DNA of 64,000 nt from Caulobacter sp. Root1455 (lineage in GTDB: Bacteria; Pseudomonadota; Alphaproteobacteria; Caulobacterales; Caulobacteraceae). The notes beneath the pieces were generated by a model, which worked only from the letters and a program-made list of their open reading frames with translations, searched no databases and was not told the origin of the DNA. Location: NCBI RefSeq assembly GCF_001426905.1, contig NZ_LMFQ01000022.1, forward strand, positions 124,147 to 188,146, given 5' to 3'. Position numbers and translations under genes: made by a program. Shown piece by piece: positions 1 to 64,000 of the stretch (its first letter is position 1; the number at the start of each line of letters is the position of its first letter).

Positions 1-354
1 GGCGCGGAAGACGTCGGCATAGGTGACGCGCAGGGTGACCAGGCGACGGCCCGCGACGCTCAAGGCCGCGTTGTGCACGGCGGCGCGGACGGCGGCGGTG
101 ACGGCGCGGGCCTCCTCGGGCCCGCCGAACTTGCTGGCGCAGGTGAGCGTCAGCAGGTGCTCCAGCCCGTCCGCCCCAAGGTCGCCGTCGGACCCGAACG
201 GCCGGCCCTCCTGGCGGCCCAGGCTGACGCACGGATAGACCGGATGGCGCGGGGCGTCGGCGTGGACGCGGGCGGCGACCAGGGCGGAGACGGCGGGCGC
301 GGCCTTCAGGGCCTCGACCAGGGCGGCGGTGACGGCCGCGTCGGCCCCGCTCAC
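1..354 (-). CDS. GTA/phage DUF3168 tail-completion protein (3' end off window)
   Basis: The first 118 codons read from a GTG start without a stop to the left edge, so the C-terminus is missing. The protein begins MSGADAAVTAALVEALKAAP and carries the pattern HPVYPCVSLGR followed by LEHLLTLTC, which fits the DUF3168 family (gene 8 of GTA clusters, a tail-terminator type protein). The GTG start overlaps the stop of the upstream connector gene by four bases (GTGA), which implies translational coupling. Family assignment is from remembered family patterns and gene order. The coding frame itself is clear. Confidence 0.75.
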   Translation of the reverse strand, partial: MSGADAAVTAALVEALKAAPAVSALVAARVHADAPRHPVYPCVSLGRQEGRPFGSDGDLGADGLEHLLTLTCASKFGGPEEARAVTAAVRAAVHNAALSVAGRRLVTLRVTYADVFRA

Positions 355-620
355 AGCCGGGCCTCGCGGTACGGAGCCAGCCAGGCCTCGACCAGGCCGG
401 GCGGCGGTTCGGAGCCGTCGCGATGCTCGTAGGCGTGGGCGACCAGGACCAGCACCGCCAGCCGCAGCGGCGCGGGGCTGGCCTGGGTGAGCGCCAGGCC
501 GGCGGCGGCGGCGACCCGCGCCTCGGCCGCGTCGATCAGCAGAGTCACCAGGGCGTCCTCGGCGGCGTCGGCCACGCGCAGGAAACCCTTGGCCTCGGCC
601 AGGGTGGTGGAGAGGGGCAT
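351..620 (-). CDS. Head-tail connector protein (GTA gene 6-like)
   Basis: An 89-residue helical, Ala/Leu-rich protein starting MPLSTTLAEAKGFLRV. The ATG at 620 is preferred over an upstream in-frame start because the extension would translate repeat DNA. The pattern (short N-terminal helix, central EARVAAAAGLAL, C-terminal aromatic/charged tail) matches the gp6-like head-tail connector family, which forms the ring under the portal. It lies directly after the capsid gene, as in HK97-type and GTA clusters, and is coupled by a four-base overlap to the DUF3168 gene. No gene-7-like head-tail adaptor lies between them. Confidence 0.75.
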   Translation of the reverse strand: MPLSTTLAEAKGFLRVADAAEDALVTLLIDAAEARVAAAAGLALTQASPAPLRLAVLVLVAHAYEHRDGSEPPPGLVEAWLAPYREARL

Positions 621-647
621 GTGGGGGGTCCTGAAAGGAAGGAAGAG

Positions 648-753
648 ACTCCCCCCTCTGGTCCTTCGGACCGCCTCCCCCACAGGGGGAGGAACTGATC
701 GCGAGGTCCTCCCCCTGTGGGGGAGGTGTCGGCGAAGTCGACGGAGGGGGGAG
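648..753. repeat. Interspersed palindromic repeat, family B copy 1
   Basis: A 106-base element with ends of the type actccccc / gggggagt. Internal hairpins are ggtccttcggacc and ctcccccacagggggag. It fills the gap between the capsid and connector genes. Other copies are at 2037, 54769 and 58049. Confidence 0.85.
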
Positions 754-772
754 TTTTAGGGCGTCGCCGCGG

Positions 773-1999
773 CTACGACACCGCGAACTTCAGCAGCTTG
801 ATCGCGTCGAAGTTCTGCACCCCGCCGCCGACCCGCTTGGTGGTGTAGAACAGCACGTGGGGCTTGGCCGAATAGGGGTCGCGCAGCACTCGCACCCCGG
901 CGCGGTCGACGATCAGATAGCCTTTCTCGAAATCGCCGAACGCGATGGCCATGGCGTTGGCCGCGACGTCGGGCATGGCCTCGATCTCGGTCACCGGATA
1001 GCCCAGCAGGCTGGCCGACTGGCCCGGCTGCAGGGCCGCGTTCCAGATGTAGTTGCCCTGGGCGTCCTTGAACTTGCGCACCGCGCTGACCGTGCGGCGG
1101 TTCATCACGAAGCGGCCGTTCTGGCGGTACTGGGTCTTGGCCGCGTAGATCAGGTCGATCAGCTTGTCGGTCGGGTTCGAGGCCGGCCAGGCGCCGGCCA
1201 CGCCGGTGGCCAGGTAGCCGACCTGGCCCCAGGTCGCCGAGGCGTCGGCGGCGGCGGTGTAGGCCAGCAGGCCCTTGGGCTTGTTGACCCCGTCGCCGGC
1301 GACGAAGGCCGCCGTCTCCTGGGCGGCGAAGGCGTCCTGCACCTCCTCGGCCAGCCACTCGTCGATGTCGACATAGGCGTCGTCGAGCAGGGCCTGGGTG
1401 GCGGCCGGGCTGGCGTAGAGCTCGCCGGCCGGGAAGTCGATCACGTCCAGGGTCGGCGCCGTGGTCTCCGGACGCGAGGCGGTCTCGGCCACCCAGCTGG
1501 CGGCCAGGCCGGCGGTCGAGACCGGCTTGCGGAACGTGCCCGCGCCGATGGTGCGCACCTGGCAGATGTCGCGCATGGGCGAGGACGCGGCCAGGCGGCG
1601 CAGGATCTGCCGCTCCAGCTCGGCCGGGGCCACATAGCCGCCGGCCGTGGCCACGCCCTCGGACAGGCCCTTGGCTTCGAGCAGAAGCGCGGGGGTCTCG
1701 CCGGTCTTGATGTAGCGGTCGAAGGCGGCCTTGCGCTCGTCGGGAACGACCAGCCGGCCTTCCCCGCCGATCGTGGGCCGACGCGCGTCGGCCAGCACGC
1801 GGTCCAGCCGCGCCTGGGCGTTGGCGACCGCGTCGTCGATGCGCGCGACCTTCTCCTCCAGCAGCACGTCGGCGCGCTTGGTCTCCAGCGCCGCCAGGCG
1901 CTGATCGTTGGCGGCCTTGAAGCCTTCGAACGCCGCCAGCACTTCGTGCAGCGCGGCGCGGGCCTCCGGCGAGGCCGCGGCCTGTTTGGTTTCCTTCAT
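773..1999 (-). CDS. Major capsid protein, HK97 fold (GTA gene 5-like)
   Basis: A 408-residue protein if translation starts at the ATG at 1999 (MKETKQAAASPEARAAL); upstream in-frame residues are repeat-derived and are left out. Residues 15-75 form a charged coiled coil like the delta (scaffold) domain of HK97 capsids. From about residue 120 (GGYVAPAELERQILRRL) the mature capsid domain follows, with the family-typical FVAGDGVNKPKGLLAY at about 232-247 and FVMNRRTVSAVRKFKD at about 297-312. It sits between the protease and connector genes, as expected for a capsid that the upstream protease matures. Length fits GTA capsids. Confidence 0.93.
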   Translation of the reverse strand: MKETKQAAASPEARAALHEVLAAFEGFKAANDQRLAALETKRADVLLEEKVARIDDAVANAQARLDRVLADARRPTIGGEGRLVVPDERKAAFDRYIKTGETPALLLEAKGLSEGVATAGGYVAPAELERQILRRLAASSPMRDICQVRTIGAGTFRKPVSTAGLAASWVAETASRPETTAPTLDVIDFPAGELYASPAATQALLDDAYVDIDEWLAEEVQDAFAAQETAAFVAGDGVNKPKGLLAYTAAADASATWGQVGYLATGVAGAWPASNPTDKLIDLIYAAKTQYRQNGRFVMNRRTVSAVRKFKDAQGNYIWNAALQPGQSASLLGYPVTEIEAMPDVAANAMAIAFGDFEKGYLIVDRAGVRVLRDPYSAKPHVLFYTTKRVGGGVQNFDAIKLLKFAVS

Positions 2000-2036
2000 G
2001 GGAATCTCCGGTTTTTGGGAAGTCGTCAGGAAAGGC

Positions 2037-2148
2037 CCTCCCCCCGTGGGGGAGGTGTCGCCCGAAGGGCGACGGTTGGGGGGAGTTGGCCGAGGTGGGT
2101 CTGCTCCCCCCACCGGCCCTCCGGGCCGCCTCCCCCACGGGGGGAGGG
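2037..2148. repeat. Interspersed palindromic repeat, family B copy 2
   Basis: Two hairpin modules (ctcccccgtgggggag and the like) around gcccgaagggc and ggccctccgggcc. The element separates the protease and capsid genes. Confidence 0.85.
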
Positions 2149-2157
2149 ACTTGGTGA

Positions 2158-2577
2158 TCAGCCGTCGACGCGCTTGAGCCGCGCGCCCGGCAGCATCGGG
2201 AACGTCACGATCGACACCTCCCACAGCTCGACCGCGGTCAGCACGCGCAGGCGCCCGGTGTCGTCGGGGCGGGCCTTCACGGCGCGGAAGCCGATGGACA
2301 GGCCGTCCAGCGCCCCGGCCTCGACCAGGGCGGCGACGAGGCGGCCGCGTGGCGTGGTTCGCAATATCCGTCCACGGACGAACAGGCCCGCCGCGTCCTC
2401 GGCCATCTCGTCCCAGACGCCGACGGGCTCGGCGTCGTCGTGCTGGTGCAGCATCTTCACGCCGCCCGGACCGGTGCGGGCCAGGCTGGCGGCGAAGGCG
2501 CCGGCGGCGGCGACGTCGTCGTTGAGGTCGCGGGTCCAGAAGAGGGAGGCGTGGCCTTCGATCTCCAGGTCTTTCAT
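2158..2577 (-). CDS. Prohead protease, HK97 family (GTA gene 4-like)
   Basis: A 139-residue protein starting MKDLEIEGHASLF at an ATG with a clear AGGAG 7 bases upstream. Candidate catalytic residues of the S78/U35-type prohead protease are H44 (KMLHQHD) and S94 (LDGLSIGF), followed by the conserved strand ELWEVSIVTFPML (about 117-129). It would trim the capsid delta domain. At 139 residues it is short for the family but complete from the N-terminal strand to the final strand. Repeat elements flank the gene on both sides. Confidence 0.9.
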   Translation of the reverse strand: MKDLEIEGHASLFWTRDLNDDVAAAGAFAASLARTGPGGVKMLHQHDDAEPVGVWDEMAEDAAGLFVRGRILRTTPRGRLVAALVEAGALDGLSIGFRAVKARPDDTGRLRVLTAVELWEVSIVTFPMLPGARLKRVDG

Positions 2578-2597
2578 GAGGGCTCCTGTGCGGTGAA

Positions 2598-2729
2598 CAC
2601 TTGCCCCCTACGGACCGCTTCGCGGTCGTCTTCCCCCACAGGGGGAAGAGGGCGCCGTGCGGCGGCTGGAGCGTCCTCCGCCCCCTATGGGGGCGGACAG
2701 ACGGCGAAGCCGTCAGGTGGGGGCAAGTC
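2598..2729. repeat. Interspersed repeat, family A copy 1
   Basis: Ends acttgcccc and ggggcaagt are inverted copies. The body has two hairpin modules, one with cttcccccacagggggaag and one with gccccctatgggggc. Located between the small membrane protein gene and the protease gene. Confidence 0.88.
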
Positions 2730-2735
2730 CGTGCG

Positions 2736-2978
2736 CTACTGCGCGTCCAGCTTGCTCTCGATCCGGGCCAGCGAGGCGCGGGTGGCGTCGGCCTGGGCCT
2801 CCAGGCGGGCCAGGCGCTCGGCGACCGGAGCCTGGGCGTCGAGACGCTGGCGCAGGTCGTCGATGCGGGCCGACGCCCGGCCGGCCCACAGCAGGGCGGT
2901 CGCGGCCTGCAGGGCCACGGCGACCAGCAGGCCGACGGAGACCTGGCGGTCGAGCCGCCAGCGGTGGGGTGAGGTCAT
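2736..2978 (-). CDS. Small membrane protein with coiled coil (GTA gene 3.5-like)
   Basis: An 80-residue protein from the ATG at 2978 (MTSPHRWRLDRQVSVG). Residues 14-34 form one hydrophobic segment (VSVGLLVAVALQAATALLW). Residues 40-80 form a heptad-like helix (IDDLRQRLDAQAPVAERLA). Its place between portal and protease genes matches the small gene 3.5 of Rhodobacter-type GTAs, whose role is unclear to me. The identification rests on position and size; the sequence supports only a membrane-anchored coiled coil. Confidence 0.65.
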   Translation of the reverse strand: MTSPHRWRLDRQVSVGLLVAVALQAATALLWAGRASARIDDLRQRLDAQAPVAERLARLEAQADATRASLARIESKLDAQ

Positions 2979-3000
2979 GGGTGTCTCCCGGGCGGTGAAC

Positions 3001-3130
3001 ACTTGCCCCCTACGGGCCGCTTCGCGGCCGTCTTCCCCCAGAGGGGGAAGAGGACGCCGTGCGGCGGCTGGGGGCGTCCTCCGCCCCCTATGGGGGCGGA
3101 CAGACCGCGTAGCGGTCAGGTGGGGGCAAG
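3001..3130. repeat. Interspersed repeat, family A copy 2
   Basis: Very similar to the copy at 2598, including the shared outer flank ggtgaac before acttgcccc. It fills the portal to gene-3.5 gap. Confidence 0.88.
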
Positions 3131-3138
3131 GGGGTGAG

Positions 3139-4293
3139 CTACCCCTCCAACCCCGCCAGCCGCCGCCGCTCGGCGTCGGTCAGGAAGCTCGCCCCCTCCA
3201 GCCGCGCCCACAGCGCGTCGCGCTCGGCGGAAAGCGCCGGCACGGCGTCCAGGTCGCAGGCGATGCGGGCGCCGGGGAACTTGGGCTCCAGCCACACCGA
3301 CAGGGCCCGCGCCGCCCGCTCGGCCAGGGGCACGACGGTGTGGCGCCAGAACGCCCCGTTGGCCTCGCGGTAGTTGGCGTAGGTCGCGTCGCCCGGCACG
3401 CCCAGCAGCTGGGGCGGCACCCCGAAGGCCAGGGCGATCTCGCGGGCGGCGGCGGACTTGCCGGCGATGAAGTCCATGTCGGCGGGGCTCAGCGACATCG
3501 GCCGCCAGTCCAGCCCGCCCTCCAGCAGCAGCGGCCGTCCGGCGTTGGCCGTGCCGGCGTGGGCGTCGGACAGCTCGGCCTTCAGCCGCTCGAACTGCTC
3601 CGCCGACAGCCGGTCGCCCGCTTCACGGTTTGCGTAGACCAGGGCCCCGGACGGCCGGGCCGAATTGTCGAGCAGGGCCTTGTTCCAGGCCCCCGAGGCG
3701 TTGTGCACGTCGATCGCGAAGGCCGCCGCCTCGAGCGGCGAGAAGCCGTAATGATCGTCGGTCGGGTTGAACAGCCGCAGGTGCAGCACCGGCAGCCAGC
3801 CGGACCCGTCGCGGCCGATCCGGGCGGTGCGGCCGGCGGCCTGGTAGTCGTAGGCCAGGGGCCAGCCGCGCGGACCGGGCACCACGGTCATCCGGTCGGG
3901 CCGCAGGGCGTAGAGCTCGGTCGGGGCGTCGTCGCCCGAAGCCTCCAGATAGCCGTTCCCCGCCACCTGCAGGTGCCCGAAGAACGCTTCCATCAGGTCG
4001 GCCCCGCCTTGCTCGGGATTGGGGGCCTGGAGCAGCTTGCGCAGCGGATGGTCGTCGGCCCGCCGGCCGCCGACGAAGACCGTGAGCGGCACGGCGGCGG
4101 CGGCCTCGGCGATCATCCGCACGCAGCGATAGGCGATCGGGTTCTTGCCGAAGCCCTCGGACGCCAGGGCCGCGTAGTCGCGCGGCGTCCAGCGCGGACG
4201 GCCCGCCGTGGTCAGGGCGATCAGGCGCGCGGCCCGGGAGTCCTTGGCCTCCGGCGCCATGGGGGGCGGACGGCGGGGTTTGAACAGGGGCAT
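3139..4293 (-). CDS. Phage portal protein, HK97 family (GTA gene 3-like)
   Basis: A 384-residue protein starting MPLFKPRRPPPMAPEAKD. Family features include the early motif NPIAYRCVRMIAEAAAAVP (about 71-89), HPLRKLLQAPNP and the helix LMEAFFGHLQVAGNGYLE, the central LRLFNPTDDHYGFSPLEAA, and late PPQLLGVPGDATYANYREA. Portals form the dodecameric ring through which DNA is packaged. The gene lies downstream of the terminase, as in GTA clusters, but is separated from it by a plus-strand endonuclease gene and repeats. Confidence 0.93.
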   Translation of the reverse strand: MPLFKPRRPPPMAPEAKDSRAARLIALTTAGRPRWTPRDYAALASEGFGKNPIAYRCVRMIAEAAAAVPLTVFVGGRRADDHPLRKLLQAPNPEQGGADLMEAFFGHLQVAGNGYLEASGDDAPTELYALRPDRMTVVPGPRGWPLAYDYQAAGRTARIGRDGSGWLPVLHLRLFNPTDDHYGFSPLEAAAFAIDVHNASGAWNKALLDNSARPSGALVYANREAGDRLSAEQFERLKAELSDAHAGTANAGRPLLLEGGLDWRPMSLSPADMDFIAGKSAAAREIALAFGVPPQLLGVPGDATYANYREANGAFWRHTVVPLAERAARALSVWLEPKFPGARIACDLDAVPALSAERDALWARLEGASFLTDAERRRLAGLEG

Positions 4294-4364
4294 GTCGGAC
4301 GCCTCGCGGAGGTTGAGAACGAAAAGGGAACATGTTAGGGTTGCCTGGACCGGCGGCGCGCCAT

Positions 4365-4429
4365 CCTCCGCCCCCTATGGGGGCGGACAGACGGCGCAGC
4401 CGTCAGGTGGGGGCAAGGGGGTGAGCCAC
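4365..4429. repeat. Interspersed repeat, family A half copy 3
   Basis: Only the right-hand module is present (gccccctatgggggc, then cgtcaggtgggggcaag) together with the outer flank gtgagccac. It abuts the ATG of the DUF559 gene. A GTG inside the flank (4421) is in frame with that gene and is an alternative start. Confidence 0.8.
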
Positions 4430-4819
4430 ATGACCGCGCCACGACCGACGGTCGTCAACGCCAGGCGGCTGCGCAAAGAGATGACCCTGCCGGAGCTGAA
4501 GCTATGGAACGCCATCCGGCGTGGGCAGCTGGACGGTTTGAAGTTCCGTCGGCAGCACCCGATTGGGCCCTATGTGCTGGACTTCTTCTGTCCGGCGCAC
4601 CGGTTGGCGGTGGAAGTCGATGGCGCGGAACACTACACCGAAGACCGTTCGGAGAAGGACGCCGCGCGGGACCGATGGTTGGCGCGGCAAGGGATCATGA
4701 CGCTGCGGATTCCAGCGAGCTGGGTGCTGGATTCGGTCGACAGCGCGGTCCTCGCGATACGTGAGCAGCTCACTCACTTGCCCCCACCTGGCGGCTTCGC
4801 CGCCTGTCCGCCCCCATAG
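4430..4819 (+). CDS. DUF559 (Vsr-like PD-(D/E)XK) endonuclease-domain protein inside the GTA cluster
   Basis: A 129-residue protein, MTAPRPTVVNARRLRKEM onward. It has the DUF559 pattern: MTLPELKLWNAIRRGQLDG, FRRQHPIGPYVLDFFCP with D51, then LAVEVDGAEHY with E62 and D64, forming a PD-(D/E)XK-type nuclease core. It lies on the plus strand between the minus-strand terminase and portal genes. The last 15 or so residues (THLPPPGGFAACPPP) and the stop codon are encoded by family A repeat DNA that begins at 4777. The in-frame GTG at 4421 would add three residues. A nuclease fold is well supported. The biological role, and whether it belongs to the GTA, is unknown. Confidence 0.85.
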   Translation: MTAPRPTVVNARRLRKEMTLPELKLWNAIRRGQLDGLKFRRQHPIGPYVLDFFCPAHRLAVEVDGAEHYTEDRSEKDAARDRWLARQGIMTLRIPASWVLDSVDSAVLAIREQLTHLPPPGGFAACPPP

Positions 4820-4905
4820 GGGGCGGAGGAAGCGCGTCAGCGCCGGCGAACCTTCTTCCCCCAATGGGGGAAGACGACCGCGAAGCGGTCCGTAGGGGGC
4901 AAGTC
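4777..4905. repeat. Interspersed repeat, family A copy 4 (overlaps coding sequence)
   Basis: A full element in inverted orientation, from acttgccccc to ggggcaagt. Its first 43 bases encode the C-terminus and stop codon of the DUF559 protein. Its other end lies 7 bases from the terminase stop codon. Confidence 0.88.
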
Positions 4906-4911
4906 AGTGCG

Positions 4912-6231
4912 TTACAACACGCTCAACCGCGGCCTGCGCCCCACCCCCAGCATCAGCTCGCTCACCGCCCAGACCAAGGCGTCGGCCCGGTCCGGGCTGT
5001 GGTCCAGGTCCCCCGACCCCAGGGCCATCAGCTCCTCCTCCAGGGCCGGAAAGGCCCCGCAGTGGATCACGCGGCCCTGTTCGTACAGGGCCGCCACCGG
5101 CTCGGCGCGGGCGCGCTTGCCCACGGACGCCTTGACCAGCTTGACCGCGCAGGGCGGGGCGGCCTGGGCAAGGACCGAGCGGACCATGTCGCCGCCCTGG
5201 TTGGCCTCGGCCACCAGGGCGTCGGCCGACCAGCGGACGGCGGCCTCGACCGCGCGGCGGGCCCAGCCGTTGGGCGACAGGCCCTTGGCGGTGCGGTCCT
5301 CGAGCACGAAGGCCCGGCCGTCGAAGCGCCCGCAGACCACGATGCCGCAGGCGTCGCCGCCCGCCGTGGCCGGCGGGTCGACGGCCACGACCACGCGCTC
5401 GAAGGCGGCCGGCGGCGCGCCCCGGCAGCGGGCCAGGTCCTGGGCGCGGAACAGCCCGCCCTCGCCCTCGACGATCAGCCCGTCCAGCTCCTGGGCGGCC
5501 AGGCGGGTGCCGCCGTAGAGGCTCCGCAGGGTCGACAGGAAGGCCGGCGCCAGGTGGTCGGCGTTGGCCGAGGTCGGGGCGCGGGTGTCGACCGTGCCGG
5601 GCTCGGCGATCAGGTTTCGCAGGGCGCGGATCGGCCGGGGCGTGGTGGTCACCACCAGGCGCGGGTCGGTCCCCAGGCGCAGGCCGAACCGCAGCATGGC
5701 CAGGGTCTCGGCGGGCTTGGGCCAGGCGCAGAACTCGTCGGCCCAGGCGGCGTGGAACTGCGGGCCGCGCAGGGAGTCCGGGTCCTCGGCCGAGAAGGCC
5801 TGGGCGACGGCGCCGTTGCGAAATTCCAGACGTCGCCGGCTGGCGCGCCAAGTCGGACGTTCGCCCGGCGGGTAGAGGCTCTTGAGGCCCGAAGGGCCCT
5901 CGATCATCACCTCGCGCACGTCGTGAAAGGTGGGGCCGACCAGGGCCAGGCTGCCGACATGCCGGGATTGCTCCTTGATCCAGGACGCGCCCGCGAAGGT
6001 CTTGCCGGCCCCGCGACCGCCCAGGAACAACCAGGTGCTCCAGGGCTCATCCGACGGGAGCTGGTGCGCCGCCCTCGGCTTCCACGCCGCGCGGCAGCGC
6101 GCGATCCGTCGCTCCGGCGCCTCGTCCAGCCAGTTGCTTAGATTCTCGGGCGACTCGAGCAGCCTCCAGTCGCTGTCGTATATCGGCGTGAAGCTGCGCC
6201 ATCCGTTCGGGGGTGCGACGAGTGTCGTCAT
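4912..6231 (-). CDS. Terminase large subunit (GTA gene 2-like)
   Basis: A 439-residue DNA-packaging motor. Walker A is GGRGAGKT at 71-78, and Walker B is around AAWADEF (D165, E166). The C-terminal RNase H-like nuclease has candidate acidic residues at D285 (VVAVDPPATAGG), E342 (VAEANQGG) and D417 (DRADALVW). The ATG at 6231 has an AGGAGCAGGAA ribosome site just upstream, which supports this start even though the first 185 bases overlap the upstream gene in another frame. Residues WLDEAPERRIARCRAAW before the Walker A match the usual TerL N-terminus. It packages host DNA in GTAs. Confidence 0.93.
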   Translation of the reverse strand: MTTLVAPPNGWRSFTPIYDSDWRLLESPENLSNWLDEAPERRIARCRAAWKPRAAHQLPSDEPWSTWLFLGGRGAGKTFAGASWIKEQSRHVGSLALVGPTFHDVREVMIEGPSGLKSLYPPGERPTWRASRRRLEFRNGAVAQAFSAEDPDSLRGPQFHAAWADEFCAWPKPAETLAMLRFGLRLGTDPRLVVTTTPRPIRALRNLIAEPGTVDTRAPTSANADHLAPAFLSTLRSLYGGTRLAAQELDGLIVEGEGGLFRAQDLARCRGAPPAAFERVVVAVDPPATAGGDACGIVVCGRFDGRAFVLEDRTAKGLSPNGWARRAVEAAVRWSADALVAEANQGGDMVRSVLAQAAPPCAVKLVKASVGKRARAEPVAALYEQGRVIHCGAFPALEEELMALGSGDLDHSPDRADALVWAVSELMLGVGRRPRLSVL

Positions 6232-6517
6232 CCATTTCCTGCTCCTCTTGCTTGGCGGCGTCGTTCTCGTTGGCGGCCCTGGCCTTCATCGTGGAGGCCT
6301 TGATCGCCTTGGCGTTGGCCGCGATGTCGGCCTGCGCCCGACGCTTCATGGCCAGGATCGCGTGCATCCGAGCCGCGGTCAGGCCGACGGCGGCCAGCAG
6401 TTTGGTTTGCTCGATTTGGGTGCGCAGGGACGTCGTGTCGTAGATCTCTTTCACGTTCGCGACGTGCATCTCCACCATGAGGACGTCGCTGTCTCGCAGC
6501 AGGTCTTCCGAGGTCAT
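6047..6517 (-). CDS. Putative GTA gene 1 / small terminase-like protein
   Basis: A 156-residue protein from the ATG at 6517 (MTSEDLLRDSDVLMVEM), chosen because GGGAGAAGCGAG precedes it; an upstream ATG at 6535 is possible. The body is almost all helical (MHAILAMKRRAQADIAANAK), with an acidic Q/E stretch (KQEEQEMDDD) and a basic amphipathic tail. Position first in the cluster, immediately before the large terminase, matches GTA gene 1 (TerS). The 185-base out-of-frame overlap with the terminase is unusual. The last 25 or so residues look less protein-like, so the true C-terminus or a frameshift should be questioned. Confidence 0.6.
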   Translation of the reverse strand: MTSEDLLRDSDVLMVEMHVANVKEIYDTTSLRTQIEQTKLLAAVGLTAARMHAILAMKRRAQADIAANAKAIKASTMKARAANENDAAKQEEQEMDDDTRRTPERMAQLHADIRQRLEAARVARESKQLAGRGAGATDRALPRGVEAEGGAPAPVG

Positions 6518-6730
6518 CTCGCTTCTCCCGGCCATGGCACAAAGATACGGGAGCAGCGAGCGCCGCTGATAACTTAGGTCGAGAAAGTTTAGGACGTTGA
6601 TTTCGCTGGCGTTCGTTCGCCAAGCGCCGAGGATCGACGAGGCTGGATCCCCGTCAGGGGCGCTGTCGCGGCGGGAATTTGAGGGGTCGCGACCGCCGTC
6701 GACCCGCCACTGAGGTTCGAAAGGTCCGTC

Positions 6731-7171
6731 CTAGGACGACGCGCCCGCCGGCCCCGGCCCCAGGGCGTCGGCGACGAGCTCCTCGAGCACGCCGAGGTCC
6801 AGGTCCTTTACGGACCTGAAGCTGATGCAATAGCCGGTGACCTTGGCCTTCCCGAGCCGCGCCCCATAGGTCCTGGACAGGTAGGTCTTGTCCTTCAGAC
6901 CCATGACGTAGACCGACAGTCCGGACGTGTTGGCGCTCAGGCCGATCTTGTAGAACGCCCGGGGCTCCCCGGCGGCGTAGCTGAGCCTCTCCGAGCCGTA
7001 GCCGATATTCGGATTGGAAACGACCTTGCCGGCGTCGTTCCGGCCATCCAGGAACCAGAGCTTGGCGTCGGGCGAAATCGCCAGGATGCGCCGGTGCAGA
7101 TCCCGCAATTCCTCGCGCTTGGCTGGAGACTGATCGCCAATATAGCCCTCGATCTGCTCGCGCACGCTCAT
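6731..7171 (-). CDS. DUF1801 domain protein
   Basis: A 146-residue protein starting MSVREQIEGYIGDQSPAKREE. The pattern (short N-terminal helix pair with LRDLHRRILAISPDAKLWF, then AGEPRAFYKIGLSAN, then SVYVMGLKDKTYL and TGYCISFRSVKDLDL) is that of DUF1801 proteins, a YdhG-like fold found widely in stress-related contexts and without an assigned reaction. It is monocistronic, with no partner gene apparent. It reads away from a 306-base gap shared with the plus-strand DUF4287 gene, so both may use promoters there. Confidence 0.8.
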   Translation of the reverse strand: MSVREQIEGYIGDQSPAKREELRDLHRRILAISPDAKLWFLDGRNDAGKVVSNPNIGYGSERLSYAAGEPRAFYKIGLSANTSGLSVYVMGLKDKTYLSRTYGARLGKAKVTGYCISFRSVKDLDLGVLEELVADALGPGPAGASS

Positions 7172-7477
7172 GGCGAGGGTCTCCGTTTCCGTTTTCGCCA
7201 GGCCGAAACTCGGACCGCGAGCGCCAGCCTCTCATCGGGACGACGATCGAACCTGTCTGAAACCGACACGGTCCGCTGACTTTCTTCGACCTTCGGCGGC
7301 GCCGGCGACCCGCGATGGCCTTCGACAGACGTCTCACGAAAGCGCCTCGGCGAGGCCCGTCCGCTGGCGCGAACCGGCGACGACGGGGGCGAGGGGCGGG
7401 AAAAAAACACCGCCCCCTGTCGGCCAGCGCGCTTCCCGCCCGTCCTAGGATCAACAGCCACCCCACGGAGCCGCCCG
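7172..7477. other. Divergent intergenic region, 306 bp
   Basis: The gap between the divergent DUF1801 and DUF4287 genes. It contains a GC-rich stretch with an isolated A-run (gggaaaaaaacacc near 7400). No repeat element, RNA gene or convincing coding frame was seen. It probably holds the two promoters. Confidence 0.5.
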
Positions 7478-7705
7478 ATGTCCTTCCAAGCCTATCTCGA
7501 CACCATCCAGGCCAAGACCGGCCTCGACGCCCCGGCCCTGAAGGCGGCGGCCGACGCGGCCGGGCTGTCGGAGGGCGGCGCGCTCAAGCCGGACGTGAAG
7601 GCCGGCCAGGTCGTGGCCTGGGGCAAGGGCCAGCTGGGCCTGGGCCACGGGCACGCCATGGCGATCTACGCCCTACTGTCGGGCAAGCGGGGGCCGGGGG
7701 ATTGA
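7478..7705 (+). CDS. DUF4287 domain protein
   Basis: A 75-residue protein beginning MSFQAYLDTIQAKTGLDAPA, the characteristic start of DUF4287 proteins. It continues with VKAGQVVAWGKGQLGLGHGH and AMAIYALLSGKR, which complete the small domain. Family members occur alone or joined to DUF5655 domains and have no assigned function. A family D repeat remnant follows the gene. Confidence 0.85.
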   Translation: MSFQAYLDTIQAKTGLDAPALKAAADAAGLSEGGALKPDVKAGQVVAWGKGQLGLGHGHAMAIYALLSGKRGPGD

Positions 7706-7752
7706 GGGTCTAGATCGGAGCCTTGAGCTGCTCCAAACCCTCCCCTTCTAAC

Positions 7753-7810
7753 CGTCATTCCCGCACTTGCGGCGGACAGAGGGGTTCCCGGCACAAGGGC
7801 GTGCGTCACC
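7753..7810. repeat. Family D palindrome remnant
   Basis: A degenerate copy: gtcattcccgcacttgcgg, then gcggacagaggggttccc and acaagggcg. It lacks the left-hand arm seen in the full copies at 25931 and 32472. Confidence 0.6.
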
Positions 7811-7919
7811 CGAGACCGACAATTGCTCGCGGCCGCGATCTGAAGGTCCGGATCGGGCTCCGCTGCAGATGGCGGGACGGGACCCGTCGCGGACGTCGCG
7901 CCGTGGGCCTTTTGCGCCC

Positions 7920-9464
7920 CTAGGGCTGCACCCCGAGCGCTCTCAATTGCTCGACCCCGTTGGTGTTCTTCGGGTTCAGCACCAGCGACTGGCGGTAGGC
8001 GGCGATCGCCAGGGCCTTGTCGCCGTTCTTGGCGTAGGCCTCGCCCAGGCTGTCGAAGGCGTTCCAGCTGTCCGCGTGGATCTCGGTGTCCAGCCGAAGC
8101 AGGGCGACCGCCGCGCCGATGTCGCCGTCGCCCATGCGCTGGTAGCCCCAACTCACCAGCTCGTCATCGGAGAGCATGAAGTCCGGCTCCCGGGCTTTGA
8201 AGTCCTGGTAGACGCTCGACGTCTTGCCGAAGCCCTGGCGGGCCAGTTCGGCGGCGAAAGCCGCGCGGGTGGGCGGCGCGCCCTGGCTGTGGGTCACGCG
8301 GGTGGTCAGCAGGTGGGCGGGCGCGCCGCTCTTGGCGGCCGGCAGGTCCAGGAACGCCCGGCTGGCCGCGTCGCCTTTCAGATAGGCGTCCAGGAACCGG
8401 CGGACATAGGTCTCCATCCAAGCGGTTGCGGTCGACAGCTCGTCCTTGTCGTACTCGTCGTAACGGCTGTCGCCCAGCAGGCGTTGGCCGAACATCACCG
8501 AGAAGTTCTCATGCACCATGGGGGCCAGCGTGACGCGGTAGACATCGGCATATTTCATGTGGTTGAGCGGGCTGGTCACTTCGTTGCGGCCCTCTGACAG
8601 CTCCTCGATCTCACGCGGCCGGGCGGCGACAAAGAGCAGCGGTGCGGTGGCGCGGGCCTGGGTGGCGTAGGCGGCCTGCTTGAGCAACTGGGGCCAGTAC
8701 CGGACCGAGCCATCCAGGGCGACCAGGGCGTCGATGCGGCTATCCTTGGCCGCGGCCAGGACATTGGCCAGGCCGCCCCAGCTATAGCCGATCACGGCCA
8801 GGCGGTTGGTGTCGGCCTGGGGCAGGCCATGGGCGTAGCCAATCAGGAATTCGATGTCGCCCGCCTGGGTCTCGACGCCCTCCAGGTCGGTTGTCATGTC
8901 GCGCTGAGCCTGACCCAGGCTGGGGCTCGCGATGACCACATAGCCCTGGCTGGCCAGGTATTCGCACAGGTCGGCGTTCTCGAACGCCCAGGCGCTGAAG
9001 CTAGGAGCGTAGATCACGACCGGGAACTTGCCTGATACGGCGGCGGCGTCACGATGGGCCTGCATCGGCGCGGCCAGCTCGGCCTTAGCGCGCTGCGGCG
9101 ACAGGGCGCCGGTCCGTTGCCGGGCGAACGCGGCCTCCAGGGCCGCGCGCTCGGCGGGCGTGTGTTCGAAATCGTCGTCGCTGGCGCCGATCTTGAGATA
9201 GTCGGCGACGGTCATAGTCGGCTCGGCGGTCTTTGCCGCAGGGTACCAGACAAAGGTCTGGATCGGCCGCGCTCGCTCTCCGGTGACCACCTTGCCCGTG
9301 GCGACGTCGGTGAGCCCCCGATAGGCGCGGGAGAAATCGTATTGCTCGACGACCTTCAGTCCCACCGCGTGCGGGCCGGGCGGGTTCGCGCGGGTAAAGT
9401 TAGAGTCTGCGAGGCCAACGGACGGTGCGGCAAGAAGCACCAGCAACAAAAACAATACGCGCAT
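7920..9464 (-). CDS. Secreted alpha/beta hydrolase with C-terminal TPR
   Basis: A 514-residue protein from the ATG at 9464. Residues 1-19 form a signal peptide (MRVLFLLLVLLAAPSVGLA). The alpha/beta-hydrolase domain has nucleophile S228 in VIGYSWGG. D251 (ALDGS) follows a core strand; H318 (PMVHEN) is a candidate charge-relay histidine. The N-terminal portion (RPIQTFVWYPA, FPVVIYAPSFSAW) resembles dienelactone or platelet-activating-factor acetylhydrolase-like enzymes. About residues 435-510 carry one or two TPR units (SWNAFDSLGEAYAKNGDKAL), a fusion that may mediate contacts. The natural ester or lipid substrate cannot be read from sequence. It is monocistronic. Confidence 0.82.
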   Translation of the reverse strand: MRVLFLLLVLLAAPSVGLADSNFTRANPPGPHAVGLKVVEQYDFSRAYRGLTDVATGKVVTGERARPIQTFVWYPAAKTAEPTMTVADYLKIGASDDDFEHTPAERAALEAAFARQRTGALSPQRAKAELAAPMQAHRDAAAVSGKFPVVIYAPSFSAWAFENADLCEYLASQGYVVIASPSLGQAQRDMTTDLEGVETQAGDIEFLIGYAHGLPQADTNRLAVIGYSWGGLANVLAAAKDSRIDALVALDGSVRYWPQLLKQAAYATQARATAPLLFVAARPREIEELSEGRNEVTSPLNHMKYADVYRVTLAPMVHENFSVMFGQRLLGDSRYDEYDKDELSTATAWMETYVRRFLDAYLKGDAASRAFLDLPAAKSGAPAHLLTTRVTHSQGAPPTRAAFAAELARQGFGKTSSVYQDFKAREPDFMLSDDELVSWGYQRMGDGDIGAAVALLRLDTEIHADSWNAFDSLGEAYAKNGDKALAIAAYRQSLVLNPKNTNGVEQLRALGVQP

Positions 9465-9744
9465 GTCTTTCCCCTCGGGCGGGGCAGCCATGGCCGCGTT
9501 CCCGAACGGCGCCAACTAAAGCTTCTGTAATGTGAAGCTGTGAGACCCAGGCGCCCGTATCGCCAGCAGGCGCGCCGGGTGCTTGCCTTTTTCCACCCCG
9601 AACAACGATCAGCATGTCCGCGCTCAGCGCCGGCGGCGGACATTGTCGGTCGCGGTGGATCCCGTCATTTCAGGGCGGGAATGACGGATCAAAGGGATGG
9701 CTCGGAGACGGGCCGAGCCGTTCAAAGTGCTGAATGCGACCGCC
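9465..9744. other. Intergenic region, 280 bp
   Basis: It holds the hydrolase promoter region and a short family D-like remnant (cagggcgggaatgacggat, near 9669). No supported gene was seen; small frames here lack codon character. Confidence 0.5.
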
Positions 9745-10428
9745 CTACCCCGCGATCGGCGACAGGGTCTTCAGCTTGTTCAGGCCCTTGACGCTGTTCT
9801 TGGCCCAGGACTCGACCTGCCGGTCGAAGTCCATGCGGTTGGTGACCCGGTTGCGCCATTCCATCGTGAAGTCGTCGATCGTGCGGTCGTCGACCACCCG
9901 GCCCAGCAGGGATCCGGTCAGCGAGTCCCGCGCCTCCACCACCAGGGTGATCTCGCCGGCGTCGCGGCTGTAGGTGCGCACGTTCGCCGGGCCCATGACG
10001 TCCGGCGCGCGGACGATGATGTCGATCAGGGAGGTGCGCACCCGCAGAACGTCGGACGCCGGCTCGGTCACCACCGGATAGCCGCCCGCCGTATAGGCCT
10101 TCTGCAGGATCTCGGCGGCGGACTTGCGGCCCTCCTCGATCATGCGCTGGATGTCCCGGTCGGTGACCTCCAGCGAGGTCGACCTCTGGTTATTGTTGTA
10201 GTCGCGCCGCCAGTTCTTCTCGAACGCGATCTCGGTCGGGTCGAGGATCACCTTGGTGTAGCCGCGAAAGTCGGCGCCGGGCCGCAGATAGACCTTGTCG
10301 AACCGCTTGGCCTTGACCTTGACCAGCCCGTCCCACTCGGCCCCCGGCTTGGCCGCCAGGGCGGGCCGGGCGGCGGCGGTCATCGCGAGGCTGGTGAGGG
10401 CCAGGGCGGCGAAATGGCGTCTGTCCAT
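9745..10428 (-). CDS. DUF3313 family exported protein
   Basis: A 227-residue protein with an N-terminal signal peptide (MDRRHFAALALTSLAMTAAA, cleavage near ALAA|KP). The mature part contains VYLRPGADFRGYTKVILDP and VEARDSLTGSLLGRVVDDR, matching DUF3313 envelope proteins, many of which are lipoproteins. No lipobox cysteine is visible here, so this member is probably periplasmic. The RR pair near the start is not a full Tat motif. Function is unassigned. Confidence 0.78.
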   Translation of the reverse strand: MDRRHFAALALTSLAMTAAARPALAAKPGAEWDGLVKVKAKRFDKVYLRPGADFRGYTKVILDPTEIAFEKNWRRDYNNNQRSTSLEVTDRDIQRMIEEGRKSAAEILQKAYTAGGYPVVTEPASDVLRVRTSLIDIIVRAPDVMGPANVRTYSRDAGEITLVVEARDSLTGSLLGRVVDDRTIDDFTMEWRNRVTNRMDFDRQVESWAKNSVKGLNKLKTLSPIAG

Positions 10429-10535
10429 GGTCGGGCTCCGGATCTGCTCCGCCGGGACGATCCGGCCGTGACCTTAAGGTGTAAATCGGTGGAAACCCGG
10501 AATTGGCTCGGTTCAGCATGGCGGCCGGGCTCGCC

Positions 10536-10570
10536 CTTGAAACCCTCTCCCCATGGAAGAGGGTTTCAAG
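10536..10570 (-). terminator. Hairpin after the UPF0260 gene
   Basis: A perfect 13-base stem (cttgaaaccctct paired with agagggtttcaag) with a 9-base loop. It lies just beyond the stop of the UPF0260 gene and before DUF3313. No strong U-tract follows, so it may terminate weakly or stabilise the transcript end. Confidence 0.55.
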
Positions 10571-10572
10571 GC

Positions 10573-11058
10573 TCAGTCCTCGGGGTCGTAGATCACGTCG
10601 CTCTTGTCGTACATCAGGTCGGTGGCCACGAAGTCCAGCGCATCTTCAGGATCGCTGAACGACAGCTCCGACACCGTCTGGTCGCGCACCGAGATCCCGG
10701 CCTTGTGGGTGCTCTCCGGATCGCCGGTGATCAGCGGATGCCACAGCGGCAGGCTCTTGCCCTCGTGCAGCCGGCGATAGGCGCAGGAGGGCGGCATCCA
10801 CTCCAGGGTCTCGATGTTGTGCGGCGTCAGCTTGATGCAGTCGGGCACGGTCTTGCGGCGGTTGGGATAGTCCTTGCAGGTGCAGCGGTGCTCGTCGAAC
10901 AGCTGGCAATGCACCCGCGTGGGGATGATCTCGCCGGTGTCTTCGTCTTCGAAGCGAACCAGGCAGCAAAGGCCGCAGCCGTCGCATAGACTCTCCCACT
11001 CGGGGACGGTCATCTGATTTAGGGACTTCGTCTCCCAGAAAGGTTTGCGCGCCATCAT
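10573..11058 (-). CDS. UPF0260 / YcgN family cysteine-cluster protein
   Basis: A 161-residue protein beginning MMARKPFWETKSLNQM; starts at 11058 or 11055 are equally possible, with AGGACG upstream. It has the family cysteine pattern: CDGCGLCC near 25-32, then CQLF, CTCKDYPNRRKTVPDC and MPPSCAYRRL. These probably bind a metal or iron-sulfur cluster. YcgN proteins are conserved in proteobacteria, but the biochemical role is not known. It is divergent from the penicillin-binding protein gene, with a gap of only about 70 bases. Confidence 0.93.
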   Translation of the reverse strand: MMARKPFWETKSLNQMTVPEWESLCDGCGLCCLVRFEDEDTGEIIPTRVHCQLFDEHRCTCKDYPNRRKTVPDCIKLTPHNIETLEWMPPSCAYRRLHEGKSLPLWHPLITGDPESTHKAGISVRDQTVSELSFSDPEDALDFVATDLMYDKSDVIYDPED

Positions 11059-11126
11059 CCCGGCGTCCTAAACCCTATTCGCCCTCTCTTCAAACGGGAT
11101 GGGACCAAAGTGACCGGGGGGCCGAC

Positions 11127-13277
11127 TTGAACGACTGGACGCTGCCGCCCTATCGCTTCGACGATGGGCCCAAGGGCCAACAGCCCGCGCGGCCCGCGGA
11201 ATTCGCCTCGGCGCCGCCGCCGCCGCCGTCCGAACCGCCCCCGCCTCCCCCTGGGCGGCGCCCGCCGGAAGAGCCCTTCCGCGCCGACCTCAAGCACGCC
11301 AAGGCCAAGCGCGGCCGGTGGATCTGGTGGACCCTGGCCGTCGTCGTCCTGCTGGCCCTGCTGACCGCCGCCTCGGGCGCCGGCTATGTCTGGTGGAAGT
11401 ACCTGCGCGACGCCCCGCCCCTGCCGTCGCGCGAGGCGCTGTTCGCGGTCAACCGCGCGCCCGGCATTCGGTTCGAGGACCGCAACGGCCAGGTGATCGC
11501 CACCCGCGGTCCGCGCTACGGCCGGCGCATCACCCTGGGAACGGTGCCCAACTACGTGCCCCAGGCCTTCCTGGCGGCCGAGGACCGGCGGTTCTACAAG
11601 CACGGCCCCATCGACCTGTACGGCATCGTCCGGGCGCTGAACGTCAACCGCAAGGCCGGCCGCACCGTGCAGGGTGCCTCGACCCTGACCCAGCAGCTGG
11701 CCAAGGGCCTGTTCCTGACCCCCGACCGGATCACCAAGCGCAAGGTGCAGGAGATGTACCTGGCCTGGAAGCTGGAGCGGGTGCTGACCAAGGACGAGAT
11801 CCTGGAGCTGTATCTGAACCGGGTCTATTTCGGGGCCGGCACCTATGGCGTCGACGGCGCGTCCCAGACCTATTTCAACAAGCCGGCCAGCCAGCTGACC
11901 CTGTCCGAGGCCGCCCTGCTGGCCAGCCTGCCCAAGGCGCCCTCGCGCATGGCCCTGACCCGCGACATGAGCCGCGCCCTGGCCCGCTCGCGCCTGATCC
12001 TGACCAGCATGCGCAAGGAAGGCTGGATCACCGCCGAGCAGGAGAGCCAGGCCCTGGACAACACCCCGCGCCTGTCGCCCCTGGCCATCCAGGACGAGGG
12101 CGACTACGGCTGGGTGCTGGACTACGCCACCAGCGAGGCTGTGCGCATCGCCGGCCAGAACGCCCCGGACCTGGTTGTGCGCCTGACCATCGACCCGCGC
12201 CTGCAGCATGTGGGCGTCGAGACCGTCCGCCAGGCCATCGCCATCGGCGGCGAGGGCGCCGGGGCCCGCCAGGCGGCCCTGCTGTCGCTGTCGGCCGACG
12301 GGGCCGTGCGGGCCATGGTCGGCGGGACCGACTATATCGAAAGCCCGTTCAACCGCGCCGTCCAGGCCCGCCGCCAGCCGGGCTCGACCTTCAAGCCGTT
12401 CGTCTACGCCGCCGCCCTGGAGAAGGGCGTGCTGCCCAGCGACATCCGCGTCGACGGGCCGGTGCAGTTCGGCGACTGGAAGCCCGAGAACTACGCCGGC
12501 GGCTATCGCGGCCCGATGACCGTGCAGGACGCCCTGGTCAATTCGATCAACACCGTCGCCGTCAAGCTGGCCCAGGAGGCCGGCGGCCCGGCGATCGGCG
12601 ACCTGGCCCGGCGTTTTGGAATAACGAGCCTGCCCTCCAATCCCGACCTGTCGGTGGCGCTGGGGGCCTATGAGGTGAACCTGCTGCAGCTGACCTCGGG
12701 CTTCCAGGTGTTCCAGCAGGGCGGCGCCCGCGTGCAGCCCTATGTGATCGAGAGCATCGCCACCCAGGGCGGCGAGCCGATCTTCACCCACACCGCCCCG
12801 GCCGCGCCGCCCAGCGTCTACGACATCAGCAAGGCCAGCATGATGGTCAAGATGATGATGAAGGTGGTCGAGGTCGGCACCGCCAAGCGGGCGGCGTTTG
12901 GCCGGCCGGCGGCGGGCAAGACCGGCACCAGCCAGAACTGGCGCGACGCCTGGTTCGTGGGCTTCACGCCCGACTATGTGACCGGGGTCTGGGTGGGCAA
13001 TGACGACAACCGGCCGATGAACCGGGTGGTCGGGGGCGACATCCCGGCCAGCATCTGGCGGCGCTACATGCTGGCGGCCCACGAGGGGCTGGCGGTGCGC
13101 GACTTCCCCTGGTTGCTGCCCGATCCCGAGCCCCTGTCGACGCCCGATCCGCGCAACGGCTTCTACGAGACCCTGGGCGCCGAGTTCGCCCGCTCGGCCT
13201 CGGAGCTGGAGCCGGCGGCGACGCCGGAGGGGGCGGCGACGACGACGGGCGGGGCGCCGGAGCAGCTGCCGTACTAG
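11127..13277 (+). CDS. Bifunctional penicillin-binding protein (class A, GT51 + transpeptidase)
   Basis: A 716-residue inner-membrane murein synthase. Residues 25-50 are a proline-rich cytoplasmic tail and 66-86 a transmembrane helix. The GT51 domain has E152 in AAEDRRFYKH, then GASTLTQQLAKGLF and RKVQEMYLAWKLER. The transpeptidase has S420-TFK, S473-IN and K598-TGTS. All catalytic motifs are present. The frame opens at a TTG (11127); no in-frame ATG or GTG lies before conserved sequence, so a TTG start is inferred. The C-terminus (SELEPAATPEGAATTTGG) is low complexity. Caulobacters encode several such enzymes, and I cannot say which paralogue this is. Confidence 0.92.
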   Translation: MNDWTLPPYRFDDGPKGQQPARPAEFASAPPPPPSEPPPPPPGRRPPEEPFRADLKHAKAKRGRWIWWTLAVVVLLALLTAASGAGYVWWKYLRDAPPLPSREALFAVNRAPGIRFEDRNGQVIATRGPRYGRRITLGTVPNYVPQAFLAAEDRRFYKHGPIDLYGIVRALNVNRKAGRTVQGASTLTQQLAKGLFLTPDRITKRKVQEMYLAWKLERVLTKDEILELYLNRVYFGAGTYGVDGASQTYFNKPASQLTLSEAALLASLPKAPSRMALTRDMSRALARSRLILTSMRKEGWITAEQESQALDNTPRLSPLAIQDEGDYGWVLDYATSEAVRIAGQNAPDLVVRLTIDPRLQHVGVETVRQAIAIGGEGAGARQAALLSLSADGAVRAMVGGTDYIESPFNRAVQARRQPGSTFKPFVYAAALEKGVLPSDIRVDGPVQFGDWKPENYAGGYRGPMTVQDALVNSINTVAVKLAQEAGGPAIGDLARRFGITSLPSNPDLSVALGAYEVNLLQLTSGFQVFQQGGARVQPYVIESIATQGGEPIFTHTAPAAPPSVYDISKASMMVKMMMKVVEVGTAKRAAFGRPAAGKTGTSQNWRDAWFVGFTPDYVTGVWVGNDDNRPMNRVVGGDIPASIWRRYMLAAHEGLAVRDFPWLLPDPEPLSTPDPRNGFYETLGAEFARSASELEPAATPEGAATTTGGAPEQLPY

Positions 13278-13366
13278 GGTATGCAGACGTTCAGCATACG
13301 GACGGTTTTCAATTTCCGCCGTTCCCGCTCAGGACTGCCGGAGGCGCGCCTCTGACACTTGCAACA

Positions 13367-14113
13367 TCAAGCGGCCTCGGCGAGCTGGCGATATTGCTGA
13401 TCCGGCGCGGCGTCCTCGATCACATTCGCAGCCTGCGAGAGAACAGCTAGGAGCGTTCCCATGCTGCGCTTGCTTTCAACTGACGCCGCCCGTGTCGGCG
13501 CGTCTTCGCGAAGCGCCAGATCGTGAAACTTCATCGACGTAGATGCGACGGAGTTGGCGTGGGTGGTCACGGCGTCGAAAACGGCGAGGTGATCGCCGCG
13601 CTGCACCAGGGCATCGACCGTCCACTCGGTCGAAGATGCTCCCGTTATCTGTGCGTGTTTAGCGGTGTTCGGGAAGATCTTTTTGAGGCGGGCGTACAGT
13701 CGGTCGGATCGCTCGGCTACCTTCCGCTCGTTGGCCCGCTCTATGGCGAGAATGACCGAAGCCTGGGAGCAGTTTGCCACTAGCCGTACAGCTGCCCCTA
13801 GCTGCCCCATGGCAACGCGGGGTATGAAAAGGTGCCGTTTTTCGTAGATCACTCCGAACTCTTCGGAGAGTTCATTAGCCGCGCGACCGAACGAGTTGCC
13901 GACATCGCCAGCGTAAGCTTCGCGGAAGCCAGAACCTAGATCGGAAACGGAGAAGGTTTCGCCTTCACCAGCAATGCCAACTGACGCGAAGGCGCCACTT
14001 GGGTACAGCAGGGGCGTCTGCACATCCCAGCCACCCTGAGTTGGTCGGTACTGCACAAGTCCCCCCACGATGCGGGAGATGTTTTGTTCCATGAGAAGCG
14101 CGTTGTCGATCAC
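13367..14113 (-). CDS. Unidentified protein, DUF1828-like N-terminus (second gene of coupled pair)
   Basis: A 248-residue protein from a GTG start at 14113 (MIDNALLMEQNISRIVGGLV). The start overlaps the stop of the preceding gene as GTGA, so the pair is probably translationally coupled. Residues 20-110 (VQTPLLYPSGAFASVGIAG, FSVSDLGSGFREAY, EFGVIYEKRHLFIPRV) recall the DUF1828 pattern of a beta-rich domain with a conserved SD-G motif. The C-terminal half is helical and charged. Base composition is lower in GC than the flanks, suggesting acquisition. The function is not known to me; a toxin-antitoxin or defence role is speculation from the two-gene format. Confidence 0.72.
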   Translation of the reverse strand: MIDNALLMEQNISRIVGGLVQYRPTQGGWDVQTPLLYPSGAFASVGIAGEGETFSVSDLGSGFREAYAGDVGNSFGRAANELSEEFGVIYEKRHLFIPRVAMGQLGAAVRLVANCSQASVILAIERANERKVAERSDRLYARLKKIFPNTAKHAQITGASSTEWTVDALVQRGDHLAVFDAVTTHANSVASTSMKFHDLALREDAPTRAASVESKRSMGTLLAVLSQAANVIEDAAPDQQYRQLAEAA

Positions 14114-14625
14114 GTCGTTTCTCCAAAAAGGTCGGATTCCCACGGAGGAATGGGAAGAATGTTAAGGTTTTGAATATTAAATCTTCCTGCGCAAAAGTCA
14201 AGTAGCTCGCTAAAATTATGCGGCTCTGGATCAATAGGCCGAGCAATTCTCAAGTTTCCCTTCCGCATCTCATCACCACTTGCACCAACATTTAGGTAAA
14301 AGTCGTGGTAGTGACTGTGCGGTATCTCAAGACCTTGCAACTCCACCGGACCCTTCATTGGATTTTGGTGCGGTGTAGTTGCCCAGCATACTCGCTCTAG
14401 CTGCCCGCCGCTGCGCTTGCCCGGCCGCTTTACTTCGAGCTGCATGACAATGGCTGCGTCTGGGCGCAGCACCCGGCCAGAGGACCGCAGATAGAGACCC
14501 TCTTGTGTAACCCCAGCGATTTCCAGTGGAGCGAAGAGTACTAATTCCCGCCCATTCCGCGCCCACTTTGGGACGGCGGACAGGAGCTTTGGGGCCTCAA
14601 ATATCTCGGTTAGCGATAGCGGCAT
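14110..14625 (-). CDS. Unidentified protein (first gene of coupled low-GC pair)
   Basis: A 171-residue protein starting MPLSLTEIFEAPKLLSAVP. Notable stretches are LEVKRPGKRSGGQLERVCW, and GLEIPHSHYHDFYLNVGAS with three histidines; the end is IPPWESDLFGETT. There is no signal peptide or membrane segment. I do not recognise the family. GC is visibly lower and codon use less biased than in neighbouring genes. It overlaps the next gene by four bases. The pair stands alone between a penicillin-binding protein gene and a histidine kinase gene. Confidence 0.7.
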   Translation of the reverse strand: MPLSLTEIFEAPKLLSAVPKWARNGRELVLFAPLEIAGVTQEGLYLRSSGRVLRPDAAIVMQLEVKRPGKRSGGQLERVCWATTPHQNPMKGPVELQGLEIPHSHYHDFYLNVGASGDEMRKGNLRIARPIDPEPHNFSELLDFCAGRFNIQNLNILPIPPWESDLFGETT

Positions 14626-14849
14626 CCATATCCCCCAGGATGCCGATACTGACCCGCCAGCCTCGCGCGATCAACCTAGACCGGCGCCATCCAACCTTTG
14701 GTTCGCCTAAGGGGCGAAATTCACCATCAGCCCCCTGGCCGCAGGCGGACCTTCAGATTGGCCTGGCAGGGCATTGTCTGTCACGGCGAACATCCGTCCT
14801 TGTGGCGGGAATCTCGGCAGGCTCGGGAGACTGCGCTCCCCGCCCCCCA

Positions 14850-17369
14850 TCAGCCGACCGGCTCAAGCTCCGCCGAGGCCTCATCCGCCACCGCCTCGAT
14901 CAGCGCATAGAGCTGGCGCAGGTCGATCGGCTTGGCCAGGCAGGCGTCCATGCCCGCGGCCTCGTATTCGACCTGGTGGTGCGCCGACGCGTCGCCCGAC
15001 AGGGCGACGATCGGGGTGCGCCGGCGGCCGGTCCGGGCCTCGTCCAGGCGGATGGCCCGGGCGGCCTCGACGCCGTTCATGCCCGGCATCCGCACGTCCA
15101 TCAGCACCAGGTCGAACTCGTCGGCCGCCCAGGCCTCGACCGCCTCGGCCCCGTCGGCGGCCAGCCTCAGCTCGACGTCCAGCCCCTGCAGCATGGCGCG
15201 CAGCAGCGCCTTGTTGGCGGGGTTGTCCTCGGCCGCCAGGATCCGCAGGCGGCGCGCGGGACCGGCGGCGGGCCCGGCTTCGGCCTCGACTTCGGCCTGG
15301 GCTTCGGGCGCGTCGGCGACGACCCATCGCAGGTCCAGAGCCCGGCCGATGGCGCACAGCAGCTCGCCGTTGTCGATGGGCTTGGCGACGAAGTCGTCGG
15401 CCCCCGCCAGCCGGGCGCTGGCCCGGGCCTCCTCGGCGTTGTTGGCCGACACGGCGATGATCGGCGCGTCCTTCAGCGGTTCGATCAGCCGCATCAGCCG
15501 GGTGGCCTCATGGCCGTCCATCACCGGCATCTTCAGGTCCATCAGAATCAGGTCGGGCCGCACGGCCTGGGCGACCCGCACCGCCTCGCGGCCGTCGCCG
15601 GCGGTCTCGATCGTAAAGCCCAGGGGCAGCAGCAGGTCGCGCAGCAGGTCGCGGTTGTCGGGGTTGTCGTCGACCACCAGCAGGCGGCGGCGCGCGCCGG
15701 CGTAGCCGCGGATGTCGGCCAGGGCCGGGGCCCCGTCCGCGTCCAGCGCCTGGGCCAGGGGCAGGCGGACCTCGAACCAGAAACAGGCGCCTTGGCCCAG
15801 GCGGCTCTGAACCTGGATCGTCGCGCCCATCAGCCCGGCCAGCTGCCGGCTGATGGCCAGGCCCAGCCCGGCGCCGGCTTCGCGACGCTGGATCTCGCCG
15901 ACCTGCTCGAACGGCTGGAAGATCCGCTCGAGCTCGTCCTCGGCGATGCCCGGGCCGCTGTCCTGCACTTCGAAGCGCAGGGTCGCGGCGGCCGCGTCGT
16001 GGTCCAGCATCGCCACGCGCAGCGACACCCGCCCCTCGCTGGTGAACTTGACGGCGTTGCCGAGCAGGTTGAGCAGGATCTGGCGCAGGCGCTTGTCGTC
16101 GGCCAGGACGGCCTCGGGCGCGTCGTCGGCGACCAGGCATTCGAACGTCAGACCCTTTTCCTCGGCCCGCACCTGGATCATCTCGGCGACCGCGGCGACC
16201 GCCTGGCGCAGCCGCACGGGCGCGGCGCGCAGCTCCATGCGCCCCGCCTCGATCTTGGACAGGTCCAGCAGGTCGGTGATCAGCGACAGCAGGTGCTCGC
16301 CGCTGCGATGGATGGTCCGGACCGCGCTCAGGTCCGCCTTGGCCAGGTTCCGGCGCTCCAGCAGCTGGGCGTAGCCCAGCACCGCGTTCAGCGGCGTGCG
16401 CAGCTCGTGGCTCATATGGGCCAGGAAGTCGGACTTGGCCTCGCTGGCCCGCTCGGCGACCGCCTTGGCCTCGGCCAGGGCCGCGCGCGCCTGCGCCTGG
16501 GCCCGTTCCTTGTCGCGGGTGTCCTTGCGCGCGCGCTCGACCCGCACGGCCATGTAGAGGCCGATCAGCACCGCCCACGAGGCCAGGATGATCAGGTACA
16601 GGGTGGCGGGCGCGACGCTGGAGCGGCGCAGGACCAGCGACTGGATCCTCATGTCGTAGCGTCCCGGGGGCGCGACCGTGGCGGTGGACACCTCCATCGC
16701 CACGATGTCGTCGAACTGGGGGCGGGCCAGCTCGGGCGCGAAGTTCTTTCCCGACAGCCACCATTCGGCGACGCTGAAGTCGCGGGGACTGAGGGTCACG
16801 GTCTGGCGGCCCTTGTGGACCGAGAACTCGACCTTGTTGATCTTGGCGGTCGAACGGTCGCCGATCTTGCTGTACCGGCCGTCCTGGTTCTTCAGATAGA
16901 ACCGCAGGGCGGTGGCCGGCCCGTCGTAGTCGATCGTCAGGGTGATCGTGTCCAGCGTGCGCAGGTCCAGGCCCCGCAGGGCGCCGTTGCCGTCGAGCAC
17001 CACCTCGTAGCCGCAGAACAGCGAGACCGAGGCCCCGGGCTTCAGGTCGCAGGACCAGGCCAGCGGCTTGTCGGAAGCCTTGAAGCTGGAGCTGCCGCCG
17101 ATCACCTGGTCGGCATAGCCGCTGTAGCCGTAATTGGCCGCGGTGGCGTCGGCCACCACGATCTCGCGGTCGAACAGCTGGTGCTGGAATCCGATGATCG
17201 CGGCGGTCAGGGCGAACAGCGCGATCAGGCACAGCTCCGCCCCGTTGCGGGTCCACGACCGGCGACGCCGGACGGACGGCGACCAGACATCGCTGTCAAC
17301 GCCCTCGCGCGAAGCGGCGACGACGCCCTCTTTCAGGCTCGATTCCGACAAGTCTGCTTCAGGTCCCAC
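14850..17369 (-). CDS. Hybrid sensor histidine kinase with two receiver domains
   Basis: An 839-residue protein if started at the GTG at 17369, which has GGGGG five bases upstream; the frame stays open further upstream but without protein-like sequence. Membrane helices at about 45-61 and 256-275 bracket a periplasmic sensing region. The HisKA domain has phospho-acceptor H321 (HMSHELRTPLNAVLGY). The ATPase domain shows LLNLLGNAVKF, DSGPGIAEDE and GAGLGLAISRQL. Two receivers follow (LLVVDDNPDN with LILMDLKMPVMDG, then LAAEDNPANK with LVLMDVRMPGMNG). There is no output or Hpt domain, so it should relay to separate proteins. It is divergent from a TonB receptor gene. The signal is unknown. Confidence 0.92.
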   Translation of the reverse strand: MGPEADLSESSLKEGVVAASREGVDSDVWSPSVRRRRSWTRNGAELCLIALFALTAAIIGFQHQLFDREIVVADATAANYGYSGYADQVIGGSSSFKASDKPLAWSCDLKPGASVSLFCGYEVVLDGNGALRGLDLRTLDTITLTIDYDGPATALRFYLKNQDGRYSKIGDRSTAKINKVEFSVHKGRQTVTLSPRDFSVAEWWLSGKNFAPELARPQFDDIVAMEVSTATVAPPGRYDMRIQSLVLRRSSVAPATLYLIILASWAVLIGLYMAVRVERARKDTRDKERAQAQARAALAEAKAVAERASEAKSDFLAHMSHELRTPLNAVLGYAQLLERRNLAKADLSAVRTIHRSGEHLLSLITDLLDLSKIEAGRMELRAAPVRLRQAVAAVAEMIQVRAEEKGLTFECLVADDAPEAVLADDKRLRQILLNLLGNAVKFTSEGRVSLRVAMLDHDAAAATLRFEVQDSGPGIAEDELERIFQPFEQVGEIQRREAGAGLGLAISRQLAGLMGATIQVQSRLGQGACFWFEVRLPLAQALDADGAPALADIRGYAGARRRLLVVDDNPDNRDLLRDLLLPLGFTIETAGDGREAVRVAQAVRPDLILMDLKMPVMDGHEATRLMRLIEPLKDAPIIAVSANNAEEARASARLAGADDFVAKPIDNGELLCAIGRALDLRWVVADAPEAQAEVEAEAGPAAGPARRLRILAAEDNPANKALLRAMLQGLDVELRLAADGAEAVEAWAADEFDLVLMDVRMPGMNGVEAARAIRLDEARTGRRRTPIVALSGDASAHHQVEYEAAGMDACLAKPIDLRQLYALIEAVADEASAELEPVG

Positions 17370-17917
17370 GACATCCCCCGACCGAACCAAGCCTTTTGCC
17401 GCGAAGGGGGTGGCCAAGAGCTTAACCGGGGCCCGCTGCGACGAACGGTCGCCCCGCGCCAGACGGGCGCTCGAGGCTTCCGGGGGCGCGCCCGGGCTCG
17501 CCCGCGGGCCTCGCTTTGTGCGCTTGCACATATCGATAATCGATCTCGGAATATCGACTTTCGATGAGCAACGTTATAATAGTTACAGGACTGTAAGGAT
17601 TCATTTCAGATCATATAGATCAAGGAACCCTTATATTTGCAGTCAAGCTTGGATATCGGCGTTCTATCTACATCACATTGCACCGCTGACACCTAAAAGA
17701 CCCATTGTCGCCGCATTTCGGTATCGGCAGTTGCTTGGATGTGACAGGTCCTAGACATATTGATTACATAGTGGCGTCGACGATTGACGGGCGTCTTTGG
17801 CGGCTCCTATCCCAAAGGCAACCGGGGACGCAGATCCATCCGGGAAACCTGAAACTGACAGGGCGACGGGACGAGCGGGTCGACGAGACCAGACTCCGAG
17901 CGCCTGGAGGGACCGAT
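17370..17917. promoter_or_regulatory. Long divergent promoter region (548 bp) with AT-rich core
   Basis: Between the divergent kinase and TonB receptor genes. The part from about 17525 to 17770 is much richer in A+T than anything nearby. It has a run of ATCGA-type repeats (tatcgataatcgat, atatcgac, tttcgat), a perfect TATAAT at 17575-17580, and cttatatt near 17630. A good -35 box for the TATAAT was not found. A spaced cggcgttct/tatctac tract follows. No gene is supported here. It probably binds regulators of the TonB receptor gene. Confidence 0.5.
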
Positions 17918-20779
17918 ATGAAATTGCAAATCACCCGCGGACGCCTGTTCGCGACGACGATGATCGCGGGGGTCGCCACCTTCGCCGCCTTCGCCGCGAA
18001 CGCGCAGACCGCGCCGGCGCCCGCCGCCCAGGCCGCGCCCGCCGACAACGAGGTCGAGGCCGTCGTCGTCACCGGTTCGCTGCTGCGGCGCACCGACGCC
18101 GAGACCCCCTCGCCCGTCACCGTCCAGACCCAGGCCCAGCTGGAACAGCGCGGCATCACCTCGGTGGCCGACGCCATCCGCACCCTGGCCGCCGACAACA
18201 GCGGCAGCATCCCCACCGCGTTCGGCAACGGCTTCGCGGCCGGTTCGTCGGGCGTCGCCCTGCGCGGCCTGTCGGTCAACTCGACCCTGGTGCTGATCGA
18301 CGGCGAACGCACCGCCAACTACCCGCTGGCCGACGACGGTCAGAAAGGCTTCGTCGACCTGAACACCATTCCGTTCAACGCGGTCGAGCGGGTCGAGACC
18401 CTGAAGGACGGCGCCTCGTCGCTGTACGGCGCCGACGCCATCGGCGGCGTGGTCAACGTGATCATGAAGTCGAACTTCCAGGGCGCGGACGCCGAGGCCT
18501 CCTACGGCGGAACCCAGCACGGCGGCGGCGCCCAGTTCCGCTTCAACGCCGAGGCCGGCTATGGCGACGTCGACGCCGACAAGTACAACGCCTATGTCGA
18601 CTTCGAATACCAGAAGGACGACCGGATCCGCATCGACCAGCGCGGTTTCCCGTTCAACAACAACGACCTGACCTCGATCGGTGGGGACAACAACAATCCC
18701 CAGCCCGGCTTCCGCGCCTCCGGCCCCTACGGCTACGCGGTGGTCGGCGGCGCCATCGACCCGGTCACCCACAAGGCCACGGCCCTGATCGATCCGGCGA
18801 CCGGCGCGGCCTATGCCGGCAACCCGCTGCGGACCTGCGGTCCCGACGCCCCGCTGACCACCGACGCCGACGGCAACAACTACTGCGCCAGCAACATCGC
18901 CACCTATGGCGACCACCAGCCCAAGCAGGAGCGCATCGGCGGCTACGGCCGCTTCACGGTCAAGCCGACCGACCACCTCGAGGCCTATCTCAGCGGCAGC
19001 ATCTTCCAGAACAAGGTCGACGTGAACAACGGCCTGCAGCAGGTCGTGGTCGGCTCGCCGCACAACACCGTGGGCATCGCCCTGCCGCAGTTCCTGCCGG
19101 ACGGCAGCCTGAACCCGATGAACCCCTATTCGGGCGCCAACCCCGCCTATGCCGGCCCGACCGGCTCGGCGCTGATCAACTACGGCTTCGGCGACATTCC
19201 GTCGAAGAACACCTACACCAACCGCGTCTACCGCATGGCGGGCGGCGTGAAGGGCGACGCGCTCGGCTGGGACTACAACTCGACCCTGGTCATCGCCCAC
19301 TCGTCGCTGGAGACCCGTCAGGAAGGCTTCATCAGCTACAACGCCCTGATCGACGTCATCACCAACGGCACCTACAACTTCATGAACCCGTCGGCCAACA
19401 GCCAGGCCGTCCGCGACAAGCTCGCGCCGGTGATGCTGAAGACCTCGACCACCGACCTGGACTCGATCGACTTCAACGCCACCCGCCAGTTCGGCGAGCT
19501 GCGCGGCGGTCCGATCGGCGTCGCCTTCGGCGGCCAGTTCCGCTACGAGGCCACCGAGGATCCGAACATCAATCCGTTCGGCGACACCCAGGGCCTGGGC
19601 TCGGCCCAGACCCGCGGCAACCGCACCGTGGCCTCGGCCTTCGGTGAAATCGGCCTGCCGGTGCTGGAGAGCCTCGAGCTGAACCTCTCGGGCCGCTACG
19701 ACCACTATTCCGACGTCGGCGGCAACTTCTCGCCGAAGCTGGCGGCCAAGTGGACCCCGATCAAGACCCTGGCCCTGCGGGCGACCTATTCGAAGGGCTT
19801 CCGCGCGCCGAGCTTCTCGGAAGGCGGCGACAGCGCCTCGATCGGCTTCACCAACTCGCAAGGCCTGCCGGCCAGCTTCATCGCGCTGCACCCTGGCTCG
19901 TTCCCGAACGGCGGCAACGCCTACACCCAGACCTACGCGTTCCAGCTGAACACCACGGCCAATCCGGACATCAAGCCGGAGAAGTCGGAAAGCTACACGT
20001 TCGGCGGCGTCTGGGCCCCCAACCGCCACTTCAGCACCTCGCTGGACTACTACCACATCGACAAGAAGGACGTGATCGCGGCCCTGACCTCGGGCCCGGC
20101 CCTGGCGGCCTACTATGCCGGCGAGCCGATCCCGCCCGGCTACACGATCACCCCGGACGCGCCCGACCCGCTGAACCCGACGGCCCTGCCGCGCGTGCTG
20201 TCGGTGGGCTCGCCCTATGTGAACGCCGACTCCCTGTCGACCAGCGGCATGGACTGGAACATCCGCACCGACTACGACCTGCCCTGGGGCGAGGTCCGCT
20301 GGACCAGCGAGCTCGATGCGACCGTGATCTTCAACTACGACTTCACGATCGCGGGCGTGACCAGCAACTACGTCGGCAAGCAAAGCCCCTACGCCCTGTC
20401 GTCGGGCGCGGGCACGCCGAAGTATCGCGGCGTGTGGACCAACAGCTTCGCTCAAGGTCCGTGGCGGATCACCGGCGCGGTCAACTATGTCAGCGGCCAG
20501 CGCTCGATCGACGCCGATTCCGGTCCCGAATGCCTCTATGACGGCGGAACCGAGATCGACAACAAGTTCTGCCACAGCAAGGCGTTCGTCGACCTGGACC
20601 TGACCGGCTCGTACGACATCAACGACAAGGTCCAGCTCCAGGCGGCGGTGCTCAACGCCACCGACGAGGGTCCGCAGTTCAACCCGGCCAACTACGCCGG
20701 CGTGAACTACAACCCGACCTTCTCGCAAGCGGGCCTCATCGGCCGGTTCTTCCGCGTCGGCGTGAAGATGAAGTACTAG
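17918..20779 (+). CDS. TonB-dependent outer-membrane receptor
   Basis: A 953-residue receptor from the ATG at 17918 (GGAGGG 8-13 bases upstream). The signal peptide is about residues 1-28 (MKLQITRGRLFATTMIAGVA, cleavage after NAQ). The TonB box region is VEAVVVTGSLL at about 41-51, followed by the plug (QLEQRGITSVADAIRTL, LRGLSVNSTLVLIDGERT, VERVETLKDGASSLYGADAI). A 22-strand barrel ends at GRFFRVGVKMKY with a terminal aromatic. The plug and barrel loops resemble the proteobacterial receptors for oligosaccharides or other large nutrients, but no specific ligand can be assigned. It is followed by a strong terminator, so it is a single-gene unit. Confidence 0.93.
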   Translation: MKLQITRGRLFATTMIAGVATFAAFAANAQTAPAPAAQAAPADNEVEAVVVTGSLLRRTDAETPSPVTVQTQAQLEQRGITSVADAIRTLAADNSGSIPTAFGNGFAAGSSGVALRGLSVNSTLVLIDGERTANYPLADDGQKGFVDLNTIPFNAVERVETLKDGASSLYGADAIGGVVNVIMKSNFQGADAEASYGGTQHGGGAQFRFNAEAGYGDVDADKYNAYVDFEYQKDDRIRIDQRGFPFNNNDLTSIGGDNNNPQPGFRASGPYGYAVVGGAIDPVTHKATALIDPATGAAYAGNPLRTCGPDAPLTTDADGNNYCASNIATYGDHQPKQERIGGYGRFTVKPTDHLEAYLSGSIFQNKVDVNNGLQQVVVGSPHNTVGIALPQFLPDGSLNPMNPYSGANPAYAGPTGSALINYGFGDIPSKNTYTNRVYRMAGGVKGDALGWDYNSTLVIAHSSLETRQEGFISYNALIDVITNGTYNFMNPSANSQAVRDKLAPVMLKTSTTDLDSIDFNATRQFGELRGGPIGVAFGGQFRYEATEDPNINPFGDTQGLGSAQTRGNRTVASAFGEIGLPVLESLELNLSGRYDHYSDVGGNFSPKLAAKWTPIKTLALRATYSKGFRAPSFSEGGDSASIGFTNSQGLPASFIALHPGSFPNGGNAYTQTYAFQLNTTANPDIKPEKSESYTFGGVWAPNRHFSTSLDYYHIDKKDVIAALTSGPALAAYYAGEPIPPGYTITPDAPDPLNPTALPRVLSVGSPYVNADSLSTSGMDWNIRTDYDLPWGEVRWTSELDATVIFNYDFTIAGVTSNYVGKQSPYALSSGAGTPKYRGVWTNSFAQGPWRITGAVNYVSGQRSIDADSGPECLYDGGTEIDNKFCHSKAFVDLDLTGSYDINDKVQLQAAVLNATDEGPQFNPANYAGVNYNPTFSQAGLIGRFFRVGVKMKY

Positions 20780-20822
20780 GATCTCGCGTACGGGAGCATC
20801 AGTCCGCTTCCGATGAGATGGA

Positions 20823-20851
20823 GGGGCCGCCCACAAGGGCGGCCCCTTTTT
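20823..20851 (+). terminator. Rho-independent terminator of the TonB receptor gene
   Basis: Perfect 10-base GC stem (ggggccgccc / gggcggcccc) with loop acaa, then TTTTT. Confidence 0.92.
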
Positions 20852-20879
20852 CTTTGGGCGGGGCGCGGGCGGGGCGCAG

Positions 20880-20946
20880 GGGGACACACACTCATCCCCC
20901 TGCCCGAGCCGTCCTGCCACCGTGGTTGGAATGAGTGTGTGTCCCC
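20880..20946. repeat. Inverted repeat, 16-base arms
   Basis: ggggacacacactcat at 20880-20895 is repeated exactly in inverted form at 20931-20946 around a 35-base spacer. It lies between the TonB receptor terminator and the uup gene and does not match the other repeat families. Confidence 0.85.
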
Positions 20947-21071
20947 ACGCCTCGTCCCCACGCCCCGCTGGCCCAGCCCACCGCCGCGACAAGAAAACCC
21001 CCCGCCCCCTCGCCCGCCCTGCTATACGCCCCCATCTCCTCATTCCTCGCCGACAGTAAGACCTCCCGATC

Positions 21072-22904
21072 ATGGCCTCCCCGACTCGCGCCCCTGTCCT
21101 GGCTCTCAAGGACGTCCGCCTCGCCGATGGCGCCAAGCCGCTGTTCGACGGGGTCGACCTGGCGCTGGAGCCGCGGGTGCGCGCCTGCCTGGTCGGGCGC
21201 AACGGGGCCGGCAAGTCGACCCTGCTGAAGATCCTGGCCAACCAGGGGATCGAGGCCGACAGCGGCGAGCGCGCCGCCCAGCCGGGCGCCAAGATCGTCT
21301 ATGTCAGCCAGGAGCCGGACATCGCCGGCGAGACCCTGCTGGACTACTGCACGGCCGGCGGCGCCGAGGACTACGAGGCCCACGCCACCCTGGCCGACTT
21401 CGGCCTGGACTACGCCAAGAGCACGGTGGGCCTGTCGGGCGGCGAGCGTCGCCGCGCGGCCCTGGCCCGCGCCTTCGCCGAACAGCCCGACGTGCTGCTG
21501 CTGGACGAGCCGACCAACCACCTGGACATCTTCGCGATCCAGACGCTGGAAGAGGAACTGGCCAACTCCAAGTGCGCGGCCCTGATCGTCAGCCACGACC
21601 GCGCCTTCCTGAACCGCGTCACCCAACGCACCTTCTGGCTGGAGCACCGCAAGGTGCGCCGCCTGGACAAGGGCTTCGCCGAGTTCGAGATCTGGAGCGA
21701 GCAGGTGCTGGCCGCCGAGGCCGACGAGGAGCGTCGCCTCAACAAGCAGCTGGAAAAGGAAAACGCCTGGCTGGCGCGCGGCGTCCAGGGCCGCCGGGCC
21801 CGCAACGAGGGCCGCCGCCGCGCCCTGATGGACCTGCGCGCCCAGAAGCGTGACATCCAGGCCGACAAGCGCGGCAGCATGACCCTGGCCGTCGAGAGCT
21901 CGGGCACCTCCGGCAAGAAGGTGGTCGAGGCCAAGCACGTCACCAAGACATTCGGCGACCGGGTGATCGTCGAGGACTTCTCCACCCGCATCCTGCGCGG
22001 CGACCGCGTGGCCCTGGTCGGCCCCAACGGGGCGGGCAAGACCACCCTGGTGCGCATGCTGCTGGGCGAGATCCCGATCGACGCCGGCACGATCAGCCTG
22101 GGCACCAATCTGGAGATCTCCTACGTCGACCAGAACCGCATGGCGCTGTCGGAGAAGATGACGCTGTGGGACTTCCTGACCCCCGGCGGCGGCGACTCCA
22201 TCCTGGTGCGCGGCATTCCCAAGCACGTGGCCGGCTACGCCAAGGAGTTCCTGTTCACCGAGGCCCAGCTGCGCCAGCCGGTCACCAGCCTGTCGGGCGG
22301 CGAGCGCAACCGCCTGCTGCTGGCTCGGGCCCTGGCCACGCCGACCAACCTGATGGTGCTGGACGAACCGACCAACGACCTGGACATGGACACCCTGGAC
22401 CTGCTGGAAGAGGTTCTGGCTGATTTCGAGGGAACCCTGATCCTGGTCAGCCACGATCGTGACTTCATCGATCGCCTGGCCACCTCGACCATCGCCATGA
22501 ACGGCCACGGCCGGGTGCTGGAGACCCCCGGCGGCTGGAGCGACCTGATCGACCAGGCCCCGGACTTCTTCAAGGGCGCCCGCGGCGCGGCCGGCGACTT
22601 CGCCACCGGCACGGGCTCGCACAAGGCGGTGATCACGCCTTCGGCTCCCCCCCCGCCGAAGAAGACCGTCAAGCTGTCCTACAAGGACCAGCGGCGGCTG
22701 GAGGAGTGCGAGGCCCTGATCGCCGCCTCGCCGAAGATCATCGCCGACATCGAGGCCAAGCTGGCCGATCCGGGCTTCTACGCCCGCGATCCCAAGGGCT
22801 TCGACAAGGTCATGAAGGACCTCGACAAGGCCCGCGCCGACCTGGCCACGGCCGAGGAAGACTGGCTGGCGCTGGAAGAGAAGCGCGAGGCGATGGCGGG
22901 GTAG
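21072..22904 (+). CDS. uup: ABC-F ATPase, Uup type
   Basis: A 610-residue soluble protein with two ABC cassettes. The first Walker A is GRNGAGKST (42-50) with LSGGERRRAALARA and DEPTNHLD. The second is GPNGAGKTT near 318 with LSGGERNRLLLARA and DEPTNDLD. A charged linker joins them, and a C-terminal coiled coil follows (YKDQRRLEECEALIAAS, KVMKDLDKARADLATAEED). The long C-terminal coiled coil is the mark of Uup among ABC-F proteins, which act on ribosomes or branched nucleic acids rather than in transport. There are no membrane segments. A family F repeat follows. Confidence 0.92.
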   Translation: MASPTRAPVLALKDVRLADGAKPLFDGVDLALEPRVRACLVGRNGAGKSTLLKILANQGIEADSGERAAQPGAKIVYVSQEPDIAGETLLDYCTAGGAEDYEAHATLADFGLDYAKSTVGLSGGERRRAALARAFAEQPDVLLLDEPTNHLDIFAIQTLEEELANSKCAALIVSHDRAFLNRVTQRTFWLEHRKVRRLDKGFAEFEIWSEQVLAAEADEERRLNKQLEKENAWLARGVQGRRARNEGRRRALMDLRAQKRDIQADKRGSMTLAVESSGTSGKKVVEAKHVTKTFGDRVIVEDFSTRILRGDRVALVGPNGAGKTTLVRMLLGEIPIDAGTISLGTNLEISYVDQNRMALSEKMTLWDFLTPGGGDSILVRGIPKHVAGYAKEFLFTEAQLRQPVTSLSGGERNRLLLARALATPTNLMVLDEPTNDLDMDTLDLLEEVLADFEGTLILVSHDRDFIDRLATSTIAMNGHGRVLETPGGWSDLIDQAPDFFKGARGAAGDFATGTGSHKAVITPSAPPPPKKTVKLSYKDQRRLEECEALIAASPKIIADIEAKLADPGFYARDPKGFDKVMKDLDKARADLATAEEDWLALEEKREAMAG

Positions 22905-22921
22905 GGTTTCTGACGGTGAGC

Positions 22922-23013
22922 GAATTCCTCGTCCTTCGACAAGCTCAGGATGAGGAATTCGAATGCCAACCACACCAAACTAGCCCTCATCCTGAGCTTG
23001 TCGAAGGACGAGG
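22922..23013. repeat. Interspersed repeat, family F copy 1
   Basis: cctcgtccttcgacaagctc and gagcttgtcgaaggacgagg are inverted arms, with tcaggatgaggaattcgaat between. The second copy is at 24390. Confidence 0.85.
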
Positions 23014-23080
23014 GCGGCCCCTCCGCCGGGCCTCACACACCCTAGTGACACGCCGTCGACTTGCCTCTAGGCTTGCGCCC

Positions 23081-23164
23081 ATGATCCTCGCCGCCAGCCA
23101 ACAGCTGTTTTGGTATTTTAGCTATCCGACGCCTCTGGCGCCGGGAGGGGATCGTTCGGCCTGA
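23081..23164 (+). CDS. Aromatic amino acid leader peptide upstream of DAHP synthase
   Basis: A 27-residue frame, ATG to TGA. Residues 10-15 read F-W-Y-F-S-Y, five aromatic codons in six (TTT TGG TAT TTT AGC TAT at 23108-23125). All three aromatic amino acids are represented, which fits an enzyme that starts the common aromatic pathway. The peptide lies 97 bases before the DAHP synthase start and overlaps the first two pairing segments of an attenuator. The upstream ribosome site is weak. This is inferred to be a cis-acting leader rather than a functional peptide. Confidence 0.88.
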   Translation: MILAASQQLFWYFSYPTPLAPGGDRSA

Positions 23165-23221
23165 AATCAGAGCCGCAAACGCCTTTCACCAGCCGCCAGG
23201 GGTTCCCCGGGCGGCTTTTTT
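23089..23221 (+). promoter_or_regulatory. Transcription attenuator of the DAHP synthase gene
   Basis: Four segments can be paired in the classical way. Segment 1 (23089-23097, cgccgccag) pairs 8 of 9 with segment 2 (23135-23143, ctggcgccg). Segment 2 (23132-23140, cctctggcg) pairs with segment 3 (23194-23202, cgccagggg; one G-U). Segment 3 (23191-23197, agccgcc) pairs with segment 4 (23210-23216, ggcggct) and is followed by six T, forming a terminator. A ribosome stalled at the aromatic codons (23108-23125) would cover segment 1 and free segment 2 to disrupt the terminator. Shortage of Phe, Trp or Tyr would therefore raise DAHP synthase expression. The pairings are seen; the mechanism is inferred from known trp/phe attenuators. 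Confidence 0.85.
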
Positions 23222-23260
23222 CATGGCCGCCGGACCTCCAGACCTTCCAGGAGTTACGCC

Positions 23261-24352
23261 GTGCCTTCCTCGACCGCCGCCCATCTCGTCTCGCTGCCCG
23301 TCCCCACCGACGACCTGCGCATTGAAAAGCTTCAGACCCTCAGTCCGCCCGCCCAGGTGATCGGCGAGGCGCCGGCCACCTCGTCGGTCGCCGAGGTCGT
23401 CGGCGACGCCCGTCGCGCCGTGCACGAGATCCTGAGCGGTCGCGACGACCGGCTGGTGGTGGTGATCGGGCCGTGCTCGATCCACGACCCCAAGGCCGCC
23501 CTGGAGTACGCCCGCCGCCTGGCCGTCGAGCGCGAGCGCCATGCGGGCGAGCTGGAGGTGATCATGCGGGTCTATTTCGAGAAGCCCCGCACCACGGTCG
23601 GCTGGAAGGGCCTGATCAACGACCCGGACCTGGACGGCGGCTTCCGGATCAACGAGGGCCTGCGGCTGGCGCGGCGGGTTCTGCTGGACGTCAGCGCCCA
23701 GGGCCTGCCGGCGGCCTGCGAGTTCCTGGACGTCACCACCCCGCAATACATCGCCGACCTGGTGGCCTGGGGCGCGATCGGCGCGCGCACCACCGAAAGC
23801 CAGATCCACCGCGAGATGGCCTCGGGCCTGTCGTGCCCGGTCGGCTTCAAGAACGGCACCAACGGCGACGTGAAGGTGGCCGTGGACGCGGTGACCGCCG
23901 CCGCCCAGCCGCACCATTTCCTGGCCGTGACCAAGGAGGGCCGCGCGGCCATCGCCACCACCACCGGCAACGCCGACTGCCATGTGGTGCTGCGCGGCGG
24001 CGCGACGCCCAACTATGACGAAGTCAGCGTGGCGGCGGCGGCGCAGGCCTTGGCCAAGGCGGGTCTGGCGCCCCGCATCATGGTCGACGCCAGCCACGCC
24101 AACAGCGGCAAGAACCACGACAACCAGCCCGCCGTCGTGGCCGACCTCTGCGCCCAGGTCGCGACCGGCCGCTCGCCGGTCATGGGCGTGATGATCGAGA
24201 GCAATCTCGTCGCCGGCCGCCAGGACATCGTCCCCGGCCAACCCCTGACCTACGGCCAGTCGGTGACCGACGCCTGCGTCGACTGGGGGACCTCGGTCGG
24301 CCTGCTCGACGCGCTGGCGGCGGCGGTGCGGGCCGGGCGGCGGGCGCGGTAG
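23261..24352 (+). CDS. aroG: 3-deoxy-7-phosphoheptulonate (DAHP) synthase, class I
   Basis: A 363-residue cytosolic enzyme condensing phosphoenolpyruvate and erythrose 4-phosphate, the first step of aromatic amino acid synthesis. Class I (AroFGH-type) motifs are VVVIGPCSIHDPKAALEYA with metal ligand C72, MRVYFEKPRTTVGWKGLIND, GARTTESQIHREMASGLS, VGFKNGTNGD, and IMVDASHANSGKNHDNQP. The start is the GTG at 23261 following the attenuator. The N-terminal 45 residues correspond to the extension that in this class helps bind feedback inhibitors; which amino acid inhibits this isozyme cannot be read. It appears monocistronic, with a family F repeat downstream. Confidence 0.95.
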   Translation: MPSSTAAHLVSLPVPTDDLRIEKLQTLSPPAQVIGEAPATSSVAEVVGDARRAVHEILSGRDDRLVVVIGPCSIHDPKAALEYARRLAVERERHAGELEVIMRVYFEKPRTTVGWKGLINDPDLDGGFRINEGLRLARRVLLDVSAQGLPAACEFLDVTTPQYIADLVAWGAIGARTTESQIHREMASGLSCPVGFKNGTNGDVKVAVDAVTAAAQPHHFLAVTKEGRAAIATTTGNADCHVVLRGGATPNYDEVSVAAAAQALAKAGLAPRIMVDASHANSGKNHDNQPAVVADLCAQVATGRSPVMGVMIESNLVAGRQDIVPGQPLTYGQSVTDACVDWGTSVGLLDALAAAVRAGRRAR

Positions 24353-24389
24353 GGCGGGGACACCTAACCGGCGTCGCCCAGGAGCCGGC

Positions 24390-24480
24390 CTCGTCCTTCG
24401 ACAAGCTCGGGATGAGGCCCGCTTCTGCGACGGCTGAGTTCGAATTCCTCATCCTGAGCCTGTCGAAGGACGAGGAATTC
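24390..24480. repeat. Interspersed repeat, family F copy 2
   Basis: Inverted arms cctcgtccttcgacaagctc and cctgtcgaaggacgagg, with one or two changes from copy 1. It lies just upstream of the EcfG-type promoter. Confidence 0.83.
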
Positions 24481-24529
24481 GCCCGCCGCCCTGGCGACCT
24501 CGCGGCCAAATTGTCGCTTTTTCGACTTA

Positions 24530-24554
24530 GGAACGCTCCTCTCTCCGCCTCGTT
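24530..24554 (+). promoter_or_regulatory. Predicted EcfG/sigma-T general stress promoter
   Basis: GGAAC at 24530-24534 and CGTT at 24551-24554 are separated by exactly 16 bases, the consensus of alphaproteobacterial general-stress sigma factors (SigT in Caulobacter). It stands 45 bases upstream of the start codon of a small hydrophilic protein gene. The match is seen; regulation is inferred. Confidence 0.75.
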
Positions 24555-24599
24555 GATCTCCCCGCCGGAAGCCTCCGGCGCGATCAGGGAGCGACCACC

Positions 24600-24875
24600 A
24601 TGGGTGAAGACACCAACCGCGAAGGCCTGCAGCAACAACCGTCCGACGATCAACGCCGGCAGTCCGACCAGCAGAACCAGCAGGGCGAGACGCGCACGCC
24701 GCAACAGCAGCAGGACGAAGCCGCGCGCAACGCGCCGGGCCAGCAGAACCAGCAAGGCCAGCCGCGTCGTGAGAACGAGGGCGTCGAAGGCGAAGGCGTC
24801 GACGACCTGAACAACGGCCTGGAAGGCGGCGCCGACACCGGCGCCATCGAGCCCGGCCGCACCGACCAGCGCTGA
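24600..24875 (+). CDS. Small glutamine-rich disordered protein, probable general-stress gene
   Basis: A 91-residue protein from ATG (MGEDTNREGLQQQPSDDQRR). It has almost no hydrophobic residues. Q, N, E, D, R and G dominate, with repeated QQNQQGQ-type blocks at about 24-54 and an acidic tail (NEGVEGEGVDDLNN). It is predicted to be wholly disordered and soluble, like hydrophilin-type stress proteins. I know no named family for it. A GGAAC-N16-CGTT promoter precedes it and a rho-independent terminator follows, making a compact single-gene stress unit. Confidence 0.8.
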   Translation: MGEDTNREGLQQQPSDDQRRQSDQQNQQGETRTPQQQQDEAARNAPGQQNQQGQPRRENEGVEGEGVDDLNNGLEGGADTGAIEPGRTDQR

Positions 24876-24894
24876 TCCCAGCGTCTTCGAACCA

Positions 24895-24924
24895 GGCCGC
24901 CTCCTCCCCCGGAGGCGGCCTTTT
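24895..24924 (+). terminator. Rho-independent terminator
   Basis: Perfect 10-base stem ggccgcctcc / ggaggcggcc, six-base loop, then TTTT, 20 bases after the glutamine-rich protein gene. Confidence 0.9.
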
Positions 24925-24965
24925 CGTCCCCTGAAAAGACCCGCACCCGATCCTAGGAACACGCC

Positions 24966-25898
24966 ATGTTGGGTGGCGAACGACTGGCGCGCATCGGCGC
25001 CTTCAGCCCGCAATTCCCCGACGCCGAGGCCCTGCACCGGGGCCTGGCCCACTGGAACCACCGCCGCCTGGCGGTGGGAACGCCCGATCCCGACTGGCGC
25101 GCCGAGCTCTCGGACGAGGCCCGGATGAAGCGGATCGAGGGCGAGTACATCGAGCAGTTCCGCGACCTCATCCTGCCGCTGGTCGCCGGCGTGCCGACCG
25201 ACGCCGACGACTTCGTGGCCTGGTTCGAGGACCTGAGCGAGACCGGCCCCGGCCAGGACGACCCGCTGTTCGATTGGATCGAGGGCGCGGCCGGCCTGGA
25301 GGACATCAAGTGGTTCCTGACCCAGGAAGCGGCCGGCGAGGCCGGCTTCGACGACCTGGTGGCGATGACCCAGGTCAAGGTCAGCGACCGCGCCAAGCTG
25401 GAGCTGGCCCGCAACTACTGGGACGAGATGGGCCGGGGCGCGGCGGCCGGCATGCATGGCCCGATGCTGACCCGCACGACGGAAGTCCTGGGCCTGACGC
25501 CGACCATCGACTCCACCCTGTGGCAGTCGCTGTGCCTGGCCAACACCATGACCGCCTTCGCCACCACGCGGCGCTACACCTACCAGTCGATCGGCGCCCT
25601 GGGCGTGGTCGAGCTGACCGCCCCGGGCCGGGTGGCCTGCGTCGACGCGGGCCTCAAGCGCCTGGGCGTCTCGCCCGCCGCCCGCAAATATTTCGCCCTG
25701 CACGCCCAGCTGGACGTCGAGCACTCCAAGGCCTGGAACGCCGAGGCCCTGCACCCGCTGGTCAGCGAACGCCCCGACTGCGCCCGCTTCATCGCCGAGG
25801 GCGCCGTCATGCGGCTGATCTGCGGCGAGCAGTGCTTCGACACCTACCGCGCCCACCTGTGGGCCCACGTGCACCCGGTGGTCTACGCGGCGGAGTGA
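24966..25898 (+). CDS. Iron-containing redox enzyme, heme-oxygenase-like (HDO) fold
   Basis: A 310-residue soluble protein. The all-helical pattern with LARNYWDEMGRGAAAGMHGPM (about 145-165) and YFALHAQLDVEHSKAW (about 244-259) supplies the Glu, Asp and His ligands typical of heme-oxygenase-like diiron oxidases (the iron-containing redox enzyme family, PF14518-like). Such enzymes act on amino- or fatty-acid-like substrates or oxidise C-H/C-N bonds. The substrate here is unknown. The gene follows a stress gene and its terminator, so it probably has its own promoter. Confidence 0.8.
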   Translation: MLGGERLARIGAFSPQFPDAEALHRGLAHWNHRRLAVGTPDPDWRAELSDEARMKRIEGEYIEQFRDLILPLVAGVPTDADDFVAWFEDLSETGPGQDDPLFDWIEGAAGLEDIKWFLTQEAAGEAGFDDLVAMTQVKVSDRAKLELARNYWDEMGRGAAAGMHGPMLTRTTEVLGLTPTIDSTLWQSLCLANTMTAFATTRRYTYQSIGALGVVELTAPGRVACVDAGLKRLGVSPAARKYFALHAQLDVEHSKAWNAEALHPLVSERPDCARFIAEGAVMRLICGEQCFDTYRAHLWAHVHPVVYAAE

Positions 25899-25930
25899 GG
25901 ACTTCGGTCGGCGCCTACCTCTTCTTGGTC

Positions 25931-26059
25931 GTCATCCCGGGCCTTGTGCCCGGGACCCCTGGTTCAGCTGAACCGTGAGACACAAGCGGTTCGCCGGCGA
26001 ACCGCCCCCGCTGCACCTGCGGCGGACAGAGGGGTCCCGGGCACAAGGCCCGGGATGAC
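25931..26059. repeat. Interspersed repeat, family D copy 2
   Basis: gtcatcccgggccttgtgcc and its inverted copy ggcacaaggcccgggatgac bound a GC-rich centre with aaccgtgag and gcggacagaggggtccc. It lies between convergent genes (iron enzyme and kup), so it could end transcription from both sides. Confidence 0.88.
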
Positions 26060-26099
26060 GCCTGAAAGGGGTGCGAAGCTCGTGAGCGAAGAGGCGCCC

Positions 26100-28013
26100 C
26101 TACACCACCACCTGCGACCCCATCTCCACCACCCGGCCGGCGGGGATGTGGAAGTAGTCGATCGGATCGGCGGCGTTCCTGACCATCCAGATGAACAGCC
26201 GGTCCTGCCACAGGGGCATGCCGGCCCCGGGCGAGGCCACCACCGTGCGGCGGCCGACGAAGAACGAGGTCGACATCAGGTCGAAGGCCAGGCCGCGCCG
26301 CCGGCAGCTGCCCAGCGCGCGCGGAATGTGCGGCGTCTCCATGAAGCCGTAGTGGACGATCACCCGCTTGAAGCCCGCCCCCCCTCCGCCTTCGCCCAGG
26401 GGTTCGATCTCGATCCGGTCCTTCTCGGCGACCCGCGGCTGATCGGCCGTCCGCACGGTCATGATCACGTTGTCGGCGTGCAGCACCTTGTTGTGCTTGA
26501 GATTGTGCAGCAGGGCGACGGGAGCGACCGAGGGGTCCGAGGTCAGGAAGATCGCCGTGCCGGGCACCGGATGCGGCGGCCGGGCCCGCAGGTTGTCGAT
26601 CAGATCGACCAGCGCGATCGAGTCGCGATGGACCTTCTGGTGCAGCAGGTCGCTGCCCGTCCGCCAGGTCCACATGACCAGGATGATGGCCCCGGCCGCC
26701 GCCAGGGGGACCCAGCCGCCCTCGGCGATCTTCAGGGCGTTGGAGCCCAGGAACACCAGGTCCAGCGCCAGGAACGGCGCCAGCAGGGCCACGCAGGCCC
26801 ACAACGGCCACCGCCAGTGACGGCGCGCCACCACGAACAGCAGGGCCACGGTCACGACCATGGTGGTGGTCACCGCCACCCCGTAGGCCGAGGCCATGTT
26901 CGACGAGGTGCGGAACATGAACAGCAGGAACAGCACGCCCACCGCCAGGGCGACATTGACCTGCGGCACGAAGATCTGGCCGGCCACGGTCTCGCTGGTG
27001 CGCTTGATGTCCAGACGCGGCAGCAGGCCCAGCTGCACCGCCTGCTGGGTGACCGAGAAGGCCCCGGTGATCACCGCCTGGCTGGCGATGATGGTGGCGG
27101 CCGTGGTCAGGGCCATCACCGGCCAGTAGACCGCGTGCGGGATCAGGTCGAAGAACGGGTTGTCGATGGCGGCCGGGCGGATCAGGCACAGCGCGCCCTG
27201 GCCCAGATAGTTCAGCATCAGGCACGGCAGGGCCACCGTCAGCCAGCCGGCGCGGATCGGGCCTTTGCCGAAATGGCCCATGTCGGCGTACAGCGCCTCG
27301 GCCCCGGTCACGCACAGGAAGACGCTGCCCAGGATCGTCACGCCCAGCAGGCCGTCGGCCATCATCAGCCTGACGGCGTAGACGGGGCTCAGCGCCAGCA
27401 GGATCTCGGGCCGTTGCAGCACGAACGGCAGGCCCAGGGCCGCCAGGACCACGAACCAGACCAGGGTGATCGGCCCGAAGAACCGTCCCACCACCTCGGT
27501 GCCGCGTGACTGCACGGCGAACAGGCCCAGCAGGATGACCGCCGCCAGCGGCAGGACGAACGGCGCGAAATGGGCGCCGATCACCGGGGCGGTCGTCAGC
27601 CCCTCGACGGCCGACAGCACGGAGATCGCCGGGGTGATCAGGCCGTCGCCGTAGAACAGGGCGGCCCCGACGATGCCCAGCAGCACCAGCCAGGCCGAGC
27701 GCTTCTTCAGGGCGTTCTGGGCCAGGGCCATCAGGGCCAGGGTGCCGCCCTCGCCGCCGTTGTCGGCCCGCATCACGATCGCGACGTACTTCAGGGTGAC
27801 CACCAGGGTCAGGGCCCAGAACACCAGCGACACCACGCCGAACACCGCCGCCTGCGGGTCCACGCCTCGGGCGTGGGCCAGGGCCTCGCGCATGGCGTAG
27901 AGCGGGCTGGTGCCGATGTCGCCGAACACCACGCCCAGCGCCCCCAGCCACAGGGCCCCGAACCGGGCGGCGCGCGCCCCCGGGTGGGTCGGCTCGGGTG
28001 AGGTATGGGCCAT
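26100..28013 (-). CDS. kup: KUP family potassium uptake transporter
   Basis: A 637-residue inner-membrane protein from the ATG at 28013 (MAHTSPEPTHPGARAARFG), which gives the usual Kup length; a longer frame from 28094 is less likely. The family signature GALGVVFGDIGTSPLYAM lies near residue 22-39, then about 12 membrane helices to about residue 450 (including GAEALYADMGHFG and ATIIASQAVITGAFSV). A soluble C-terminal domain follows, with HNLKHNKVLHADNVIMTV. It takes up potassium with protons. It appears monocistronic. Confidence 0.95.
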   Translation of the reverse strand: MAHTSPEPTHPGARAARFGALWLGALGVVFGDIGTSPLYAMREALAHARGVDPQAAVFGVVSLVFWALTLVVTLKYVAIVMRADNGGEGGTLALMALAQNALKKRSAWLVLLGIVGAALFYGDGLITPAISVLSAVEGLTTAPVIGAHFAPFVLPLAAVILLGLFAVQSRGTEVVGRFFGPITLVWFVVLAALGLPFVLQRPEILLALSPVYAVRLMMADGLLGVTILGSVFLCVTGAEALYADMGHFGKGPIRAGWLTVALPCLMLNYLGQGALCLIRPAAIDNPFFDLIPHAVYWPVMALTTAATIIASQAVITGAFSVTQQAVQLGLLPRLDIKRTSETVAGQIFVPQVNVALAVGVLFLLFMFRTSSNMASAYGVAVTTTMVVTVALLFVVARRHWRWPLWACVALLAPFLALDLVFLGSNALKIAEGGWVPLAAAGAIILVMWTWRTGSDLLHQKVHRDSIALVDLIDNLRARPPHPVPGTAIFLTSDPSVAPVALLHNLKHNKVLHADNVIMTVRTADQPRVAEKDRIEIEPLGEGGGGAGFKRVIVHYGFMETPHIPRALGSCRRRGLAFDLMSTSFFVGRRTVVASPGAGMPLWQDRLFIWMVRNAADPIDYFHIPAGRVVEMGSQVVV

Positions 28014-28117
28014 CAGGCTCGCGTCCGTCGGAGAGAAGCGGTGGCCTACAGGCGGTCGGCGTAAGGGCGCCATGTGGATTTCGGGCGCGGGCATAAGGGC
28101 GTCATAAAGATTCCGCG

Positions 28118-28149
28118 CCGGGGGACATGCACTTGTGCGTGTCCCCCGG
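28118..28149. repeat. Imperfect hairpin between kup and rhtA-like genes
   Basis: ccgggggacatgcac pairs 14 of 15 with gtgcgtgtcccccgg and has a short loop. It lies directly after the stop of the exporter gene and probably serves as its transcript end. Its sequence resembles the arms at 20880 (gggggaca). Confidence 0.65.
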
Positions 28150-28151
28150 CC

Positions 28152-29039
28152 CTAGTCGTGCAGCGGCGCCTCGGCCTGCCTGCGCGACGGGTCGGTGGCC
28201 ACCGTGCCCACCGAGGCGGCGATCACGAAGGCGATGGCCAGCCATTGGCGGGGCGCCAGGTGTTCGCCCAGCACCAGCAGGCCGGCCAGGGCCCCGACCG
28301 CCGGCTCCAGGCTGAGCATCACCCCGAAACTGCGCTTGGAGATGCCGCGCAGGGCGACCATCTCCAGCGAATAGGGAATGGCGCTGGAGACCACCGCCAC
28401 CACCAGGCCCAGGCCGATGGCGACCGGGTTCAGCAGCGCGGCGCCCGCGGTCGCCAGGCCGAACGGCGCGATGACCAGGGCCGCCGTCGCCATGCCCAGG
28501 GCCACCGAGCGGCCGCCGTGCAGGTGTCCGGTCCGCTGGCCCGCGATGATGTACAGCGCCCAGAACACCGCCGCCGCCGCGGCGAAGGCCACGCCGACCA
28601 GGTCGAGGTTCAGGCTCGTGTCGCCCAGCGGCAGCAGCAGGCCAAGGCCCGCCACGGCCAGGGCGATCCAGACGAAGTGGATGGGCTTGCGGGCGTGGAT
28701 CATCGCCAGGCTCAGCGGGCCGGTGAACTCGATGGCGATGGCCAGGCCCAGCGGGATCGTGCGGATGGCCATGTAGAAGCACAGGTTCATCGCCCCCATC
28801 ACCGCCCCGTAGGTCGCCACGGCGATCAGGTCCTTGCGGGCCAGGGGCGTCCGCCACGGCCGCCAGATCAGGCACAGGATCAGGGCCGAGAACCCCACCC
28901 GATAGGCGCTGGTCCCCTGGGCTCCGACCAGCGGGAACAGGGTCTTGGCGAACGAGGTCCCGGCGCACAGCGACACCATGGCCCCGAGCAGGCAGACGTA
29001 GGGCAGAGCGGCGCGCAGAGGCGAGGCGGCGGGAGACAT
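28152..29039 (-). CDS. rhtA: EamA/DMT-family amino acid exporter, RhtA-like
   Basis: A 295-residue inner-membrane protein with ten hydrophobic segments in two EamA repeats. RhtA-like features are SFAKTLFPLVGAQGTSAYR at about 29-47, IPLGLAIAIEFTGPL near 93-107, and SSAIPYSLEMVALRGISKR near 217-235. RhtA exports threonine and homoserine; the close match supports an amino acid or amine exporter, while the exact substrate is inferred. Confidence 0.85.
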   Translation of the reverse strand: MSPAASPLRAALPYVCLLGAMVSLCAGTSFAKTLFPLVGAQGTSAYRVGFSALILCLIWRPWRTPLARKDLIAVATYGAVMGAMNLCFYMAIRTIPLGLAIAIEFTGPLSLAMIHARKPIHFVWIALAVAGLGLLLPLGDTSLNLDLVGVAFAAAAAVFWALYIIAGQRTGHLHGGRSVALGMATAALVIAPFGLATAGAALLNPVAIGLGLVVAVVSSAIPYSLEMVALRGISKRSFGVMLSLEPAVGALAGLLVLGEHLAPRQWLAIAFVIAASVGTVATDPSRRQAEAPLHD

Positions 29040-29089
29040 ACGGCGTCTCTAGCAGGGATGGGCGCGGCCGCCCATGGACCCGAACGCAA

Positions 29090-29117
29090 GACGCCCGCCC
29101 CTTTCGGAGCGGGCGTC
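29090..29117 (-). terminator. Hairpin after the Cys-rich small gene
   Basis: A 9-base perfect stem gacgcccgc / gcgggcgtc, read on the minus strand after the 48-residue Cys-rich gene. Only a weak T-stretch follows (tcttgcgtt). Confidence 0.55.
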
Positions 29118-29140
29118 CCGGCCTAGCCTAGAGGGCTGGA

Positions 29141-29287
29141 TCAGCAGCAGGGACCGCCGTTGCAGCAGGCCGCGCCGAGGGCGCAGCAGGCTCCAACGGC
29201 CTTGGTCACGGCTTCGGGGGCGGCGGCGTAGGCGGCCGACGCCGAGACAAGCAGCATCAGCGCCGCCGTCGAAAGGATACGTTTCAT
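29141..29287 (-). CDS. Small exported cysteine-rich protein
   Basis: A 48-residue frame, ATG to TGA. Residues 1-22 form a signal peptide (MKRILSTAALMLLVSASAAY). The mature part ends in three vicinal cysteine pairs, CCALGAACCNGGPCC, within its last 15 residues. Six cysteines in so short a peptide suggest metal binding or disulfide cross-linking in the periplasm. I know no named family. It follows a second His/Met/Cys-rich exported protein by 48 bases on the same strand, probably in one transcript. Confidence 0.75.
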   Translation of the reverse strand: MKRILSTAALMLLVSASAAYAAAPEAVTKAVGACCALGAACCNGGPCC

Positions 29288-29335
29288 GATGGGTTTCCGA
29301 TTTCAGATTGAAGGATGAAATTCTGAATTCGGACC

Positions 29336-29671
29336 TCACCGCGGCGGCGGAAGCTCCGGGGCCGGCGCGCGTCCCGGCGGCCAAGGGGAGGGCGTGGGGG
29401 CCGGGATCGCCAGACCGGTCTCAACGGGCTCGGCGATCTGCGTCCCGGGCGCCGCGATGACCTGGCAGGCGACGACGCAGCCGTCCGAACACAGGGACTT
29501 GCCCCTGTCGTGGCCCCCATCGTGATCCATGTCGTGACACGGCGCCTGCGCGTGGCTGGAATCCATCGGCATGGCGGCGGTCGGCATCGCCGGCGCGCCG
29601 AGCAACAGGATCGCGCTCAGGAGCATCAGCCCCCGCGCCCACCAGCTTGCTTTCACGGCGCCAGGTTTCAT
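29336..29671 (-). CDS. Exported His/Met/Cys-rich small protein, putative metal binder
   Basis: A 111-residue protein from the ATG at 29671 (MKPGAVKASWWARGLMLLSA), chosen for its AGGG upstream; an in-frame GTG at 29695 is the alternative. The signal peptide ends near residue 33 (PTAA). The next 45 residues contain MPMDSSHAQAPCHDMDHDGG and KSLCSDGCVVACQV, a cluster of His, Met, Asp and Cys ligands like those in copper- or zinc-handling periplasmic proteins. The C-terminus is proline-rich. Function is inferred only from composition. Confidence 0.7.
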   Translation of the reverse strand: MKPGAVKASWWARGLMLLSAILLLGAPAMPTAAMPMDSSHAQAPCHDMDHDGGHDRGKSLCSDGCVVACQVIAAPGTQIAEPVETGLAIPAPTPSPWPPGRAPAPELPPPR

Positions 29672-29738
29672 GGTGATGACCCTACGCCGTTTCACAGCCG
29701 ACGGAAGCGTGGCCGTTCCTTACGTATCGCGGGGAGAA

Positions 29739-29868
29739 CCCTCTTCCCCCTCCGGGGGAAGACGGCCGAAGGCCCGTAGGGGGCAAGTGTTCAACTGCAG
29801 GGCGGAGGCGTACCCGCTTGCCCCCACCTGGCGGCTTCGCCGCCTGTCCGCCCCCATAGGGGGCGGAA
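29739..29868. repeat. Interspersed repeat, family A copy 5 (modules rearranged)
   Basis: The tccccctccgggggaag module with ggggcaagt precedes a cttgcccccacc module with gcccccatagggggc. The order of the modules is swapped relative to copies 1 and 2, with the two gcaag ends facing each other. Confidence 0.82.
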
Positions 29869-29883
29869 CGCTCGCTGCGCTCG

Positions 29884-30081
29884 CTAGAACCCCTCGTCGT
29901 CCTCGACGCCCTCTTCCTCCTCGCCGCCCATGGCCGCTTCCAGGCTCTCGATGATGTCGTCCATCTGGGCGGGCGTGATCGAGACATAGAGCGCCTCGCC
30001 GCCGATCGCCGAGACCAGCAGGCGGTAGCCGTCCTCGGTTTCCTGCAGACTGAAGGTTTCGAGGGGCTGCAGCTTGGCCAT
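29884..30081 (-). CDS. Small acidic-tailed hypothetical protein
   Basis: A 65-residue protein from the ATG at 30081 (MAKLQPLETFSLQETEDGYR). One small beta-alpha domain (YRLLVSAIGGEALYVSITP, then AQMDDIIESLEAAM) is followed by the very acidic tail GGEEEEGVEDDEGF. It is soluble, with no known family. The longer upstream frame is antisense to the divergent gene and was discarded. Confidence 0.65.
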   Translation of the reverse strand: MAKLQPLETFSLQETEDGYRLLVSAIGGEALYVSITPAQMDDIIESLEAAMGGEEEEGVEDDEGF

Positions 30082-30201
30082 GGCGCGGGGTTCCGACGTT
30101 AGCGAAATGGAGTGGAAGGCGGGGATATAGGGGGGGACGGCGGATTTCGCCATGTAACCATTTCCGGCGCCGCGCGAACTCACCCCCATCGGGAGGACGC
30201 C

Positions 30202-30474
30202 ATGACCAGCCAGACCACCACGATCAACGGCTTCGCGTGCAAGGACTGCACGGACATCGACTACGCCAAGAAGCACATCGACCCGGCCCATCCCAAGAAC
30301 GGCCCCTACGACATCAACAAGCCCAAGGCCGAGGACGACAAGGCCAAGGGGCCCGCGGACCCGGCCGTGCTCTACGCCGGCGCGGTCACCGGTCCCGGCG
30401 CGATCGACCCGGCCCGGCGCGAGGCGCTGAAGCCGGTGCGGGTGGAAGGCGGGAACCTGGACGTGAAGTCCTGA
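30202..30474 (+). CDS. Small hydrophilic hypothetical protein
   Basis: A 90-residue protein from ATG with GGGAGGA upstream. It starts MTSQTTTINGFACKDCTDID and contains one C-x-x-C pair (CKDC). The rest is charged and mostly without hydrophobic core (AKKHIDPAHPKNGPYDINKP), so it may be largely unstructured. No family is recognised. It is divergent from the acidic-tailed gene across a 120-base promoter gap and convergent with the TetR gene. Confidence 0.68.
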   Translation: MTSQTTTINGFACKDCTDIDYAKKHIDPAHPKNGPYDINKPKAEDDKAKGPADPAVLYAGAVTGPGAIDPARREALKPVRVEGGNLDVKS

Positions 30475-30489
30475 CCCCTCCCCCAGGGA

Positions 30490-31122
30490 CTATTTGAGCG
30501 CCCCGCGTCGCAGCATCGCGATGTGGCCGGCGATCAGGGCCTCGCGCTCGGTCCACGGGAACTCCGGCCGGGCGATCAGCAGCGAGACCAGGCCGTGCAG
30601 GCCCGCCCACAGGGTCTGGGTCAGGCGCAGGGGGTCGTCGTCGTGGGTCAGGCCGGCGGCGTGCAGCTCGGCGATCATCGCCACGAAGCCCTGGAAGGCC
30701 TCCATGCCCGCCGCCATCGGCCGGCCGCCGGTGCGGGCGTTGAAGGAGCCGTCGTGGCTCTTCTCGACCATGAAGGCCACGCGGTAGGCGTCGGGCTCGC
30801 TCAGGCCGAAATCGATATAGGTCATCATCGCGCGGTCGAACATTTCGGGCGTCGGCGTCCAGCGCGACTTGCCGTCGTCCATCCGCGCCTTGAGCTTGGC
30901 GAAGGCCCGCACGCACAGCTCGGCGATCAGGTCGTCCTTGGTGGCGAAATAGGCGTAGAGCGCCGGCTGGCTGATCCCGGCCGCCTCGGCGATCTGCCGG
31001 GTGGAGACCACGTGCACGTCCTTGGCGCTGAACAGCCGCAGGGCCGCGTCGAGGATCTCCTCGCGGCGCTCGGCGCCTTGCCCCTTGGGCTTGCGGGGCG
31101 ATCTGACCTGCGGCGACTTCAT
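30490..31122 (-). CDS. TetR-family repressor of the adjacent RND efflux genes
   Basis: A 210-residue regulator from the ATG at 31122 (MKSPQVRSPRKPKGQGAERR). The helix-turn-helix lies at about 22-66: ILDAALRLFSAKDVHVVSTR, QIAEAAGISQPALYAYFATK. The C-terminal ligand domain is helical. It is divergent from the RND adaptor gene, with palindromic operator candidates in between, which is the usual arrangement for a local repressor induced by a pump substrate. The inducing ligand is unknown. Confidence 0.9.
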   Translation of the reverse strand: MKSPQVRSPRKPKGQGAERREEILDAALRLFSAKDVHVVSTRQIAEAAGISQPALYAYFATKDDLIAELCVRAFAKLKARMDDGKSRWTPTPEMFDRAMMTYIDFGLSEPDAYRVAFMVEKSHDGSFNARTGGRPMAAGMEAFQGFVAMIAELHAAGLTHDDDPLRLTQTLWAGLHGLVSLLIARPEFPWTEREALIAGHIAMLRRGALK

Positions 31123-31173
31123 CGTGTTCGAGCCTTTCTCAAGCCTCGCGCGGCTTGACAAGCCGCGATAATC

Positions 31174-31203
31174 TATCACTGATAACTTATCACTGATCGA
31201 TAG
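31174..31203. promoter_or_regulatory. Twin TetR-type operator candidates
   Basis: Palindrome TATCA-C-TGATA at 31174-31184 and a second TATCACTGAT at 31189-31198, 15 bases apart, in the tetR/RND divergent promoter. On the minus strand the first reads TATCAGTGATAGA, matching the core of the classical tetO operator. Placement 50-80 bases from the TetR start supports autoregulation. Confidence 0.7.
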
Positions 31204-31254
31204 TCGAGAGGGCGGGTCATGGTCGGGGACTTGGAAGCCGGATCGGCGCGGGAG

Positions 31255-31380
31255 GCCCCCTCCGTCCGCTGCGCGGCCACCTCCCCCGTTGCACGGGGGA
31301 GGAGAAGGTCGGCGCCGCCTGCTCCTCACCCGCGAAGCGGGGGAGGTGGCGCGAGGCGCAGCCTCGTGACGGAGGGGGCG
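31255..31380. repeat. Interspersed repeat, family C copy 1 (overlaps RND adaptor start)
   Basis: Inverted ends ccccctccgt / acggaggggg, with internal cctcccccgttgcacgggggag and gaagcgggggaggtggcgcg modules. Its right end contains the GTG proposed as the adaptor start and encodes its first residues. Confidence 0.87.
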
Positions 31381-32445
31381 TCCGGCGCCGCGCTGATCGC
31401 CCTCCTCGCCCTCGCCGCCTGCGGTCCCGCCAAGACCCCCGCCGCCCCGCCGCCGCCCCAGGCGGTGGAGGCCGTCGCCGTCGGCGCCCCGCGCGCATCC
31501 GGCGGCGTCACCGCCACCGGGACCCTGGAGCGCCGTCGCGAGATGGCCCTGTCGTTCCGCATCGCCGGGGTGCTGACCAAGGTCTCCGTCGAGGCCGGCG
31601 ACAGCGTCCGGGCCGGCCAGGTGCTGGCCGCCATCGACCCGGCCGCCGTCGACGCCCGCCAGCAGGCCTCGTCGTCCGACCTCGACAAGGCCCGCCGCGA
31701 CCTGGAGCGCGCCAAGACCCTCTACGCCAAGGGCTATGTCGCCAAGGTGCGGGTCGACGACGCCGAGAGCGCCGTCCGCTCGGCCGGCGCCGCCTACAAT
31801 TCCGCCGCCTTCGACCGGCGCTGGGCGCAGCTGGTCTCCCCCGCTTCAGGGGTGGTGCTGGAGCGCAAGGCCCAGGCCGGCGAGGTGGTGCAGCCCGGCC
31901 AGGCCGTGGTCAGCATCGCCGACCTCAACAGCCCCCTGGTGCTGCGCGTGCCCCTGCCCGATCGCGACGTGGCCGGGATCGGCGTCGGCGCGCCCGTCGA
32001 GGTCACCGTCGACGCCCTGCCGGGCCAGATCCTGGCCGGCCACGTCACCCGCGTGGGCCAGTCGGCCGACGCCCGCACCGGCGCTGTGACGGTCGAGATC
32101 GAGGTCGCCGCCCGGCCCGAGCTGCGCAGCGGCCAGATCGCCACCGCCCGCCTGGCCAGCCGCGTGGCGGCCACCACCAACGCCGGCTTCGCCCGCATCC
32201 CCGCCGAGGCCGTGCTCGAGGCTTCGGGCGGCAAGGCGGCCGTGCTCCGCCTCGACGGCGCCAAAGGGGAGATGAGAGCCCGCCGCACCCCCGTCCAGTT
32301 CGGCGGCTTCGACGGCGACGACGCCCTGGTCGCCGGCCTGCCCGACGGGGCGCGGGTGATCACCGCCGGCGCCGGCTTCGTCTCGGACGGCGACCGGGTG
32401 ACGGTGACCGATCCCAGGGTGTTGGGGAAGGTGGCGGGGCAATGA
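31366..32445 (+). CDS. RND efflux periplasmic adaptor (membrane fusion protein), lipoprotein
   Basis: A 359-residue protein if started at the GTG at 31366. A lipobox LAAC places the lipidated Cys at about residue 19 (ALIALLALAACGPAKT). The adaptor core follows: lipoyl half VTATGTLERRREMALSFRIA, then hairpin SSDLDKARRDLERAKTLYAK, second lipoyl half VVLERKAQAGEVVQPGQ, and beta-barrel PVEVTVDALPGQILAGHV. Both the GTG and the region before it lie inside a family C repeat. An ATG at 31219 would give a longer, repeat-encoded N-terminus, so the start is uncertain and the original may have been lost. It couples the RND pump to an outer-membrane channel not encoded here. Confidence 0.85.
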   Translation: MTEGASGAALIALLALAACGPAKTPAAPPPPQAVEAVAVGAPRASGGVTATGTLERRREMALSFRIAGVLTKVSVEAGDSVRAGQVLAAIDPAAVDARQQASSSDLDKARRDLERAKTLYAKGYVAKVRVDDAESAVRSAGAAYNSAAFDRRWAQLVSPASGVVLERKAQAGEVVQPGQAVVSIADLNSPLVLRVPLPDRDVAGIGVGAPVEVTVDALPGQILAGHVTRVGQSADARTGAVTVEIEVAARPELRSGQIATARLASRVAATTNAGFARIPAEAVLEASGGKAAVLRLDGAKGEMRARRTPVQFGGFDGDDALVAGLPDGARVITAGAGFVSDGDRVTVTDPRVLGKVAGQ

Positions 32446-32449
32446 AGGC

Positions 32450-32629
32450 GGTGGTGACCATGTCACCCCCACATCCGTCATTCCCGCCCTTGTGGCGGGA
32501 ACCCCTGGTTCAGCTGACGGTGAAGCGCTTTGGCGCGCCGGCGCGCCACACCCCTGCCCTGGCGGCGGACAGAGGGGTTCCCGCCACAAGGGCGGGAATG
32601 ACGGATGTGGGGGTGACATGGTCACCACC
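32450..32629. repeat. Perfect long palindrome (57-base arms), family D copy 3
   Basis: 32450-32506 is repeated without mismatch in inverted form at 32573-32629 around a 66-base centre that itself contains ggcgcgccggcgcgcc. The inner part is the family D element; the outer 22 or so bases of each arm (ggtggtgaccatgtcacccc) are specific to this site. It lies between the adaptor and pump genes in one operon and could form a very stable RNA hairpin or DNA cruciform. Confidence 0.95.
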
Positions 32630-32647
32630 CGAGCGAGGGCCTTCGCA

Positions 32648-35600
32648 ATGAAGTTCGACCTCGCCGGTTTCGCGGTCCGCCGCTGGCAGTTCACCCTGGT
32701 CGCCTTCGGCCTGCTGGTGATGCTGGGGCTGAACGCCTTCTCCAACGTGCCGCGTTCGGAGGATCCGCACTTCCCGGTGCCGATCGTCGTGATCCGCGCC
32801 GTGCTGCCGGGGGCCGAGCCCTCGGAGATGGAGCAACTGGTCGCCGACCCGATCGAGGACGCCGTCGACGGCCTGGACAATATCGACAAGGTCGAGTCGA
32901 CCAGCCTGGACGGGGCGGCGGTGATCCGCGTCCACTTCACCTGGGACGTCGATCCCGAGCGCAAGTACGACCAGGTGGTCCGCGAGGTGAACGCCATCCG
33001 CGGCAACCTGCCGGCCGGCCTGGCCCGCCTCGATATCGACCGGGTGCGCACCACCGAGGTGGCCATCGTCCAGGTGGCCCTGACCAGCGACGTGCTGCCG
33101 ATGCGCCGGCTGGAGAAGGTGGCCGACCGGCTGCGCGAGCGGCTGGACCGCGTGCCCGGCGTGCGCCAGTCGCGCTACTACGGCGCGCCGTCGTCCGAGG
33201 TGCGGGTGTCGCTGGACCTGGCCCGGCTGTCGGCCCTGAAGCTGCCGGCCACGGCGGTGTCCGACGCCCTGAAGGCGGCCGGCGCCGAGGCCCCGATCGG
33301 CGCGGTGCAGGCGGGCGACCGGCGGTTCAACGTCAAATCCGGCGGGGCCTTCCGTTCGCTGGACGTGGTCAAGGACACCCCGGTCCGCTCGATCGGCGGT
33401 CAGGTGGTGCGGGTGCGCGACGTCGCCGACGTGGCCTGGGCCCAGGACGAGCCCACCCACCTGACCCGCTTCAACGGCAAGCGGGCGATCTTCGTCACCG
33501 TCACCCAGAAGGACGGCCAGGACGTGGCCCGGATCACCAAGTCCGTCGACCGGGTGCTGGACGACTACGAAAAGACCCTGCCGGCCGGGGTGAAGCTGGA
33601 GCGCGGCTTCGTCCAGGCCAAGAACGTCGAGCATAGATTGACGAAGTTGTTCCGCGATTTCGGCATCGCCCTCCTGCTGGTGCTGATCACCCTGCTGCCG
33701 CTGGGACCGCGCGCCGGCCTGGTGGTGATGGTGTCGATCCCGCTGTCCCTGCTGATCGGCCTGGTGCTGCTGCAGGCCTTCGGCTTCACCCTGAATCAGC
33801 TGTCGATCGCCGGCTTCGTGCTGGCCCTGGGCCTGCTGGTCGACGACAGCATCGTGATCACCGAGAACATCGCCCGCCGCATCCGCGAGGGCGAGGCGCG
33901 CGCCGAAGCGGCGGTCAACGGCGCCAACCAGATCGCCCTGGCGGTGCTGGGCTGCACGGCCTGCCTGATGCTGGCCTTCCTGCCGCTGATGGCCCTGCCG
34001 GCCGGGTCGGGGGCCTATATCAAGTCGCTGCCGGTGACGGTGCTGTGCACGGTCGGCGCCTCGCTGCTGGTGTCGATGACCATCATCCCGTTCCTGGCCA
34101 GCCGGGTGCTGGACAAGCACTCCGACCCCGAGGGCAATCCGCTGCTGCGGGCGGTGAACGGCGGCATCCACCGCTTCTATCGCCCGGTGCTGCACTTCAG
34201 CCTGGCGCGGCCGTGGCTGAGCCTGGCGATCATGCTGGCCATCTGCGCCACCGCCGTGCCGATGCTGAAGATCGTCGGCTCGTCCCTGTTCCCGGCGGCC
34301 GAGACCCCGCAGTTCCTGGTCCGGGTCGAGACCCCCGACGGCAGCCCCCTGGCCCGCACCGACCGCGCCCTGCGCTTCGTCGAGGCCCGGCTCAGCCAGG
34401 AGCCGGCGATCGTCTGGCAGGCCGACAACCTGGGACGCGGCAATCCGCAGATCTTCTACAACATCACCCAGCGCGAGAGCGCCACCACCTATGGCGAGGT
34501 GTTCGCCAGCCTGAAGGCCTGGGAGCCGGGCAAGAGCGACAAGGTGCTGGACCGCCTGCGCGCCGACTTCGCCCGCTTCCCCGGGGCGCGGATCAGCGTC
34601 GTCACCTTCGAGAACGGCCCGCCGATCGACGCCCCGGTGGCCGTGCGCCTGACCGGCCAGAACCTGCAGGTGCTGAAGGCCCTGGCGGCGCGCGCCGAGA
34701 CGATCCTGAAGGCCACGCCCGGCACGCGCGACGTCAACAACCCCGTGCGGCTGGACCGCACCGACCTCGACCTCGGCGTCGACGAGGGCAAGGCCGCGGC
34801 CCTGGGCGTGCCGGCCGGCGCCCCGCGCCGCGCCGCCCGCCTGGCGCTGTCGGGCGAGGAGACCGGCCGCTTCCGCGATCCGGACGGCGACGACTACGCG
34901 GTCAAGGTGCGTCTTCCGATGAGCGTGGCCGAGGGGCCCAACGCCGTGGGCAGCCGCAACGCCCTGGCCGACCTGTCGAAGATCTACGTGCCCACCGCCG
35001 AGGGCGAGGCCGCGCCCCTGGGCTCGATCGCCAGCCCGACCCTCCGCTCCAGCCCCGCCCGCATCGACCGCTACGACCGCGAGCGGACGGTGACCGTGTC
35101 GTCCTACGTTCAGACCGGATACCTGACGGCCAAGGTCACCCAGGACGTGGTCGCCCGCCTGAACCGCGAGCTGCCGATGCCGCCCGGCTACCGCCTGTCG
35201 ATGGGCGGCCAAGCCGAGGCCCAGTCGGAAAGCTTCGCCGGCCTGGGCGCGGCGGTGATGGTGGCGGTGTTCGGGATCCTGGCGGTGCTGGTCCTGGAGT
35301 TCCAGAAGTTCAAGACCGCCCTGGTGGTGGCCGGGATCATCCCGTTCGGCCTGTTCGGCGCGGTCGCGGCGCTGTGGATCACCGGCTATTCGCTGAGCTT
35401 CACCGCGACGATCGGGCTGATCGCCCTGATCGGCATCGAGATCAAGAACTCGATCCTGCTGGTCGACTTCACCGAACAGCTGCGCAAGGGCGGCATGGGG
35501 CTGCACGACGCCATCGAGAAGGCCGGCGAGGTGCGGTTCCTGCCGGTGCTGCTGACCTCGGTGACGGCGATCGGCGGGCTGCTGCCGCTGGCGATGGAGG

Positions 35601-35728
35601 GGTCGGGTTTGTACTCGCCGCTGGCCATCGTGATCATCGGCGGGCTGATCACGAGCACGGTGCTGTCGCGGGTGGCGACGCCGGTGATGTACTGGCTGAC
35701 GGCGCGGGGGAAGGCGGAGCACACCTAG
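32648..35728 (+). CDS. RND-family efflux pump, inner-membrane transporter
   Basis: A 1026-residue proton antiporter from the ATG at 32648 (MKFDLAGFAVRRWQFTLVAF). Twelve membrane segments flank two large periplasmic loops. TM4 carries the proton-relay pair D399-D400 in GLLVDDSIVITENIARR. The C-terminal TM block reads IGLIALIGIEIKNSILLVDF. The sequence is of the hydrophobe/amphiphile exporter type, nearer to the group with short adaptors than to AcrB. It is cotranscribed with the adaptor across the 57-base-arm palindrome, and probably controlled by the divergent TetR. Substrates are unknown. Confidence 0.93.
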   Translation: MKFDLAGFAVRRWQFTLVAFGLLVMLGLNAFSNVPRSEDPHFPVPIVVIRAVLPGAEPSEMEQLVADPIEDAVDGLDNIDKVESTSLDGAAVIRVHFTWDVDPERKYDQVVREVNAIRGNLPAGLARLDIDRVRTTEVAIVQVALTSDVLPMRRLEKVADRLRERLDRVPGVRQSRYYGAPSSEVRVSLDLARLSALKLPATAVSDALKAAGAEAPIGAVQAGDRRFNVKSGGAFRSLDVVKDTPVRSIGGQVVRVRDVADVAWAQDEPTHLTRFNGKRAIFVTVTQKDGQDVARITKSVDRVLDDYEKTLPAGVKLERGFVQAKNVEHRLTKLFRDFGIALLLVLITLLPLGPRAGLVVMVSIPLSLLIGLVLLQAFGFTLNQLSIAGFVLALGLLVDDSIVITENIARRIREGEARAEAAVNGANQIALAVLGCTACLMLAFLPLMALPAGSGAYIKSLPVTVLCTVGASLLVSMTIIPFLASRVLDKHSDPEGNPLLRAVNGGIHRFYRPVLHFSLARPWLSLAIMLAICATAVPMLKIVGSSLFPAAETPQFLVRVETPDGSPLARTDRALRFVEARLSQEPAIVWQADNLGRGNPQIFYNITQRESATTYGEVFASLKAWEPGKSDKVLDRLRADFARFPGARISVVTFENGPPIDAPVAVRLTGQNLQVLKALAARAETILKATPGTRDVNNPVRLDRTDLDLGVDEGKAAALGVPAGAPRRAARLALSGEETGRFRDPDGDDYAVKVRLPMSVAEGPNAVGSRNALADLSKIYVPTAEGEAAPLGSIASPTLRSSPARIDRYDRERTVTVSSYVQTGYLTAKVTQDVVARLNRELPMPPGYRLSMGGQAEAQSESFAGLGAAVMVAVFGILAVLVLEFQKFKTALVVAGIIPFGLFGAVAALWITGYSLSFTATIGLIALIGIEIKNSILLVDFTEQLRKGGMGLHDAIEKAGEVRFLPVLLTSVTAIGGLLPLAMEGSGLYSPLAIVIIGGLITSTVLSRVATPVMYWLTARGKAEHT

Positions 35729-35746
35729 GGGCTCGGTGCGGCTAGC

Positions 35747-35869
35747 ACTTGCCCCCTACGGATCGCTTCGCGATCGTCTTCCCCCACAGGGGGAAGAGGA
35801 GCGCGGCGCGGCGTCCTCCGCCCCCTATGGGGGCGGACAGACCGCGTAGCGGTCAGGTGGGGGGCAAGT
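35747..35869. repeat. Interspersed repeat, family A copy 6
   Basis: acttgccccc to ggggcaagt with the outer flank gggtgagccac. It follows the RND pump gene. Confidence 0.88.
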
Positions 35870-35942
35870 GGGTGAGCCACTGAGCCCCTTGCCTATTATA
35901 CACTCGTATAGCAACCTCCCCCCACCACCCGGGGAGAGACAC

Positions 35943-37592
35943 ATGACCGCCACCCAGCACCGCGACGCGATCATCATCGGCGGCGGCCACAACGGCCTGG
36001 TCTGCGCCTTCTACCTGGCCAGCGCCGGGCTGAAGGTCACGGTCTGCGAGGCGCGCGACGTGGTCGGCGGGGCGGCCGTCACCGAGGAGTTCCACCCCGG
36101 CTTCCGCAACTCGGTGGCCAGCTACACGGTCAGCCTGCTCAGCCCCAAGGTCATCGCCGACATGGACCTGCACGGCCACGGCCTGCGGATCCTGGAGCGG
36201 CCGATCTCCAACTTCCTGCCGATCGACGACAAGACCTACATGAAGCTGGGCGGCGGGCTGGAGCGCACCCAGGCCGAGTTCCGCAAGTTCTCGGCCAGGG
36301 ACGCCGAGCGCCTGCCCGCCTACTACGCCATGCTCGACGAGATCGGCGACGTGCTGCGCGCCCTGGCCGGCGAGACCCCGCCCAATCTCGGCGACGGCCT
36401 GCCGGGCCTGCTGCGGGCCCTGCGCCAGGGCGGGCGGCTGGCGGGCCTCAGCCGCGAGCGCAAGCGCGACTTGCTGGACCTGTTCACCAAGAGCGCCCGC
36501 GACTTCCTGGACGGCTGGTTCGAGAGCGACGCGGTCAAGGCCAGCTTCGGCTTCGACGCCGTGGTCGGCAACTTCGCCAGCCCCGACACCCCGGGCTCGG
36601 CCTATGTGCTGCTGCACCACACCTTCGGCGAGGTGAACGGCAAGAAGGGCGCCTGGGGCCACGCGGTGGGCGGCATGGGCTCGATCACCCAGGCCATGGC
36701 CAAGGCCTGCCGCGCCAAGGGCGTGGAGATCCTGCTCAAGGCCAAGGTCGAGGGCGTGCATGTCGAAGACCTGCCGAAAGGCGGCGGCAAGCGGGCCATC
36801 GGCGTGCAGTTGGTCGACGGCCGCCAGATCATGGCGCCGATCGTCTCGTCCAACCTCAATCCCGCCCTGCTGTACGGCTCGCTGATCGCCCCCTCGGCCC
36901 TGCCCGCCCCGTTCAGGAAGGCGATCAAGGGCTACAAGAACGGCTCGGGCACCTTCCGGATGAACGTGGCGCTGTCGGAGCTGCCGGACTTCACCTGCCT
37001 GCCCGGCAAGGCCGTGGCCGAGCACCACCAGTGCGGCATCGTGCTGTCGCCGACCCTGGACTACATGGACGAGGCCTATCGCGACGCCAAGGCGACCGGG
37101 ATTTCCAAGAAGCCGATCGTCGAGATCCTGATCCCCTCGACCCTGGACGACAGCCTGGTGCCTCCGGGCCAGCACGTGGCCAGCCTGTTCTGCCAGCAGT
37201 TCGCCTGGGACCTGCCGGACGGCCGCGACTGGGACGACGAGCGCGAGGCGGCCGCCGACCTGATCATCGACACGGTCAACCAGTGGGCCCCGAACTTCAA
37301 GGCGTCGGTCCTGGGACGGATGATCCTGTCGCCGGTCGACCTGGAGCGGAAGTTCGGCCTGGTCAACGGCGACATCATGCACGGCCACATGTCGCTGGAT
37401 CAGCTGTGGGCGGCCCGGCCGGTGCTGGGCCACGCCAGCCACCGGGCGCCGATCAAGGGGCTCTACATGTGCGGCGCCGGCTGCCACCCGGGCGGCGGGG
37501 TGTCGGGCAATCCGGGGCGGAACGCGGCGCGGGAGATCCTGCGCGACCGGGACTTCGCGACGGCGGTGAAGCTGAGCCTGGTGGGGCGGTAG
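35943..37592 (+). CDS. FAD-dependent phytoene-desaturase-like oxidoreductase
   Basis: A 549-residue protein from the ATG at 35943 with GGGGAGAG upstream. The Rossmann FAD motif is IIIGGGHNGLVCAFYLASAG at about 10-29. The C-terminal FAD-binding segment is KGLYMCGAGCHPGGGVSGNP. The middle has AVGGMGSITQAMAKACRAKG. These fit the amine-oxidase/phytoene-desaturase superfamily (PYROXD2-like group), not a proven carotenoid enzyme: no other carotenoid gene is near. It is followed by a Rieske oxygenase and a TetR gene in the same direction, so it may share a catabolic pathway with them. An AT-rich tattatacactcgtat stretch upstream may be its promoter. Confidence 0.82.
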   Translation: MTATQHRDAIIIGGGHNGLVCAFYLASAGLKVTVCEARDVVGGAAVTEEFHPGFRNSVASYTVSLLSPKVIADMDLHGHGLRILERPISNFLPIDDKTYMKLGGGLERTQAEFRKFSARDAERLPAYYAMLDEIGDVLRALAGETPPNLGDGLPGLLRALRQGGRLAGLSRERKRDLLDLFTKSARDFLDGWFESDAVKASFGFDAVVGNFASPDTPGSAYVLLHHTFGEVNGKKGAWGHAVGGMGSITQAMAKACRAKGVEILLKAKVEGVHVEDLPKGGGKRAIGVQLVDGRQIMAPIVSSNLNPALLYGSLIAPSALPAPFRKAIKGYKNGSGTFRMNVALSELPDFTCLPGKAVAEHHQCGIVLSPTLDYMDEAYRDAKATGISKKPIVEILIPSTLDDSLVPPGQHVASLFCQQFAWDLPDGRDWDDEREAAADLIIDTVNQWAPNFKASVLGRMILSPVDLERKFGLVNGDIMHGHMSLDQLWAARPVLGHASHRAPIKGLYMCGAGCHPGGGVSGNPGRNAAREILRDRDFATAVKLSLVGR

Positions 37593-37609
37593 ACGTGGGA
37601 GGCTCACCC

Positions 37610-37718
37610 ACTTGCCCCCACCTGCCCGCTTCGCGGTCTGTCCGCCCCCATAGGGGGCGGAGGACGCGCCTCTTCCCCCTTTGGGGGAGGAGGGCCGAAG
37701 GCCCGGAGGGGGCAAGTG
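37610..37718. repeat. Interspersed repeat, family A copy 7
   Basis: Inverted orientation with left flank ggctcaccc, acttgccccc end, gcccccatagggggc module and ggggcaagt end. It lies between the FAD enzyme and Rieske genes. Confidence 0.87.
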
Positions 37719-37749
37719 TTAGCCGCATTGTCGCTGGAGGGCTTTCGTG

Positions 37750-38919
37750 ATGGACCTGAACCTCCCCAACCGCGATCCCGACGCCGCCGATCCTGATGCA
37801 AATTGGGGCCTGCCCGGTTGGCTCTACGACAACGCCCGCTTCTTCCGCGAAGAACAGGACAAGGTCCTGCGGCCCTCCTGGCAGATCGTCTGCCATCTGA
37901 ATGACGTCCCCAAACCCGGCGATTTCCACACCTTCGACTTCCTGGGCGAGAGCACGGTCGTGGTGCGCGGCAAGGACGGCGGGGTCAGAGCCTTCGCCAA
38001 TGTCTGCCGGCACCGGGCCGCGCGACTGCTGGACGGGCCGTCGGGCCAATGCGGCAAGGGGGGCGGCCGGATCGTCTGTCCCTACCACGCCTGGACCTAC
38101 GCCCTGGACGGCCGGCTGATCGGCGTGCCGCACGCCGAAACCTACCCTGCCTTGAAGATGGAAGAACAGGGGCTCCACACGGTCCAGGTCGAGGTCTATC
38201 GCGGCTTCGTCTTCGTGCGGCTCGAAGGGGACGGCCCCAGCGTCGCCGAGATGATGGCCCCCTACGACCACGAGCTGGAGCCCTACCGCTTCGAGGAAAT
38301 GGTCCCGTTCGGCCGCGTCACCCTGCGACCGCGCGACGTCAACTGGAAGAACATCAGCGACAACTATTCGGACGGCCTGCACATCCCGATCGCCCACCCC
38401 GGCCTGACCCGGCTGTTTGGGCGCGGCTACGGCGTGGAAGCCGAGACCTGGGTCGACAAGATGTGGGGCCGGCTGATCGAGGAGCCGTCGCGCAATCCGT
38501 CCGAGCGGATGTACCAACGGGTGCTGCCCGACGTCGAACACCTGCCGCCCGAGCGCAAGCGTCTGTGGACCTATTTCAAGCTCTGGCCCAACCAGGCCTT
38601 CGACATCTATCCCGACCAGGTGGACTTCATGCAGTTCATCCCGGTCTCGCCCACCCAGACGATGATCCGCGAGATCGCCTACGCCCTGCCCGACAGCCGG
38701 CGCGAGATGAAGGCCGCGCGGTATCTGAACTGGCGCATCAACCGCCAGGTCAACGCCGAGGACACCCAGCTGGTGGCCCGCGTGCAGCAGGGCATGGCGT
38801 CGCGCAGCTTTACCGCCGGGCCGCTGGCTTCGAGCGAGGTGTCTCTTCGCAGCTTCGGGCGCAAGATGCGGGCGCTGATTCCGCAGGCGCGGCTGCATCG
38901 GCCGCCGGAGGGGTGGTGA
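37750..38919 (+). CDS. Rieske non-heme iron oxygenase, alpha subunit
   Basis: A 389-residue protein; ATG at 37750 is taken, with a GTG one codon earlier also possible. The Rieske 2Fe-2S motif is C86-RH88-RA and C110-PYH113-AW. The mononuclear iron site shows NISDNYSDGLHIPIAH with H211 and H216. The family includes aromatic-ring dioxygenases and carnitine/betaine-type demethylases, and the substrate cannot be told. No ferredoxin reductase gene is adjacent, so electrons must come from elsewhere. Context with an amine-oxidase-fold enzyme and a BetI-like regulator makes a quaternary amine a possible substrate (inference). Confidence 0.88.
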   Translation: MDLNLPNRDPDAADPDANWGLPGWLYDNARFFREEQDKVLRPSWQIVCHLNDVPKPGDFHTFDFLGESTVVVRGKDGGVRAFANVCRHRAARLLDGPSGQCGKGGGRIVCPYHAWTYALDGRLIGVPHAETYPALKMEEQGLHTVQVEVYRGFVFVRLEGDGPSVAEMMAPYDHELEPYRFEEMVPFGRVTLRPRDVNWKNISDNYSDGLHIPIAHPGLTRLFGRGYGVEAETWVDKMWGRLIEEPSRNPSERMYQRVLPDVEHLPPERKRLWTYFKLWPNQAFDIYPDQVDFMQFIPVSPTQTMIREIAYALPDSRREMKAARYLNWRINRQVNAEDTQLVARVQQGMASRSFTAGPLASSEVSLRSFGRKMRALIPQARLHRPPEGW

Positions 38920-38928
38920 GGTCGTGAC

Positions 38929-39066
38929 GCCCCCTCCGTCACGCCGCTTCGCGACGCGCCACCTCCCCCGTTGCACGGGTGAGGAGAAGGGACGCCGCCA
39001 GATCCTCCTCACCCGCATCGCGGGGGAGGTGGCGCGATGCGAATACGCATCGTGACGGAGGGGGCG
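38929..39066. repeat. Interspersed repeat, family C copy 2
   Basis: gccccctccgtcacg end, cctcccccgttgcacgggtgag module, gcgggggaggtggcgcg module and cgtgacggagggggc end. Confidence 0.87.
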
Positions 39067-39092
39067 TTTCGCGAACGCTCAAGCCTTCACCC

Positions 39093-39683
39093 ATGACCCG
39101 CGCCCCGTTCACCCGCGAAACCCCCGACGTCCGCCGCGCCGCCCTGATCGAGGCCGCCTCGCGCGTGCTGGCCGCCAGGGGCGTGGCCGGCGCTTCCGTG
39201 CGGACGATCTGCGCCGAGGCGGGGGTCAGCGCCGGGCTGCTGCGGCACTATTTCGAGGGCGTGGACGCGCTGGTCGCCGCGGCCTACGAGGCGACCGGGG
39301 CGCGGATCGACGCGGCGCTGGAGGCGGCGGTCGCGGCGGCGGGATCGGACCCCCGCAAGCGCCTGTCGGCCTATCTGACCGCCAGCTTCGCCCCGCCGGT
39401 GCTGGACCCGGATCTGCTGGCCACCTGGCTGGCCTTCTGGAGCCGGGTCAAGGTCGACCCGGCCATCGCCGCCATCCACCGGCGGACCTATGCCGGCTAC
39501 CGCGCGCGGCTGGAGGAATTGCTGACGGCCTGCGATCCGCGGGTCGAGGCGCGATTGGCGGCGATCGGCCTCACGGCCGTGGTCGATGGGCTGTGGCTGG
39601 AGCTGTGCCTGGACGCGACGGTGTTCAGCCCGGCCGAGGCGGGGGCGATCGCCGAGCGCCTGGCGGCGGGGTATCTGAAATAA
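39093..39683 (+). CDS. TetR-family regulator, BetI-like
   Basis: A 196-residue protein from ATG (MTRAPFTRETPDVRRAALIE). The helix-turn-helix lies at about 20-60 (GVAGASVRTICAEAGVSAGL, LRHYFEGVDALVAAAY). The C-terminal domain (LLATWLAFWSRVKVDPAIAA, then YRARLEELL) is of the BetI type, which in known cases senses choline or related compounds. It lies downstream of the Rieske gene and may regulate it. The earlier part of the frame translates the family C repeat and is excluded. Confidence 0.85.
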   Translation: MTRAPFTRETPDVRRAALIEAASRVLAARGVAGASVRTICAEAGVSAGLLRHYFEGVDALVAAAYEATGARIDAALEAAVAAAGSDPRKRLSAYLTASFAPPVLDPDLLATWLAFWSRVKVDPAIAAIHRRTYAGYRARLEELLTACDPRVEARLAAIGLTAVVDGLWLELCLDATVFSPAEAGAIAERLAAGYLK

Positions 39684-39713
39684 AAACACCCTCTCCCGGA
39701 GGGGAGAGGGTGA
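39684..39713 (-). terminator. Terminator hairpin, mainly for the minus-strand DUF2188-like gene
   Basis: ccctctcccggaggggagaggg forms a strong stem. On the minus strand it is followed by TGTTTTTATTT, a good U-tract. The same hairpin motif occurs in the larger repeat at 40434. It may also end the convergent TetR transcript. Confidence 0.85.
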
Positions 39714-39722
39714 GTTCGGTGA

Positions 39723-39962
39723 CTAGGCCGCGGCCTGGGCGCCCATGTTGGTGCGGCCCCAGTTGGCGCGGCGGGCTTCGGGTTCGGACACCTGGACCCG
39801 GGCGGTCTTGCCCTGGGCGCGCATGTGCCGGGCCAGCATCTCGGCCACGCCGACGGCCTCGGGCTGGGCGGGGTAGGAGCCGATCAGCTCCAGCGTGTCG
39901 TTCCAGGTGACGTGCCAGACGCCGGAGACGGGGCGAACGAAATAGGTGTGTTCGGCGGCCAT
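39723..39962 (-). CDS. Small DUF2188-like protein
   Basis: A 79-residue protein from the ATG at 39962, preceded by AGGAG at 8 bases. It reads MAAEHTYFVRPVSGVWHVTW, then a helix VGVAEMLARHMRAQGKTARV and an end region VSEPEARRANWGRTN. The short beta hairpin plus helix with a VxPxxGxWxV pattern resembles DUF2188 proteins (function unknown). Two unusual palindromes lie in its upstream region. Confidence 0.7.
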   Translation of the reverse strand: MAAEHTYFVRPVSGVWHVTWNDTLELIGSYPAQPEAVGVAEMLARHMRAQGKTARVQVSEPEARRANWGRTNMGAQAAA

Positions 39963-40035
39963 GGTACTCACTCCTTGGTGCTCACTCAGCGTCGGTCTTA
40001 CGGCGTCTGCGTGACAGCTGTATCAATGCTGCACA

Positions 40036-40050
40036 GCAACATTGTGTTGC
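40036..40050. promoter_or_regulatory. Palindromic operator candidate
   Basis: GCAACA-TTG-TGTTGC is a perfect 6-3-6 palindrome in an AT-richer stretch 74 bases upstream of the DUF2188-like gene. The flanks also pair partly (tgcaca ... tgcaca). The regulator is unknown. Confidence 0.4.
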
Positions 40051-40159
40051 ATTGCACACTGCAGGAGCCGAGCCAAGGGGATCTATGGTCACTCCGCGGG
40101 CAGGATTGCGGCGGCTGGCCGCGAAATCCCTTATCGCGCTTGGAATCGCTGGGGATTCG

Positions 40160-40345
40160 TCAGTGCTTCCAGGCGAACAGCGAGACCACGGCAAGGATCA
40201 GGCTGACATAGAAGCCCAGGCCCCACATCAGGTGCTCGCCCTCGTCGTCGCTGAAGCGGGAATCGAGGAGACGATCGCCGAGCGGCAAGGCCGCGCCGAA
40301 CGAGACGACCAGACGACCGGTGGCGGTGAGGAGGCGAGTGATCAT
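40160..40345 (-). CDS. Small membrane protein, hypothetical
   Basis: A 61-residue frame from the ATG at 40345 (MITRLLTATGRLVVSFGAAL). The C-terminal half has one clear hydrophobic helix (LMWGLGFYVSLILAVVSLFA) ending WKH. The N-terminal half is amphipathic or weakly hydrophobic and separated by the charged loop SRFSDDEGEH. No family is recognised, and small size makes the call moderate. Confidence 0.5.
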   Translation of the reverse strand: MITRLLTATGRLVVSFGAALPLGDRLLDSRFSDDEGEHLMWGLGFYVSLILAVVSLFAWKH

Positions 40346-40433
40346 GATACGGACGCTGCGCCTCAAAAGGTTAACGAGGCGCTTAAGTTGTAGGTTGCGT
40401 TTCGCTCAACGATACTATGTCGCAGGTCCGGAA

Positions 40434-40596
40434 AACCTTCTCCCGGAGGGGAGAAGGAGGGGCCCGCGCCGCAGGCGTGGGAGGATGAGGGGTTACGCCC
40501 TCGACCGGCGTGCCGGCGCGCCGTCAGCCGTCCCTAACCCCTCACCCTCCCACCGCTACGCGGCGGGCCCCTCCCTCTCCCCTCCGGGAGAGGGTT
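40434..40596. repeat. Long palindromic repeat, family H
   Basis: ccttctcccggaggggagaag plus gaggggcccgcgccgcaggc at the left mirrors ctacgcggcgggcccctccc and tctcccctccgggagaggg at the right, with aggggtt / aacccct nearer the centre. Its last two bases overlap the amidohydrolase stop codon. Confidence 0.85.
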
Positions 40597-41881
40597 ACTT
40601 CACCACCACCCCGCCCTTCATCACCGCGCTGACATGCTCCAGCACCGCGATGTCGGCGATCGCGTCGCCGTCGACGGCGATCAGGTCGGCGTAGCGGCCC
40701 GGCGCCACGGCGCCGACGTCGGTCTTCTTCATCAACTCGGCGGCCACGGTGGTCGCCGACTGGATGGCCTGCATCGGGGTCATGCCGTACTTGACCATGT
40801 AGGGCAGCTGGCGGGCGTTCAGGCCATGGGGATAGACGCCGGCGTCGGTGCCGTAGGCGATCTTGACCCCGGCCTTGACCGCCTTGCGGAACCCCTCGCG
40901 CTGGGCCTCGGTGGTCTCGAAATTCTTGCGCAGGGTCTCGGCCGGCCAGGCGTGGGCCTTGCCGTAGGCGTCGATCCAGTCGCCGTCATAGATGTCGGCC
41001 ACCAGGAACACGCCCTTGGCCTTCATCATGGCGATGGCCTCGTCGTCCATCAGCGAGCCGTGCTCGATCGAGCGCACCCCCGCCCGCATGGCCGACTTCA
41101 TGCCCTCGGCCCCGTGGGCGTGGGCGGTGGCGTAGGTTCCGCGACGGGCGGCCTCCTCGACGGCGGCCCGCATCTCGTCCTCGGTCAGCTCCTGCTGGCC
41201 CGGCTCGGTGCCGACCGTCAGGACCGCGCCGGTGGCGATCAGCTTCAGGAAGTCGGCGTGGTGGGCCAGGATGTTGGCCGCCTTGCGCCGGGCGTCGGCG
41301 GCGTCGACGACCACGCCGGCCCGCATCTCGTCGGGGATCTTCACGTCGTCGGCGAGGCCGGTGATCTCGCCGCCGCCGCCGGGGATGGTGATGTAGGCGC
41401 CGGCCACCGACATGCGGGGGCCGGGCACCAGGCCGGCGTCGATGGCGTCGCGCAGGGCGACGTCGCCGAACGCCCGCCAGGTCCCGACGTCGCGCACGCT
41501 GGTGAAGCCGGCCTCCAGGGTCGCGCGGGCATGGGCGGCGCCGATATAGGCCTGGTAGGCGGCGGTGGTCAGCAGCGGCTCGGCGATGTTCTCGGTCTGC
41601 TCCTGGTCGACCAGGTGGGTGTGCATGTCGATCAGGCCGGGCAGCACCATGCGGGTCGACCAGTCGATGACCTTGCCGTCGGTCGGGGCGGTCTTCCACG
41701 GCGCGACCGAGACGATCCGCTCGCCGTCGATCTTGATCAGCTGGTCGGTCAGGACCTTGCCCTGCAGGGTGTCGACCAGCTTGCCGGCGTGGACGTAGAG
41801 GGGGGCGGCCCAAGACACCGTGGGGGCGGCGAGCGGCGCGAGCGCCAGGGCGGCGGCCATCAGGATCGTGCGTACGGTCAT
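40595..41881 (-). CDS. Exported metal-dependent amidohydrolase / peptidase (COG1228 type)
   Basis: A 428-residue protein from the ATG at 41881, with a signal peptide of about 25 residues (MTVRTILMAAALALAPLAAP). Binuclear amidohydrolase ligands are all present: H87 and H89 in GLIDMHTHL, K213 in DFLKLIATGA, H254 or H256 in ATAHAHG, H274 in SIEHGSLMD, and D345 in YGTDAG. COG1228 enzymes of Caulobacter and relatives that have been studied are carboxypeptidase/prolidase-like dipeptidases. The substrate here is inferred to be a dipeptide. The neighbouring permease could import the released amino acid. Confidence 0.87.
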   Translation of the reverse strand: MTVRTILMAAALALAPLAAPTVSWAAPLYVHAGKLVDTLQGKVLTDQLIKIDGERIVSVAPWKTAPTDGKVIDWSTRMVLPGLIDMHTHLVDQEQTENIAEPLLTTAAYQAYIGAAHARATLEAGFTSVRDVGTWRAFGDVALRDAIDAGLVPGPRMSVAGAYITIPGGGGEITGLADDVKIPDEMRAGVVVDAADARRKAANILAHHADFLKLIATGAVLTVGTEPGQQELTEDEMRAAVEEAARRGTYATAHAHGAEGMKSAMRAGVRSIEHGSLMDDEAIAMMKAKGVFLVADIYDGDWIDAYGKAHAWPAETLRKNFETTEAQREGFRKAVKAGVKIAYGTDAGVYPHGLNARQLPYMVKYGMTPMQAIQSATTVAAELMKKTDVGAVAPGRYADLIAVDGDAIADIAVLEHVSAVMKGGVVVK

Positions 41882-41898
41882 AAGCAATCTCTCTCTAA

Positions 41899-42026
41899 CC
41901 GCTCATCCCGGCGAATGCCGGGACCCAGATGGAATGGCGGTGTGGCTGACGCCAAAAGCTCTGAGCCCTTCCAACCCGACACACCGCCATGGGATCTGGG
42001 TCCCGGCATTCGCCGGGATGAGCGGA
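41899..42026. repeat. Interspersed repeat, family E copy 1
   Basis: cgctcatcccggcgaatgcc and its inverted copy ggcattcgccgggatgagcg are the ends. gggacccagatgg and atctgggtccc lie inside them. Confidence 0.88.
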
Positions 42027-42045
42027 TCAAAAAATCATCCGTTGG

Positions 42046-43395
42046 TCACTTGGCCCCCCGCCCCCGCGTCAGCCAGTAGAACGGCGCGCCGACGGCCAGC
42101 AGGCCCACGCCCAGCAGCACCGCCTGGCCGCCGGCCCCCACCAGGGTCCAGACCGAATAGACGCCGGCCAGCAGGGCGATCACCGTCAGGGCCGCGGTCG
42201 GGGCGATGCGGCGGCTGGCCTGCAGCTTCAGCGCCGCCAGGGCGCAGGCCAGATAGGCGAACAGCGAGGCCGTGGTGGCCACCAGGGCGATGAAGGTGAA
42301 CAGGTCGGCCATCGACTTGGCGTAGTTCATCAGCACCAGGACAGTGAGAAAGCCGGCCGACAGCAGGTGGGCGCGGACGGGCGCGCCGCGCGCCGACTCC
42401 TTGGCCAGGAAGGCCGGGAACACCCCGCCCTTGGCCATGGCGTAGGGCATCTCGCCCTGCAGCAGCACCCAGCCGTTCAGGGCCCCGAAGGCGCTGATCG
42501 CCGCGAACAGGGCCAGGATCTTGCCGGCGTTTCCGCCCCAGTAGAGGCCCACGAAGTCCGACAGCGGGGCGTTGGAGACCTTCAGGGTGTCGGTCGGCAT
42601 CAAGAGGACCACCGCCGAGCAGACCAGCAGGTAGATCACGCCGGTGAACACCGTGCCCACCAGGGTGGCGCGGGGGATGGTGCGGACCGGATCGACCACC
42701 TTGCCGGCCGGCACGGTGGCCGACTCCAGCCCCAGCAGGGCCCACAGCGTCAGGGCCCCGGCGGCGGTGATCCCGCCCGGATGGATGTCGGCGGCGCGGA
42801 ACGGCGTCAGGCTGGCCCCGTGGTCGCGGCCGATCACCCAGAAGGCCAGGCCGGCCACGGCGACCAGCGGCAGCAGCTTGAGCACGGTGGTCACCACCTG
42901 CACCCCGCCGGCCAGGCGGGCGCCGGCGATGTTGATCGCCACCATCAGCCAGACCGCGCCCAGGGTGACCAGCAGGTGCAGGCCCGGAACCTCGGCGATG
43001 GCCGGGAAGATCGCCGACAGATAGCTGACCGCCCCGGTGGCGATGGCGGCGTTGCCGACCCAAAGCGAGATCCAGTAGCTCCAGGCCACCATGAACCCGA
43101 CCAGCGGCCCGAAGGCTTCCTGGGTGTAGGCGTAGGGCCCGCCGGCCTTGGGGAATTCGCGCGCCAGGCCGGCGAACACAAAGGCCAGGCAGACGGCGCC
43201 GCCGATGGTCAGCAGCCAGCCGAACACCGCGTTCCAGCCGTAGGGGGCCAGGGACGCGGGCAGCATGAACACCCCCGAGCCGATCATGTTGCCGACCACC
43301 AGGGCCGTGCACATCCAGAAGCCCAATTCTCGCGAGGAGGGGGCGCGCGGGGCGGTGATCTTGGGGATGGGGACCTTCTGGGGGGTCGCTGTCAT
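42046..43395 (-). CDS. APC-family amino acid permease, AdiC/PotE-like
   Basis: A 449-residue inner-membrane protein with 12 hydrophobic segments. TM1 carries GNMIGSGVFMLPASLAPYGW, the substrate-binding glycine-rich motif of the AdiC (arginine/agmatine) and PotE (putrescine/ornithine) branch. GGPYAYTQEAFGPLVGFMVA follows in TM3. TM6 includes LWALLGLESATVPAGKV, the gate region. The match favours a basic amino acid or polyamine substrate. It is upstream of the amidohydrolase on the same strand, and both may form a scavenging pair. Confidence 0.85.
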   Translation of the reverse strand: MTATPQKVPIPKITAPRAPSSRELGFWMCTALVVGNMIGSGVFMLPASLAPYGWNAVFGWLLTIGGAVCLAFVFAGLAREFPKAGGPYAYTQEAFGPLVGFMVAWSYWISLWVGNAAIATGAVSYLSAIFPAIAEVPGLHLLVTLGAVWLMVAINIAGARLAGGVQVVTTVLKLLPLVAVAGLAFWVIGRDHGASLTPFRAADIHPGGITAAGALTLWALLGLESATVPAGKVVDPVRTIPRATLVGTVFTGVIYLLVCSAVVLLMPTDTLKVSNAPLSDFVGLYWGGNAGKILALFAAISAFGALNGWVLLQGEMPYAMAKGGVFPAFLAKESARGAPVRAHLLSAGFLTVLVLMNYAKSMADLFTFIALVATTASLFAYLACALAALKLQASRRIAPTAALTVIALLAGVYSVWTLVGAGGQAVLLGVGLLAVGAPFYWLTRGRGAK

Positions 43396-43488
43396 GCGGT
43401 TACGCTTTCACGGCGCGGGTCGCGCGTCCATCCATCGAAAGCCCTTCTCCCCTCGCGGGCAGGGGCGTCGCAGATGATCCAAAACGAC

Positions 43489-43602
43489 TGTCATCCCGGA
43501 CGAGCGCGCAGCGCGAAGATCCGGGACCGACGCGTGAACGCATGCGTTTCCGGCGGTCCCGGATCGGCGCCCGGCTTGCGCCGGGCTTGTCCGGGATGAC
43601 AG
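43489..43602. repeat. Interspersed repeat, family G copy 1
   Basis: tgtcatcccggacgagcgcg and ccgggcttgtccgggatgaca form the ends; gatccgggacc and ggtcccggatc pair inside. A further single hairpin cccttcccccatcaagggggaaggg lies at about 43629-43653. Confidence 0.85.
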
Positions 43603-43666
43603 CTTTTTTCACCGCAAATCCATATGCGAGCCCTTCCCCCATCAAGGGGGAAGGGAGCATCAGACC

Positions 43667-46033
43667 CTAGAACCGCTGCCCGAACTTGATGCCCATCAGC
43701 CGCGGCTGGTTGGGCACCACATAGGTGCGGCCGCCGCAGACCGTCTCGATGCACTCGGCGTAGCGATAGAGGCTGGCGCGCTTGTCGAAGGCGTTCTTGA
43801 TATAGGCCTCCAGCGTCCAGGAATCGCGGGCGATCCCGGCCGTGAAGTCGGCGGTCGTGTAGCCGTTCTGGCGGCCGATGATCTCGCGCTCCTGGATCCG
43901 CAGGTCGGTCCAGCTGCCGCTCTGATAGACCGCCGAGCCCTGGACGTGGGCCTGCAGGTCGCCGATGTCCCACTCGTAGCGCGTGGTCAGGTTGAACTTC
44001 AGCTTGGGGGTGATCGGCAGCACCGAGCCGTCCGGCGCGTCCGGTCCGGTGGCGGCGCAGCCGTTGATCAGGTCCTCGCAGAAGTCCTCGGTCAGGTGGG
44101 CGCTGGTGTAGGCGCCCGAGGCGTTCAGGGTCCAGCCCTGGGCGATCGCCCAGTTGACGTCGGTCTCGACGCCCTTGACCTCGGCCGCGCCGGCGTTGCG
44201 GATCTCGGTCAGGCCGTTGGCCCCCAGCAGGCCGACCTGGAAGTCCTGCCACTTTTCCAGATAGACCGAGCCGTTCCAGCGCAGGCGGTTCTCGAGCCAG
44301 GTGGTCTTCCACCCCGCCTCGTAGTTCTTCAGGTAGTCGGACGTGTAGGGCGGGATCGTGCCGCGGCGGTTGATGCCGCCGGGCCGGAAGCCCTCGGAAT
44401 AGGTGGCGTAGATCAGTTTGTCGGGCGTGACCTTGTAGGTCACGGTCACCTTGGGCGAGTTGCCGTCTTCCTTGATGCCCTTGTCGAGATTGGTGCACGG
44501 CGAGCCGGCGATCTCGGGCCCGGTGAAGCACTTGGCCTCGCCGGTGTTGCTGCTGTAGCCCGCGCCATAGCCGAAGAAGCCCTTCAGGGTGTTGTGCGCC
44601 TTGAAGAACCGGATGCCGCCGGTGATCGTCAGCTGGTCGGTGATGTCATAGGCCAGCTCGCCGAAGACGGCCTCGTCGCGGTCCACCCGCTTCTGCTTGG
44701 TCAGCCAGATGGTGTGCGGATAGCCCGGCACCGAGATCGACTCGCCGATGGCGTCGATCTTGTAGTCCTGGGTGATGCCGTGGGTCTGGCGCTGGTAGAA
44801 CACGCCGGCCACGAAGCGCAGGCGGTTCTCCTGCGGGCTGGCGACGCGGATTTCGTGGCTGACCTTGGAATAGCGGTCGTTGCCGTTGATGTACTGGGCC
44901 GGATTGACCGGGTTGCCGGCGTCGTCGGTCCAGTAGGCGCCGTAGGTGGTCATGGTGTCGTAGAAGTACGAGTAGTCGGTGTAGTCGGAGTGGGAGTCGA
45001 CCTCGCGCTTCAGGTACGAGCCGGCGTAGGTGACGTCGAGATTGGCGATCTGGCCCTCGACGGTCAGGGCCGCCTGGGCCCACTTGTCGTCGGAGTTCTC
45101 CGGATAGAAGTGGCCCACCTTCAGGTCGCCCAGCGACGGATCGTAGGAGAACAGGCCCCCGACCTTCTGCTGCTGGCCCATGATGGTCGGGGTGACCACC
45201 CAGTTCTCGCCCAGCTCGATGCGCAGGGCGGCCCGGCCGCCGTAGGTGTCGACGTCGTTGTAGTTCTCCTTGGCCCGCGCGGCGTTGTTGATCGTCACGC
45301 CCGAGGTGGGGAAGAACAGGCTGTTGGGCACGTTGTCGATATAGCCGCCGTCGTGCTCGGCCCAGCCGACCAGGCGCACGGCGATCGAGTCGCTGATCGG
45401 CTGGTTGACGAAGCCCTCGGCCACATAGCCCGCGTCGCCGTGGGCGATGGTGTTGGCCTCCAGGTCGTAGCCGGCGCTGAAGCCCGCGGTGCTGGGCTTG
45501 TTGGTGATGATCCGCACCGTGCCGGCCTGCGAGCTGGCGCCGTACAGCGTGCCCTGCGGCCCGGCCAGGGCCTCGACCCGGGCGATGTCGTAGATGTGCA
45601 GGTCCAGCGCGCCCTGGATCGTGGTGATCGGCTGCTCGTCCAGATAGGTGCCGACCGTGGGCAGCGGGCCCGAGTGGTTGGCGTTGTCGCCGCTGACGAT
45701 GCCGCGCATGAACACGCTGGAGAAGCCCGGCGAGGTGGTCTGGATCGACACGCTGGGCAGGAACTTGATGTAGTCGTTCAGGCCGGTGATGTGGCGCTCT
45801 TCCAGGGTCTTGGTCCCCAGCGCCTGGATGCTGATCGGCACGTCCTGCAGGTTTTCCGAGCGCTTCTGAGCGGTGACCACCACCTCTTCCAGGGCCACCG
45901 ATCCGCTCGGGGCGCCCTGGGGCGCGGTCTGGGCCTGGGCCGCCACGCCCGTAAGCATCGAGGTCGCCAGCAGGGCTGTGGTCCAAATCGCCGTCTTGGA
46001 CGATCCGTGCGTGTTACGCTTGGTCAACGGCAT
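43667..46033 (-). CDS. TonB-dependent outer-membrane receptor
   Basis: A 788-residue receptor from the ATG at 46033 (MPLTKRNTHGSSKTAIWTTA), signal peptide about 1-34 (cleavage near AQAQ). The TonB box region is VALEEVVVTAQKRSENLQDV at about 46-65. The plug has SVFMRGIVSGDNANHSGPLP and VEALAGPQGTLYGASSQAGT, and the barrel ends MGIKFGQRF. The AQKR-E-LQDVP opening marks the large receptor group common in caulobacters and sphingomonads, whose substrates are often not siderophores. It lies downstream of a TPR-sulfotransferase gene on the same strand, a pairing that may be functional. Confidence 0.93.
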   Translation of the reverse strand: MPLTKRNTHGSSKTAIWTTALLATSMLTGVAAQAQTAPQGAPSGSVALEEVVVTAQKRSENLQDVPISIQALGTKTLEERHITGLNDYIKFLPSVSIQTTSPGFSSVFMRGIVSGDNANHSGPLPTVGTYLDEQPITTIQGALDLHIYDIARVEALAGPQGTLYGASSQAGTVRIITNKPSTAGFSAGYDLEANTIAHGDAGYVAEGFVNQPISDSIAVRLVGWAEHDGGYIDNVPNSLFFPTSGVTINNAARAKENYNDVDTYGGRAALRIELGENWVVTPTIMGQQQKVGGLFSYDPSLGDLKVGHFYPENSDDKWAQAALTVEGQIANLDVTYAGSYLKREVDSHSDYTDYSYFYDTMTTYGAYWTDDAGNPVNPAQYINGNDRYSKVSHEIRVASPQENRLRFVAGVFYQRQTHGITQDYKIDAIGESISVPGYPHTIWLTKQKRVDRDEAVFGELAYDITDQLTITGGIRFFKAHNTLKGFFGYGAGYSSNTGEAKCFTGPEIAGSPCTNLDKGIKEDGNSPKVTVTYKVTPDKLIYATYSEGFRPGGINRRGTIPPYTSDYLKNYEAGWKTTWLENRLRWNGSVYLEKWQDFQVGLLGANGLTEIRNAGAAEVKGVETDVNWAIAQGWTLNASGAYTSAHLTEDFCEDLINGCAATGPDAPDGSVLPITPKLKFNLTTRYEWDIGDLQAHVQGSAVYQSGSWTDLRIQEREIIGRQNGYTTADFTAGIARDSWTLEAYIKNAFDKRASLYRYAECIETVCGGRTYVVPNQPRLMGIKFGQRF

Positions 46034-46160
46034 TATCGCTCCCCCGAACAGGTTAGGTGAACGATGCTCTCCTTCGAATTTGGTCCCCGCAAGGATCAAA
46101 ATTCAAACGAACGTCAATTCGGCCGACTGTTGCAGAAATGGCAGGGTGCGAAGCGGCTGA

Positions 46161-48182
46161 TCAAAATTCAGGCGCGGCCGGATAACTGGAAAGCACCGGT
46201 CCCAAAGCGGTCTTCAGCGGCTCCAGCCACGATTCGTAGTTCTGCCAATGCTCGACCGCGTCCTTGAAGATGGGCCGGCGAACCTGCTCTGAGCTTGCGG
46301 TGCGCACGGCGCGGTCGTTTTCGTGGAAGTTCAGGCAGGCGTCCTCGAACGGCAGGCCGCAATACTCCAGCAGGGCGCGGATCTCGGCCTCCGGATCCTC
46401 GATCATCAATTCGTAGATCACCCGATGCACCCGGCCCGGCAGCACGGCGTCGAAATGGGCCATCAGCTCCACATAGTCGGCGTAGTAGCGGCCGATGTCC
46501 TCCAGGCCGTAGCTGAAGTTCTGGCCGCGGGCGAAGTGCTGCTTGAAGCCCGAGAAGCAGCAGCCCATCGGGTGGCGCCGCGCGTCGATGATCTTGGCGT
46601 TGGGCAGCATCAGGGCGATCAGGCCGATGTGGGCGAAGTTGTTGGGCATCTTGTCGATGAACAACGGCCGGTCGGTCTTGCGCTGCACCCGGGTGCGCGC
46701 GAGGAACTCCTCCCCCAGCGCCTTGAGATCCTCGGGACTTAGCGTGGCCAGGATCTCGGGATAGGCCGACTCGTCCTTGGCGGTCTTGGCCCCGCTCAGC
46801 CGGCGGGCCATCGCGGTGACGTCGGGCAGCTCCATCGTGCCCTCCACCGCCGAGTGGCTGGCCAGGATCTGCTCGACCAGGGTCGAACCGGCCCGCGGCA
46901 GGCCCAGGACGAAGATCGGATCGGGCGCCGGGCAGCCCTGGCCGGCCTTCGACGCGAACAGCCCCGCCGTCAGCGCCGCCTTGCTGCGGGCCACGTGCTT
47001 GGCCATCACCGCCGGGTCGTAGTGGATCTGGGCCCGCCGCAGCGCCGCGCCCTTGACGTAGTGGCCGAACGACTCGGCGTAGCGCCCGGCGTCCTCGTGG
47101 GCCTTGCCCAGGGCGTAGTCCAGGTGCAGGCGGTCGTCGTCGGACAGGTCCTCGCGCGCCAGCTGGCCTTCCATGTCCGCCAGGTCGGCGTCGCTGAAGC
47201 GGTAGGTCTTCATGTTGGCCAGGCTCCACCAGGCCTCGCCCAGCGACGGGGCCTGGTCGACGGCCTTGCGGTAGGCGGCCACGCAATCGGCCGAGCGGCC
47301 GACGGTCTTCAGGGCGTGGCCGTAGCTCATCCATCCCTTGGGCTGCTGCGGATAGCGGGCCAGCACGTCCTCGAAGATGGCGATCGACTGGGCGTATTCG
47401 CCGATCCGCGCCAGGGCGGCGGCCTTCAGATTGAGATAGGCCGGATTGCGCGGCGCCTCGGCCAGCAGCTGGTCCAGCTGGACCAGGGCCTCCTCCGAGC
47501 GTCCCAGCCGGTAGAGCACGGTGGCCAGGTTGTGGCGGGCGGCGGTGAAGCCGGGGGCGATCTCCAGGCAGCGGACCAGCAGGGTCTCGGCCTCCTCCTG
47601 GCGGCCCAGCCTCGCCGCGGCCTCGGCCAGCATGCGGATCGCCGCCGGCTCGTCGGGACGGGTCTCCAGCAGCCCGCGCAGGATCTTCTCGGCCTCGCCG
47701 GGCTTCTCCTCGACCAGGGCGACGGCGGCGGTCATCAGCACCGGGTCGCGGACCCCGCCCTTGATCTGCCGGGCCCGGGCGGCCTGGGCGCCGGCGTCGT
47801 CGCCGACCAGCTCCAGGGCCTCGGCCAGGCCGCGCCAGGCGTCGGCCAGGTCCGGCTCGGCGGCGAGCGCGCGCTTGAAGGCGGCGATCGCGGCCTGGGT
47901 CTGGCCGGCGGCGGCCAGGATCCGGCCGTGCTCCAGCTGGATCGGCGGCGACTGGGCGAAGGCCCGGGCCAGGGGATCGACCACCCGCAGGGCCTGCTGG
48001 AGGTCACCCGACAGCCGCAAGGCTGTCGCCAGAATGAGCACCGCCTCGGCGTGACGCGGCACGGCCTCCAGGATCGCCATCGCCTGCTCGGCGGCCAGAC
48101 GCGGATCGACGGCCAGCAGGCGCTGGGCGTGGGCCAGGGCGGTGGCGACGCTGCCGGAGGGCTCGGTGGTCTGGGACTGCAT
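46161..48182 (-). CDS. TPR-containing sulfotransferase family protein
   Basis: A 673-residue protein from the ATG at 48182; no good ribosome site is seen, and a TTG at 48218 is an alternative. About residues 10-400 hold roughly ten TPR units (for example AQTQAAIAAFKRALAAEPDL-like repeats). The C-terminal domain has the PAPS-binding P-loop PIFVLGLPRAGSTLVEQIL and the second nucleotide motif DARRHPMGCCFSGFK, so transfer of sulfate from PAPS is likely. The acceptor is unknown. It lies 127 bases upstream of the TonB receptor gene, probably in the same operon. Confidence 0.87.
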   Translation of the reverse strand: MQSQTTEPSGSVATALAHAQRLLAVDPRLAAEQAMAILEAVPRHAEAVLILATALRLSGDLQQALRVVDPLARAFAQSPPIQLEHGRILAAAGQTQAAIAAFKRALAAEPDLADAWRGLAEALELVGDDAGAQAARARQIKGGVRDPVLMTAAVALVEEKPGEAEKILRGLLETRPDEPAAIRMLAEAAARLGRQEEAETLLVRCLEIAPGFTAARHNLATVLYRLGRSEEALVQLDQLLAEAPRNPAYLNLKAAALARIGEYAQSIAIFEDVLARYPQQPKGWMSYGHALKTVGRSADCVAAYRKAVDQAPSLGEAWWSLANMKTYRFSDADLADMEGQLAREDLSDDDRLHLDYALGKAHEDAGRYAESFGHYVKGAALRRAQIHYDPAVMAKHVARSKAALTAGLFASKAGQGCPAPDPIFVLGLPRAGSTLVEQILASHSAVEGTMELPDVTAMARRLSGAKTAKDESAYPEILATLSPEDLKALGEEFLARTRVQRKTDRPLFIDKMPNNFAHIGLIALMLPNAKIIDARRHPMGCCFSGFKQHFARGQNFSYGLEDIGRYYADYVELMAHFDAVLPGRVHRVIYELMIEDPEAEIRALLEYCGLPFEDACLNFHENDRAVRTASSEQVRRPIFKDAVEHWQNYESWLEPLKTALGPVLSSYPAAPEF

Positions 48183-48241
48183 GAGGAGGATGGGATGATG
48201 GGGCGGTGGGGTTGTCAATCAGCCGCGCCTTGCCCGCGAGC

Positions 48242-48370
48242 ACTTGCCCCCTACGGGTCGCGTCGCGACCGTCTTCCCCCAAAGGGGGAAGAGGACGCCG
48301 GCGCGGGCGCGGGCGTCCTCCGCCCCCTATGGGGGCGGACAGACGGCGAAGCCGTCAGGTGGGGGCAAGT
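48242..48370. repeat. Interspersed repeat, family A copy 8
   Basis: acttgccccctacgg to ggtgggggcaagt with the outer flank gggtgagccac. It separates the sulfotransferase gene from the end of the polyamine locus. Confidence 0.88.
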
Positions 48371-48385
48371 GGGTGAGCCACCGCC

Positions 48386-49675
48386 TCACATCCGATCCCT
48401 CAACGCATACCAGCTCAACCCCGCCACGGTCAGCGGCCACCGCAGCCACCGCCCGCCCGGGAACGGCGGCGTGGGAAGCCGGGTCAGCAGCTCGACCCCC
48501 TCCCCCTCGCCCAGCGCCGCGTCGGCCAGCAGCTTGCCGAACCAGGGCGCCAGCACCACCCCCTGGCCCGAATAGCCGGCGGCGATCCGCACGCCCGGGG
48601 CCAGTTCGCGGACGAACGGGGCGCGGTGGACGGTGATGCCCAGGGTCCCGCCCCAAGCGTGGCTCACCTTCACGTCGGCCAGGTCAGGATAGACCCGCAG
48701 CATGCGCCGCCGCACGAAGGCCTTAAGGTCCGGCGGGAAGCCCGGCCGGTAGTTCTCGCCGCCGCCGAAGATCAGCCGGCCGTCGGGGGACTTGCGGAAA
48801 TAGTTGATCACGAACCGGCTGTCGGCGACGGCGGCGTTGGAGCGGATGATCTGGTCCGCCCGCTCGCCGAGCGGCTCGGTGGCCAGGATGAAGTTGTTGA
48901 TCGGCATGACCCGCGCCCGGGCCGCGCCGCCGGCCAGGTCGTCCAGATAGCCGTCGCCGGTCAGGATCAGTTGGTCGCAGGTCACCTGGCCCCGCGGAGT
49001 TTCGACGACGATCGCGCCGCCCTCGCGCCGCCAGGCCGTGGCGCGGGTCCGCTCGTGGATCACCGCCCCCGCCGTCCTCGCCGCCCGGGCCATGCCCAGG
49101 GCCAGGTTCAGCGGATGCAGGTGGCCGCCGCCGTGGTCGATCAGGCCGCCGTGATAGACGTCCGTCCCCAGCTCGCGCGCCAGGGCGGCCTCGCCGATCG
49201 GAGCCAGCTGGTCGTAGCCGTAGCGGTCCCGCATGAAGTCGATATGGGCCGCGTCCTCGTCCTCGCCGCCCTCGCGGTGGCGGGCGTGGATCATGCCGGG
49301 CACGAAGTCGCAGGCGATGCCGTGCGCGGCGATCAGGCCCAGCAGGTGGGCCCGAGCGTCCTGGCTCATCGTCCACAGGCGCAGGGCGTCGTCGCGGCCC
49401 AGTCGCTTCTCCAGCCAGGCCTGGTCGTTGCGCTGGCCTGTATGGACCTGGCCGCCGTTGCGCCCCGACCCGCCGCTGCCGACCTGGGCGGCCTCCAGCA
49501 CGACGACCGACACCCCGCGCCGGGCCAGCTCGAGCGCGGCGCCGAGGCCGGTGTAGCCGGCGCCGACCACGCAGACGTCGGCGCGGGCGTCCTGTTGGAG
49601 CTCGGGGAGCGTCGGGAAGGGCGTGGCGGTGGCGGCGTACCACGAGGTGGCGGGGTGGCCGGTGTTGGCGAACAC
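48386..49675 (-). CDS. puuB: FAD-dependent gamma-glutamylputrescine oxidase-like enzyme
   Basis: A 429-residue protein of the DAO family. The FAD motif is VCVVGAGYTGLGAALELARR at about 34-53, with GSGGSGRNGGQVHTGQ downstream and the C-terminal GYSGQGVVLAPWFGKLL. The start MFANTGHPATSWYAATATPF resembles PuuB proteins. In the Puu pathway it oxidises gamma-glutamylputrescine to the aldehyde. The GTG start (49675) lies only two bases from a family A repeat, and no separate ribosome site is visible. It is the last gene of the polyamine cluster and follows puuA. Confidence 0.87.
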   Translation of the reverse strand: MFANTGHPATSWYAATATPFPTLPELQQDARADVCVVGAGYTGLGAALELARRGVSVVVLEAAQVGSGGSGRNGGQVHTGQRNDQAWLEKRLGRDDALRLWTMSQDARAHLLGLIAAHGIACDFVPGMIHARHREGGEDEDAAHIDFMRDRYGYDQLAPIGEAALARELGTDVYHGGLIDHGGGHLHPLNLALGMARAARTAGAVIHERTRATAWRREGGAIVVETPRGQVTCDQLILTGDGYLDDLAGGAARARVMPINNFILATEPLGERADQIIRSNAAVADSRFVINYFRKSPDGRLIFGGGENYRPGFPPDLKAFVRRRMLRVYPDLADVKVSHAWGGTLGITVHRAPFVRELAPGVRIAAGYSGQGVVLAPWFGKLLADAALGEGEGVELLTRLPTPPFPGGRWLRWPLTVAGLSWYALRDRM

Positions 49676-49676
49676 C

Positions 49677-49792
49677 TACTTGCCCCCACCTGGCGGCTGC
49701 GCCGCCTGTCCGCCCCCATAGGGGGCGGAGGACACCCGTCCTCTTCCCCCTGTGGGGGAAGACGGCCGCGAAGCGGCCCGTAGGGGGCAAGT
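49677..49792. repeat. Interspersed repeat, family A copy 9
   Basis: Inverted orientation, cttgcccccacc to ggggcaagt with right flank gttcacc. It fills the puuA to puuB gap and abuts the puuB start codon. Confidence 0.88.
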
Positions 49793-49808
49793 GTTCACCG
49801 CCCGAACC

Positions 49809-51209
49809 TCACACATTCAGCAACAAAAACTCCCGCTCCCACGGGCTGATCGTGCGCATGAAGGTCTCGTACTCGGCCTGTTTGACCGTGGCGTAGGCGT
49901 TGCAGAACGTCGCGCCCAGCAGGTCGACCAGCGGCTTGGCGGCCTCGAACAGGGCCACCGACTCCAGCAGGCTGCGGGGCAGTTCGATGCCGCGCACGCT
50001 GGCGTCGGTGTCCACGGGCGCGGTCGGCGACAGGTTCTGGGTCATGCCCAGATAGCCGGCCGCCAGGGTCGCGGCGATGGCCAGATAGGGATTGGCGTCC
50101 GACGAGGGGATGCGGTTCTCCAGACGCCGGTTGGCCGGGTCGGACGGCGGCACGCGCAGGCCGCAGGTGCGGTTGTCGTAGCCCCACTGGGTGTTGACCG
50201 GGGCGCCGCTGTCCCGGGCGATCCGGCGGTAGGAGTTCACGTACGGCGCCAGTATGGCCATGATCGCCGGCAGGTAGCGCTGCTGGCCGGCGATGAAGGC
50301 GTAGAACAGCGGGGTGGCGTCGCCGGACTTGGGATCCGAGAACAGGTTCTCGCCGTCCGCGCCCAGGATCGACTGGTGGATGTGCATGGCGCTGCCGGGC
50401 TCGGCGGCCATCGGCTTGGCCATGAAGGTGGCGTAGATCTCGTGCTCCAGCGCCACCTCGCGGATGGTGCGCTTGAACATGAACACCTGGTCGGCCAGCT
50501 CCAGCGGCGCGCCGTGCCGCAGGTTGATCTCCATCTGGGCCACGCCGCTCTCGTGGATCAGGGTGTCGATCTCCAGGCCCTGGCGTTCGGAGTACTCGTA
50601 CATGTCCTCGAACAGGGCGTCGAACTCGTTGACCGCCGCGATCGAATAGCCCTGGCGGCCGGTTTCCGGCCTGCCGGAACGGCCGATCGGCGGCTTCAGC
50701 GGGTAGTCGGGGTCGGTGTTCTTGTCGACCAGGTAGAACTCGATCTCGGGCGCCACGATCGGCTCCCAGCCCTTCTCGCGATAGAGGGCCACCACCCGGC
50801 GCAGCACCTGGCGCGGGCTCTCCTCGACCGGCCGGCCGTCGGGGTGGAAGGCGTCGTGGATCACCTGGGCGGTCGGGTCCTGGGCCCAGGGCACCACGGC
50901 CAGGGTGGCCAGGTCCGGGGTCAGGAAGATGTCGGTGTCGGACTGCACCGCGTTGACCGCCCCCTCGAACTCGGGGAAGTCGCCGGTGATGGTCTGGTAG
51001 AACACCGCCAGCGGCAGGTTCATCGACGGCGCGCCCAGGAACTTGCGCACCGGCATGATCTTGCCCCGCGCCACGCCGGCCAGGTCGGGCACGACGCACT
51101 CGATCTCCTCGATGTTCTGCCGCGCGAACCAGTCCTTGGCCTCGTCGAGGGATGCGACCCCACGGGTCGTCTTGGGGGCGGGTTTGGATTTCTTTTCTTT
51201 GTACTTCAT
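49809..51209 (-). CDS. puuA: Gamma-glutamylputrescine synthetase (glutamine synthetase family)
   Basis: A 466-residue GS-fold ligase. The N-terminal beta-grasp has IEEIECVVPDLAGVARGKIM. Catalytic and metal elements include APEIEFYLVD, QMEINLRHG, FMAKPMAAEPGSAMHIHQSI, NSYRR and NRTCGLRVPPSD. GS homologues of this kind attach glutamate to putrescine or other amines in an ATP-dependent reaction. The lysine-rich start MKYKEKKSKPAPKTTRG precedes the domain. It pairs with PuuB directly downstream. A second, different PuuA-like gene lies at 59453 in the same cluster, so the two may prefer different amines. Confidence 0.9.
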   Translation of the reverse strand: MKYKEKKSKPAPKTTRGVASLDEAKDWFARQNIEEIECVVPDLAGVARGKIMPVRKFLGAPSMNLPLAVFYQTITGDFPEFEGAVNAVQSDTDIFLTPDLATLAVVPWAQDPTAQVIHDAFHPDGRPVEESPRQVLRRVVALYREKGWEPIVAPEIEFYLVDKNTDPDYPLKPPIGRSGRPETGRQGYSIAAVNEFDALFEDMYEYSERQGLEIDTLIHESGVAQMEINLRHGAPLELADQVFMFKRTIREVALEHEIYATFMAKPMAAEPGSAMHIHQSILGADGENLFSDPKSGDATPLFYAFIAGQQRYLPAIMAILAPYVNSYRRIARDSGAPVNTQWGYDNRTCGLRVPPSDPANRRLENRIPSSDANPYLAIAATLAAGYLGMTQNLSPTAPVDTDASVRGIELPRSLLESVALFEAAKPLVDLLGATFCNAYATVKQAEYETFMRTISPWEREFLLLNV

Positions 51210-51247
51210 GACACCCGGGGGGTCTGAGGGAAGCGTTCGTCAGTCTA

Positions 51248-51407
51248 TCCTTCTCCCCTTGCGGGAGAAGGTGGCGCGAAGCGCCGGATGAGGGGTCGCG
51301 CTGGCATTGGCCGCGCCCGGTCGGCCCACCGTCGCGGCGGCGCCGACTATCGACCCCTCATCCGACCTCGCGCCGCGAGGCCACCTTCTCCCGCAAGGGG
51401 AGAAGGG
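51248..51407. repeat. Long palindromic repeat, family I
   Basis: ccttctccccttgcgggaga and tctcccgcaaggggagaagg are perfect 20-base inverted ends. gcgcgaagcgc, gatgaggggtcg and cgacccctcatc pair inside. Confidence 0.9.
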
Positions 51408-51416
51408 GTTGTCACA

Positions 51417-51578
51417 TTATTGGTCGTCCGGAGGCGCAGGCACGACCGATGGGCGGACATCGACGCCTCGTTCATGGAGTTGGTCACGGCTAAGATTATC
51501 GGCCGCGCTGAACCCGACGACCTGGGCGCGGAGTTCGGCTTCCTGGCGCCTCAGACGCTCAAACTCTTCTTCGCTCAT
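51417..51578 (-). CDS. Small hypothetical protein in the low-GC insert
   Basis: A 53-residue frame, ATG to TAA, MSEEEFERLRRQEAELRAQV then a proline-rich end VRPSVVPAPPDDQ. The N-terminal half is a charged helix. An AT-rich gaatgaaaaagg stretch precedes the ATG. No family is recognised. It begins 94 bases after the larger unidentified gene upstream (51673-52425), and both may be one acquired unit. Confidence 0.58.
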   Translation of the reverse strand: MSEEEFERLRRQEAELRAQVVGFSAADNLSRDQLHERGVDVRPSVVPAPPDDQ

Positions 51579-51672
51579 AGACACGGCCCTTTTTCATTCA
51601 CCGACGACAGACAAAGCTCATTGGCTCAAACGAGCGACCGCACACTGGCTAATGCCATTGCGGGCTAATGAG

Positions 51673-52425
51673 TCAGCCAGCACTTTGCAGCTCCGCCCAA
51701 GCGTTTGGCAGGGCACCCGCGTTTTTGAGTATCCGCCTGATCGCGTCCTGAAACCCCATCATTATGTGACAAGCATTGTGATTATGGACAATTGCGGCAT
51801 TGCTGAATTTATTGTTCTTATATTCGAAAAGAACAATATTTGGAAATTCTACAGCACGAAAGACATCGCTCTCCGAAATCAAAAACCCATGCTTGTAGGA
51901 ATTTGATATGCCATTCAAAATGCTGAGGAAATTCGTTCTGTCCGGCTCCCGTCCAGCGACGTCGCCAAAAAGCACCGCGATCATGTCCGCGTTTCTAGCC
52001 CGCCCCGCCCCCTTCAGCGTGAGCGCCCTACCAATGGAATCGACTTCAATCGCCGATTTGTCTTCTGAAAAACTCAAACAATAAAGTTGAACAAGGAGGT
52101 CCACGCTTCTCCTCATAAAATATATCATGGATTCAAGATCATCACGCGAAACAATCTTTGAAACCTGACCATCTCGAACTTCTATTTTATGTCGCGCAAT
52201 CGCAGCTCGAAAATGTTCCTCGGCACGCGCCGCATATCGAAGCAGCACCCCTCCAATAAGTAACCCATTTACCCGTCCTTCAACTGAAGGCAATTGGGGG
52301 AAGAATTTTATGTTCGAACTGAATTTCGCGAAGAAGTAATCGAACGTGGCCATAGGGCGACCTGCATCATAGTTGATCTCAACATGATCCAGGGCGTCCC
52401 AGGGTTGGCGTTCATCCTCCCTCAC
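51673..52425 (-). CDS. Unidentified low-GC protein inside the polyamine locus
   Basis: A 250-residue protein from a GTG start at 52425 that overlaps the aminotransferase stop by four bases (GTGA). It is mainly helical, with YFMRRSVDLLVQLYCLSFSE and NFLSILNGISNSYKHGFLIS, the latter recalling the NSYKH-type ends of HEPN-like or other immune-associated helical proteins. This is only a resemblance. Its third codon positions are A/T-rich, unlike all neighbours, so recent transfer is likely. Function unknown. Confidence 0.7.
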   Translation of the reverse strand: MREDERQPWDALDHVEINYDAGRPMATFDYFFAKFSSNIKFFPQLPSVEGRVNGLLIGGVLLRYAARAEEHFRAAIARHKIEVRDGQVSKIVSRDDLESMIYFMRRSVDLLVQLYCLSFSEDKSAIEVDSIGRALTLKGAGRARNADMIAVLFGDVAGREPDRTNFLSILNGISNSYKHGFLISESDVFRAVEFPNIVLFEYKNNKFSNAAIVHNHNACHIMMGFQDAIRRILKNAGALPNAWAELQSAG

Positions 52426-53825
52426 CCCACACCCTCCGCCTTAAGCGCCCGCAGCACCGGCTCGGCCTGGTCCAGCGACTTGCGGATGATCGCCGCCAGG
52501 TCGTCGATCTGGGCGTGGGTGATGATCAGCGGCGGGCAGCAGACGATGCTGTCGCGGATGGCTCTCACCATCAGGCCGTTCTGGATGCACAGGTCGCGCA
52601 CGATCGGCCCGGCCTCGCCCTCCTTGTCGAGGAAGCGATGGTTGGTGCCCTTCTCGCGGACGATCTCGACCGCGCCGATCAGGCCCAGCGAGCGGGTCTC
52701 GCCGACCAGCGGGTGGTCGTTCAGCGTCGCCAGGGCCTTGGCCAGGTAGGGGCCGGTGTCGTCGCGGGTGCGCTCGACCAGACCTTCGCGCTCGATGATC
52801 TCGATGTTCTTCAGGGCCACGGCCGCCGCGGTCGGGTGGCCCGAATAGGTGAAGCCGTGGATGAAGTCGCCGCCCTTTTCCTTGAGCTCGGCGACGATGA
52901 AGTCGGCCACGCCCACGGCGCTGATCGGCAGGTAGCCGGACGACAGGCCCTTGGCCATGGCGATCATGTCGGGCTTGATCCCGTAGTGCTGGTGGCCGAA
53001 CCACTGGCCCAGGCGCCCGAAGCCGCAGATCACCTCGTCGCAGACCAGCAGGATCCCGTACTTGCGGCACAGGGCCTCGACCGCCGGCCAGTAGCCGTCC
53101 GGCGGGATGATCACCCCGCCCGCCCCCTGCACCGGCTCGCCGATGAAGGCCGCGACGTTCTCGGGTCCGACCTCGAGGATCTTGTCCTCGATCGCCTTGA
53201 CCGCGCGGTCGCGGAAGGCGGCGGGATCCTCGCCGAAGCCCTCGCCGAATGGGTAGGGCTGCATCACGTGCTCGACGCCGGCGATCGGCAGGTCGCCCTG
53301 GGCATGCATGTGCTTCATGCCGCCCAGCGAGACCCCGGCCACGGTCGAGCCGTGATAGGCGTTCCAGCGGCTGATGAAGACGGTGCGGCTGGGCTGGCCC
53401 TTCAGCTTCCAATAGTGGCGGGCCAGGCGGAAGACCGTGTCGTTGGCCTCCGAACCCGACGAATTGTAGAAGACGTGGGTCAGGTGGCCGCCCATCTTCT
53501 GGGCGATCTTGGCGGCCAGCTGGATCGGCGGCGGCGTCGCGGTCTTGAAGAAGGTGTTGTAGTACGGCAGCTCCAGCATCTGGTCGTAGGCCGCCTTGGC
53601 CAGCTCCTCGCGCCCGTAGCCGACGTTGACGCACCACAGCCCGGCCATGCCGTCCAGGATCTGATGGCCTTCCCCGTCGTGGATGTAGACGCCGTCGGCC
53701 CGGGTGATGATCCGGCTGCCGCCCAGTTCCTGCTGCAGCTTGTAGTCGGTCTGGGCCGGCAGGTGATGGGCCAGGTCCAGGCGCTTGAGCTCGGCGATGT
53801 CATGGTTGCGGATGGGGACGGTCAT
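52422..53825 (-). CDS. spuC: Class III aminotransferase, putrescine/polyamine-pyruvate type
   Basis: A 467-residue PLP enzyme. D263 (LLVCDEVICGFGR) and Schiff-base lysine K292 (MIAMAKGLSSGYLPISAVGV) are present. NSSGSEANDTVFRLARHYWK and ISRWNAYHGSTVAGVSLGGM are typical of the SpuC and omega-amino-acid:pyruvate transaminase group, which transfers the amino group of putrescine or similar amines to pyruvate. Position between PuuD and PuuA supports a polyamine role; the exact amine is inferred. Confidence 0.9.
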   Translation of the reverse strand: MTVPIRNHDIAELKRLDLAHHLPAQTDYKLQQELGGSRIITRADGVYIHDGEGHQILDGMAGLWCVNVGYGREELAKAAYDQMLELPYYNTFFKTATPPPIQLAAKIAQKMGGHLTHVFYNSSGSEANDTVFRLARHYWKLKGQPSRTVFISRWNAYHGSTVAGVSLGGMKHMHAQGDLPIAGVEHVMQPYPFGEGFGEDPAAFRDRAVKAIEDKILEVGPENVAAFIGEPVQGAGGVIIPPDGYWPAVEALCRKYGILLVCDEVICGFGRLGQWFGHQHYGIKPDMIAMAKGLSSGYLPISAVGVADFIVAELKEKGGDFIHGFTYSGHPTAAAVALKNIEIIEREGLVERTRDDTGPYLAKALATLNDHPLVGETRSLGLIGAVEIVREKGTNHRFLDKEGEAGPIVRDLCIQNGLMVRAIRDSIVCCPPLIITHAQIDDLAAIIRKSLDQAEPVLRALKAEGVG

Positions 53826-53860
53826 CGGGTGCTCTCCTGGACTTTTCTTGTTCTCTAAAA

Positions 53861-53990
53861 TCCGCTCATCCCGGCGAATGCCGGGACCCAGATCCTATGG
53901 CGCTTGGGCTGATTGGAAGGGCGCGGCGTGCATGGGATCCACCTCAGCGCTTGGCCATCTGGGTCCCGGCATTCGCCGGGATGAGCGGAC
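53861..53990. repeat. Interspersed repeat, family E copy 2 (encodes PuuD C-terminus)
   Basis: Inverted ends tccgctcatcccggcgaatg / cattcgccgggatgagcgga. Bases 53944-53990 are read as the last 15 codons and stop of the PuuD-like gene. Confidence 0.9.
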
Positions 53991-54744
53991 CGAGGGGTTC
54001 CCTCCGCAGCGCCCGCCCGAACACCTGGAAGAACGCCTGGCTCTGCGGATTGCGCTCAGTCTTCCATTCGGGATGCCACTGCACGGCCAGGACCGGCGCG
54101 CCGTTGACCCTGGCCGAAACCGCCTCGACCACGCCGTCGGGCGCGCGAGCCTCGACCAGCAGCCCCTCGCCCAGCCGGTCGACGCCCTGGTAGTGCACGG
54201 AATTGACGGTGGCCGCCTCGGCGTTGAAGGCCCGGGCCAGCACGCCGCCGGGGGTCAGGTCGATGCGGTGCTCGTGGTCGAACATGCCGTCGAAATCGAC
54301 CTCGTCGGGGGCGTGGTGGGCGATCAGGTCGTCGGCGCCCCCTCCTTCTCCATGACCCATGTCGCGACGCAGGGTGCCGCCGAACGCGACATTGATCTCC
54401 TGGAAGCCCCGGCACACGCCGAACACCGGCCGGCCCAGGTCGAGCATGGCCTTGATCAGGTCGGCGGTCATGGTGTCGCGCGCCGCGTCGAACGGGCCCG
54501 GGGCGTCGTCGACGGCCTGGCCGTAGAGGGCGGGGTCCAGGTTGGACGGGCTGCCGGTCAGCATCAAGCCGTCCAGGCGGCCGGCGACCTCCGAAGCCTT
54601 CATCAGCTCAGGCATCGACGGGACCAGCAGGGCCGCGGCGTCGGCGTATTTCATCGCATTGGCGACATAGCGGTTCATCACCGCCTGCGCCGGCTCGATC
54701 CCGACGGTGCGGGTGCAGCAGATGATCCCGGCGACGGGTCTCAT
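53944..54744 (-). CDS. puuD: Gamma-glutamyl-GABA hydrolase-like class I glutamine amidotransferase
   Basis: A 266-residue protein. The nucleophile is C111 (VFGVCRGFQEINVAFGG), and the His-Glu pair is H224/E226 (VQWHPEWKTE). The start MRPVAGIICCTRTVG has the PuuD-type N-terminus. It would release glutamate from gamma-glutamyl-GABA. The C-terminal LGPLIPANAGTQMAKR comes from the family E repeat, so the native end has been replaced or extended. It lies next to the PotG and SpuC genes. Confidence 0.9.
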   Translation of the reverse strand: MRPVAGIICCTRTVGIEPAQAVMNRYVANAMKYADAAALLVPSMPELMKASEVAGRLDGLMLTGSPSNLDPALYGQAVDDAPGPFDAARDTMTADLIKAMLDLGRPVFGVCRGFQEINVAFGGTLRRDMGHGEGGGADDLIAHHAPDEVDFDGMFDHEHRIDLTPGGVLARAFNAEAATVNSVHYQGVDRLGEGLLVEARAPDGVVEAVSARVNGAPVLAVQWHPEWKTERNPQSQAFFQVFGRALRREPLGPLIPANAGTQMAKR

Positions 54745-54768
54745 GTCCTGCCTCCATCTGACCGCGGT

Positions 54769-54950
54769 CCCTCCCCCTGTGGGGGAGGCGATCGCGTAGC
54801 GATCGGAGGGGGGAGTTGTCGGATCGAAGATCGTGGACCCGGCCGGCGGCCGATCACGCCCCCCTCCGTCGCCCTTCGGGCGACACCTCCCCCACGGGGG
54901 GAGGGACTTGGCGTGCGCGGCCGCCAGGTGGGGGCAAGGGGGTGAGCCAC
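54769..54950. repeat. Family B copy 3 joined to a family A end fragment
   Basis: Full family B element (ctccccctgtgggggag, then gcgatcgcgtagcgatc, gcccttcgggc and ctcccccacggggggag) to about 54908. It is followed by caggtgggggcaaggg and gtgagccac, the right end of family A, showing that families can be joined. Confidence 0.83.
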
Positions 54951-54955
54951 TGTCA

Positions 54956-56080
54956 TCAGCTCAACAACACCGCCGGCGAACAGGCGTGCCAGCCCAGCCA
55001 AACCGCCTCGCCCAGCTTGAAGTCCTCCTGGTCCCACCGCGTCAGGTTCGGGCGCGTGACCTTGATCCGCCGGCCGCTCTTGATCTCGACCTCGTAGACG
55101 CTTTGGCCGCCCAGATAGGCCTCGTGCTTGATCACCCCGGCCACGGCGTTCTGACCTTGCGGGCAGTCGCCCATGTTCGGCGGGGCGCCGCCGTCGGGAC
55201 GCTTGTGCAGCTCGATCTTCTCGGGCCGCAGCGCCGCCCAGACCGTGCCGCCGCGCGCGCCGGTGACGCCGTGGTCCAGGAAGATGTCGCAGTCCAGGTC
55301 GGGCGAGCGGACCACCGCGTGGCTGGGCTCGTCGACGGCCAGCACGCCCTCGAACAGGTTCACGCTGCCGATGAAGTCGGCCACGAAGCGGCTGTTGGGG
55401 AACTCGTAGAGGTCGCTGGGACCAGCCACCTGCTGCAGCACCCCGCGGTTCATCACCGCGCAGCGCGACGCCAGGGCCAGGGCCTCGTCCTGGTCGTGGG
55501 TGACCATGATGAAGGTGATGCCGACCTTCTCCTGCAGGGTGCACAGCTCGGTGCGCATCTGGTCGCGCAGCTTGGCGTCCAGGGCCGACAGTGGCTCGTC
55601 CAGCAGCAGCACGCGCGGCCGTTTTACAAGCGCTCGCGCCAGCGCAACACGTTGCCGCTGGCCGCCCGACAGCTGGTCGGGCTTGCGGCCGGCCAGGCCG
55701 TGCAGCTGGACCAGGTCCAGCGCCTCCTCCACCCGCCGGTCGCGCTCGGCCTTGCTGACGCGGTCGACCTTCAGGCCGTAGGCGACGTTGTCGGCGACGC
55801 TCATGTGCGGGAACACGGCGTAGGACTGGAACACCATGTTCACGGGCCGCTTGTTCGGCGGTACCAGGCTGACGTCCTTGCCGTCGATCAGGATCCGGCC
55901 CTCGGTCGGCGTCTCGAAGCCGGCCAGCATCCGCAGCAGGGTGGTCTTGCCGCAGCCCGACGGGCCCAGCAGCGAGAAGAACTCGCCCTCGTGGATCGAC
56001 AGGGTCACGTCATCGACGGCCGCCATCTTGCCGAAGCGCTTGGTGACGTTCTCGAAGGTGATGATGGGTTGGTTGGTCAC
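54956..56080 (-). CDS. potG: Polyamine ABC transporter ATPase
   Basis: A 374-residue cytoplasmic ATPase from a GTG start at 56080. Walker A is GPSGCGKTT (39-47), with FQSYAVFPHMSV, signature LSGGQRQRVALARA near 137-150, Walker B VLLLDEPLSALD and the switch VTHDQDEAL. The C-terminal TOBE domain (about 290-374; LRPEKIELHKR) is usual in PotA/PotG proteins. It energises the PotF-PotH-PotI importer encoded immediately upstream. Confidence 0.93.
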   Translation of the reverse strand: MTNQPIITFENVTKRFGKMAAVDDVTLSIHEGEFFSLLGPSGCGKTTLLRMLAGFETPTEGRILIDGKDVSLVPPNKRPVNMVFQSYAVFPHMSVADNVAYGLKVDRVSKAERDRRVEEALDLVQLHGLAGRKPDQLSGGQRQRVALARALVKRPRVLLLDEPLSALDAKLRDQMRTELCTLQEKVGITFIMVTHDQDEALALASRCAVMNRGVLQQVAGPSDLYEFPNSRFVADFIGSVNLFEGVLAVDEPSHAVVRSPDLDCDIFLDHGVTGARGGTVWAALRPEKIELHKRPDGGAPPNMGDCPQGQNAVAGVIKHEAYLGGQSVYEVEIKSGRRIKVTRPNLTRWDQEDFKLGEAVWLGWHACSPAVLLS

Positions 56081-56130
56081 GTCGTCTGCCCCCGAGATAC
56101 GTCAAACTCAGTCGCTGGGCGGCCGCTGGA

Positions 56131-56262
56131 CGCCCCCTCCGTCACGCTGCGTATTCGCAGCGCGCCACCTCCCCCGCTATGCGGGTGAGGTGGAAGCACG
56201 CCGACCTTCTCCTCCCCCGTGAAACCGGGGAGGTGGCGGGCGAAGCCCGACGGAGGGGGCGT
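56131..56262. repeat. Interspersed repeat, family C copy 3
   Basis: cgccccctccgtcacg to cgacggagggggcg with cctcccccgctatgcgggtgag and gaaaccggggaggtggcggg modules, between potI and potG. Confidence 0.87.
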
Positions 56263-56270
56263 CCGGCCGC

Positions 56271-57122
56271 TCATTTGCTGTCCCCGTGTCCGGCCACGCC
56301 CGCCGGATCGCCCTGCAGCTTCAGCGCCACGGCCGTCAGGATCACGGTCAGGACGATCAGGATCGTCGAGGCCGCGTTGACCTCGGGCGTCACCGAGAAG
56401 CGGACCATCGAATAGACCTTGACCGGGAAGGTCACGGTGTCGGGTCCCGAGGTGAAGAAGGTGATCACGAAGTCGTCCAGGCTGAGCGTGAAGGCCAGCA
56501 GGGCGCCGGCCACCAGCGAGGGGGCCATGTGCGGCAGGATGACGTCCCAGATCGTGCGCCACTCGCCGGCCCCCAGGTCGCGGGCCGCCTCCTCCATCTC
56601 GCGGTTGAAGCTGGCCATCCGGGCGCGGACCACCACCGCCACGAACGGGAACGAGAACGACACGTGGGCGATGGTGATGGCCCCCAGGTTCAGCGGCCAG
56701 GGCAGGCCCACGGGCCAGGGCACGATCTTGGCGAAGAACACCAGCATGGCCACGCCCATGCAGATCTCGGGCACCACGATCGGCAGGGCCAGGGCCCCGT
56801 CCAGCACGGTCTTGCCCGGGAAGCGGAACCGCCACAGCACCAGGGCGACCATGGCCCCCAGGGCCACGCTGAGCACCGTGCACAGGGCCGCGATGGTCAG
56901 GGAGTTGGCGAAGGCCTCGATCAGCGACGAGTCGTTGAAGGCCTTGTCGTAATATTTGAGCGTGAAGCCCTTCCAGACGATGTTGCGCCGGCTGTCGTTG
57001 AAGCTGAAGGCCATCAGGGCGATCAGCGGCGCGTAGAGGAACACCCCCACGGCCGCCAGCCAGGCCTGCATCTGCCAGCGGCGGAGGTATTCGAGCGGAC
57101 CGGGGGGACTGCGCTTGGTCAT
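56271..57122 (-). CDS. potI: Polyamine ABC transporter permease
   Basis: A 283-residue inner-membrane permease from the ATG at 57122 with CAGGGG upstream. It has six hydrophobic segments. The EAA-type motif MEEAARDLGAGEWRTIWDVI (about 191-210) contacts the ATPase. The N-terminal region AWLAAVGVFLYAPLIALMAF and FNDSRRNIVWKGFTLKYYDK match PotI. It follows potH by 19 bases. Confidence 0.93.
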   Translation of the reverse strand: MTKRSPPGPLEYLRRWQMQAWLAAVGVFLYAPLIALMAFSFNDSRRNIVWKGFTLKYYDKAFNDSSLIEAFANSLTIAALCTVLSVALGAMVALVLWRFRFPGKTVLDGALALPIVVPEICMGVAMLVFFAKIVPWPVGLPWPLNLGAITIAHVSFSFPFVAVVVRARMASFNREMEEAARDLGAGEWRTIWDVILPHMAPSLVAGALLAFTLSLDDFVITFFTSGPDTVTFPVKVYSMVRFSVTPEVNAASTILIVLTVILTAVALKLQGDPAGVAGHGDSK

Positions 57123-57141
57123 CGGACGCCCCTGAACACAC

Positions 57142-58029
57142 TCATGCCGCAACCCCCTTCTTCCGCGACAGCAGCGCCTGCACCGCGATCGCCACGAAGG
57201 TCAGGTACATCAGCAGGAACGACAGGGCCGCGCCGAAGGGCCAGTCGTTGGCGCGCTTGAACTGGCGCTCGATGACGTTGGCGATCATCTGGCTGTCGGG
57301 GCCGCCCAGCAGGTCGGGGGTCAGATAGGCCCCCAGGGCCGGGATGAAGGTGATCAGTATCCCCGAGGCGATGCCCGGCAGGGCCAGGGGCACGACCACC
57401 TTGAACAGGGTGCGCATGTGCCCGGCGCCCAGGTCGAGGCTGGCCTCCAGCAGCGACTTGTCCAGGCGGTCCAGCGCCGAATACAGCGGCAGCACCATGA
57501 ACGGCAGGTGGACGTAGACCAGGCCGACGATCACCGCGAAATTGGTGTGCATCATCTCCAGCGGCTGGAACGGCGCCAGCGGCACGACCTTGGCCGCCAG
57601 CGTCCAGACCGCCTCCAGGCCCTTGTTGATATAGCCCTCGTCGCGCAGCACGGCGATCAGGGCGTAGGTGCGGATCAAGAGGTTCGTCCAGAACGGCAGC
57701 ATGATCAGCAGCAGGAGCCAGGTCTTGGCCCGCTGCGAGGCGAAGGTGATGGCCAGGGCCACCGGAAAGCCGATCACCAGGCACAGGCCCGTGGTGATGG
57801 CGGCCGCCCCCGCCGACTTCAGGAAGATCTTCAGGTACAGCGGCTCGATCGCCCGGGCGTAGTTCTTGAACGTGCCGGTGATGGCGATCTGGGTCAGGCC
57901 CTCGTTGTGGCCGAAGCTGTAGGCCCAGACGATGGCCAGCGGGACCAGGAAGAACAGCACCAGCCACACCAGCGGCGCGCTGAGCGCCGTGGCGAAGACG
58001 GCCTTGGCCTGTTTCCAGCTCTGCTCCAT
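57142..58029 (-). CDS. potH: Polyamine ABC transporter permease
   Basis: A 295-residue inner-membrane permease with six hydrophobic segments. It has MLPFWTNLLIRTYALIAVLR, VYVHLPFMVLPLYSALDRLD and the EAA motif LLEASLDLGAGHMRTLFKVV, all typical of PotH. It pairs with PotI to form the channel. Confidence 0.93.
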   Translation of the reverse strand: MEQSWKQAKAVFATALSAPLVWLVLFFLVPLAIVWAYSFGHNEGLTQIAITGTFKNYARAIEPLYLKIFLKSAGAAAITTGLCLVIGFPVALAITFASQRAKTWLLLLIMLPFWTNLLIRTYALIAVLRDEGYINKGLEAVWTLAAKVVPLAPFQPLEMMHTNFAVIVGLVYVHLPFMVLPLYSALDRLDKSLLEASLDLGAGHMRTLFKVVVPLALPGIASGILITFIPALGAYLTPDLLGGPDSQMIANVIERQFKRANDWPFGAALSFLLMYLTFVAIAVQALLSRKKGVAA

Positions 58030-58048
58030 GTCGGTCCCTCTTCAATAG

Positions 58049-58170
58049 TCCCTCCCCCCCGTGGGGGAGGTGTCGGCGAAGCCGACGGAGGGGGGAGTGA
58101 TCGAATCTCGACCGCCCTAAAACTCCCCCCACCGATCGCTTCGCGATCGCCTCCCCCACGGGGGGAGGGG
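58049..58170. repeat. Interspersed repeat, family B copy 4
   Basis: ctccccccc / ctcccccacggggggagg ends with gtcggcgaagccgac and gatcgcttcgcgatc internal hairpins, between potF and potH. Confidence 0.87.
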
Positions 58171-58173
58171 CGA

Positions 58174-59274
58174 TTAAGCCGCCCGCACCCGGGTGATGAC
58201 TTCCTCGTACTGGCTGGCCTTCTCGGCCCCCTCGAACGCCCCGTACTCGCACTTGGCCAGGGCCTCGGCGGACGGGAAGATCACGGGGTTGTTCTTGTAG
58301 TCGTCCGGCATCAGCGCCTTGGCCGCCGCGTTGGGCGTCGGATAGAGGATGGTCTTGGAGATCTCGGCCCCGGCCTTGGCGTCCAGCAGGTAGTTGATGA
58401 ACTTGTGGGCGTTGTCCGGACGCGGCGCGCCCTTGGGGATGCACAGGGTGTCGGAGTTCAGCAGGGACCCTTCCTTCGGGATCACGAAGTCCAGGTCCGG
58501 ATTCTCCTTCATCGCCTGGGCGATGTCGCCGTTGTACTCCAGCACCAGGTCCACATCGCCGGCCATCAGCATGTCCTGGCCGTTGTCGTCGTGGAACGCC
58601 TTCACATAGGGCTTCTGGCGGATCAGCATCTGCTCGATCTCGGCGACCAGCTCGGGCGGGATGTTGTTGACGCTGTGGCCTTTGTACTTGGCGGCCAGGC
58701 GGATCAGGTCGGCGCTTTCCGACAGCAGGGCGATGCGGCCGTTATATTGGGCGCTGTCGAACAGATATTTCCAGCTGTCGGGGACGCCCTTCACCTTCTT
58801 CTTGTTGTAGCCGATGCCCAGCACCAGCCAGGTGTAGGGCATCGAGTATTTCCGGCCCTTGTCGTAGTCGGGGTCGAGGAAGGCCGGGTCGATGTTCTTG
58901 ATGTTGGGGATCTTGGCGTGGTCCAGTTCCTCCAGCATGCCCGCCTGGCCCATGCGGGTGACGAACTCGTTGGACGGCACGATCACGTCGTAGCCGGCGT
59001 TGCCGGCCTTCAGCTTGGCGAACAGTTCGTCGTTGGTGGCGAACAGGCTCATATTGACGTCGACGCCGGTGGCCTTCTTGAAGTCGTCCAGCGTCGTCTC
59101 GCCGATATAGGTGTCCCAGTTGTAGAAGTTCAGCTTGGCTTCCTCGCCGCCGGCCGACTTGGCCGCCTCGCCGGCGGGCTTCTGGCCGCAGGCGGTGAAG
59201 CTGATGCCGATGGCCGCGGCGCCCATGGCCGTCAGCAGCGAGCGGCGTGTGCCGAGAATGCGGTTGGTGCTCAT
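58174..59274 (-). CDS. potF: Polyamine-binding lipoprotein/periplasmic protein
   Basis: A 366-residue substrate-binding protein. The N-terminus MSTNRILGTRRSLLTAMGAA then ISFTAC29 suggests a lipoprotein signal. The mature domain begins KLNFYNWDTYIGETTLDDFK, the PotF/PotD hallmark with the aromatic pocket residues NWDTYI. DVIVPSNEFVTRMGQAGMLE and MPYTWLVLGIGYNKKKV follow. It delivers putrescine-like amines to PotGHI. It is the first of the pot genes and lies downstream of the second PuuA-like gene. Confidence 0.92.
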   Translation of the reverse strand: MSTNRILGTRRSLLTAMGAAAIGISFTACGQKPAGEAAKSAGGEEAKLNFYNWDTYIGETTLDDFKKATGVDVNMSLFATNDELFAKLKAGNAGYDVIVPSNEFVTRMGQAGMLEELDHAKIPNIKNIDPAFLDPDYDKGRKYSMPYTWLVLGIGYNKKKVKGVPDSWKYLFDSAQYNGRIALLSESADLIRLAAKYKGHSVNNIPPELVAEIEQMLIRQKPYVKAFHDDNGQDMLMAGDVDLVLEYNGDIAQAMKENPDLDFVIPKEGSLLNSDTLCIPKGAPRPDNAHKFINYLLDAKAGAEISKTILYPTPNAAAKALMPDDYKNNPVIFPSAEALAKCEYGAFEGAEKASQYEEVITRVRAA

Positions 59275-59329
59275 GGTGTCTCCCCTTGAATTCGTCTGAC
59301 GACGGATGATTTCGACAACCCAAAAAACC

Positions 59330-59427
59330 TGTCATCCCGGACAAGGCCCGAAGGGCCGCCGATCCGGGACCGCCGGAAGCGCCTGCGTTCACGCGTCGGT
59401 CCCGGATCTTCGCGCTGCGCGCTCGTA
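59330..59427. repeat. Interspersed repeat, family G copy 2 (right end truncated)
   Basis: tgtcatcccggacaaggccc, gatccgggaccgccgg and gtcccggatcttcgcgctgc are shared with copy 1 in the opposite orientation; the closing arm is missing. Confidence 0.78.
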
Positions 59428-59452
59428 CTCTTTGTCTTTCCGCGCCCCGCCG

Positions 59453-60838
59453 TCAGGCGTTGCGCAGATACCAGTCATAATCCAGCGCCGTGACCACCGC
59501 GCCGAAGCGCGCCTGTTCGGTGCGCTTGACCGAGACGAACATCTCCACGAACCGCTCGCCGAGATAGTCGCGCAGCACGTCGGACGCCTCGAACAGGTTC
59601 ACCGCCGCGTGCCAGTCGGTGGGCAGGCGGATCTTCTCCTTGGCCGCGGCCGCGTAGCCGTCGCCGACCACCGCCGCCCCCGGATCGATCTTGTTGGAAA
59701 TGCCGTGGTGGGCGCAGGCCAGCAGCGCGGCCAGCACCAGGTACGGATTGGCGTCGGCGCCCGCCACGCGGTGCTCGACATGGCGGGTCGGCGGCGGGCC
59801 GGCCGGCACCCGCAAGGACACCGTGCGGTTGTTGACGCCCCAGGTCGGGGCGACGGGGGCGTAGCTGTTGGCCTTGAAGCGGCGATAGCTGTTGGCGTTG
59901 GGCGCCAGTATGGCCATGCAGTCGGCCATCAGCGCCTTCATGCCGCCGATCGCGTGCTTGAGCAGCGGCGAGCCTTCGGGATCGTCGCTGGCGCAGAGGT
60001 TCTGGCCCTCGGCGTCGTTGAAGCTGACATGGACGTGGAAGCCGTTACCGGCCTGGTCGGCCCAGGGTTTGGCCATGAAGGTGGCCTCGCAGCCGTGCTT
60101 CAGGGCCACGCCCTTGGCGGCCCGCTTGTAGCGCAGGGCGTCGTCGGCGGCCTCCAGGGCGTCGGGCTTGTGCTTGAGGGTCAGCTCCACCTGGCCCGGG
60201 GCGAACTCCGAGATCGCGCCTTCCAGGGGCACGCCCAGGACGTCGCAGACGTCCCACAGCTCGCGCAGGAAGGGGGCGTGGGCCTCCAGCTCGGGCAGGC
60301 CGTAGACCTGGATCCCGTGCGGCCGCTCGCCGGTCTGGTGGGAGCGGGCCGGCAGCAGCTCGCCGTTGGGGCCGCGCTGCTGGTCGACCAGATAGTATTC
60401 CAGCTCGCAGGCCGCGACCGGCGTCAGGCCGTCGGCGGCGAAGCGGTCCAGCACCCGCCGCAGCACGTGGCGCGGGTCCAGGTCGTTGGCGGCCCCGTCC
60501 AGCTCGTACAGCGACAGCATCACCTGGGCCATGTCCGGGCCCAGCCAGGGGGCCAGGGTCAGGGTCCCGGGAACCGGCCGCGCGCGGCGGTCGGCGTCGC
60601 CGTCCTCCCAGACCAGGCCGGTGTCCTCGCAGTCGGCGCCGTTGGTGTCGACCACCAGGATCGAGCCCGGCAGGAAGCGGCCGTAGTCATAGACCGCCTG
60701 CAGCTCGTGAATCCGCAGGCGCTTGCCGCGGGGGACGCCGGTCATGGAGGTGAAGAACACGTCGACGTACTTCACCTGCGGATGGGCGGCGAGGAAGTCG
60801 ATGCATTCCTGGGGGTCGGCGACCATGGGTGTCGTCAT
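59453..60838 (-). CDS. Second gamma-glutamyl-amine synthetase, PuuA-like
   Basis: A 461-residue GS-fold protein from the ATG at 60838 (MTTPMVADPQECIDFLAAHP), whose ATG overlaps the upstream aminotransferase stop (ATGA). It has VKYVDVFFTSMTGVPRGKRL, ACELEYYLVDQQR, QVELTLKHKPD, FMAKPWADQAGNGFHVHVSF, NSYRRFKANSYAP and NRTVSLRVPAGPP. It differs clearly from the puuA at 49809, so the two are not recent duplicates. It probably glutamylates another amine such as a longer polyamine. The specificity is inferred. Confidence 0.88.
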   Translation of the reverse strand: MTTPMVADPQECIDFLAAHPQVKYVDVFFTSMTGVPRGKRLRIHELQAVYDYGRFLPGSILVVDTNGADCEDTGLVWEDGDADRRARPVPGTLTLAPWLGPDMAQVMLSLYELDGAANDLDPRHVLRRVLDRFAADGLTPVAACELEYYLVDQQRGPNGELLPARSHQTGERPHGIQVYGLPELEAHAPFLRELWDVCDVLGVPLEGAISEFAPGQVELTLKHKPDALEAADDALRYKRAAKGVALKHGCEATFMAKPWADQAGNGFHVHVSFNDAEGQNLCASDDPEGSPLLKHAIGGMKALMADCMAILAPNANSYRRFKANSYAPVAPTWGVNNRTVSLRVPAGPPPTRHVEHRVAGADANPYLVLAALLACAHHGISNKIDPGAAVVGDGYAAAAKEKIRLPTDWHAAVNLFEASDVLRDYLGERFVEMFVSVKRTEQARFGAVVTALDYDWYLRNA

Positions 60839-62202
60839 AAACTCAGTCCCTCCAGCGCCCCGGCGAACCCGTCCACCGCCTCGACCAAACGGTCGATGGC
60901 GGCGTCTTCGGTCATCGGCGACACCAGCATCATGGTGTGGAAGGGCGCGATCAGCACCCCTCGGTTGATCAGCCACAGATGAAGCGCGGACAGCAGGTCC
61001 GGGTCCAGCGCCTCGCGCATGGCGGCGGCGTTTTTCGGCGGCGAGGCGGCGAAGACCAGCTCGACCCGGGTGCCGACATGGACCACCGACCACGGCAGGC
61101 CGCGCCCGGCGATCATCTTCCGCAGGGCCTCGACCAGCCGCCCGGCCCCGGCCAGCATCCGCGCGTAGGCGGCGTCGGTCATCACCTCGGTCAGCATGGC
61201 CCGCATGGCCGCCAGGGCCAGGGCGTTGCCCGACAGGGTGGTGCCGATCCCCGACTGGCCGGGCCCGACCCGGGCGGCGGCGGCGTCCATCCGTTCGGAC
61301 AGCTGGGCGGTCACGCCCCAGACGGCGGCCGGCACGCCGCCGGCGATGGCCTTGCCGACCACCAGCATGTCCGGAACCAGCCCATGGGCCCGGGCGTAGC
61401 CGCCGGGGCCGGTGGAGAGCGTGTGGGTCTCGTCGAGGATCAGCAGGGTCCCGGCCTGGCGCGTCAGGTCGCGCATCACGTCCAGGAAGCCCGGCTGCGG
61501 CAGGATCATCCCGCAATTGGTCATGGCCGGCTCGGCCAGCAGGGCGGCGACGTCGCCGGGCGCCAGGGCGGCGGCCAGGGCCTCGGGATCGTTGAACGGC
61601 ACGACGCGGGTGGTGGCCGTCAGGTCGTGGACCTGGCCCAGCAGGCCGGCCTTCATCGCCGGAACGCCGTCTTTCAGCGTCACGAACGCGTCGTCGACCA
61701 TGCCGTGATAGCAGCCGTCGAACACCAGGATCACCGGCCGCTCGGTGACCGCCCGGGCCCAGCGGATGGCGGCGCGGTTGGCGTCGCTGGCCGTGGTCGC
61801 CATCTGCCACAGCGGCGGGCCGAAGCGCTCGGCCAGCAGCCGGCCGACGATCACCGCGCCGGCGGTGGGCAGCATGAAGCCGGTCCCGCGCCGGGCCTGG
61901 TCGGCGACGGCCCGGGCGACCGCCTCCTGGCCGTGGCCGAACATGGCCGGCGTGTCGGCCAGGCAGAAGTCGTCGTACAGCTTGCCGTCGACGTCGGTGA
62001 TCTGGGCCCCGACGCCCTGGGCCGCGAAGATCGGACACGGACTGGCCCAGTCGGTCATCCAGTGCATCGGCGCCCCGCCCCGCCAGACGTCGGCCGACTG
62101 CCGCGACAGGGCGCACGAGCGCGGATGCTCGGCGACGAACCGGCGGGCCTCGTCCTGGATCAGGTCGGACAGGATGGGGGCGTTGGCGGGTTTGGGGGTC
62201 AT
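60835..62202 (-). CDS. Class III aminotransferase, glutamate-semialdehyde-mutase-like group
   Basis: A 455-residue PLP enzyme. Schiff-base lysine K284 (DMLVVGKAIAGGVPAAVWG) and D257 (LLILDETHTLSTGPGG) are present. FGHGQEAVARAVADQ and MATTASDANRAAIRWARAVT match the GSA-aminotransferase-like branch. It does not look like the spuC product at 52422. Coupling to the second PuuA-like gene by overlap suggests that both act on the same amine or its product. Confidence 0.87.
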   Translation of the reverse strand: MTPKPANAPILSDLIQDEARRFVAEHPRSCALSRQSADVWRGGAPMHWMTDWASPCPIFAAQGVGAQITDVDGKLYDDFCLADTPAMFGHGQEAVARAVADQARRGTGFMLPTAGAVIVGRLLAERFGPPLWQMATTASDANRAAIRWARAVTERPVILVFDGCYHGMVDDAFVTLKDGVPAMKAGLLGQVHDLTATTRVVPFNDPEALAAALAPGDVAALLAEPAMTNCGMILPQPGFLDVMRDLTRQAGTLLILDETHTLSTGPGGYARAHGLVPDMLVVGKAIAGGVPAAVWGVTAQLSERMDAAAARVGPGQSGIGTTLSGNALALAAMRAMLTEVMTDAAYARMLAGAGRLVEALRKMIAGRGLPWSVVHVGTRVELVFAASPPKNAAAMREALDPDLLSALHLWLINRGVLIAPFHTMMLVSPMTEDAAIDRLVEAVDGFAGALEGLSL

Positions 62203-62224
62203 GGGGCCAACCTGCTGGGCCGAA

Positions 62225-62361
62225 CGCCCCCTCCGTCACGCTGCGTATCCGCAGCGCGCCACCTCCCCCGCGATGCGGGTGAGGAGGAAGCGGCGCGATC
62301 CTTCTCCTCCCCCGTGAAACGGGGGAGGTGGCGCGAGGCGCAGCCTCGTGACGGAGGGGGT
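62225..62361. repeat. Interspersed repeat, family C copy 4
   Basis: cgccccctccgtcacgctgc to cgtgacggaggggg with cctcccccgcgatgcgggtgag and gaaacgggggaggtggcgcg modules. Confidence 0.87.
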
Positions 62362-62374
62362 GTCAGGGCGTCGG

Positions 62375-63829
62375 TCATCCGGAACCCACCCCGCCAAAGC
62401 ACAGGTACTTGGTCTCCAGGTACTCATCGAGCCCCTCCGAAGCCCCCTCGCGGCCAAGCCCGGAATCCTTGACCCCGCCGAACGGCGCCACCTCTGTGGA
62501 GATGATGCCTTCGTTGATCCCGACCATCCCCGCCTCGATGGCCTCGGCCACCCGCCAGCAGCGGCCGACGTCGCGGCTGTAGAAGTAGGAGGCCAGGCCG
62601 AACGGGGTGGCGTTGGCCAGATCGATGGCTTCCTGCTCGGTGTCGAACTTCACGATCGGCGCGACCGGGCCGAAGATCTCCTCCTGGAACAGACGCATCT
62701 GCGGCGTCGCGCCGGTCAGCACGGTGGGCTGCCAGAACAGCCCGCCCAGGTGGTGGCGTTCGCCGCCCACCGTGGCCTTGGCGCCCTGCTCCACGGCTTC
62801 GCGCACCAGTTTCTCGACCTTGGCGATGGCCTTGGCGTTGATCAGCGGACCGATGGTCACGCCCTCGCCCGTGCCCGGCCCCACCTTCATGGCGCCGACC
62901 TTCTCGGTCAGCCGCGCGACGAACGCGTCGTGGATGCCCGACTGGACGATCAGCCGGTTGGCGCAGACGCAGGTCTGGCCGGTGTTGCGGTACTTGCTGG
63001 CGATCGCCCCGTCGACGGCGGCCTCCAGGTCGGCGTCGTCGAAGACGATGAACGGCGCGTTGCCGCCCAGCTCCAGGCTGAGCTTCTTCATGGTGCCGGC
63101 GCACTGGGCGTAGAGGGTCTTGCCCACCGGGGTCGAGCCGGTGAACGACAGCTTGCGCACCCGCGCGTCGTCGCACAGGGCCTTGCCGATGCCGGCGCTG
63201 TCCTTGCCGGTGACGACGTTCAGCACGCCCGCCGGCACGCCCGCCTCGGTCGCCAGGCGGGCGATGGCCAGGGCGCACAGCGGGGTCTCGGCTGCCGGCT
63301 TGACCACCACGGTGCAGCCCGAGGCCAGGGCCGGGCCGACCTTGCGGGTGATCATGGCGATCGGGAAGTTCCACGGCGCGATGGCCGCGCAGACCCCGAC
63401 CGGCTGCTTGATCGACATCAGCCTTTTGCCGGGCATAGGACTGGGGATTGCATGACCGTAGGCCCGCTTGGCCTCGTCGGCGAACCAGTCGATGAACGCC
63501 GCGCCGTAGGCCACCTCGCCCCGCGACTCCGCCAGGGGCTTGCCCTGTTCGGCGGTCATCAGCCGGGCCAGGGCCTCGGCGTGGGCCAGCATCAGGTCGG
63601 ACCATCTGCGCAGGATCGCCCCGCGCTCCTTGGCGGTCTTGGCGGCCCAGGTCGGAAAGGCGCGATGGGCGGCCTCGATGGCGACCTTGGTCTCCGACGC
63701 GCCCAGGTCGGCGACCTGGGCGATCACCGAACCGTCGGCGGGGTTCAGGACCTCGAACGTGGTTTCGCTCTCGATCCACAGGCCGTCGATGAAGGCGGCG
63801 GTTTCGACAAGTTCGAGCGTCATGGTCAT
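62375..63829 (-). CDS. gabD: NAD(P)-dependent succinate-semialdehyde dehydrogenase
   Basis: A 484-residue aldehyde dehydrogenase from the ATG at 63829, which overlaps the stop of the preceding gene by one base. General base E253 (LSLELGGNAPF) and catalytic C287 with C289 (RNTGQTCVCANRL) match GabD, in which the second Cys forms a redox-sensitive disulfide. AAIAPWNFPIAMITRKVGPA and FTGSTPVGKTLY are also typical. It would convert succinate semialdehyde from the polyamine pathway to succinate. Confidence 0.92.
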   Translation of the reverse strand: MTMTLELVETAAFIDGLWIESETTFEVLNPADGSVIAQVADLGASETKVAIEAAHRAFPTWAAKTAKERGAILRRWSDLMLAHAEALARLMTAEQGKPLAESRGEVAYGAAFIDWFADEAKRAYGHAIPSPMPGKRLMSIKQPVGVCAAIAPWNFPIAMITRKVGPALASGCTVVVKPAAETPLCALAIARLATEAGVPAGVLNVVTGKDSAGIGKALCDDARVRKLSFTGSTPVGKTLYAQCAGTMKKLSLELGGNAPFIVFDDADLEAAVDGAIASKYRNTGQTCVCANRLIVQSGIHDAFVARLTEKVGAMKVGPGTGEGVTIGPLINAKAIAKVEKLVREAVEQGAKATVGGERHHLGGLFWQPTVLTGATPQMRLFQEEIFGPVAPIVKFDTEQEAIDLANATPFGLASYFYSRDVGRCWRVAEAIEAGMVGINEGIISTEVAPFGGVKDSGLGREGASEGLDEYLETKYLCFGGVGSG

Positions 63830-64000
63830 CACCTCAGCGTCACGGACACCGACTTCAGGTCGGCGTACTTGTGCAACGCGTGAAGGCTGCGGTCGCGACC
63901 GAAACCCGACTGCTTGAAGCCTCCGAACGGCATGGTGATGTCGCAGGCGTCCCAGCCGTTGATCCACACCAGCCCGGCCTTCAGCCGCCGAGCCGAGCCG
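63829..64000 (-). CDS. puuC: Gamma-glutamyl-gamma-aminobutyraldehyde dehydrogenase, C-terminal part
   Basis: Only the last 56 or so codons are in the window; the N-terminal part lies beyond the right edge. The visible end, GLVWINGWDACDITMPFGGF then KQSGFGRDRSLHALHKYADL, matches the C-terminus of PuuC-type aldehyde dehydrogenases, including the NxWDxxDxTxPFGGFKQSG pattern. It is followed by gabD with a one-base stop/start overlap, so the two are cotranscribed. Confidence 0.85.
   Translation of the reverse strand, partial: GSARRLKAGLVWINGWDACDITMPFGGFKQSGFGRDRSLHALHKYADLKSVSVTLR

Follow-up and report, generated by a model that had tools for sequence, protein, structure and literature searches.

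What controls carbon flow into aromatic amino acids in Caulobacter sp. Root1455, and does the short stretch in front of its class-I DAHP synthase gene take part? DAHP synthase sets carbon entry into aromatic synthesis. In E. coli, the DAHP synthase isoenzyme genes are described as being controlled by the repressors TyrR and TrpR (PMC11802643, PMC5343134). For the Caulobacter gene, a preliminary description proposed a complete aromatic amino acid attenuator within the window, which is the whole 64,000-nt stretch of DNA analyzed. The evidence assembled here indicates that the element is very probably a ribosome-mediated transcription attenuator that answers a shortage of charged aromatic tRNAs. 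Its parts are listed in Table 1.

Table 1. Features of the DAHP synthase leader region, in window coordinates
Feature	Position	Strand	Basis or remark
Putative -35 element GTGACA (5/6 vs TTGACA)	23045..23050	+	17-nt spacer to -10; position relative to leader ATG similar in relatives
Putative -10 element TAGGCT (3/6 vs TATAAT)	23068..23073	+	7 nt ahead of leader ATG
Leader ORF with stop, 27 codons, encoding MILAASQQLFWYFSYPTPLAPGGDRSA	23081..23164	+	ATG at 23081, TGA at 23162-23164; without Shine-Dalgarno; conserved in relatives
Segment 1	23089..23097	+	pairs with 23135-23143 (8/9); weak comparative support
Control codons Phe-Trp-Tyr-Phe-Ser-Tyr (TTT TGG TAT TTT AGC TAT)	23108..23125	+	aromatic cluster in relatives' elements
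Segment 2, antiterminator 5' arm, within leader ORF	23132..23145	+	Leu19/Ala20 third codon positions nearly fixed
Segment 3, common to antiterminator and terminator	23189..23202	+	pairing and comparison
Segment 4, terminator 3' arm	23205..23216	+	pairing and comparison
T run of intrinsic terminator	23216..23221	+	sequence
Shine-Dalgarno AGGAG of DAHP synthase gene	23249..23253	+	sequence
Class-I (AroG-type) DAHP synthase, GTG start	23261..24352	+	TIGR00034, E 1.2e-155; sole class-I match in genome

The anatomy of the locus agrees closely with the preliminary description. The 27-codon leader with its FWYFSY series at codons 10-15 is correctly placed and correctly translated. The pairing of segment 1 with 23135-23143 exists, as does that of 23132-23140 with 23194-23202 (9/9 positions, including one G-U) and the terminator pairing of 23191-23197 with 23210-23216 (7/7). 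The motif CGCCAG is present in both segment 1 (23092-23097) and segment 3 (23194-23199). The terminator had been credited with six T beyond its stem; all six are there, but the first is already paired with A23191. As a whole, the intrinsic terminator spans 23191-23221, and its hairpin folds at about -20 kcal/mol. A simple terminator scan of the window did not list this hairpin, probably because of a mismatch in the longer stem. None of 200 dinucleotide shuffles folds as well as the leader RNA (z -2.9).

As in a classical attenuator, a short translatable ORF rich in codons for products of the pathway lies upstream of the gene, and an intrinsic terminator stands between the ORF and the gene. The antiterminator shares an arm with the terminator; its pairing is above the controls, and its covariation measures are not. 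The attenuators of E. coli trpL and pheL also have a terminator and an antiterminator.

This combination is not readily produced by chance. Both strands of the window were divided into 284 stretches of 480 nt (step 450), which were searched for an ORF 10-45 codons long that has five or more aromatic residues in seven codons and is followed by a hairpin with a T run. Only one of the 284 stretches passes, and it is the DAHP synthase leader itself, so a chance origin of leader and terminator is rejected. When four aromatic residues in seven suffice and the hairpin test is dropped, five of the 284 stretches pass. An identity as a known Rfam riboswitch or leader is also rejected, since no covariance model matches the element. 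The window gives no Rfam match at the gathering score, and positions 22950-23350 give none up to E 1. Across 20 related loci, two glycine riboswitch hits are the only ones, both in one locus (L126) and away from the element. They correspond to two tandem glycine riboswitch aptamers (L126:417-610) near a related DAHP synthase locus.

Elements of the same build are present in many relatives. Loci were taken from the best 80 of at least 585 relatives in genome contigs, and from genomes of the family (149), the class (385), and the phylum (398). These sources provide 146 loci with a DAHP synthase match, which become 137 distinct loci after removal of nine exact duplicates. Each was examined for a short ORF with at least three aromatic residues in seven codons and for a hairpin with a T run within 110 nt; 130 pass, six are without the leader, and one is without the terminator. 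Two of the 130 (L071 and L075) were dropped because their hairpins are without the common core (CCGCC, CCGCT, or CCGTC). An aromatic leader followed by the common core terminator is thus found at 128 of the 137 distinct loci, a sample biased toward close relatives. The leader codons, antiterminator core, and terminator, whose conservation the preliminary description had made decisive, recur there in the same order. By source, the count is 71 of the 80 genome-contig loci (the best 80 of at least 585), 24 of 24 distinct family loci, and 25 of 25 distinct phylum loci, and the remainder came from the leader search. Without the seven loci found only by leader search (L112 and L115-L120), the figure is 121 of 130. 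For the structural counts, 121 distinct elements were left.

Carriers occur in alpha-, beta-, and gammaproteobacteria. Named carriers are Caulobacter, Bradyrhizobium, Devosia, Kaistia, Rhizobium, Methylosinus, Bordetella, Castellaniella, Advenella, Oxalicibacterium, Massilia, Robbsia, Tepidimonas, Pseudoxanthomonas, and Rhodanobacter. Taxonomic lookup places Devosia in the alpha class, Castellaniella and Oxalicibacterium in the beta class, and Pseudoxanthomonas in the gamma class. Not every class-I DAHP synthase gene has the element. Among 40 lower-ranking loci chosen from the phylum listing (56-65% identity), the leader and core terminator are present in 10, and three others (L177, L179, and L181) have a leader and no clear terminator. 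Reading of the sequences revealed no leader of this kind at the remaining 27 of these 40 more distant loci.

The leader is also tied to its gene when it is searched for directly. A profile built from 29 leaders has 38 matches in 37 of the 398 phylum genomes, and 35 of the 38 lie directly before a DAHP synthase gene. These 35 comprise 30 of the collected loci and L224, each with the adjoining gene, and four matches placed by coordinates within ~300 nt upstream of one (G699, G702, G735, and G863). The three matches without a DAHP synthase gene (G705:C129, G706, and G659) are weak, at E 0.003-0.004. A 21-leader profile searched against 385 alphaproteobacterial genomes gives 11 matches, nine of them before a DAHP synthase gene. 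Of the other two, one is cut by a contig end (L114), and one is weak with no DAHP synthase gene nearby (L121).

The aromatic codons themselves suggest what the leader reads. Judged by its codons, the Caulobacter leader would sense Phe, Trp, and Tyr, a combination that the preliminary description considered unusual. Phe, Trp, and Tyr codons occur together in the clusters of 89 of the 121 elements. However, 31 clusters hold Phe and Tyr without a Trp codon, one holds Phe and Trp, and earlier leaders before DAHP synthase genes exist. Codon choice within the clusters is strongly skewed, with 259 TTT against 39 TTC among the Phe codons of the 121 elements. None of the 70 Phe codons in three long window ORFs (17705-20779, 21072-22904, and the DAHP synthase gene) is TTT. 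The U-rich nature of the control codons leaves the stall site clear of the GC-rich segments, and these codons may also slow decoding.

The three mutually exclusive pairings are not equally backed by comparison. Alignments were made of 48 rows chosen for diversity from the 121 distinct elements, and of 27 rows of the Caulobacteraceae type. The terminator stem covaries. Across the 48 rows, 98.8% of its cells are paired and 13 cells are changed on both sides, and none of 500 column shuffles reaches its percent paired, its changed cells, or its covariation score. One pair changes from G-C to A-U in 11 rows. Two measures are less extreme, as the number of pairs changed on both sides is reached by 67 of 500 shuffles and the number of pair types by 59 of 500.

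The antiterminator (2:3) is supported as a pairing. Its core is 89.8% paired across the 48 rows, a value matched by three of 500 shuffles, and pairing falls to 17-59% when the arms are slid by 1-3 columns. In the 27 Caulobacteraceae rows, 2:3 pairing is 91.8% (reached by 27 of 500 shuffles). In a free helix search, the best 2:3 helix is reached by at most five of 100 shuffles in 76 of the 121 elements, among which related sequences are not independent. The covariation of the antiterminator is modest. Only three cells are changed on both sides, and no covariation measure rises above the shuffles (changed pairs reached by 121 of 500, changed cells by 88, pair types by 398, and the score by 98). 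In the Rhizobium type, segment 3 reads CCGCT and segment 2 reads AGCGG, so that a G-C of 2:3 becomes A-U and 3:4 is left with G-U. In the eight elements of this type, the 2:3 helix has just 5-7 bp and is reached by 34-63 of 100 shuffles. A second, inner antiterminator tier, seen by eye in clade alignments, was rejected, as it reaches the 5% level in three of 120 elements and is not above shuffles.

Stem 1:2 is the weakest of the three. In the 27 Caulobacteraceae rows, it is 77.8% paired, and 296 of 500 column shuffles pair at least as well. In the free helix search, it beats shuffles in 39 of 121 elements, including 16 of 27 in Caulobacteraceae. The stem may be of importance to certain lineages only. 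The word "complete" in the preliminary description goes beyond the evidence. Energy tests with dinucleotide shuffles, a weak test in a GC-rich stretch, reach the 5% level for 2:3 in 61 of 130 loci and for 1:2 in 56 of 130. Spacing within the element is narrow, with interquartile ranges of 19-21 nt from the end of segment 2 to the stop codon and 22.5-28.5 nt from the stop codon to segment 3.

The leader probably begins at the very 5' end of its transcript. When 120 elements are aligned at the leader ATG (one of the 121, without 60 nt upstream, was left out), promoter-like hits gather where the -10 hexamer starts 12-15 nt before the ATG, with 93 hits there against 30 over 26 other scanned positions. 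Given the -10 element 7 nt before the Caulobacter ATG, the first transcribed nucleotide is probably that of the ATG or one next to it. A stricter promoter scan of the window listed none upstream of the leader. In 107 of the 120 elements, no four consecutive letters of AAGGAGG occur from -17 to -5. Promoter position and the missing Shine-Dalgarno sequence together suggest that the leader mRNA is leaderless, as reported for trpL of Sinorhizobium meliloti (PMC10117765).

These parts would work as follows. RNA polymerase would start at or next to the leader ATG, and a ribosome would begin on the leaderless transcript. When charged Phe, Trp, or Tyr tRNA is short, the ribosome would stall at codons 10-13 and leave segment 2 free. 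Once clear of the polymerase, segment 3 would pair with segment 2, the 3:4 terminator would not form, and the DAHP synthase gene would be transcribed. With charged tRNA abundant for each of the three amino acids, the ribosome would cross segment 2 and reach the stop codon at 23162. Segment 2 would then be masked or refolded with segment 1, and the 3:4 hairpin with its T run would end transcription near 23221.

Modeled folding fits this scheme during transcription and not at equilibrium. The ribosome was modeled with a footprint that runs from 15 nt before to 12 nt after the first base of its A-site codon. When the ribosome stands at the first aromatic codon and the RNA ends before segment 4, 2:3 forms in 113 of 121 elements; when the segment-2 stretch is shuffled (20 rounds), the mean is 70 and the maximum 77. 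Once segment 4 is included and folding is taken to equilibrium, the same ribosome position abolishes the terminator in just 42 of 121 elements. In the window element, a ribosome at Phe10 removes the terminator, and one at Trp11 or later leaves it in place. A ribosome at the stop codon removes it in three of 121 elements (nine if pairing across the ribosome is allowed). When no ribosome is present, 17 of 121 elements do not form the terminator, among them the window element. Equilibrium folding of the 121 elements thus fails to reproduce the switch or to separate the ribosome states. Since folding before segment 4 is made does separate them, the element is read as a kinetic switch in which the first-formed helix decides. 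The argument for the mechanism rests on this modeled folding during transcription.

The tail of the leader peptide carries two kinds of constraint. In 55 dereplicated leaders, the third positions of codons 19-20 (Leu19/Ala20) are nearly fixed, which indicates conservation at the RNA level in segment 2. Some leaders (L108, L110, and L065) have the tail in another reading frame with the letters of segment 2 unchanged, as expected if the RNA is selected. In the same 55 leaders, the entropies at codon positions 1/2/3 are 0.81/0.68/1.77 for Pro18 and 0.80/0.91/1.76 for Arg25, in a count made without L032, L108, L109, L110, and L149, some of them frame-shifted, an omission that favors finding amino acid conservation. 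By this entropy count, used in place of a formal selection test, the conservation of Pro18 and Arg25 across leaders from several classes seems to lie at the amino acid level. The attenuation mechanism does not explain their conservation.

Several readings would give the peptide or its RNA a further role. In the broadest, all of these elements descend from a single ancient attenuator, its leader is leaderless, and the peptide tail is under its own selection. The element would be an OR-switch for entry into the aromatic pathway in alpha-, beta-, and gammaproteobacteria, opened by a shortage of any one of Phe, Trp, and Tyr, and the peptide or short RNA would also act as a nascent chain or in trans. 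Taken with all its parts, this reading is very unlikely. The narrower proposal that the attenuator acts and its short RNA or peptide also acts in trans is very improbable. It has a precedent in the rnTrpL and peTrpL products described for S. meliloti (PMC10117765, PMC7298713), and a leaderless attenuator RNA of ~141 nt would arise here whenever aromatic amino acids are plentiful.

It is just as improbable that the leader encodes a small protein with its own job, followed by an ordinary terminator that merely separates transcripts. A leader peptide recognizable across three proteobacterial classes is what such a protein would look like, but its association with DAHP synthase genes in 35 of 38 matches points elsewhere. 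Additionally, segment 2 repeats an arm of the terminator and is held at third codon positions, and a conserved terminator between a promoter and a gene 39 nt downstream would be hard to explain without regulated read-through. Least likely of all is an arrest peptide of the TnaC kind with opposite sign, whose nascent chain would sense free aromatic amino acids, stall the ribosome near the stop codon, and favor the terminator; the constraint on Pro18 and Arg25 at the first two codon positions, with the third free to vary, would suit it, but the aromatic codons differ in order, number, and kind among clades, the frame-shifted tails exist, and the aromatic cluster is so placed that a stall at its codons would leave segment 2 unpaired.

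As a ribosome-mediated attenuator, the element is of a known kind in both mechanism and architecture. One of the closest counterparts by description is aroR-aroF of Corynebacterium glutamicum, where adjacent aromatic codons (Phe-Tyr-Phe) lie in a leader peptide ahead of a DAHP synthase gene and control by ribosome stalling is reported (Neshat et al., 2014; PMC4046766, PMC11802643). However, this is an actinobacterium, the cited text names no Trp codon, and the aroF leader is described as responding to Phe, with Tyr having no effect (PMC11802643). Among proteobacteria, attenuators are predicted before a DAHP synthase-tyrA operon (aroA-I-alpha_Y > tyrA) in two Vibrio species (Merino's database, Table 7, PMC1173090), and attenuation of E. 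coli aroF-tyrA has been hypothesized (Camakaris, 1980, cited in PMC8632094). Both concern a proteobacterial class-I DAHP synthase gene, but the cited passages describe no leader peptide, and the likeness is one of description only. The uORFC-13-1 motif, predicted by comparison before Acholeplasma aroF, combines a uORF that holds one or more Phe codons with a terminator, likewise ahead of a DAHP synthase gene (PMC8632094). Unlike the present element, it is listed there for Acholeplasma and environmental sequences only, has an RBS, and is described without a triple aromatic cluster.

Other attenuators share single features. The trp attenuator of S. meliloti (trpL/rnTrpL/peTrpL) is alphaproteobacterial and has a leaderless leader ORF, but its leader is described as 14 amino acids long, stands before trpE, and concerns Trp (PMC10117765). 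In E. coli, trpL and pheL hold codons for the end product in the leader, but they serve end-branch operons and a single amino acid each (PMC11802643). Caulobacter ribosome profiling names the trpS and ilv leaders, and its main text does not mention DAHP or aroG (PMC4117421). A survey of premature terminators does not mention aroG, aroF, or DAHP in its main text (PMC2965389). Searches of the main texts of open-access papers brought up no account of this DAHP synthase leader in proteobacteria, and an earlier prediction may exist elsewhere. The preliminary description had called it unusual that one leader senses all three aromatic amino acids for the first pathway step. The C. glutamicum, Acholeplasma, Vibrio, and E. 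coli cases provide precedents for the position. As far as these sources reach, what is new is this gene with this leader, the possible threefold specificity, the breadth, and the probable leaderless start.

The breadth suggests that many other proteobacteria may use one translated RNA switch that reads up to three end products at once. Short leaders of this sort are easily overlooked in annotation. The element would be a ready-made natural sensor of aromatic amino acids.

The 5.08-Mb genome has one class-I DAHP synthase match only, the gene at 23261-24352, and the profile search of this genome returns a single leader (E 1.6e-16; the runner-up is at E 1.6). A class-II DAHP synthase (PF01474) is encoded elsewhere in the genome (G000:C24:739344-740660, locus L125), and inspection of its 5' flank by eye revealed no aromatic leader. 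The closest relatives of the class-I gene among the named-genome matches listed have ~90% identity and are mostly from Caulobacter species. A class-I DAHP synthase is likewise encoded by C. vibrioides, the reference species. The distribution of the gene is patchy; of 22 other genomes in the genus, 17 have it. In the family, 35 of the 149 genomes searched have a match at E 0.001, and no fewer than two of these are weak.

The DAHP synthase unit is flanked on both sides by inverted pairs of a repeat. Copies like TCCTTCGACAAGCTCAGGATGAG (at most four mismatches) and their complements occur at 22932-22954 (+), 22986-23008 (-), 24394-24416 (+), and 24448-24470 (-). In a plasmid search with the locus, the flanking repeat alone matched, and the copy at 22986-23008 sits within a 95% match to Rhizobium and Nitratireductor plasmids (four records).
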